From an uncultured Porphyromonadaceae bacterium (GTDB lineage: Bacteria > Bacteroidota > Bacteroidia > Bacteroidales > Muribaculaceae), in contig CAMWUD010000004.1 in assembly GCA_947177365.1 (NCBI GenBank), forward strand, positions 1 through 34,322: 34,322 nt of DNA, read 5' to 3'. Positions 1-34,322 of this stretch are shown one piece after another. The notes beneath the pieces are model-generated. The model saw only the letters and a list, made by a program, of their open reading frames with translations, had not been told where the DNA came from and ran no database searches. Both the position numbers and the translations under genes were made by a program. Position 1 is the stretch's first letter. Each line of letters opens with the position of its first letter.

Positions 1-29
1 ATTCTGTTGAGTTTCATAATTTATATTTA

Positions 30-1244
30 TCAGTGTAAAGTGAGTCGTGAGTTTCGGCAGAGCGACTCCGCGCAGCTGCAAATCTGCGGGAGCGTCACCT
101 CTGTTATATGTCGGCGCATTTCCTGACGGTCGGCGGCGCGTCCGTGGAACAGGGTGGCGCGGGCAGCGCCGAGGATGGAATTCTCGCGGTTTTCGCCGCT
201 GAGGAGCATCTGGCCGAGATATTGTTTTTTAGCCATTTCGAGTTTGCGCGCGTTTATGGCCTCGCCGGCGGCCACAGCTTCGAGAGTGCGCCTGATGAGT
301 CTGCGGCACTTCGGTTCGTCGTGGTGGTCGCAGCCGTAATAGATGCTCATCACGCCGCAGTCGGTATACAGCGACGATGCCGCTTCTACGGTGTAGACGA
401 GTCCGCGGCGTTCGCGTAGCTCCACATTTAGCAGCGAGTTCATGCCTGGGCCGCCCAATATGTTGGCGAGCAGCGACATGGCAAAGCGGTCGGGCGAGTG
501 CATGCCTCCGATACGGCAGCCTATGATGCTGTGGCTCTGGTGCGAGCCGATGCTGCGTTCGGTGTCGAAGGGAGCATTGATGCAGAATTGCGGCGCTTCA
601 TGTGCCGAGGCGCCGGCGGGTACTGCCGCGAGATGACGTTCCAGACAGGCCTGTACGCGTTCGATGCCGGCGGGTCCGCTGTAGAATGCCACCATATTGT
701 CGGCGGTATACCATTTCCGCAGCCATCCGAGGCAGTCGGCGCCGGTAAATCCGTTCAGGTCGTCGGTGGTGCCGAGGATGTTGTGTCCGAGGCTGCTGCC
801 CTTGAACAGCAGGTCGTCGAAGTCGTCGAACACAGCCTCGCCCGGCTGGTCGAGGTACGAATCGATTTCATCGGCCACCACTTCGCGCTCGCGCAGCAGT
901 TCGGCTTCCGGGAAGCGGGAGTTCAGCACAAGGTCGGCCACGAGTTCGGCTGCACGGTTGAGCTGTCCGGCCGGGAAAGCTGTGTACACGGTGGTCTCTT
1001 CCTTGGAAGTGAAGGCATTGAGTTCGCCTCCGACCGCTTCCATGCGGTTGAGTATATGCCATGCGGAGCGCCGTGCTGTGCCTTTGAACAGAGTGTGTTC
1101 GACGAAGTGAGCCAGTCCGAAGGCACCTTCGTCTTCGTCGCGGCTGCCGGCACGTACGGTCACGCCGAAATACCCGGCGGCTGCGCCGGGTGTACGGCGG
1201 TAGATCGCCTGCATGCCGTTTGTCAATGTGAAATAGCTGTACAA
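30..1244 (-). CDS. M16 family zinc metallopeptidase (insulinase/processing-peptidase-like)
   Basis: ORF of 404 aa with HxxEH motif (LAHFVEHTLFKGT) and M16 N-terminal pattern (NGMQAIYRR..AAAGYFGVTVRAGSRDE). Confidence 0.93.
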   Translation of the reverse strand: MYSYFTLTNGMQAIYRRTPGAAAGYFGVTVRAGSRDEDEGAFGLAHFVEHTLFKGTARRSAWHILNRMEAVGGELNAFTSKEETTVYTAFPAGQLNRAAELVADLVLNSRFPEAELLREREVVADEIDSYLDQPGEAVFDDFDDLLFKGSSLGHNILGTTDDLNGFTGADCLGWLRKWYTADNMVAFYSGPAGIERVQACLERHLAAVPAGASAHEAPQFCINAPFDTERSIGSHQSHSIIGCRIGGMHSPDRFAMSLLANILGGPGMNSLLNVELRERRGLVYTVEAASSLYTDCGVMSIYYGCDHHDEPKCRRLIRRTLEAVAAGEAINARKLEMAKKQYLGQMLLSGENRENSILGAARATLFHGRAADRQEMRRHITEVTLPQICSCAESLCRNSRLTLH

Positions 1245-1269
1245 GTTGAGAGTCTGTTTATCGTTTGTG

Positions 1270-2769
1270 TCAGGGTTCTATCCAGTCGCCGTTGGCTTTG
1301 ATGAGTGCAATCAGGCGCGGCAGAGCCTCGTCGGCGGGAATATTGCGTTCGATGCATTCGCGTCCTTTGTAAAGGCTGATGCAGCCGGCTGCTGCGCCGA
1401 CATAGCCGTAGTCGGCGTCTGCCATTTCGCCGGGACCGTTCACGATGCAGCCCATCACGCCTATCTTCAGCCCTTTCAGATGGCCGGTCGCCTCTTTGAC
1501 TTGGGCGAGTGTGGTCTGGAGGTCGAACAGTGTGCGGCCACAGCCCGGGCAGGCAATGTATTCGGTACGGCTGATGCGTCGCCGTGTTGCCTGAAGTATG
1601 GCCAGGGCGAGGGAGCGGCAGCGTTCGTCGCCGAGCGAGGGCGCTATGATTTCCACGGCATCGCCATGACCTTCAAGCAGGAGGCGTCCCAGATCGACGG
1701 ATGCGGCTACGGTGACTTCTTCCGCCGACATGTCGGCCGGATAGGAAGCGCGGAGCAGCACCGGTCCCTGGGGGAGCGGACCGGCAAGCGGCACGTCGGC
1801 GACGCTGTATCCCTGCGGGATGTCATCGACTCCGGCGACCAGCGGCTGGGAGGGATTGTCGCGTCGTGAATCGGGCAGGAACTGCGGAGCGGCAAGGACG
1901 CGGCTGCAGTGGTCGGCGAGCATCCGTGCCACCGGGAGTTCGGCGGTGGGGTCTTCCGACAGCGATACCCTGATGGTGTCGCCGATTCCCAGGCACAGCA
2001 GCGAACCGATTCCGACAGCCGATTTCACTCGGCCATCCTCGCCGTCACCTGCTTCGGTGACCCCGAGATGGAGGGGGAAGTGCATGTCTTCGGCATCCAT
2101 GGCTTTTACCAGCAGGCGCACTGTGTCGGTCATGACCTGTACGTTCGAGGCCTTGATGGAAATTACCACCTGGTCGAAGCCGGTTTCGCGGCAGACGCGC
2201 AGATATTCCATGGCGGACTCCACCATGCCGGCGGGAGTGTCGCCGTAACGGCTCATTATGCGGTCGGACAGCGAGCCGTGGTTCACACCCAGACGAATGG
2301 CTGTGCCACGGCTGCGGCACAGTTCGAGGAATGGGATGAGAGCGTTGCGAATACGGTCGGTCTCGGCGGCGTATTCGGCGTCGGTGTATTCGAGTTTTTT
2401 GAAAGTGCGTCCGGGGTCGGCGAAATTGCCCGGGTTGATTCGCACCTTTTCGACCGTTTCGGCAGCAGCGAATGCCGCCGCAGGGTTGAAGTGGATGTCG
2501 GCTACCAGCGGGGTGTCCACACCTTCCTGCCGGAGACGTCCGTGTATTTCGCCGAGCGCTTTGGCGTGAGACACACCTTGTGCGGTAAGTCTCACAATGT
2601 CGGCACCGGCCTGGGCGAGCGCCTTGCACTGAGCCACGGAAGCCTCGATGTCGAGTGTCGAGGTGTTGGTCATCGATTGCAGGCGCAGCGGATGGCGGCT
2701 GCCGATTTCAACCTGTCCGACACAGACACTGACAGTCGGGCGGCGCTGTATGGTCTGAGGCTGTTTCAA
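1270..2769 (-). CDS. ispG: 4-hydroxy-3-methylbut-2-en-1-yl diphosphate synthase (flavodoxin)
   Basis: 499 aa; N-terminal TIM-barrel signatures ([28 protein letters not shown]) and C-terminal Fe-S motifs ([20 protein letters not shown]). Confidence 0.95.
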
Positions 2770-3275
2770 TTGGTCTTGAATTTATAGTCCTTGATCTGAG
2801 CGAGGTCAGCGTTGGCTTTTTCAATCTTTCCGGTGAGGCTGCGGCAGTAAGCGTCGTAGCGTGCGAGCAGATCGAGGTCGGTCAGAGCGAGCATGCGTAC
2901 GGCGAGTATGGCTGCGTTGAGTCCGGCATTTATGCCTACGGTCGCCACGGGAATGCCCGGAGGCATCTGCACGATGGACAGCAGGGCATCCTGTCCCTGG
3001 AGGGTAGAGTCAATCGGCAGACCGATGACGGGCAGGGGGGTAAGTGCGGCAATCACACCGGGAAGTGCGGCGGCCATTCCGGCGGCGGCGATGATGACTT
3101 TAATGCCGCGCGCGGCAGCGTTCGAGGCATATTCTTCTACGGCGCGGGGTGTACGGTGGGCGCTCAGCGCGCAGAGTTCAAAAGGCACTTCCATCTGTTC
3201 GAGGAAGTCGGCGGCTTTGCGCAGCACGGGCAGGTCGGAGGTGCTGCCCATTATGATACTTACTGTAGGGTTCAT
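2766..3275 (-). CDS. purE: 5-(carboxyamino)imidazole ribonucleotide mutase
   Basis: 169 aa; [44 protein letters not shown] motifs. Confidence 0.96.
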
Positions 3276-3308
3276 GATTATATGGAATTGATGATCGTTT
3301 GCGGGAAT

Positions 3309-3944
3309 TCAGACGAGCAGGGCGGCGATTACGCAGCCAAGCCCGAGCAGGAAGCCGGCTCCTACTTGCCCGAAGGTGTGTCGGTGCAGAGCAAGCCTGC
3401 TGGAGCAGACGGCACCGCAGAGCATTATGCCTACGGTGATTACTATCATGGGCTGGAGCAGCAGGAGGTGACGGAAAGCCAGCCAGATAATCATTCCGGC
3501 CATGCCGGATACGGCGGTGGCGTGTGCGCTGATTTTCCATCTGAAAGTGACAATCAAGGCTATGCCTACGGCCAGCGCGGCACCGATAAAGAAGCGGGCT
3601 ACCCACCAGGGAGCATGTATCGAGGAGAGATACCATGCCGCCGCAAGATAGCAGAAGAAGGCAAGGCAGAATGGAACCGCGCGTTCACTGCGCCGGCTGA
3701 TGGCGTTGTCCGATACCTTGCCGAGCCGGCGCAGAGTCAGAATTGCGGCGGTAGGCAATACGGCGGTAATCAGAGCCACTACAGCCATGGTCACCAGCCG
3801 GGTGCGTTCCGGAAGGACAACCAGCGGAGTGAGCCACATCATTATGGTGTAGGCATAAGTCGGAATCAGCAAGGGAGAAAACACATCGCTGATAATCTGC
3901 GGCAGGCGCAGGGATCCGGGATTTTTGCCGATAGGATTTTCCAT
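3309..3944 (-). CDS. PAP2-like polytopic membrane protein
   Basis: 211 aa, multiple hydrophobic helices; SAHATAVSGMAG and LHRHTFGQVGAG resemble PAP2 active-site blocks. Confidence 0.65.
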   Translation of the reverse strand: MENPIGKNPGSLRLPQIISDVFSPLLIPTYAYTIMMWLTPLVVLPERTRLVTMAVVALITAVLPTAAILTLRRLGKVSDNAISRRSERAVPFCLAFFCYLAAAWYLSSIHAPWWVARFFIGAALAVGIALIVTFRWKISAHATAVSGMAGMIIWLAFRHLLLLQPMIVITVGIMLCGAVCSSRLALHRHTFGQVGAGFLLGLGCVIAALLV

Positions 3945-3972
3945 ATATGAAATCTAAAGGGTTGCTAAAGAG

Positions 3973-5415
3973 TCAGAATGTGCGCCTCAGCCTGGCCACG
4001 GGCAAATCGAGCTGTTCGCGGTATTTGGCCACGGTGCGCCGGGCTATGTCATAGCCGAGAGTGTTCAGCCGGTCTTTGATGGCCTCGTCGGTGAGCGGAC
4101 TGCGTTTGTCTTCTTCCGCAATCATTTGTGAAATCACGTCGAGAATCTCATGAGCCGATGTGTCGGAGTCTTCCTTGCGCCGTTCGTTGAAGAGCATTTT
4201 GAGCGGGAATACACCACCCGGGGTCGCCACATATTTTCCGGCAGTGGCTCTGGATATTACCGAGAGGTCGTATCCGGTGAGTTCGGCTACATCCTTGAGA
4301 ATCATCGGCCGTATGTCGGCGCTGTTGCCGCTTTCGAAAAATCTCAGTTGCAGACGTACGATGGCCTTCATGACGCTCAGCAGTGTCTCTGCCCGGGAAT
4401 TCACCATGCGGATAAGCATCTGGGCTTCGTCGTGGCGGGCGCGGATGAATGCCCGTGCCTCGCGTGCGCGGCGGTTGTCGGAAGGCTTTTTCTCATCGGG
4501 TATGAACGATTCGGAAATGGCCAGTTCGGGGATGTGTCCGTTCAGGCTCACCGATGCCCGGCCGTTTTCGACCTCGACGGTGAAGTCGGGTACGATATGC
4601 CGCAGTCTGTCGCCGGAGTTGCTTTGCTCGATAAGCGCTCCGGGTTTGGGATTGAGCGAGTGTATCACATCGAGAGCCTCGCGCAGAGCTGTTTCCGACA
4701 GTTTCGCGCGTGATGCCATGCGGTCGTAGTGGCGTTTGCTGAAGAGATCGAAGTAGTCGCGCACGATGCATACCGCGTTGTCGACGGCCTCCGAAGGGTT
4801 CAGGCGCCGGAGCTGCAGCAGAAGGCAGTCACGCAGGTCGAATGCCCCTACGCCGGCGGGGTCCATGGCGCGTATGGTGTCGGCCACGCGGCGCACGTCG
4901 TTGTCCGAGGTGTCGCGTCCGGTGGCAATCGATATGTCGTCAGCAATGGATGCGAGCGATCGGCCGAGGTAGCCGTTTCCGTCGATGTTTCCGATTATAT
5001 AGCGGGCGATGTCGCGGTCTCGGTCGCTGAGGTCGAAGTCGGCGAGCTGGCTTTCGAGCACGTCTATGATGGAGTGGTTGTCGTCTATGGCCACTGGCTC
5101 GGTGTATCCGTCGTCGGGGCTGTGGTTGCCTGCATTATAGCGGTATGCCGGTGCATCATCGTCATCGCGGTAGTCGGCGCGCTGGAGCTCTTCGGCCGAT
5201 TCGTTGAATTCGCCTCCATCATCGTCTTTGTTGTCGATGCTTTCCTCCGGAGCCGACTCGCGTTCTTCGAGAGCGGGGTTCTCGTCAAGCGCACGCCGCA
5301 CCTCGTCCTCTATCTCGGGAGCGGTCATTTCGAGGTAGCGGCCGAAAATCACCTGTTGCGGCGCCAGACGCTGGCGCAGGCCGGTGGTCTGTTGTATTTG
5401 AAGCGAATCGTCCAT
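3973..5415 (-). CDS. rpoN: RNA polymerase sigma-54 factor
   Basis: LxxxLAPQQVIFGRYLEMTAPEIEDEVRRALDENPALEE N-terminus; RpoN-box-like end (DEAIKDRLNTLGYDIARRTVAKYREQLDLPVARLRR). Start placed at ATG 5415 (MDDSLQIQQ), because the TTG start in the ORF track overlaps a probable -7 element. Confidence 0.94.
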   Translation of the reverse strand: MDDSLQIQQTTGLRQRLAPQQVIFGRYLEMTAPEIEDEVRRALDENPALEERESAPEESIDNKDDDGGEFNESAEELQRADYRDDDDAPAYRYNAGNHSPDDGYTEPVAIDDNHSIIDVLESQLADFDLSDRDRDIARYIIGNIDGNGYLGRSLASIADDISIATGRDTSDNDVRRVADTIRAMDPAGVGAFDLRDCLLLQLRRLNPSEAVDNAVCIVRDYFDLFSKRHYDRMASRAKLSETALREALDVIHSLNPKPGALIEQSNSGDRLRHIVPDFTVEVENGRASVSLNGHIPELAISESFIPDEKKPSDNRRAREARAFIRARHDEAQMLIRMVNSRAETLLSVMKAIVRLQLRFFESGNSADIRPMILKDVAELTGYDLSVISRATAGKYVATPGGVFPLKMLFNERRKEDSDTSAHEILDVISQMIAEEDKRSPLTDEAIKDRLNTLGYDIARRTVAKYREQLDLPVARLRRTF

Positions 5416-5477
5416 ATCAAGATACAAATTTACGCATTTTTTTTCAGACCGTATCTCAAATTTGCATTTTTATGCTC

Positions 5478-6122
5478 TTATACACATGCGATAGTGAAGG
5501 CATCGCCGGTGTACACGAATTTTATGACTCCGGCTGCGGCCAGACGGACAATAATGTCGTCGGCCACGCTCTGCGAGCAGTGCAGTCCGGTGGCAAGCCC
5601 CTGTGCCGAGGTGCAGCCATCGGCCAAAAGACGAAGTGCCATGGTCTCTGTGTCGCTGAAAGTCAGCAGGGTGCCTTTGCGGCTTTCCAGCCAGGAGCGT
5701 ACCATCAGCGGGTGTGCCGAGATGTTCTCGTCGTTGACTCTGTAGTATACATGACGGCTGCCGTCCTGTTCGATTACAGCGACAGGACGCTTCTGTGCCG
5801 GCGCTATGACAGCCTTTATCACCACTACTCCGGTGTCGACGCTGTAAGCCTCGAACTCCACGTGCTGGGGCGGATGACAGTAGCGTTCGGCGGCCTGTTC
5901 GACCACATAGATGTCTTCCTCGTTGCGCACTCCGGCTACGGTGCCGTTGTCTTTCACCCCGATGAGCAGACAGCCTCCGCTATGGTTGGCGAAGGCCGAT
6001 ATGCTGCGGGCAATCTTGCGGGCATCGGATATGAGGAATTTGAAATCCTGCTGTTCGTGTTCGCCCAGAGCCACCAGCCCGAGAATGTGCCGGCGCCCCT
6101 TGCGTACAGGTATGTCTTTCAT
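5478..6122 (-). CDS. AlbA_2 (Schlafen-like) domain putative DNA-binding protein
   Basis: GEHEQQDFKFLISDARKIARSISAFANHSGGCLLIGVKDNGTVAGV is typical of AlbA_2. Confidence 0.8.
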   Translation of the reverse strand: MKDIPVRKGRRHILGLVALGEHEQQDFKFLISDARKIARSISAFANHSGGCLLIGVKDNGTVAGVRNEEDIYVVEQAAERYCHPPQHVEFEAYSVDTGVVVIKAVIAPAQKRPVAVIEQDGSRHVYYRVNDENISAHPLMVRSWLESRKGTLLTFSDTETMALRLLADGCTSAQGLATGLHCSQSVADDIIVRLAAAGVIKFVYTGDAFTIACV

Positions 6123-6125
6123 CGG

Positions 6126-6791
6126 TCAGAGCCGTGATACGACGGTGTCGATGACTTCAAACGTGTGTTCCGGAGCTTCCTGCCAGAAGTTCTCGTACTG
6201 TGAGATGTTGTCGTCGCCTCCGGGGGTGTCGCTGACAACGCGCACGCAGAGAAACGGCACATGTTTCAGATGGCACACGTGCGCTATGGCCGCCGACTCC
6301 ATATCTACAGCCACTGCATCAGGATACAGACTCAGTATGTGCTGTACTTCAGAGGGTTTTGAAACGAATATGTCGCCTGAGGCAATCAGTCCGCGGCGCA
6401 CGCGGAGACCGCTGAAAAGCGAATCCGGGAATGTGGATATGAAGTGTCGCGGGCAGCCGGCGGCCTGACCGTGTATGGTGTCGGGACCGCACCAGACGTC
6501 ATGATAGGCAATCCGTTCGGCGACCACTACATCGCCTATGCCTGCCGCTCCGGTACCGCCGGCTACACCGGTGTTGATGATAACCGAAGGGTGGAAGCGT
6601 TCGATGAGAGTCATGGTGCTTATGGCAGCGTTGACTTTGCCTATGCCGCAGCGTCCGACAATAATCTCGCGGTCGCCGAATTTGCCGGTGTGGAAAGTGA
6701 AGCCGTCGGCTTCGACAGTCTTTGCCTCGCTCAGGCGTGGCAGCAGAAGGGCCAGTTCTTTGTCCATGGCCACGATTATAGCTATTTTCAT
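6126..6791 (-). CDS. mtnN: 5'-methylthioadenosine/S-adenosylhomocysteine nucleosidase
   Basis: MKIAIIVAMDKELALLLPRL; VIINTGVAGG; AVDMESAAIAHVCHLKHVPFLCVRVVSD. Confidence 0.93.
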   Translation of the reverse strand: MKIAIIVAMDKELALLLPRLSEAKTVEADGFTFHTGKFGDREIIVGRCGIGKVNAAISTMTLIERFHPSVIINTGVAGGTGAAGIGDVVVAERIAYHDVWCGPDTIHGQAAGCPRHFISTFPDSLFSGLRVRRGLIASGDIFVSKPSEVQHILSLYPDAVAVDMESAAIAHVCHLKHVPFLCVRVVSDTPGGDDNISQYENFWQEAPEHTFEVIDTVVSRL

Positions 6792-7264
6792 AATTTTTCT
6801 GATGGGTTTGACAAGTATGACAGACTGTCGACTCTGAGCTTTACCATAAACGGTGTGGCGGTGGATTTTGTTCTCGGTGGAGGCGACAGGTGGTAGTAGA
6901 GTGTGCCCTGACGGTCGAACGAGCGCAGTTCGACCCTGCGGGTGGAAGCCGGGGGCAGTATTATGCCTATATGTTCGCCCCGGCAGTGGAGCTGACGTCC
7001 GCCGGTGTCAAGATATTCGATTTGCAGGAACACCCTGCTGACGGTGTCGGCGGTATGGTTGGAGAGAAAGAGCGATTCGATGCTGCTGCGCAGAGTCTTT
7101 TCAAATCCGGCTGCGGATATCATAGAGCTGTCGCAAGGGGTCATTCTGCTTTGTATGGCGGCATATGTGTCCGGCTTGATGTGGTGCCGTCCGCGCCAGG
7201 TTCGCTGCGCCGGGATGGACACCGCGCACAGAATGGCAAGCGATATGGTGAGTAAGTGCCTCAT
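6788..7264 (-). CDS. Uncharacterized secreted protein
   Basis: Start refined to MRHLLTISLAILCAVSIPAQ (signal peptide); ATGA overlaps on both sides with neighbouring CDSs. Confidence 0.65.
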   Translation of the reverse strand: MRHLLTISLAILCAVSIPAQRTWRGRHHIKPDTYAAIQSRMTPCDSSMISAAGFEKTLRSSIESLFLSNHTADTVSRVFLQIEYLDTGGRQLHCRGEHIGIILPPASTRRVELRSFDRQGTLYYHLSPPPRTKSTATPFMVKLRVDSLSYLSNPSEKL

Positions 7265-7803
7265 AGCGTGAAAATTCCTCCGTCGGAGGGGTATATGCGC
7301 CGGAGTCCGTCGTGATTGTCGGGGCGGTTGGATTTGTCGATGACTGTGACTCTGAACAGATAGGGAATCCATCGCCAGAGGCTTATGCGTTTCCCGCGCC
7401 GGTAAGCAGTCAGGCGCATGTTGAGACCCGATTCGTCGATATTGGCAATGAACGAGCGGCGTCCGGGTTTGGGAGAACCCGGATTTTCGACGAGAGTCAG
7501 GTCGTAGCTTCCCGGCTGGCTTCCGGCTATGGCCCGGCCGATGCGCGTGCACGGCTCCAGGGTGAAGTCAGGAGAGTCCAGAAGCCAGACATCGAAACTT
7601 CCGTCGGATTCCGTCGACGGACATATGGCCAGAACGGCATCAGGCGTGGCAGTCATACGCCATACGCCTTCAGCCGGGTCGCCGTAGCCGTTGTCGATGA
7701 CCGAGAGCAGACTGTCGATGGTGGAGCTTCTGGCCTGCAGTCCGCATGTTGCGCAGAGCAGCGCCATAATCGGCAGCAGAATGTGATGTATGAAGGATGT
7801 CAT
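7261..7803 (-). CDS. Uncharacterized secreted protein
   Basis: Start refined to MTSFIHHILLPIMALLCATCGLQA (signal peptide); ATGA overlap with the upstream CDS at 7800-7803. Confidence 0.65.
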   Translation of the reverse strand: MTSFIHHILLPIMALLCATCGLQARSSTIDSLLSVIDNGYGDPAEGVWRMTATPDAVLAICPSTESDGSFDVWLLDSPDFTLEPCTRIGRAIAGSQPGSYDLTLVENPGSPKPGRRSFIANIDESGLNMRLTAYRRGKRISLWRWIPYLFRVTVIDKSNRPDNHDGLRRIYPSDGGIFTL

Positions 7804-9134
7804 ACATTGGAGAATTTGTAAGCGAAGCCGATGGAAAGGATTTCTTTGATCTGAAGCTTGTGCCATTGCGGGTCGGGACAAGGCTGTGTCGAAGAGTCGT
7901 AGCGCATGTGGGCGAAAATCTGCGTGGTAAGAAAGCGGTTGATTTCAAACAGCAGGGTGTTTTCCCAGTCGGATTCGAAGCGGTCGTAGTCGGAGAAGGC
8001 GAATATTCGCGATGCGAAGCTTATGTTGTATGAAATTTTCCATTTCAGCTTGCATTCGCAGCTGGAACCGAATTTGCTTTTGGAGTATTTGCCTTCCGGA
8101 ATGTCGTATGCCGTAGCGTCTACTTTGTCGTTGATGCATGTACGCAGATTGTAGGTCAGCGGTGAAATCGAGGCATCGAACGTGAAGCGGCCTTTCTCGC
8201 TGGCGTAGTTGTAGGTCATACCGAGACCGATGTTCAGTTCGCCCGGCGATAGGAATGCGGCGCGTGTGGTGTGGCTGTTGCTCTGGTATGAGTTCAGCAG
8301 CTGAGTCTTGAACTGGGCAGTGAGCGAGTAGTACCAGCGTTTGGCGGCCTTGACACCGAAGGTGGAGTTGAACTGGAAGAGGTCCTCGCTGATGTTGTAG
8401 GCGTGCAGTGAGTCGTCCGGAGCGCTGTTCGAGCCGAGTTTGTACTGTGCATGGGTTTCGAAGAGCAGGTTCGGATGATACTTCTGGTTGAGCACGAGGT
8501 CCCAGTTGAGCTGGGCAATTGCGGTAAGGTTGCTGTTGCCGCCCTGATACCAGTTGGGCGACACGTAAGCCTGGCTGAACTGGAGTGATGCCGAGAAAGA
8601 GTTCATCCAATGGCGCTTGCGCAGGTCTACTTCGTGGATTTCGGCGTCGGCGATGAGGTCGGCCTCAAATTCGCGGATGTCGAAGCGGAGTGTGCCCGGG
8701 TCGATTACCGTACGGTACATTTTGGGCGCTTCGGGCAGGGTGGCCATGTTGTATCGCACCAGTTGTGGCGACGAGTAGAGGATGGCGTAGTTGAGCTGTT
8801 TTGCCAGACGGGCTGTGTTGTCGGCACGCCTGAGCCATTCCGGGCGGTAGTTGAAGTCCAGCGGATTGCTGCCGGCAGGCGCAGTCATGAATTCTTCAGG
8901 CGATATTTCGGGCAGGCCTATGGTCAGCGGGTCGTGGAATTCGTAATGGTCGAATACCAGAGGCATGAAAAATCTGTTGGGGAGAGGGTCGACGGTGATG
9001 GTGTCGGCCGGATTGAATGCGGGAGTGGTGTCGACTTCCTCAACGATGGCCGAAGTGAAATATCTGGCCTGAGGGGCGGCATGCGCGAATGAGAAGCACG
9101 ACAGTAGTAGAGAGAGTAGTACAAACTTGTTCAT
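7800..9134 (-). CDS. DUF3078-like outer-membrane beta-barrel protein
   Basis: 444 aa, signal peptide (MNKFVLLSLLLSCFSFAHAAPQ), repeated amphipathic beta-strand pattern (NWYQGGNSNLTAIAQLNWDLVLNQKYHPNLLFETHAQYKLG). Confidence 0.75.
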   Translation of the reverse strand: MNKFVLLSLLLSCFSFAHAAPQARYFTSAIVEEVDTTPAFNPADTITVDPLPNRFFMPLVFDHYEFHDPLTIGLPEISPEEFMTAPAGSNPLDFNYRPEWLRRADNTARLAKQLNYAILYSSPQLVRYNMATLPEAPKMYRTVIDPGTLRFDIREFEADLIADAEIHEVDLRKRHWMNSFSASLQFSQAYVSPNWYQGGNSNLTAIAQLNWDLVLNQKYHPNLLFETHAQYKLGSNSAPDDSLHAYNISEDLFQFNSTFGVKAAKRWYYSLTAQFKTQLLNSYQSNSHTTRAAFLSPGELNIGLGMTYNYASEKGRFTFDASISPLTYNLRTCINDKVDATAYDIPEGKYSKSKFGSSCECKLKWKISYNISFASRIFAFSDYDRFESDWENTLLFEINRFLTTQIFAHMRYDSSTQPCPDPQWHKLQIKEILSIGFAYKFSNV

Positions 9135-9173
9135 TACCGGTTGATATTGATTGGTTTGGAAACGCTTCAGCGG

Positions 9174-9914
9174 TTATTTTACCGCTGTATACATGGTGCA
9201 TGCACCGAATGTCATCGGACGGAACGAGCAGTCGGAAAACCCGGCTTCCGCCATAAGGGCGCACATGTCCGGACCCTGCGGAACGGCGGCAATGCTCTCC
9301 GGCAGGTAGCTGTATGCACGGTCGTCGTTGCTGACCAGACGTCCGAGAGCCGGTATTATACGGCGTGTATAGAATCGGTACAGCGGACCGGTGAGTCTGC
9401 CGCGCGGGGTGGAGAGTTCGAGTACGCACAGCATGCCTCCGGGACGGAGTATGCGGTGCATTTCACGGTAACCTTCCAGCAGGTGCTCGAAGTTGCGCAC
9501 ACCGTAGGCCACAGTCACGACATCGGCCGAAGAGTCTTCGGCAGGAAGTGCCAGACAGTCGGCCTGATGCAGGCTTATGCGGTCTGACAGTCCGGCTTTC
9601 TCGACCTTCTTCCGTCCGACATCCAGCATGCCTTCCGAGAGGTCGTAGCCGGTGACGGCAGTTTCGGGTATGCGGCGAGCCAGGGCAATGGCCAGATCGC
9701 CGGTGCCCGTGGCGAGGTCCACCACCAGGCGCGGATGCCTGTGGCGGACCGTAGTGACAGCCTTGCGCCGCCAGAGCCTGTCGACGCCCATTGTCATGGC
9801 GCGGTTCATGAAGTCGTAGGCTCCGGAAATGGAGTCGAACATCTGACGCACCTGCTCTGTCTTGGCCCGGCTGTCGCCTTCGTAGGGGTTTATTTTTTCG
9901 GCTTTGACTTCCAC
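9174..9914 (-). CDS. menG: Demethylmenaquinone methyltransferase (UbiE/MenG)
   Basis: VRQMFDSISGAYDFMNRAMTMGVDRLWRRKAV; VDLATGTGDLAI SAM motif; GTG start directly abutting the purC stop. Confidence 0.93.
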   Translation of the reverse strand: MEVKAEKINPYEGDSRAKTEQVRQMFDSISGAYDFMNRAMTMGVDRLWRRKAVTTVRHRHPRLVVDLATGTGDLAIALARRIPETAVTGYDLSEGMLDVGRKKVEKAGLSDRISLHQADCLALPAEDSSADVVTVAYGVRNFEHLLEGYREMHRILRPGGMLCVLELSTPRGRLTGPLYRFYTRRIIPALGRLVSNDDRAYSYLPESIAAVPQGPDMCALMAEAGFSDCSFRPMTFGACTMYTAVK

Positions 9915-10865
9915 TTAGTTGAGAGTGTCGAGAAAGTCGAGTATGTTGGTTTCGATGCGGCGTTCGAGGTCTGCTTCAGGGGCGGGAACGAATTTCTCGC
10001 CTGTGATGTGCTCGTACAGTTCGATATAGCGCTGCGAAATACTGTTGCAGATTTCATCGGTCATTTCCGGCACAACCTGTCCGGGTTTTCCCATGAAACC
10101 GTTTTCAATCAGCCACTGGCGCACGAATTCTTTGGAGAGCTGGCGCTGCGGTTCGCCTTTTTCGAAGCGTTCCTGATAGCCGTCGGCATAGAAATAGCGC
10201 GATGAGTCCGGGGTGTGGATTTCGTCGATAAGGATTACTTTGTCGTCGAGTTTTCCGAATTCGTATTTTGTGTCGACGAGGATGAGACCTTTGTCTGCGG
10301 CCATCTTTGTGCCTATTTCAAAGAGAGTGCGGGTGTACTGCTCCATCACCTTGTAATCTTCTTCGCTTACGATGCCACGGGCGATGATTTCCTCGCGGGA
10401 TATGTTTTCGTCGTGTCCTTCCTCAGCCTTGGTGGTGGGGGTTATGATGGGTTCGGGGAAACGTTCGTTCTCACGCATGCCCTCGGGCAGTCTGACTCCG
10501 CAGATTTCGCGGGCGCCGGCTGCATAGTCGCGCCATGCGCTGCCTGTGAGGTAGCCGCGGATAATCATTTCCACACGGAATCCCTCGCAGCGTTTGCCGG
10601 CGGTGACCATGGGGTCGGGTGTGGCGAGTTTCCAGTTGGGCACGGCGTGTGCGGTGGCATCAAGGAATTTGGCTGCAATCTGGTTCAGCACCTGACCTTT
10701 GTAGGGAATTCCTTTGGGCAGTATCACATCGAAAGCCGAGATGCGGTCGGTGGCCACCATCACGAGCAGAGAGTCGTTGATGGTGTATACATCGCGCACT
10801 TTGCCGTGATAGACTGCGGTCTGTCCCGGGAAAGTGAAGTCTGTTTTTGTAAGGGTAGTAGCCAT
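9915..10865 (-). CDS. purC: Phosphoribosylaminoimidazole-succinocarboxamide synthase
   Basis: [70 protein letters not shown]. Confidence 0.96.
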
Positions 10866-10880
10866 AGCTATGATTGGTTT

Positions 10881-11885
10881 TTATTGGGTTTTCTTGCTGT
10901 CGTTGTCGCCCGGGTCGCCGTTCGGCGCGTCTGTCTGGCAGTCGTCGTGGCGGTCATCGTGGCGTTCGTATGCCTCGACGATGCGCTGTACAAGCTGGTG
11001 ACGCACTATGTCTTTCTTTCCGAACTGCACGCGTCCTATGCCGGGTACGCCGTCGAGTACTTTGAGGGCCTGGACAAGTCCGCTTGAAGAGGTGCGCGGC
11101 AGGTCGATCTGAGTCACGTCGCCGGTCACTATCATTTTCGCGCTCATGCCGAGTCGGGTGAGGAACATCTTGAGCTGGTGGGGTGTAGTGTTCTGCGCCT
11201 CATCGAGTACGATCACGGCATCGTTGAGGGTGCGTCCGCGCATGAATGCCAGCGGTGCGATCTGTATGACTTTGCTGTCCATGTATTCGCGGAGCTTTAC
11301 CGGCGGAATCATGTCTTCGAGGGCATCGTAGAGCGGCTGGAGATAGGGGTCGATTTTATCTTTCATGTCGCCGGGCAGGAAGCCGAGCTTTTCTCCGGCC
11401 TCTACCGCCGGACGCGACAGTATGATTTTGCGTACATGCCGGTTTTTAAGGGCGTCCACAGCCAGCGCGATGGCTATGTAGGTCTTGCCTGTGCCGGCCG
11501 GGCCGAGGGCGAATGTCAGGTCGTTCCGGCGGAATTCATCTACCAGGAGCTGCTGATTGGGGGTTCTGGCTGAGATGGGTTTTCCGTTGACTCCGAAAAT
11601 AATCACGTTGTCGCGCCGGATGTCTTTGGGTGTCTCGCCCTTGACAATGTCGAGGATTGTGTCTTCGGGCAGGGTGTTGTATTTTTCGGCGTATTCCTCG
11701 AGCTTTTTTATCTTGCTCTCGAAATCGGCGGTTTCCGCCTCTTCGCCTATGACTTTTATGACCGAGCCGCGTGCAGCCACTCTCAGTTTGGGAAAGAGGT
11801 TGCGTATGAGGTGCATATTAGTGTTGTTCACACCGTAGAAGCTGACCGGATCAACTTTGTCTATGATAATTATGCGTTCGATCAT
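10881..11885 (-). CDS. PhoH family ATPase
   Basis: FALGPAGTGKTYIAIALAVDAL (Walker A), VIVLDEAQNTTPHQLKMFLTRLG (Walker B); RHDDRHDD-rich C-terminal tail. Confidence 0.95.
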   Translation of the reverse strand: MIERIIIIDKVDPVSFYGVNNTNMHLIRNLFPKLRVAARGSVIKVIGEEAETADFESKIKKLEEYAEKYNTLPEDTILDIVKGETPKDIRRDNVIIFGVNGKPISARTPNQQLLVDEFRRNDLTFALGPAGTGKTYIAIALAVDALKNRHVRKIILSRPAVEAGEKLGFLPGDMKDKIDPYLQPLYDALEDMIPPVKLREYMDSKVIQIAPLAFMRGRTLNDAVIVLDEAQNTTPHQLKMFLTRLGMSAKMIVTGDVTQIDLPRTSSSGLVQALKVLDGVPGIGRVQFGKKDIVRHQLVQRIVEAYERHDDRHDDCQTDAPNGDPGDNDSKKTQ

Positions 11886-11907
11886 GTGATGACTTGGATT
11901 TGATGTG

Positions 11908-11938
11908 CAAAGTTAGTAAATCTTTGCAATTCTAACAA
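11908..11938 (-). promoter_or_regulatory. Bacteroidetes sigma(ABfr)-type promoter for phoH
   Basis: Minus strand TTG-N20-TAACTTTG (CAAAGTTA at 11908-11915, CAA at 11936-11938), 23 bp upstream of the phoH start. Confidence 0.6.
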
Positions 11939-11972
11939 GTCCGCGGCGGCTAATGTTGGGCGCCTCTGGGCC

Positions 11973-12015
11973 AAAAAAACGCGGACGCCCGGCTGTCGGA
12001 ATGACAACCGGGCGC
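11973..12015 (-). terminator. Intrinsic terminator for the amidase/lipoprotein operon
   Basis: Minus strand CGCCCGGTTGTC-ATTCC-GACAGCCGGGCG (about 12-bp stem) followed by tccgcgTTTTTTT. Confidence 0.8.
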
Positions 12016-12018
12016 ATT

Positions 12019-12444
12019 TTACGGCTTTCTCAGCAGAAGCAGTGCTGTGAGGGTGAGCAGACCGACAGCGATGACAAGAAATCCGCTTTGCGGGCTGTCT
12101 GTTTTTCGGATGTCTGTCGCCTGATGTGAGTCCGAGACATGGAGGCTGTCGCTGCGGCTTGTGCGGCTGTGGATCGAGCCGGAGGTGCGGATGGAGTCGC
12201 GGTTGCTTATCCGCGTGGCCTTGATGCTGACTCTCTGCGGCCGGGCCACGCTGTCGAGTTCCACTACTATCACCGGCGAGTCGATCTGCAGATTGCGGAT
12301 TGCTGTCATCGAGGAGACTATGGAGTCGCAGCGGGCGCTAAGACGCGAGTACTCTGTTTCAGAGAGCGATACGGCAGTCTGCTGCCGCTGGCTGTGGCAG
12401 GCGCAGAGCGTCAGTGCCAATAGAATAAGTAGTGTGTCTTTCAT
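12019..12444 (-). CDS. Small lipoprotein with C-terminal transmembrane helix (spanin-like topology)
   Basis: Start refined to MKDTLLILLALTLCAC (lipobox LTLCAC); C-terminal GFLVIAVGLLTLTALLLLRKP; ATGA overlap with the amidase. Confidence 0.6.
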   Translation of the reverse strand: MKDTLLILLALTLCACHSQRQQTAVSLSETEYSRLSARCDSIVSSMTAIRNLQIDSPVIVVELDSVARPQRVSIKATRISNRDSIRTSGSIHSRTSRSDSLHVSDSHQATDIRKTDSPQSGFLVIAVGLLTLTALLLLRKP

Positions 12445-12884
12445 AATGCAGCGTATTCGGCGGTGGCATTGAAACACGGGCAGTCCTTGGCCGCGAAGTC
12501 GCGGTGACTCCTGATGCGGGCATTCGGATAGGTGCCTCTGAGCGCCTTGAGCAGTGCGGTCAGAGCCGCTTTCTGGGCATCGGTTCTGGTGTCGGCCGCG
12601 TGTCCGGCGCTGTCAAGGCCTCCGACATATACAACGGCGATGGATTTGCTGTTGTGCCCCAGGCAGTGGGCACCGGCCAGATGGGGTGAGCGTCCGGGTG
12701 AGACAGTGCCGTCGAGAGCCACCACATAGTGGTATCCGATTGAACTGAATCCGCGCTGGCGGTGCCAGCTGTCGATTTCGGCCACACTGACCTGACGTCC
12801 GGCGCGGGTGGCGGTACAGTGTACGATGATTTCGTTGATTTCGCGGCGCGATTTCTCAAGCGCCGGCATTGCGTGATTTTCCAT
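12441..12884 (-). CDS. N-acetylmuramoyl-L-alanine amidase (amidase_2/PGRP, T7-lysozyme-like)
   Basis: INEIIVHCTATRAGRQVSVAEIDSWHRQRGFSSIGYHYVVALDGTVSPGR; RSHRDFAAKDCPCF. Confidence 0.9.
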   Translation of the reverse strand: MENHAMPALEKSRREINEIIVHCTATRAGRQVSVAEIDSWHRQRGFSSIGYHYVVALDGTVSPGRSPHLAGAHCLGHNSKSIAVVYVGGLDSAGHAADTRTDAQKAALTALLKALRGTYPNARIRSHRDFAAKDCPCFNATAEYAAL

Positions 12885-12888
12885 GCCG

Positions 12889-12896
12889 CAAAGTTA
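12889..12896 (-). promoter_or_regulatory. Putative -7 element for the amidase operon
   Basis: TAACTTTG on the minus strand, its 3' end only 4 bp from the ATG. Confidence 0.45.
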
Positions 12897-12924
12897 TGTC
12901 CGATGGCGCGGCTTTGCGGTGGAT

Positions 12925-12972
12925 AAAAAAAGTTAACCGGGCCGCGGAGCTTGTCCGTGGCCCGGTGTTGTA
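12925..12972 (-). terminator. Intrinsic terminator downstream of the NagB-like/PIG-L gene
   Basis: Minus strand CCGGGCCACGGA-CAAGC-TCCGCGGCCCGG (one mismatch) then TTAACTTTTTTT. Confidence 0.8.
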
Positions 12973-12988
12973 GAACTGTAGTCTGAGG

Positions 12989-14970
12989 TCAGAGCGGATG
13001 GTACTGCACGAATGCCTCCATGGCTTCATATGATGCCAGACCGAGGTTTTCGTACAGGCTTGCTGTAGCGCGGTTGCGCTCTTCGGCGCGCTGCCAGAAC
13101 AGACGGTCGTCGTCGCCGAGGAAGGGTGCGTTCTCCATCTGGCTCTGGTGCTTGAGGATAGAATTGCGTTTGAAGCGCAGTTCTTCGGGCGAAATAGGCA
13201 CAGCCATTTCGATGTGGTCGATTTCCCATTCGGCCCAGGCGCCGCGGTACATCCAGATGCGGCAGTCTTTCATCCAGGGCTGTTCTTTAAGCTCGTCGAT
13301 GGCGGCGAGAACGGCGTCGGTGCAGACGCGGTGGGTGCCATGGGGGTCGGCAAGGTCGCCGGCCACGAAAATCTGGTGGGGACGAATCTCTTCGAGCAGA
13401 TTTTTCACTATGTTGATGTCGCGTTCGGAGAGTTCGCCTTTCTTTACGGTACCTGTCTCATAGAAGGGCAGGCGGAGGAAGTGTACGTTCTCCGGTTTCA
13501 CCCCGATATAGGAGCATGCTATCGATGCTTCGGCCTGGCGTATCATGGTCTTGATTTCGCGTACTTCGGGAGAGTCGATGTCGCTTACGGAGCGTTTTGC
13601 GCTTACGCCGGCTTGTACATCGTGGCTCAGGCGGAGATATTCTTCGGTGTCGAATCCGAACATTGGGGCAATCTTGTCCATCATCAAGAAGTAGCGCATC
13701 ATGTCCTCGTCGCCTACGGCTATGTTGCCGGAAGTCTCATATGCCACGTGAACGTCGTGTCCCTGGTCGACAAGCCGCTTCAGAGTGCCTCCCATGGAGA
13801 TGACATCGTCGTCGGGGTGAGGCGAGAACACAATCACGCGTTTGGGATAGGGATTGGCGCGTTCGGGGCGTGAAGTGTCGTCGGCATTCGGCTTGCCGCC
13901 CGGCCATCCGGTGATGGTGTGCTGCAGTTCGTTGAACACCTGTATGTTGACGTTGTATGCCGAACCGTAGGTAGCCACAAGTTCGCCAAGACCGTGGTCG
14001 TTATAGTCTTTGTTGGTGAGTTTGAGGATGGGTTTTCCTGTGATGCCGCACAGCCATACGATGGCTCTGCGCACCTGCTTGGGATTCCATTCGCAGCTGG
14101 TGACCATCCAGGGGTGGGAAATGCGGGTGAGGTCGTCGGCGGCGGGGAGGTCGAGAGTGATGTGGGCGTTCTGGTGGAGCTGGAGGAAGCTTGCGGGAAT
14201 CGAGTCGCTTACGGGACCTTCGATTGCTTCTTCCACGACTTTCGAGGAATTTTCGCCCCAGGCCATGCACATGATGCTGTCGGCCGAGAGCAGATTTGCC
14301 AGACCGAGGGTGATGGCGGTCGACGGACAGATGTCGCACTTGTATGCGTTCTGTATCATGTGGCGTTCTTCATCGCTGAGCAGAACCAGGCGACAGTGTG
14401 ATGTGGCGCTTGAACCGGGCTCGTTGAATGCGAGGGCGCCGCCGGGGCCGATTTCGCATATGGTCACGTCGATGCCGCCGCAATCGGCAATCTTGCGTTC
14501 GTATTCCTTGCAGTAGTCGAACATCGACTCCATGGTTACAGCCGGATTGATGGAGTGTACGTTGCTTTCGCGTATGTTCACATGGTCGAGCAGTACTTCG
14601 CGCAGACAGGCGAGAGTCGACGGGCCTTCGGGCTGGAGCGGAAAAAATTCGCTGATGTTGAATATGGTCACGCGGTCCATGGAGAGTTCGCCGCGCCGGT
14701 ACATTTCAATCAGGCGGGCATAAACGGGGTGGGTGGAACGTCCGGCGCCCAGAGCCATCACACAGCGGTTTTTCGCAGCTACACAGCGTCGGATTTCATC
14801 GGCGATGCGGCGTGCGAGCTGTTCGCTGGCGTCATCTGAGGTTTCGTAGATGGTGGTCTGGATTTTTTCTTCTCTTGTCAGGGCGGCAAGTTCGAGATCG
14901 CTTTCCGGCGCGTAGTAGCGGCGTGGAATGCGGTCGAGTTTGATTTGAGAACTGAGATTTGTTTTCATGA
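12989..14970 (-). CDS. NagB-like (glucosamine-6-phosphate deaminase family) domain fused to PIG-L/LmbE-type deacetylase
   Basis: Start refined to MKTNLSSQIKLDRIPRRYY; NagB-like AFNEPGSSATSHCRLVLLS; PIG-L FSPHPDDDVISMGGTL and GDLADPHGTHRVCTDAV. Confidence 0.92.
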
Positions 14971-15037
14971 TAATTATGTAGTCGTATTTGAGGGGAGGTT
15001 TTGAAGTCGGAGAGAAGGCGGAAGGCCTTGTTGACAG

Positions 15038-15068
15038 CCGCCGGAAAAGACAGCGTCTTTTCCGGCGG
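15038..15068. repeat. Perfect 14-bp inverted repeat (3'-end hairpin of the 15075 lipoprotein gene)
   Basis: CCGCCGGAAAAGAC-agc-GTCTTTTCCGGCGG; directly after the stop codon on the minus strand; no U-tract follows. Confidence 0.8.
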
Positions 15069-15074
15069 TGCATG

Positions 15075-16010
15075 TCAGTTCTTATCGAAGAAAGGCAGGT
15101 CGGCGCTTACGCTGTAAGTTTCGCTGAGACCGGTTTCTTGATTTTTCTTGGTGCATACGAAGTCAAGGGTCATGCCTGTTGTAAGGGTGTAGACGGCCTT
15201 GAAATTGCTTATCGGGAAGGCGCTGAAAGGAGTTCCGCCGATTGTCGGGATAATCGGGTCGGCCTTCTGGAGAGTGACAGTGCCGTTGTTAGAGACTGTA
15301 AACGGTATGTTCGGGAATGTCATTGTCATTTCCGGCATGTTTTGTATGAATTTGGCTCCGTTGATGGTGAGGTTACCGGTCTTGGTCTCCATGTCGAGGG
15401 TCAGCACGTAGGTGGGGTCGCTGTTTGAGAAGCTTTTGCCTTCGGAGTCAGTGGTGACGGTGGTGCCGGTGAATACTTGTCCGGGCAGACTTGACACCAC
15501 TCGGTAGTGACCGTCGATAGTGAAAAGGATAGAAATCTGCGGAGAGTAATATTTAGCCTCCGATATATTTGGAGTGAGCTTGTAGTCGTTAGTGAAGTAT
15601 CGGTCGGCCACGGTAAGCTTGAATGCCGAGAACACTGGAGCCGTAGCGAATCCTTCCACAGCTACCGGCATGTTGCTGCCTTCGAGCACACGCGAGCCAT
15701 TGTCGTCGATGGTAAACGGCACGGCGGTGAGCGTGATGGTGGGGTATTGTTTGTTGCCGGGCAGACGCAGGCCTTGGATGGTAACATCGGCGGTGCCGGC
15801 GATAAAGTCGTAGATTATATCGTAGTTGGCGCCAAGATACTCAATGGTAAGATCTTCAGCCATGTCGTTGGCATAGACGAAGGCGTTGAGTATCTGTTGC
15901 CTGTATTTCAGTTCCGGGTCGTTTTGTTTGCTGTCGCAGGAAACGATGCCAAGGCATGTCGCGATGCAGACTGCAATGGCGCAGATAGTACGGGTAAATT
16001 TCATATTCAT
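15075..16010 (-). CDS. Putative lipoprotein with two internal repeat domains (Bacteroidales DUF4840-like, tentative)
   Basis: 311 aa; signal/lipobox ATCLGIVSC; two similar halves (VTIQGLRLPG..VPFTIDDNGS and LTINGAKFIQ..IPFTVSNNGT). Confidence 0.7.
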   Translation of the reverse strand: MNMKFTRTICAIAVCIATCLGIVSCDSKQNDPELKYRQQILNAFVYANDMAEDLTIEYLGANYDIIYDFIAGTADVTIQGLRLPGNKQYPTITLTAVPFTIDDNGSRVLEGSNMPVAVEGFATAPVFSAFKLTVADRYFTNDYKLTPNISEAKYYSPQISILFTIDGHYRVVSSLPGQVFTGTTVTTDSEGKSFSNSDPTYVLTLDMETKTGNLTINGAKFIQNMPEMTMTFPNIPFTVSNNGTVTLQKADPIIPTIGGTPFSAFPISNFKAVYTLTTGMTLDFVCTKKNQETGLSETYSVSADLPFFDKN

Positions 16011-16032
16011 TTGTTATGGTTTTTTCAAGCTA

Positions 16033-16040
16033 CAAAAGTA
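16033..16040 (-). promoter_or_regulatory. Putative -7 element for the lipoprotein gene
   Basis: TACTTTTG on the minus strand, 22 bp upstream of the start codon. Confidence 0.4.
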
Positions 16041-16095
16041 CGAATAGAAATTTATACCTGCAACCCTCCGACCCGCACATTATGGTTAAAAGATG

Positions 16096-16176
16096 TATAA
16101 GACTTATAAGACTTATAAGACTTATAAGACTAATAGGTCTAATAAGACTAATAAGACCAATAAGCCTAATAAGCCT
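16096..16176. repeat. 9 x 9-bp tandem repeat array (TATAAGACT / AATAAGACT / AATAAGCCT)
   Basis: Read directly: four identical TATAAGACT units, then AATAGGTCT, AATAAGACT, AATAAGACC, AATAAGCCT, AATAAGCCT. Confidence 0.95.
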
Positions 16177-16195
16177 CCCCGATGTTCTTGTGCTG

Positions 16196-18451
16196 TCAGA
16201 AGCGCACCTTTAGGGTGGCGCCGATGCTCCATGGCCGGGACTCCTGCACGAAAGCGTTGCCGATGGATACAAAATAAAAAGTCATATATCGTGTGTTGCT
16301 GATATTCTCGCCCCACAGTCGCAGACTCCAGTGTGCGGCGTTGAATGTCAGCGACGAACCGAGTACGGCGTAGAACGGCTGACGGACACTGTTGGCTTCA
16401 TTGAAATATATGTCGCCGGCGCAGCGCAGATTCATGTCGAGCTGAGGCCTTATTCCGGCTATATCGAAGTCGGGAATCCACAGCGCGTTGACGAACAGCG
16501 TGTTTTCGGGAGCATATGGCACCCGCCGTCCGCGGTAGTCGTTGATGCCGTCGAAGAAGCGCCTGAATGTGGCCTTGGTATAGCCCCAGGCGGCCTGCAG
16601 CTGAACTTGTTCGACAGGCCTGTAGCCGGCGGTCAGTTCGAGTCCGCGGCTGAGTGTGCGTCCGGCGTTGGTCATGATGCGTCCGGTGGTGGTACCGCTC
16701 GGGAATACAGTGAGCTGCTGGTCGCGGCAGTCGATTACAAAAGCTGTGGCTGACAGGTCGAGACGTCCGGAGAAGAGCGATGCCTTGATTCCGGCTTCGT
16801 AGTTCCAGCTTTTCTCGGGTAGGTATCCTACGATGTCGTCGAGCGTGTATTGCATGCCTATGCCCATGATGCCCATGATGCGCTGCTGGAGTACGTCACT
16901 GAACATCTGCGTGTTATAGCCGCCCGCCTTATAAGCCTTGGTGATGTCGGCGTAGACCGAACCCCACGGACGCCGCCAGGTGACGGTGAGTTTGGGCAGG
17001 AGCTCGTTGAATGTGCGGCCCAGACGGTCGGAGTCGTTGATGTCGACCGGTGTGGTGGAGTACAGCTCCCGTTGTCCGTCGGGCAGTATGTGCCAGGTTC
17101 TGTAGCCGGTGTTGCAATAGCTGTGATATGACAGCGAGGCTCGTTCGATGTCCCATCGCAGTCCGGCGTCGAAAGTCCAGTCGCCCAGCGTGTATGTGCT
17201 CTGGTGGTAAAGGGCGAATCCGGTGTTTCCCATTGTGAAGTCGCTTCCGAGAGTGAATCTCCGCGAGAACCATTCGATGGGGTATTCGGGGTTGACATCG
17301 TTGCGGTGTGCCTCGATGAGCTTTGAGATACCGGTGTCTTTGAATGTCACCGGGGCATGCATGTCGGTTGACCGGCTGAATACGAACACACCGCCGAGCC
17401 AGTCGTAGTCGCCTCTGGAACCTTTGGCGAACATGTCTTCGGAGAAAGTGGTCTCGTGCCGTTTCTGGCGCAGGGTGAAATAGTCGTCCGGCAGGAAATC
17501 CTGGTCGAGCCGCATGTCGTCGCTCATATATTGGAAGGAAGTGGTGGACGTGACCACCATGCGTTTGCCTGCGAACACGGCGGTGAGTCCGTCGGAGAAC
17601 AAAGTGCGCCTGTATGAGCATGTGTCGGCATAGGCAATGTCGGGCATCGTCAGGTGGCGGTATGGATAACCGTCCTGATACGAGTCGCTCAGCGATGCCG
17701 TATTGGTGAGCGACAGCCATGTGTTCGGGCGCCATGAGAGCTTCCAGCGTCCGTCGGCCTGTCGGCTGTCGCCGGTGCGCCGGTCAAGAAACACGTTGCG
17801 TCTGGCACCGTTTTCCGATGAATACTGTGCGGTGACCGATGTGGCCAGTGATTCAGAGAGCTTCCCGTACCATCCCAAGCCGCCGCGAATACTGTTGAGA
17901 CGGCCATATTCAGCCAGCGCGCGGAAACCTTCGGTCTGCCAGGGCGACAGGGTGTTGACGATAATACGTCCGCCCATGCTGTTGCGTCCGTTCAGCGTGG
18001 CTCTTGCCCCGCGCAGCACTTCGATTGACGCTATGTCAAAAATGTCGAAATCGAAAGCATCTTTGTTGAGATAGGGTACACCGTCGACCTGCAGCCCTAC
18101 GACGGGCTGGTCCATGCGCGAGCCGAGTCCGCGTACATAAATGCTTGAAGTCATGCGCGAGCCGTAGTCGGGCATATAAAAGTTCGGAGCGATGGTGCCG
18201 ACATCTTTCGCGGCCGTTATGCCGAGCCGGTTGACCATGGCCTGCGAAATGTCGGTGGCTGCCATGGCATCGGAGCGGACAGTCTGTTTGACGCCTTCCA
18301 CCTCGACCTGTCGCAGGAGCAGGTGGCCGTCGACGAGCGAATCGGCAGCAGCCTGTCCGGGTTCTCTCTCTCCCGGCTGGGCCGGAGACATGGCGGCAGA
18401 ACTTCCGGTGCAAAGAAGCACAGCGTATACTATGGTGCGTATAGTTTTCAT
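16196..18451 (-). CDS. TonB-dependent outer-membrane receptor
   Basis: Start refined to MKTIRTIVYAVLLCTGSSAA; plug motifs (IYVRGLGSRMDQPVVGLQVDGVPY, IASIEVLRGARATLNGRNSMGGRIIVNT); C-terminal aromatic strand (WSIGATLKVRF). Confidence 0.93.
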   Translation of the reverse strand: MKTIRTIVYAVLLCTGSSAAMSPAQPGEREPGQAAADSLVDGHLLLRQVEVEGVKQTVRSDAMAATDISQAMVNRLGITAAKDVGTIAPNFYMPDYGSRMTSSIYVRGLGSRMDQPVVGLQVDGVPYLNKDAFDFDIFDIASIEVLRGARATLNGRNSMGGRIIVNTLSPWQTEGFRALAEYGRLNSIRGGLGWYGKLSESLATSVTAQYSSENGARRNVFLDRRTGDSRQADGRWKLSWRPNTWLSLTNTASLSDSYQDGYPYRHLTMPDIAYADTCSYRRTLFSDGLTAVFAGKRMVVTSTTSFQYMSDDMRLDQDFLPDDYFTLRQKRHETTFSEDMFAKGSRGDYDWLGGVFVFSRSTDMHAPVTFKDTGISKLIEAHRNDVNPEYPIEWFSRRFTLGSDFTMGNTGFALYHQSTYTLGDWTFDAGLRWDIERASLSYHSYCNTGYRTWHILPDGQRELYSTTPVDINDSDRLGRTFNELLPKLTVTWRRPWGSVYADITKAYKAGGYNTQMFSDVLQQRIMGIMGIGMQYTLDDIVGYLPEKSWNYEAGIKASLFSGRLDLSATAFVIDCRDQQLTVFPSGTTTGRIMTNAGRTLSRGLELTAGYRPVEQVQLQAAWGYTKATFRRFFDGINDYRGRRVPYAPENTLFVNALWIPDFDIAGIRPQLDMNLRCAGDIYFNEANSVRQPFYAVLGSSLTFNAAHWSLRLWGENISNTRYMTFYFVSIGNAFVQESRPWSIGATLKVRF

Positions 18452-18460
18452 TTCAGAGTG

Positions 18461-18468
18461 CAAAGATA
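18461..18468 (-). promoter_or_regulatory. Putative -7 element for the TonB receptor gene
   Basis: TATCTTTG on the minus strand, 9 bp upstream of the refined ATG. Confidence 0.45.
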
Positions 18469-18532
18469 CGTCTAATTTGGCAAAAAAAGCTAAAACTTGC
18501 CGGATAAAGGTGGCGGACTGAAAAAAAAAGCG

Positions 18533-18540
18533 TAAATTTG
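18533..18540 (+). promoter_or_regulatory. Putative -7 element for the ECF sigma gene
   Basis: TAAATTTG, 28 bp upstream of ATG 18569. Confidence 0.45.
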
Positions 18541-18568
18541 AACTCCATAACACCACCCGTTACCGATT

Positions 18569-19129
18569 ATGTCAGTTATCAGCACCGAAGACGAACAGAA
18601 ACTTACCGAGCGGCTGCGTCAGCCCGGCCAGTGCCGCGACGCTTTCGGCGAGGTGGTGCGCTTGTATTCCGAACCGCTATACCGTCAGATACGCCGCATG
18701 GTGCCGCGCCATGAGGATGCCGACGACTTATTGCAGAACACCTTTATAAAGGCCTGGGGCTCCCTGGAGAATTTCCGAGGAGAGGCTCGTCTGTCGACAT
18801 GGCTCTACAAGATAGCCGTCAACGAGGCCATAAGTTTTCTTGACCGTGAGCGCCGACGTCAGAGCATCAGTTTGGATGATCAGCAGCAACAGCTTGTGGC
18901 ACAGATAGAAGCCGACGAGAATATCGATGGCGACAAAGTGGCCAGACAGCTCAGACAGGCAGTGGCCATGCTGCCGGAAAAGCAGAGGCTGGTATTCAAC
19001 ATGAAGTATTACGACGACATGAAGTATGAGAAAATATCGGAAATACTCGGCACCAGTGTAGGCGCTCTGAAAACCTCATACCATCTTGCAGTGAAAAAAA
19101 TCGAACAATTTTTTTCAGGGCAGGATTAA
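18569..19129 (+). CDS. ECF RNA polymerase sigma-70 factor
   Basis: Region 2 (DADDLLQNTFIKAWGSLENFRGEARLSTWLYKIAVNEAISFLDRERRR) and region 4 (LPEKQRLVFNMKYYDDMKYEKISEILGTSVGALKTSYHLAVKKIE). Confidence 0.95.
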   Translation: MSVISTEDEQKLTERLRQPGQCRDAFGEVVRLYSEPLYRQIRRMVPRHEDADDLLQNTFIKAWGSLENFRGEARLSTWLYKIAVNEAISFLDRERRRQSISLDDQQQQLVAQIEADENIDGDKVARQLRQAVAMLPEKQRLVFNMKYYDDMKYEKISEILGTSVGALKTSYHLAVKKIEQFFSGQD

Positions 19130-19176
19130 ACCTTTTCAACAGCGGAAAGTCAAAAAAATAAACCCAAAGCAGAGTC

Positions 19177-19638
19177 ATGAAAGAAACGAACGATATATTA
19201 GGCAAAACAGGGCGCAACGACGGCATAGCCGTACCGGAGGGCTACTTCGCCGACTTCGCCGCTCGCATGACGGCATCGCTGCCGGTGCGTCCCGAAATAG
19301 AATCGGAAAGCACGGTTCTGGCCATGCCACGCACCCCCTGGCAGAAAATCCGGCCATACGTATATATGGCCGCCATGTTTGCCGGTGTCTGGTGCATGCT
19401 TAAGATGTTCAGCCTTATGAGCACACCTGCCGATCCTCTTGCGATAGAAAGCTATCCGGAGCTGGCCGACGCGCTGGGCGATGAACAGTTTGTAAAAGAA
19501 TATGTTGTCGAAGACCTCAACCAGTGGGATCTGATGGATGAGCTGATTGAAGATGACGATCTGGACTTGAGCGAATTGCCCATGCCCGATTCCATCGACA
19601 GCGAGAGCATACATAACCTGCCGGAAAATTTTCAATAA
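19177..19638 (+). CDS. Putative anti-sigma-like single-pass membrane protein
   Basis: 153 aa; N-terminal VPEGYFADFAARM motif, one hydrophobic helix, acidic C-terminus; directly downstream of the ECF sigma gene. Confidence 0.65.
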   Translation: MKETNDILGKTGRNDGIAVPEGYFADFAARMTASLPVRPEIESESTVLAMPRTPWQKIRPYVYMAAMFAGVWCMLKMFSLMSTPADPLAIESYPELADALGDEQFVKEYVVEDLNQWDLMDELIEDDDLDLSELPMPDSIDSESIHNLPENFQ

Positions 19639-19641
19639 TAT

Positions 19642-20124
19642 ATGAATATACGTCCGTTATTACCGATTGTGCTCATGACAGCGGCACTCTGCTGTCAGGC
19701 ACAGAAAGCCGATGGCTCCAGCCGCCAGCAGCGAGGTCGCGAACAGCTGATAGAGTACCGTCATAAATTTCTCAGCAAGGATCTTGACCTGAGTGCGGAG
19801 CAACAGTCGAAATTCTTTGCGCTCTATGACGAAATGAACGACCGTCTTGAAGCTGTCAACGATGATTATCGCGAGACCGGTCGTAAAATCGACGCTGAGG
19901 GCTCACGGCTGAGCGATGTGGCTCTCGACGCATGTTCACGCCGTATGTTTGAGCAGAAGAAACTCGAAGGAGAAATCGAGCTCGAATATTACGACAAATT
20001 CAAATCCATATTAAGTTCGAAACAACTGGCACGGCTCAAACAGGCCGAAATGCAGATAATCCGCAACCTCAACAAATTCCATCGCGGCAGGCGTGTGCCG
20101 CCTCCACCGCCGGAAGAGCGCTGA
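19642..20124 (+). CDS. Spy/CpxP-like (LTxxQ-type) periplasmic protein
   Basis: 160 aa, signal peptide; helical DLSAEQQSKFFALYDEMNDRLEAV and SSKQLARLKQAEMQI. Confidence 0.6.
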   Translation: MNIRPLLPIVLMTAALCCQAQKADGSSRQQRGREQLIEYRHKFLSKDLDLSAEQQSKFFALYDEMNDRLEAVNDDYRETGRKIDAEGSRLSDVALDACSRRMFEQKKLEGEIELEYYDKFKSILSSKQLARLKQAEMQIIRNLNKFHRGRRVPPPPPEER

Positions 20125-20213
20125 GCCTTGTGCCAAGCTTCATAAACAAACAACTAACAAATCTCTACTAACTTCATTTTCAAATCACATTCTCCTCACT
20201 CCAGAGAACAAGA

Positions 20214-20239
20214 AGGGTCGCGACGTGTGTCGCGGCCCT
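20214..20239. terminator. Hairpin between convergent genes (possible bidirectional terminator)
   Basis: AGGGTCGCGAC-gtgt-GTCGCGGCCCT, 11-bp stem with one G-U; weak T-tracts. Confidence 0.45.
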
Positions 20240-20260
20240 CTGTGTTGTATGGCGATGATG

Positions 20261-22420
20261 TCAGTATTTCGGCTTGCGGTGGCGGTGGGTGAAGCGTCTT
20301 TTGGCGTTGACGAGCCGGCGCCAAGACGACTTCATGCGGAGCCACAGAGGCGATGCCGATGCGCTGATGTCCGACGACAGCGGGTCGGTGAACGAAGTCA
20401 GAGCCACCTCGGCGCCAAACTGTTCAGGATATATGACCATCAGATTGTTGCGCGAGAAATATCTTTGCAGAAATGCAGGCATGTCGGCCATATCCGACGC
20501 GTATGATACAGAATTTGCACGCGCGCCGATGATGACAAAGAGGTCGTCGTCGAGAATGCGGTTGCCCAGAAGTATGAAATCGTCCCAGCCCTCGACGGTG
20601 CGGAATTCGCAACGTATGTCGTAGTTTTCCTGATACAGTACGCCGCGGACAAGAGGCTGTATGTCGCCGCTGCAGCAGAAAATAATCCGGCAGCCTACCT
20701 GACGGGTAAGCCGGGCAAGGGCGCGTACCCAGCGGCTGAATCCCGATTCATACTGGGCGTCCTTAGGCACCCATACCACGATACGTGTGACAGTGTTCGC
20801 CGGAATGAAACAGCGTGAAATGATAATCATGCGGTTGGTGGCCCGCAGCAGCTGTTCGACCTTGTTGCCGAAAAACGAGTCGATTACAGAAATCCTGCGG
20901 TGCATGCCCAGAATCACTTCAGTGATTTCACGCTCCTCGATGGCATTGAGGATTCCGGTGACGATATTCAGGTCGTAACGTTCGAGAGTGTTGATTTCCA
21001 CATCGACCGCCGCGCCGGTCTTGCATGCCTCGCTGAGGGAGTTCTCGGATACGGCTTTTGAGGCGGCGGAGTTGTCGGTGCGCACATGGAGAGCGTATAT
21101 GTCGTGTCTGCCCCGGGTGTTTTTCATCAGCAGAGCCATCTCTACCAGAGACTGCGCCGTGATGGGGTTGGCTATAGGTATGAGGGTGTTGTTGTGTCGG
21201 TTTCGCCGGAGCATGGAGTCGGCGCCCTCCTCGTTTTCAAGCATTGCAATCTTGAGCTTTGGCGCGGAGGCCGAAGTCAGCACCGGCGCGATGGCGCAGG
21301 TGACGAGAATCACCAGGACAGTGCTGTTGAGTATGCGGCTGTCGAACATGTGCAGATTGTATCCGAGCGTGACCACCGCCAGCGCTACCGCCGTATGTGC
21401 GGTGGTAAGGCCGAACAGTACATTGCGCCCGGAAGAGGAAAAGCCGTTTATCCGCTGCACGGCGTAGGCCGGAATCCATTTGCTCACCAGAGCCACGGCC
21501 AGCATCACGCCGGCTACAGCCAGTGTGCCGGTGTCGGTTATGACGCGGACGTTGATCATCATGCCTACACTTATAAGGAAGTAGGGGATGAACAGCGCGT
21601 TGCCTACAAACTCGATGCTGCTCATCAGCGGAGAGGCCGCCGGAACATAGCGGTTCAGCACCAGACCGGCGAAGAATGCCCCGAGTACGGCTTCCAGTCC
21701 TATGAGCTGGGCGGTCCAGGCAGCCAGAAACACCATGGCCAGCACATAGACATACTGCATCACTTTGTCGGGATATTTTTTGAAGAAGAGCCGTGTGAGC
21801 CGTGGATACAGGTAGAGTACCGACAGACACCAGAGCACCAGACGACCGATGAGCAGCAGTATTTCCGACGGGTAGAAGGCTCCCTCGCGCTTTATGTTCA
21901 CAGTAGCAGCCAACACAAGCAGCGCGCCTATGACGGCGATGATGGTCCCGACTACAGCAATCAGAACTTCCGGACGCTTGGTGATGCCGAAACGTGCCGC
22001 CACAGGATAGGCAATCAGAGTGTGCGAGGCATACACGGCGCCGAGGAGCATCGATGTAAGCAGGTCGAGCTTCAGCAGGTATATGCTTGAGATGATGCCG
22101 AGTCCCAGCGGCACTGTCAGAGTGAGCAGCCCGAAGAGCAGCCCGCGCCGCAGATTCAGTTTCAGGTGGTACATGTCGATTTCCAGACCGGCCAGAAACA
22201 TGAGGTACAGCAGGCCTACCTGACCGAAAATCGCAAACGACGAATCGTTGTCAAGCACATTGAATCCGTAAGGGCCGATAACGACGCCGGCCACAATCAT
22301 GCCTATGATGTGGGGGATTTTCAGTTTGTTAAGCAGCAGCGGGGCACAAAGGATTATCACCAGTACTATAAAAAAGATAGGTACCGGCTGTGTGACGAGT
22401 GCTGTGGCGAGGGAGAGCAT
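20261..22420 (-). CDS. Cation:proton antiporter with C-terminal universal-stress-like region
   Basis: 719 aa; Kef/Nha-type membrane domain (KIPHIIGMIVAGVVIGPYGFNVL, LYLMFLAGLEIDMYHLK) and a soluble C-terminus. Confidence 0.88.
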   Translation of the reverse strand: MLSLATALVTQPVPIFFIVLVIILCAPLLLNKLKIPHIIGMIVAGVVIGPYGFNVLDNDSSFAIFGQVGLLYLMFLAGLEIDMYHLKLNLRRGLLFGLLTLTVPLGLGIISSIYLLKLDLLTSMLLGAVYASHTLIAYPVAARFGITKRPEVLIAVVGTIIAVIGALLVLAATVNIKREGAFYPSEILLLIGRLVLWCLSVLYLYPRLTRLFFKKYPDKVMQYVYVLAMVFLAAWTAQLIGLEAVLGAFFAGLVLNRYVPAASPLMSSIEFVGNALFIPYFLISVGMMINVRVITDTGTLAVAGVMLAVALVSKWIPAYAVQRINGFSSSGRNVLFGLTTAHTAVALAVVTLGYNLHMFDSRILNSTVLVILVTCAIAPVLTSASAPKLKIAMLENEEGADSMLRRNRHNNTLIPIANPITAQSLVEMALLMKNTRGRHDIYALHVRTDNSAASKAVSENSLSEACKTGAAVDVEINTLERYDLNIVTGILNAIEEREITEVILGMHRRISVIDSFFGNKVEQLLRATNRMIIISRCFIPANTVTRIVVWVPKDAQYESGFSRWVRALARLTRQVGCRIIFCCSGDIQPLVRGVLYQENYDIRCEFRTVEGWDDFILLGNRILDDDLFVIIGARANSVSYASDMADMPAFLQRYFSRNNLMVIYPEQFGAEVALTSFTDPLSSDISASASPLWLRMKSSWRRLVNAKRRFTHRHRKPKY

Positions 22421-22438
22421 ATTGCTGTTGGATTTCGG

Positions 22439-23446
22439 TTAGATGCCGGAAGCGAGCAGACCGGCAATCTGTACGGCGTTGAGAGCCGCACCTTTTCGGA
22501 TCTGGTCGCTGACGCACCAGAAATTCAGACCGTTCGGATTGGCCAGGTCGCGGCGTATGCGTCCGATATACACAGGGTCGGTGCCTGCAAGCTCCAATGG
22601 CATGGGGTATACATTGTTGTTAATATCATCGGCAAGAACCACTCCGGGAGCTTCGGCAAAAGCTTTCCGGGCTTCTTCGACAGAGACAGGCCTTTCGGTG
22701 CTTGCCCAGACAGCCTCGCTGTGGGCGCGCATCACAGGCACACGGACACAGGTGGCGCTTACCTCCAGTTCCGGCGCGTGCATGATTTTCTTTGTCTCGA
22801 AGTGCATCTTGAGTTCTTCGCGGGTGTAGTCGTCCTGTCCGAAGATGTCGATATGCGGTATCACGTTGTAGGCCAGCTGGTGGGCGAAGCGGCGCGGTGT
22901 CACTTCGCGTCCTTCGGCCAGGTCGCGGTGTTGTTCGGTGAGTTCGTCCATTGCGGCGGCTCCGGCACCGCTGGCAGCCTGGTATGTGGCCACATGAACC
23001 CGTCGGATCGGAGAAAGCCGGTGGATGGGATTGAGCGCTACCACCATCTGTATTGTGGTGCAGTTCGGGTTGGCGATAATGCGCCGTGGAGTGTCGAAAG
23101 CATCCTGCGGATTGACTTCAGGAACTACCAGAGGCACATCGCTGTCCATGCGGAAAGCGCTTGAATTGTCGATCATCACAGCGCCGTAGGCGGTAATCAT
23201 GTCGGCGTAGTCGCGTGAAGTGGATGCTCCGGCCGATACGAATGCGATGTCGGTATTTCTGAAGGCCTCACTGTCGGCACCGAGCCGTTCTACTTCAATT
23301 TCGCTGCCGCGAAAGACGTATTTGCGTCCGGCACTGCGTTCCGAACCGAACAGACGCAAGTTGCTGACCGGAAAGTTTTGCTGGTCAAGTACTTTGAGTA
23401 GTTCCTGGCCAACGGCACCGCTGGCCCCCACGATTGCTATGTTCAT
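22439..23446 (-). CDS. asd: Aspartate-semialdehyde dehydrogenase
   Basis: [39 protein letters not shown] active-site Cys; YQAASGAG. Confidence 0.95.
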
Positions 23447-23473
23447 TTGCTATACAATAATTGAAATTCGGTG

Positions 23474-23481
23474 CAAAATTA
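23474..23481 (-). promoter_or_regulatory. Putative -7 element for asd
   Basis: TAATTTTG on the minus strand, 27 bp upstream of the start codon. Confidence 0.4.
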
Positions 23482-23542
23482 CAAAAAAATGCTGGAATGG
23501 CAAAATCATGTGACGCTATGAAAGATTCGGCGAAAATTTTTT

Positions 23543-23550
23543 TATCTTTG
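23543..23550 (+). promoter_or_regulatory. Putative -7 element for the second ECF operon
   Basis: TATCTTTG upstream of ATG 23598. Confidence 0.45.
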
Positions 23551-23597
23551 TTGTTGCAAAACGCATTCCGGTCCGTATATAGGGCAGAAACAGCATT

Positions 23598-24095
23598 ATG
23601 AACGATATCCTCACTACAGTATTCGGACGCATACGCCATCGGCTTCACATGGGAGCCGCCAGACTGCTGCAGTCCGACCAGGAGGCCGACGACGCTCTGC
23701 AGGAGGCCTTTGTCAGACTGTGGCAGCGGCGTGATTCCTTTCAGGGCGAAGAGCAGACCGAAGGAGCCGCCGTTGTCACAGTGAGGAATATCTGCATAGA
23801 TGAGCTGCGGAGGCGTTCACTGCACCGCGAGACTCAGTCGGCCGCTTATGCCGCAGAGCCGGAAGCAGAGGAGCCCGACGACTGCTTACAGGATGTGGTC
23901 TGTGAAGTGAAAGCTCTGATTGAAACAGAATTAAGCAGCCGCGACCGCGACATATTGCTGATGCGCGACCGTAATGGCTATGATTTCGATGAGATAGCCG
24001 CCGAATTCGGCATGACTGAGGCTGCTGTACGCATGGCCTTGAGCAGAGCGAGAAAAACAATCCGAAACATATACCGCACAAGATATGGACAATAA
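23598..24095 (+). CDS. ECF RNA polymerase sigma-70 factor
   Basis: QEADDALQEAFVRLWQRRDSF; ELSSRDRDILLMRDRNGYDFDEIAAEFGMTEAAVRMALSRARKTIR. Confidence 0.95.
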   Translation: MNDILTTVFGRIRHRLHMGAARLLQSDQEADDALQEAFVRLWQRRDSFQGEEQTEGAAVVTVRNICIDELRRRSLHRETQSAAYAAEPEAEEPDDCLQDVVCEVKALIETELSSRDRDILLMRDRNGYDFDEIAAEFGMTEAAVRMALSRARKTIRNIYRTRYGQ

Positions 24096-24552
24096 CAATA
24101 ATGAAAAATACCTGCACAGGCTGATTGAGCTCTATTTCGACGGCATGACTTCGCTGGACGAAGAACGGCAGCTGCGGCGCCTGCTTGCCGACGGCCGGTT
24201 CCGGAGCGCCGAGGCCGAGGAAGCCAGAGCTGTGATGTGTGTCGCAGTCGGTTTGTCGCCGACATGCTCGCGGAAGCCGCGCCGCCTCCCGGCCTTTGGA
24301 AGAGTTGCGGCTGCTGCCGTAGCGGCGGTGGCTGTGGTTTCCGCCGGACTCTATTTCGGCAGCGGAGAGAAAACTCTGCCGGTAAGCAAGGGGCAGGAAT
24401 GCTACGCCTATGTAGGCACTGAGCTTGTGCGTGACCCCGAGGTGGTGATGGAGATAATGCAGGCACAGCTTGCAGAAATGTCGGAAGTGGCCGACGACTT
24501 CAGCCGCGATATAGAAAATACAATATTGACCATAAAATATACAGAACAATGA
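24085..24552 (+). CDS. Putative anti-sigma factor (single TM helix)
   Basis: Overlaps the sigma gene by 11 bp; RLIELYFDGMTSLDEERQLRRLLADG N-terminus, hydrophobic helix AAAAVAAVAVVSAGLYFG. Confidence 0.7.
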   Translation: MDNNNNEKYLHRLIELYFDGMTSLDEERQLRRLLADGRFRSAEAEEARAVMCVAVGLSPTCSRKPRRLPAFGRVAAAAVAAVAVVSAGLYFGSGEKTLPVSKGQECYAYVGTELVRDPEVVMEIMQAQLAEMSEVADDFSRDIENTILTIKYTEQ

Positions 24553-24974
24553 AACGTCTGATTATCCTGACTTTGACAGCGCTGTGTGTGACCATGGCAG
24601 TGTCGGCGCAGAGCAGCCTGCATATCGGTCGCCTGTTTACCCAACTTCAGGGGAACCCCGACGCTTCAGTCACCTGTATCAGGGGCGGAGCGCTGAAAGA
24701 CTATAAGCTGAATCTGTTCTACAGTGTGGTGGTGGAGGACAATGACGGACTCTCGGGACAGATTGAAGCAGCGCTTGCCAAAGACGCCCGTAAGGCGCTC
24801 GACCGCGAGGTGCAGTACAGGGGCGGACGTCTGCATTATGCCTTTTATGTCCTCGGCAAGACGGCCGAAGGCCTCAACCGATACATTCTTTTCAGCGGAG
24901 GACGCCGTACGGTGCTCATATATCTTGAGGGGAGAGCCGACAGAAGTGTAATCAATTCTTTCTTAAAAAAATAA
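24549..24974 (+). CDS. Uncharacterized secreted protein (possibly DUF6108-like)
   Basis: ATGA overlap with the anti-sigma gene; signal peptide MKRLIILTLTALCVTMAVSAQ. Confidence 0.55.
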   Translation: MKRLIILTLTALCVTMAVSAQSSLHIGRLFTQLQGNPDASVTCIRGGALKDYKLNLFYSVVVEDNDGLSGQIEAALAKDARKALDREVQYRGGRLHYAFYVLGKTAEGLNRYILFSGGRRTVLIYLEGRADRSVINSFLKK

Positions 24975-24980
24975 ACTGTT

Positions 24981-25877
24981 ATGATAGTGAATGTGTCAAG
25001 ATTCATCACATTGTTGTGTGTGCTCGCCGTCGGAGCCACGGCTATGGCACAGCAAGCCTGCGACACGATAGCGGTGCTTCGCGACGTCCGGTCGGTGGTG
25101 CTTACATCGTCCGGCGGCAAGTCTTCGGAAATTATCGTTGAGGTGGATGCCGACGGTCAGGTTCCGGAATATACCTACCGCTATAATACCGATGTCTCGG
25201 AACCCGGCGACATCAGTTGTGAAAGAGACAGCATCACACTTGATTTTTCATTTCTGCGTACAGACCGCCGCAGTGGCGGAAGCAAGTTCTATTCGGTATG
25301 GGGCAGGGATATACATGCAGGAGCGTTTGTTCCGGTGGCGGCGGATGCCGCGTTGCGTACCGGCTGGGAGCTTGGCATGGGCAAAATAGCTGCGGCCGGT
25401 TTCCGTCCATGGAGCGGCGGCCCGTCGTTCGAGCTCGGCATAGGTCTGGTATACCGCAACTTGCGGCTCGACGACGGATTGCTCTTCGGAAGCGATGACC
25501 GTGGCGTACTTTATATAGAGCCGGTGCCTGACGGCTACGGCAAGGCCTCCTCGCGTCTTGATGTCTGGGCGTTCGAGTTGCCGTTCTGTATACGACAGAA
25601 TCTGTGCAGCGGATTTTATATTGACTTGGGAGTGTCGATGGTGATGAACATATCGGCCAAGGCCACACGTAATTACAGAAACGCCGACGGCACTGTGAAA
25701 TACAGCCACACGCTGTCGCATCTGCATCAGCGCAACATAGGCATGGAGCTGAAATTCGCCGTCGGACTTGATTCCTGTCTGGGCGCTTATGTGCGCTACA
25801 GTCCGGTGTCGCTGTTCCGCAGCGGTTTCGGGTCGCAGACCGACTATCTGTCGGCGGGAGCGACAATAGCATTCTGA
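24981..25877 (+). CDS. Predicted outer-membrane beta-barrel protein, paralog A
   Basis: 298 aa, signal peptide; GIGLVYRNLRLDD, AYVRYSPVSLF, LSAGATIAF C-terminus. Confidence 0.6.
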   Translation: MIVNVSRFITLLCVLAVGATAMAQQACDTIAVLRDVRSVVLTSSGGKSSEIIVEVDADGQVPEYTYRYNTDVSEPGDISCERDSITLDFSFLRTDRRSGGSKFYSVWGRDIHAGAFVPVAADAALRTGWELGMGKIAAAGFRPWSGGPSFELGIGLVYRNLRLDDGLLFGSDDRGVLYIEPVPDGYGKASSRLDVWAFELPFCIRQNLCSGFYIDLGVSMVMNISAKATRNYRNADGTVKYSHTLSHLHQRNIGMELKFAVGLDSCLGAYVRYSPVSLFRSGFGSQTDYLSAGATIAF

Positions 25878-25911
25878 ATCTAAGAGCCGGTTCTAAAAAA
25901 ATTAAACAGCA

Positions 25912-26793
25912 ATGAAAAAGATAATACTCGCGGCGGCCGTGTCGTTTTGTGCCGTCAATACCTACGCATCGGCTCTGGAGCCGGATACGATACTGAAAGT
26001 CAACGGAGCGCATACAGTAGTGATAGCTGAGTCTTCAGAAGGAGTCACTTACAGTGTGCAGGGGTCGGAAAGCGACAGCACGATGCTGTTCAATTACACC
26101 CAGAAATATACCCCGGATTCCCAGGTGCATACAAGGCAGTCACGCGAATTTCATTTCGGTGACTATGCCGGTTTCGGCGACGGACGGTGGGATCTGGTCT
26201 CGGGCGGTCTGGGTTTCGGCATGGTAAGCGCAGCGGGAGCTCCTGATGAAATGATGCTTGAGATGGGAAAGTCGTTTGAAATCAGCATCCTCAACGCTCT
26301 GGCTCTGAAATACAGACCTGCGACACAGACAGAAATCACCTTCGGCCTGGGATTCATATGGCGCAACTACCGCAGCACTACCGCTCCGCTACGCATGGTG
26401 TCGGGCGATATGAATGTCTGTTTCGGACCATGGCCGGCAGGAAGCATCGGACGGCATACGGCCATCAAGACCTTTGCCATGCAGTTTCCTCTGATGCTCA
26501 GTCAGAATCTAGGGGTGAATGTGCTTGGCAGCCGGCTTAAGGTTTCGGCGGGCGCTATACTGAATGTCAGCACCTATGCGTCGGTGAAGAGCGGCTGGAC
26601 TGATATTTCCGGCGAAAAAGTGCGTGAATGTCTGCATGGGGTAGGGCAACGCAAAGTCAGTGTCGACTTTATGGCTCTGTTCGGAACCTATATGCTCAGC
26701 GCCTATGTCCGTTATTCACCCCAGACAGTACTTACCGGCGATGTGTCGCCACGTTTCAGAACACTTTCGGCGGGAATCATGCTGGCTTTCTGA
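25912..26793 (+). CDS. Predicted outer-membrane beta-barrel protein, paralog B
   Basis: 293 aa, signal peptide; shares GLGFIWRNYRST, AYVRYSPQTVL and LSAGIMLAF with the upstream gene. Confidence 0.6.
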   Translation: MKKIILAAAVSFCAVNTYASALEPDTILKVNGAHTVVIAESSEGVTYSVQGSESDSTMLFNYTQKYTPDSQVHTRQSREFHFGDYAGFGDGRWDLVSGGLGFGMVSAAGAPDEMMLEMGKSFEISILNALALKYRPATQTEITFGLGFIWRNYRSTTAPLRMVSGDMNVCFGPWPAGSIGRHTAIKTFAMQFPLMLSQNLGVNVLGSRLKVSAGAILNVSTYASVKSGWTDISGEKVRECLHGVGQRKVSVDFMALFGTYMLSAYVRYSPQTVLTGDVSPRFRTLSAGIMLAF

Positions 26794-26795
26794 CT

Positions 26796-28904
26796 TCACT
26801 GGAGAACTTTGGCTCTGAGCGAGACCACAAACCTGGCACCGCCTCGGTAAGAGCGGTCGAGATGTATTTCGCCTCCCATGAGCTTCACCAGCAGGCGTGT
26901 GACATAAAGACCCAGACCCATGCCCGGAGTGCCGCTGTCAAGCTTCACGAAGCGCTCGAATATCACATCCTGCTTGGTGGGAGGAATGCCGGGGCCATGG
27001 TCCGACACGCTGATGTCCACGCTGTTGCGGTCATTGTCGATATTGAATGCGACGTGAATGACACCTTTTTCAGAAAATTTCACCGCATTTTCAAGCAGAT
27101 TCGACACAATCTGTTCGAGGCGTCTGCGGTCGGTGGCAATCGTATGGTCTCCCTCGGTGTCGAGCACGATGCTCTGGTTTTCATTAAGAGTCGGACGCAG
27201 GCTGTCGATGGCCATTGTGCATATCTCGCGCAGGCTTGCCGGCTGAATTTTCACTTCAATCTCATCGGCTTCAAGCGCGGAGACTTCAGTGATGTCGTTG
27301 ATCATTGAATTGATAAGCTCCGTGTTGAGCTTCACTACCTCGGCGAAACGTCCGAGGTATTTTTTCTTACTTTCGTCCATGCAGTCCACAATCAGTCCGG
27401 TATATTCCGAAATAGCCTGCAGCGGGGTTTTTACCTGATGGCTGATCATATGGATGAAGTCGGTTTTCTGGCGGTCGGCGTCGCGGGCCTGGTCGCGAGC
27501 CAGAATCAGGTCGTTCTGGACACGCTGCAGAGTGTCGCGTTCCTGCTTGAGATTATCGATGGCGGCTTTGAGCTGGAGCGAGTTCCGCCGTTTTCTGCTC
27601 CATTGGTAAATGAACACCACAGCGAGAACAAGCATCAGCACCGCTATGGCGATGGTGTAATAAAGGAGCTGCATGCTGGTTCGGGCTTCAGACTCCTTCT
27701 GCATTTCAAGCAGTTTCTGCGACTTCGAGCGGGCTTCGTTGAGGTCGTATGTGATAGTCAGCTCGGCAAGATTGTGTGCCGTACGGTTCCTGATATAGTC
27801 TTCCAGAAGCTTTATATACATCGCGGCGGCAGTCTTATAGGCCTCGGTGTCGCCGGTGGCGTTCGCGGCAGTCATCATCGCGCGGTTGAAATATATGGCG
27901 TTTTTTCTGTTGGCGAGTTCGTTGATGTGCCGTTTGAGCATGGGCAGAGCCTTGTCGTACTGCCGGTTGGCCATACAATAATGAATCTGCGGCCGTTCGG
28001 TCCGCTGCATATCGTCGGCGATACGGACGTTGCGTGCTGCAATCTCGTTGATGGCCGCATAATATCTTTCGATTTCCTCCTGGGTGAGCGCATCGTAATT
28101 GGAGAGAATCTGGCAATAGATGGAATACAGGTTGGTGTCGAAAGTCCGGTATCGTCGTCCGTTCGCGATATAGCGCTTCTTGTTGGCGTTGATATACTGA
28201 AGCAGACGCAGATCCATTTCCACGGCTTTCTGAGGCATGAACTGGTTGGAATAGCTCGTGGCGGCCATTGAGTAATACAGATTGCGCAGAGATGTCTGGT
28301 CCGGCGGAAGCCGTTCGATCATCTGGTCGAGCTTGTCGTAATATTTGCGCAGAAGAGCGCTCTGCTCGTATATGGCATGCAGGTAAATGCACAGCTCGAA
28401 CAGACGTCGGATGTTTTCGTATTCATCGTGGGTGGGTTTCAGCGAGAGGTAATCTTTGACGAGAATCTTCATTTTCTCGCTTCGTTCCTCGGCCGGAATG
28501 CTGTATGCCTGATAGTAACTTTTGCGGAGAGAAATAAATGTGGCGAGTTCATTTTTGTAGCTGCTGTTCGGCAGGGTAGATGTGCGCCGCTCGAGGTCCG
28601 TCAGCTTGTCGATGTCGTTCTGATATGAAGTCGTCAGCTGGCGAAGCATGCTCATGGCCTTGTCCATCTCTCCGTGTTCCATAGCCAGACGATAAGCGAT
28701 TTCACCATATTGAGAGGCGTTGTCGTCGAAATTGAGGTCGAAAAGATTTATGGCGATATCCATGCTGTCGACAGAATTGGGCGCTTCTGCCAGACGCTGT
28801 CGCAGCTCGAAGTAGAGGCTACTGTCGACTTTTACCGGCTGGGCAGCTGCAATGGCGCAGCCGGAGAGCACGAAAATGATGAAGACTGAAAGTTTGTTTA
28901 GCAT
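26796..28904 (-). CDS. Sensor histidine kinase with N-terminal helical (TPR-like) sensor region
   Basis: Start refined to MLNKLSVFIIFVLSGCAIAAAQ; H-box FIHMISHQVKTPLQAI; N-box LEQIVSNLLENAVKFSE; G-boxes SDHGPGIP and GMGLGLYVTRLLVKLMGG; TM helix before DHp. Confidence 0.93.
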   Translation of the reverse strand: MLNKLSVFIIFVLSGCAIAAAQPVKVDSSLYFELRQRLAEAPNSVDSMDIAINLFDLNFDDNASQYGEIAYRLAMEHGEMDKAMSMLRQLTTSYQNDIDKLTDLERRTSTLPNSSYKNELATFISLRKSYYQAYSIPAEERSEKMKILVKDYLSLKPTHDEYENIRRLFELCIYLHAIYEQSALLRKYYDKLDQMIERLPPDQTSLRNLYYSMAATSYSNQFMPQKAVEMDLRLLQYINANKKRYIANGRRYRTFDTNLYSIYCQILSNYDALTQEEIERYYAAINEIAARNVRIADDMQRTERPQIHYCMANRQYDKALPMLKRHINELANRKNAIYFNRAMMTAANATGDTEAYKTAAAMYIKLLEDYIRNRTAHNLAELTITYDLNEARSKSQKLLEMQKESEARTSMQLLYYTIAIAVLMLVLAVVFIYQWSRKRRNSLQLKAAIDNLKQERDTLQRVQNDLILARDQARDADRQKTDFIHMISHQVKTPLQAISEYTGLIVDCMDESKKKYLGRFAEVVKLNTELINSMINDITEVSALEADEIEVKIQPASLREICTMAIDSLRPTLNENQSIVLDTEGDHTIATDRRRLEQIVSNLLENAVKFSEKGVIHVAFNIDNDRNSVDISVSDHGPGIPPTKQDVIFERFVKLDSGTPGMGLGLYVTRLLVKLMGGEIHLDRSYRGGARFVVSLRAKVLQ

Positions 28905-28995
28905 AATTTTAGTTTCCTGGTCGCAAAAGTACGCAAAAAATATGAATGCGTCTGCGTTTGAGCCTGAAAAATTAGGCGGTGTCATAAAAAATGCG

Positions 28996-29003
28996 TATCT
29001 TTG
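28996..29003 (+). promoter_or_regulatory. Putative -7 element for pnp
   Basis: TATCTTTG about 89 bp upstream of pnp. Confidence 0.4.
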
Positions 29004-29091
29004 CGCGATTTATACACATAGCCGGCCGGGCGATGTGTGTCAAATCCATCAAAGCTGACATTTTATAAGCAGAAAACAATATCTAAAATTT

Positions 29092-31320
29092 ATGAACCCA
29101 ATCAAGAAAACCATCACGCTCGCTGACGGTCGCACAATCACCCTGGAGACCGGGAAACTTGCCAAGCAGGCTGATGGAGCGGTAGAGCTGCGCATGGGCA
29201 ACACCATGCTGCTGGCCACGGTCGTTTCGGCCAAGGAAGCAGGCGAAGGCGTTGACTTCATGCCCCTGACAGTAGAGTACAAAGAAAAATTCTCTTCCAA
29301 CGGTCGTTTCCCCGGTGGATTCCTCAAGCGCGAAGGCCGCGCCAGCGATTACGAAATCCTCACATCGCGTCTGGTCGACCGAGTGCTCCGCCCTCTCTTC
29401 CCCGACAATTATCACGCTGACACTTTCGTAAACATCACCATGTATTCGGCCGACGGTGTGGAAATGCCCGACGCTCTCGCAGGTCTCGCGGCATCGGCTG
29501 CCATTGCTGTGAGCGACATTCCCTTCAACGGCCCCATCAGCGAAGTGCGCGTTGCCCGTATAAACGGTGAATTTGTAATTAACCCGAATTTCGAACAGCT
29601 TGAAAAAGCTGACATGGAACTTATGGTCGGCGCCACCTATGACAATATCATGATGGTGGAAGGCGAAATGAACGAAGTGTCAGAAGCCGACCTGCTTGCA
29701 GCTCTCAAGGCCGCCCACGAGGCTATCCGCGAGCAGTGCAAGGTGCAGCTCGAACTCGCCGAAGCTGCCGGCGCCACAGTGAAGCGCGAATACTGCCACG
29801 AAGTAAACGACGAGGAACTCCGCAAGGATGTCCATGACAAATGCTACGACAAAGCCTATGCCATTGCCAAGGCCGGCTCTGCCGACAAGCACTGGCGTAT
29901 CGACTCCTTCGAGGCAATATGCCAGGAATATATCGATTCGCTCCCAGAAGAAGAGCGCGATGAAAAGACTCCGCTGGTAAAGCGTTACTACCACGATGTG
30001 GAAAAAGAAGCCATGCGCCGCTGCGTGCTTGACGAAGGCGTGCGTCTCGACGGCCGCAAGACCACAGAAATCCGTCCCATCTGGTGTGAGGTGGACTATG
30101 TGCCCGGCCCCCACGGATCGGCAGTGTTCACCCGTGGCGAGACCCAGTCGCTCGCCACTGTCACACTCGGCACCAAGCTCGACGAGAAGATTCTCGACGA
30201 CGTCCTCAATCAGGGTCGCGAACGCTTCCTCCTCCACTACAACTTCCCACCCTTCTCCACAGGCGAAGCCCGTCCGGTACGCGGCGTAGGCCGTCGTGAA
30301 ATCGGTCACGGAAACCTCGCCCACCGCGCACTCAAGCGCATGTTCCCCGACAACTTCCCCTATGTATGCCGTATCGTCAGCGACATTCTTGAGTCGAACG
30401 GCTCATCGTCCATGGCCACAGTCTGCGCCGGCACACTCTCGCTGCTTGATGCAGGTGTGCAGATGAAACGTCCGGTAGCAGGTATCGCCATGGGTCTGAT
30501 TTCCGACGGACAGAAATATGCAATTCTGTCGGATATCCTTGGCGACGAAGACCACCTCGGCGACATGGACTTCAAAGTGACCGGTACGCGCGACGGTATC
30601 ACCGCCACACAGATGGACATCAAGTGCGACGGTCTGAGCTATGAAATCCTTGAAAAAGCTCTGAATCAGGCTCGCGACGGACGTCTCCACATACTCGACA
30701 TCATCGAGCAGACCATACCCGGACCCCGCGAGGACTACAAGCCCCACGTACCCCGCATCGTCACCATGACAATACCCAAGGAACTTATCGGCGCTGTGAT
30801 TGGCCCGGGCGGAAAGGTAATCCAGGGTATACAGGAAGCCTCAGGTGCGACAGTATCAATCGACGAAATCGACGAAGGCGGTTACATCGAGGTTGCCGCA
30901 TCGAACAAAGCATCGATCGACAAGGCTCTCGAGCTTATCAATCGCATTGTCGAACTCCCCGAAGAAGGCAAGACCTACCAGGGTACTGTACGCAGTGTGA
31001 TGGAATTCGGAGCATTTGTGGAATTCATGCCCAACCGCGACGGACTTCTTCACATCTCTGAAATCTCCTGGGAACGTCTTCCCGACATGGAGGCCAGCGG
31101 TCTGAAAGAAGGCGACAAGGTGGAAGTGAAACTTATCGAAATCGACAAGAAAACAGGTAAATACCGTCTGTCGATGCGTGCGCTCACTCCCAAGCCCGAA
31201 GGTTATGTGGAGCCGCAGCGTGCTCCCCGTGGCGAGCGCCCCGAACGTCCCCGTCGCGAAGGTGGTGACCGTGGTCCCCGCCGTGACCGCAACGACCGCG
31301 GACCCCGTCGCGACCGTTAA
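29092..31320 (+). CDS. pnp: Polyribonucleotide nucleotidyltransferase (PNPase)
   Basis: 742 aa; [36 protein letters not shown] domain ([26 protein letters not shown]), S1 domain ([29 protein letters not shown]), Arg-rich tail. Confidence 0.97.
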
Positions 31321-31360
31321 AAAAAGACTCGTAACACAAAATCAATAGCCTAAAATCAAG

Positions 31361-31397
31361 AAGCGTCCGCGAGTTGAGCTCGGGGACGCTTTTTTTG
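31361..31397 (+). terminator. Intrinsic terminator of pnp
   Basis: AAGCGTCC..GGACGCTTTTTTT hairpin with T-tract. Confidence 0.85.
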
Positions 31398-31473
31398 AGG
31401 CAATCAGAGCTGAAAAATCGATAAGTCAGGCGAAAAAAATGTCTGAAAGCATGGCAGATTAAAATATTATTAT

Positions 31474-31481
31474 TAACTTTG
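31474..31481 (+). promoter_or_regulatory. Putative -7 element for tRNA-Ser
   Basis: TAACTTTG, 15 bp upstream of the tRNA 5' end. Confidence 0.5.
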
Positions 31482-31496
31482 CACTCGCAAACACAA

Positions 31497-31584
31497 GGAG
31501 TGGTGCTCGAGTGGCTGAAGAGGCACGCCTGGAAAGCGTGTATACCCCAAAAGGGTATCCCGAGTTCGAATCTCGGTCACTCCG
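31497..31584 (+). tRNA. tRNA-Ser (anticodon GGA)
   Basis: 88 nt; acceptor GGAGTGG/TCACTCC, anticodon stem CACGC-CTGGAAA-GCGTG, long variable arm (TACCCCAAAAGGGTA), T-arm CCGAGTTCGAATCTCGG; CCA not encoded. Confidence 0.96.
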
Positions 31585-31587
31585 CAA

Positions 31588-31614
31588 AAGAGAGGAGTCA
31601 ATCCTCTCTTTTTT
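31588..31614 (+). terminator. Intrinsic terminator after tRNA-Ser
   Basis: AGAGAGGA-gtcaa-TCCTCTCTTTTTT. Confidence 0.85.
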
Positions 31615-31764
31615 ATACTCTGTTTTTTTGCTTCGGAGTAATACTCCGAATATTTTATACTAAAACTATGAATAATTTAAGGTTGTACTTAAGATATTTC
31701 AAACCGATACTTAAATATTAACCTCTATTCAGTATTAATCTTCAAATCAAGTATTTAGCCAATA

Positions 31765-32898
31765 ATGGATACCTTTATTCCGCGTCTCATATCGCCCAAA
31801 GTTGAGGAAGCTCACAAATATTATCCTGTAATAGTTATTACAGGCCCCCGGCAATCAGGTAAAAGCACCCTCTGCCGTAATCTTTTCCCCACATATAAGT
31901 ATGTCAATTTGGAATTTATTCCGATCCGTACCCATGCCCTGACTGATCCTGTAGGTTTCATTGATGATCTTGGAGAGTATGTCATTATAGATGAAGTGCA
32001 GTATGCCCCAGACCTGCTATCAATAATTCAGGTCAGAGTCGATGAGAATAAAAAACTCCGCTATATCCTTACAGGCAGCAACAACTTCTCTCTCTTGAAA
32101 TCAGTGACACAATCCCTTGCCGGAAGAGCCGCAGTATTCACTCTTTTGCCTTTTTCATTCAGAGAGATGAGCGACACTGAATTGGCGAAGTCCATTGATA
32201 CGCTCATGCTCCAAGGCCAATACCCGGGAGTATTGGTAGATGAGATTTCTCCTGAAATTTTTTTCAGGAATTACTACACCACCTATATAGAACGAGACTT
32301 GCGCGACCTTATCAACCTCAAGAATCTTGTAGCTTTTGATAAATTTGTAAGATTGCTGGCCACCCGTATAGGAGCCGAATTTAATGCTTCCGCTATCTCG
32401 CGCGAAGTCGGAGTGACCTCCAAGACCATCACGGAATGGCAATCCCTTCTGGCGACTTCATATATCACATATCCCTTGGCACCTTACTATAATAATCTCT
32501 CGAAAAGATTAACAAAAATACCAAAGATCTACTTCCATGATACCGGCCTTTTATGTTATCTGCTTAATATAGAGACCGTGGAGCAACTTGAGAAGCATCC
32601 TCTGAAAGAATCCATATTCGAGAATATGGCAGTTGGAGAATTAATGAAGAAAAGATTTAATGAGGCTAAAGATCCTAATCTATTTTTCTACCGTGAGCAA
32701 TCAGGGAGAGAAATAGATGTGGTCTCCATTACAGCCGAAGGTATCAATCTATACGAAATCAAAGCCGGGAAAATGCTCAGACCCGACTATCTTGAAAATC
32801 TACAATACCTTAGAGGTCTCCTCCCCAATGTAGCCCGCACCGCCGTAATCTTCAACGGAGAGACACTGGGCTCAGTCATCAACATCCGCGACATCTGA
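31765..32898 (+). CDS. AAA_14/DUF4143 family ATP-binding protein
   Basis: Walker A GPRQSGKST, Walker B YVIIDEVQYAPDLL, TGSNNFSLLKSVTQSLAGRAAVFTLLPFSFREM; C-terminal REIDVV..LYEIKAGK (PD-(D/E)xK-like). Confidence 0.93.
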   Translation: MDTFIPRLISPKVEEAHKYYPVIVITGPRQSGKSTLCRNLFPTYKYVNLEFIPIRTHALTDPVGFIDDLGEYVIIDEVQYAPDLLSIIQVRVDENKKLRYILTGSNNFSLLKSVTQSLAGRAAVFTLLPFSFREMSDTELAKSIDTLMLQGQYPGVLVDEISPEIFFRNYYTTYIERDLRDLINLKNLVAFDKFVRLLATRIGAEFNASAISREVGVTSKTITEWQSLLATSYITYPLAPYYNNLSKRLTKIPKIYFHDTGLLCYLLNIETVEQLEKHPLKESIFENMAVGELMKKRFNEAKDPNLFFYREQSGREIDVVSITAEGINLYEIKAGKMLRPDYLENLQYLRGLLPNVARTAVIFNGETLGSVINIRDI

Positions 32899-32928
32899 AC
32901 GTATAGACATCAATAATACCAATCCTAT

Positions 32929-33276
32929 TCATATATGCGCTGGTGAAATGAGAATGTCTTGTGCATTGGCGGCGAGAACCGAAAGTGCGGTTATCGCGGA
33001 AAGAGGATATGTTTTTGCGGTCATAGCGAAGCGCTTTCAAAGAAAGAACCCGTTGCGCCCGCGACTTACTCCGGCTGACTGAATGACAAGGCTAAGGTCT
33101 TCGTTGATGGAACGGTTGAAGAATGGCACAAGGCGTTGCTTATCTGCGAAGCTCTGGTTGATGAGCAGGTATTTTTCATCGTGACGCATGGGTTTGCCGA
33201 GCGCAGGAAAAATGCGCCTCGCTAAAACTAACTTTGCCACGAAGTTACCGCTGTTAATAAGGGGAGGAAAAGACAA
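32929..33276 (-). pseudogene. Possible decayed coding region (two short minus-strand ORF remnants)
   Basis: ORF 33037-33276 (79 aa) and a separate 31-aa ORF 32929-33024 (MTAKTYPLSAITALSVLAANAQDILISPAHI) resembling a signal peptide; no complete gene. Confidence 0.25.
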
Positions 33277-33296
33277 GAAAAGTCAGAGAATTTTCG

Positions 33297-33304
33297 TAAC
33301 TTTG
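33297..33304 (+). promoter_or_regulatory. Putative -7 element for the Abi_2 gene
   Basis: TAACTTTG, its 3' end 8 bp from ATG 33313. Confidence 0.5.
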
Positions 33305-33312
33305 CAGTTGAT

Positions 33313-34209
33313 ATGGGACAAAAAGCCATTACATTAGACAAACAAATAGACCTGCTGCGGAGCAGAGGCATGATTATAAATGATGTCGAGAAAGCCAAAG
33401 AGGTTTTATTAGATGTCGGCTACTATCGTCTTGGTTTCTATTGGTTCCCATTAGAGAAGAGTTATCCGGAAAAGCGTAACAGGACTCACGAATTTGCTGC
33501 CGGTACAAACTTCGATGATGCGGTCAAGCTATATTATTTTGATTACAAGCTGCGTAGCATACTGTCCTATAATATCAATCGTATAGAGATTAACTTCCGC
33601 AACTTTCTGACTTACACGCTCTCCAATAATTACATAGGTAATCCCCAGTGGTTTGTAGATGATTCGATTGTAGAGGAACAGTTTGTGCAGACATTTGACA
33701 GTTCAGTTTATACGGCAAGTTTCAAGCTGAACGCAGTAATAATGCATCACCATCGTACCCATCAAGGCGATAAATACGCTCCGGCATGGAAAACAATAGA
33801 GTATATGACATTCGGCAGTGTGCTAAACCTCTATAAGGCGATAAAGGATAGGAGTCTGAAGATTGAGATTGCAAAGCATTACGGCATTCGTTATATCGAG
33901 ATACTTGAGAATTACCTTGAAATAGTACGGGAATTGCGTAACTTTTGTGCTCACGGTAATGTCCTATATGATTTTGTGCCATTCAAATACATAAGACGAG
34001 GTCCGGCTAAAGTCAAGGGCGCAAAGAATTTTCGTAATCTTAACGGTTCAATAGCAGTGGTTCTTTATATGCTCAAACAGGTTTCAGTAAACCGCTATAA
34101 TGAAATGGTCGGAGATTTACAGTCTCTTATAAAGCATTATTCTCAAGCTCCGAAAGTAGCTGAAATAATCTCAAACATAAGTGGATTAGACGCATCTCAA
34201 ATAAAATAA
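33313..34209 (+). CDS. Abi_2 family (AbiD/AbiF-type) abortive-infection HEPN protein
   Basis: 298 aa; KQIDLLRSRGMIINDVEKAKEVLLDVGYYRLGFYWFP, YYFDYKLRSILSYNINRIEINFRNFLTYTLS, HEPN Rx4H motif RNFCAH at nt 33937-33954. Confidence 0.9.
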   Translation: MGQKAITLDKQIDLLRSRGMIINDVEKAKEVLLDVGYYRLGFYWFPLEKSYPEKRNRTHEFAAGTNFDDAVKLYYFDYKLRSILSYNINRIEINFRNFLTYTLSNNYIGNPQWFVDDSIVEEQFVQTFDSSVYTASFKLNAVIMHHHRTHQGDKYAPAWKTIEYMTFGSVLNLYKAIKDRSLKIEIAKHYGIRYIEILENYLEIVRELRNFCAHGNVLYDFVPFKYIRRGPAKVKGAKNFRNLNGSIAVVLYMLKQVSVNRYNEMVGDLQSLIKHYSQAPKVAEIISNISGLDASQIK

Positions 34210-34232
34210 TCGGAACTTTTGGGGATAAGCCA

Positions 34233-34262
34233 TTGTTATATCAGAAAAAATAAGTACCTTTG
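34233..34262 (+). promoter_or_regulatory. Bacteroidetes sigma(ABfr)-type promoter downstream of the Abi_2 gene
   Basis: TTG (34233-34235)-N19-TACCTTTG (34255-34262), matching the TTTG-N19-21-TAnnTTTG consensus. Confidence 0.6.
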
Positions 34263-34267
34263 CAACA

Positions 34268-34322
34268 TCATAAGTGCAGCTATCGGTTTTAGTCCCGATA
34301 CCAGCACTCTAAAAGGGAAAAG
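34268..34322 (+). ncRNA. Candidate structured small RNA downstream of Abi_2 (possible AbiF-type RNA antitoxin), truncated by the window end
   Basis: AGTGC-agc-TATCGG-TTTTAGTC-CCGATA-cca-GCACT nested stems; apical-loop TTTTAG complementary to CTAAAA at 34309-34314; dedicated promoter immediately upstream; no ORF. Confidence 0.5.

Follow-up and report, generated by a model that had tools for sequence, protein, structure and literature searches.

A two-hairpin RNA accompanying a Bacteroidales clade of AbiF-like HEPN proteins, a probable type III-like antitoxin

A small structured RNA follows the Abi_2 gene at the end of this contig, which raises the question of how the RNA folds and whether it serves as an antitoxin to its neighbor. 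The window analysed here is the entire contig (G000:C4, 1-34322; 34,322 nucleotides), and the contig end cuts the RNA in two at base 34322. From the half that is visible, the first-pass annotation had described a hairpin with an outer stem AGTGC (34273-34277)/GCACT (34304-34308) and an inner stem TATCGG (34281-34286)/CCGATA (34295-34300), and had proposed that its loop pairs with the 3' flank CTAAAA (34309-34314) in a pseudoknot resembling those of type III ToxI RNAs. Every letter and coordinate of that description is correct, and the loop bases TTTTAG are, as claimed, the exact reverse complement of CTAAAA. Analysis of homologous loci leads us to consider it likely that the window holds part of a bipartite type III-like antitoxin RNA, which is composed of two hairpins, has its own promoter and lies 3' of an AbiF-like gene (Table 1).

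Table 1. Features of the Abi_2 gene and its RNA in the window
Feature	Position	Strand	Basis
-7-like promoter element TAACTTTG ahead of Abi_2	33297..33304	+	sequence; 8 nt ahead of the ATG
HEPN protein of the Abi_2/AbiD-AbiF family (298 aa), a predicted toxin/effector	33313..34209	+	Pfam PF07751, PADLOC, phmmer, fold
TTG, -33-like element of the small RNA's own promoter	34233..34235	+	sequence; 19 nt ahead of the -7 element; homologs have one like it
TACCTTTG, -7 element of the RNA promoter	34255..34262	+	precedes the RNA in the homologs examined; consensus TAnnTTTG
Hairpin H1, outer stem AGTGC/GCACT and inner stem TATCGG/CCGATA	34273..34308	+	covariation (inner stem), invariance (outer stem), homologous RNA fold
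H1 apical loop TTTTAGTC	34287..34294	+	motif recurs in the H2 loop (TTTTGTCT, closest homologs)
A-rich linker CTAAAAGGGAAAAG; 5' part is the proposed pseudoknot partner; final G starts hairpin H2, the remainder of which falls outside the contig	34309..34322	+	

The Abi_2 protein matches Pfam PF07751 (E 2.3e-42) and the PADLOC AbiD model (E 5e-53). Among solved structures, PbAbiF is the nearest relative (PDB 8vz6; phmmer E 3.7e-29), and a Foldseek search with the predicted structure of the window protein (pLDDT 92) returned 8vz6 as the sole significant match (TM 0.80, E 1e-11). With both the Abi_2 domain and the AbiF fold, the protein belongs to the AbiF/Abi_2 HEPN group. Residues R209-x4-H214 conform to the R-x4-6-H pattern of HEPN active sites, align with R210 and H215 of PbAbiF and are invariant across 13 aligned proteins; the PbAbiF R210/H215 double mutant was reported to be inactive (PMC12373285). 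Homology makes the window protein a probable HEPN RNase. The context of the active site (window 33937-33954 and homologs) reads RNxCAHG in the clade to which the window protein belongs and RNxCxHH in most of the clade that carries abiF RNA. Only distant Abi_2 relatives, with about 33% identity or less, were among the best matches listed from plasmid and phage collections. Directly upstream of Abi_2 lies an AAA_14/DUF4143 ATPase gene (31765-32898; PADLOC candidate PDC-S01, E 2e-89), itself preceded by tRNA-Ser(GGA) (31497-31585), and this stretch (31497-32898) may represent a small defence island located at a tRNA gene.

TAnnTTTG is the consensus of the Bacteroidota promoter -7 element. A promoter of this type (TTG, 19 nt, TACCTTTG) is located between the Abi_2 stop codon and H1 and recurs in homologs; the RNA is expected to start a few nucleotides 3' of TACCTTTG. 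The Abi_2 gene is preceded by an element of the same kind, TAACTTTG, and because only 8 nt separate it from the ATG, the Abi_2 mRNA is probably nearly leaderless. TAnnTTTG occurs no more than 70 nt from the start in 25 of the 39 Abi_2 genes with the downstream-RNA arrangement.

Comparison of homologous sequences indicates that H1 is a real hairpin because its inner stem shows compensatory changes, which affect three of the six pairs while 98.8% of the cells remain paired among equal-length homologs. By the same comparison, four of the five outer-stem pairs never vary, and the near invariance of this stem means that it provides no covariation evidence either way. The calculated energy of H1 including the outer stem is -12.7 kcal/mol, versus -6.2 kcal/mol for the inner hairpin alone.

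Homologs, which were collected both by a search with the window protein and by a search with an RNA pattern, provided the complete RNA. In close homologs, a Bacteroidota promoter precedes H1 (AGTGC-inner hairpin-GCACT), which an A-rich linker joins to the strong hairpin H2; a U-tract follows. The complete RNA is ~95 nt long and has its own promoter, and the window contains its 5' half, H1. The fold of the complete homologous RNA in L002 has a z score of -6.0. The H2 stem shows compensatory changes at 5 of 11 pairs, with 99.2% of the cells paired in equal-length homologs, and H2 doubles as a predicted intrinsic terminator. Covariation was measured on alignments of equal-length members instead of all 24 RNAs; a MAFFT alignment of all 24 yielded no structure in RNAalifold because the loop lengths differ. 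In pattern-found loci, the invariance of AGTG/CACT and AAAA is partly imposed by the search pattern itself; AAAA was present throughout the first, protein-found homolog set, which was collected with no A-tract requirement. Even with permissive thresholds, a search of Rfam turned up no family relevant to the window RNA, abiF included.

The complete RNAs also offer a role for CTAAAA, namely that the A-tract (CTAAAAGGG) pairs with the U-tract of the terminator (CCTTTTTA) to form a long lower H2 stem that would sequester the 3' end. This pairing is part of the MFE structure of the complete L002 RNA, where its probability exceeds 0.95 for most of the tract, and long perfect matches were seen by eye in L014 and L041. 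However, a test of own versus swapped tracts gave p values of 0.06-0.13 only, poly-A/poly-U complementarity is trivial so close to a terminator, and the pairing is seen in homologs, H2 being cut off in the window. We regard this role as tentative and rather doubtful, albeit compatible with the antitoxin reading.

In favor of the proposal that TTTTAG in the H1 loop and CTAAAA form a ToxI-like pseudoknot, which would switch with the outer stem, are the exact 6-bp complementarity, present in the window as well as in its nearest relatives, and the fact that ToxI RNAs are pseudoknots (PMC12373285). This complementarity is weakly above chance and appears to reflect a U-rich loop opposite an A-rich tail, since composition-preserving shuffles of the 8-nt loop and the 14-nt tail gave Watson-Crick matches of at least 6 bp in 4.8% and of at least 5 bp in 19% of cases; when the same spacing was scanned over the whole window, a 6-bp match was found at 0.7% of positions. 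The alignment of equal-length homologs revealed no compensatory pairs for TTTTAG/CTAAAA, five of the six pairs departing by breaking only. Among 36 distinct loop/flank combinations, 6 bp can form in 2, 5 bp in 5, 4 bp in 4 and 3 bp or fewer in 25, and, by duplex energy, a loop fits its own flank no better than one swapped in from another lineage (p 0.88-0.92). At the family level, the loop varies while the flank stays, the very behavior that the first-pass annotation had named as speaking against its knot, and the claim of two mutually exclusive folds likewise finds no support in covariation or in the swap test. Further, the same loop motif occurs in H2 with no complementary 3' flank. Formation of the knot needs an open outer stem, at a cost of about 6.5 kcal/mol, and the loop/flank duplex would return about -1.6 kcal/mol before any pseudoknot penalty; the full 6-bp knot also leaves zero nucleotides for crossing its groove. 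The pseudoknot is, in our assessment, very improbable. The homologs suggest that 34287-34292 are unpaired, and a knot private to a few of the closest relatives may exist. Two other pairings were tried and rejected: that of the H1 loop GACTTTA with the linker TAAAGTC in L007, L008 and L010 (swap test p 0.22-0.46) and that of the H2 loop with the linker, for which own pairs scored worse than swapped ones.

H1 and H2 carry the same loop motif on unrelated stems, and the motif is lineage-specific. In the group of the window, the loops are TTTTAGTC in H1 and, from the closest relatives, TTTTGTCT in H2; elsewhere, ACTTTGTCG is found twice in L006, CCTCGTCG twice in L041, and GTAG in both loops of L043. 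The similarity of H1 and H2 loops was 5.52 within an RNA and 3.97 when loops were swapped between lineages (p 0.0024 with 7 clusters), a result that was stable over three cluster cut-offs (p 0.003 with 10 clusters and 0.0026 with 15), the test resting on these 7 to 15 clusters. The RNA contains, in the broad sense used for type III systems, a repeated unit, which is the H1/H2 loop motif (p 0.002-0.003; H2 from homologs). A loop motif that recurs on different stems would suit a protein that binds it through two identical subunits. Kissing between the H1 and H2 loops as a conserved feature was also considered, as own loops outscored swapped ones in a crude duplex calculation that took in 11-nt apical regions (p 0.007-0.04). 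However, the signal was gone when strictly unpaired loop bases were used (own 0.08 versus swapped 0.17 kcal/mol), which indicates that it was a by-product of the closing pairs of similar loops, and we give conserved kissing practically no credence.

The RNA type follows the protein phylogeny. In a tree of 80 Abi_2 proteins, rooted at its midpoint, the deepest split (support 100/100) separates 43 proteins associated with the two-hairpin RNA from 37 proteins, most of them associated with an abiF-type hairpin. Some loci in the tree were collected through their RNA; the protein-found loci are the best basis for the split, and they agree with it. In the two-hairpin clade, 42 of the 43 members were labelled with the RNA (41 by script and L040 by eye), and it was recognized by eye in the last one, L011. 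The RNA lies downstream of the gene in 39 of these sampled members and upstream in 4. In the sister clade, to which a near relative of PbAbiF (8vz6) belongs, the abiF-type hairpin is upstream of the gene in 32 of 37 (27 found by script and 5 through an Rfam match or visual inspection), and three of the remaining five have an abiF-like hairpin by eye. The proteins of the upstream-RNA members form one subclade, indicating that the gene order changed with the subclade. In these loci (L011, L012, L013/L042 and L093), H2 sits between the RNA promoter and the Abi_2 gene. One locus labelled Lachnospiraceae, L034, has a gene and RNA nearly identical to those of the Muribaculaceae locus L033, and its label is probably a binning error.

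By the RNA-pattern search alone, an Abi_2 gene adjoins 27 of 38 RNA-like loci; L072, L087, L091, L094 and G118 were left out as chance pattern matches. No Abi_2 was detected in the examined locus for the other 11, some of which are at contig ends, and the RNA is therefore not strictly tied to the gene. These data bear on a further alternative, that H1 and H2 are merely the terminator and 3' UTR of the Abi_2 mRNA. H2 with its U-tract would make a good intrinsic terminator, and the RNA starts less than 100 nt after the gene in most members. However, a promoter element sits between the gene and H1, H1 is not required for termination yet is conserved and covaries, the RNA precedes the gene in four members, and orphan copies occur with no gene. 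We consider this explanation quite unlikely.

How does the antitoxin RNA that we favor compare with those of known systems? PbAbiF and its ncRNA, AbiFr, were described by Zilberzwige-Tal et al. (Cell 2025, as given in PMC12373285 and PMC12737573), and PbAbiF was solved as a dimer with two copies of its ncRNA (PMC12373285; review PMC12737573). The window locus shares with this system a homologous protein, the R-x4-H site and a small structured RNA beside the gene. By contrast, L099, whose protein is 91% identical to PbAbiF, has a single RF03085 hairpin directly upstream, while the RNA type of the window is built from two hairpins, is mostly found 3' of the gene, comes with its own promoter and does not match RF03085. 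AbiF_Cd of Clostridioides difficile phages is toxic, and RCd22, a single RNA that contains two abiF motifs, neutralises it through direct binding; mutations that break the RCd22 stems abolish neutralisation, and compensatory ones do not (PMC12373285). Identity between the window protein and the phiC2 Abi protein is 29%, and in both cases one RNA with two copies of a hairpin, which for the window type is a putative recognition unit, lies beside an Abi_2 gene. The RCd22 repeats, however, belong to RF03085 and precede a separate terminator, all upstream of and cotranscribed with the gene, whereas the second motif of the window type is the terminator hairpin, and the sequences are unrelated. In the upstream-RNA members L011, L012, L013 and L093, H2 is placed like the RCd22 terminator, between RNA promoter and gene.

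The Rfam abiF RNA, RF03085, is likewise a small hairpin RNA tied to Abi_2 genes, and it occurs in the same bacterial family. Neither the window nor 14 homologous loci matched its covariance model, even at E values of 5-10 (up to 5 for the 14 loci), and loci of the other clade matched it at 39-61 bits. RF03085 differs from the window RNA in loop, bulge and stem layout and lies 5' of its gene, the window RNA being 3'. ToxIN resembles the locus in having an RNA antitoxin that adjoins a toxin RNase gene and in its repeated RNA units. The ToxI analogy of the first-pass annotation fails in its details, as the window protein has the HEPN fold of AbiF and not that of ToxN (8vz6 alone was significant in the fold search), and the window type has two hairpins with no covariation for the proposed knot where ToxI consists of processed pseudoknot repeats. 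What survives of that annotation is an Abi_2-linked structured RNA, likely a type III-like antitoxin given its own promoter, its presence in 43/43 sampled clade members and the AbiF precedent; its pseudoknot and two-state fold do not. Direct neutralisation of the protein by RNA was reported for the relatives AbiF_Cd and PbAbiF (PMC12373285, PMC12737573), and because the window RNA is unrelated to RF03085 in sequence and architecture, an antitoxin function is carried over to it by protein homology.

These comparisons point to one mechanism as the most likely. The AbiF-like protein would act as a dimer, and one two-hairpin RNA may bind it by offering each protomer one loop motif, giving one RNA per dimer and holding the HEPN RNase silent. 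Phage infection might then upset the RNA, or the RNA/protein balance, and release the RNase by ending neutralisation.

Cas13 and its guide RNA have been proposed to descend from AbiF and its RNA. The clean correspondence between a second RNA class, unrelated in sequence, and the deepest branch of the sampled tree suggests that such proteins can exchange or rebuild their RNA partner, a point relevant to the origin of guide RNAs. A natural comparison is that between one two-hairpin RNA per dimer, as predicted here, and two single-hairpin RNAs, and about 45 sequences are available as a set for structure work. The RNA type and its layout are new, while the pairing of AbiF with an RNA and the homologous protein were already known; our search of Rfam 15 and open-licence literature found no description of the two-hairpin RNA.

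In a broader and more speculative reading, which we hold to be possible though somewhat improbable, a deep Bacteroidales branch of AbiF-like proteins relies on a bipartite antitoxin RNA class of its own, one not related to abiF RNA, whose stem-loops evolve in step and span the dimer, the second serving as terminator. The RNA would be a separate gene after the toxin, and orphans would work in trans, perhaps protecting as antidotes when further copies of the system arrive. Two-hairpin RNAs of this orphan kind, each with a promoter and a terminator, were found in L058, L061, L069, L070, L080, L081, L082, L083, L085, L095 and L097, and they could be remnants or solo antidotes. Three of these loci (L080, L095 and L097) are near contig ends, and genome G046, which contains the orphan L070, has no match at all to the window protein.
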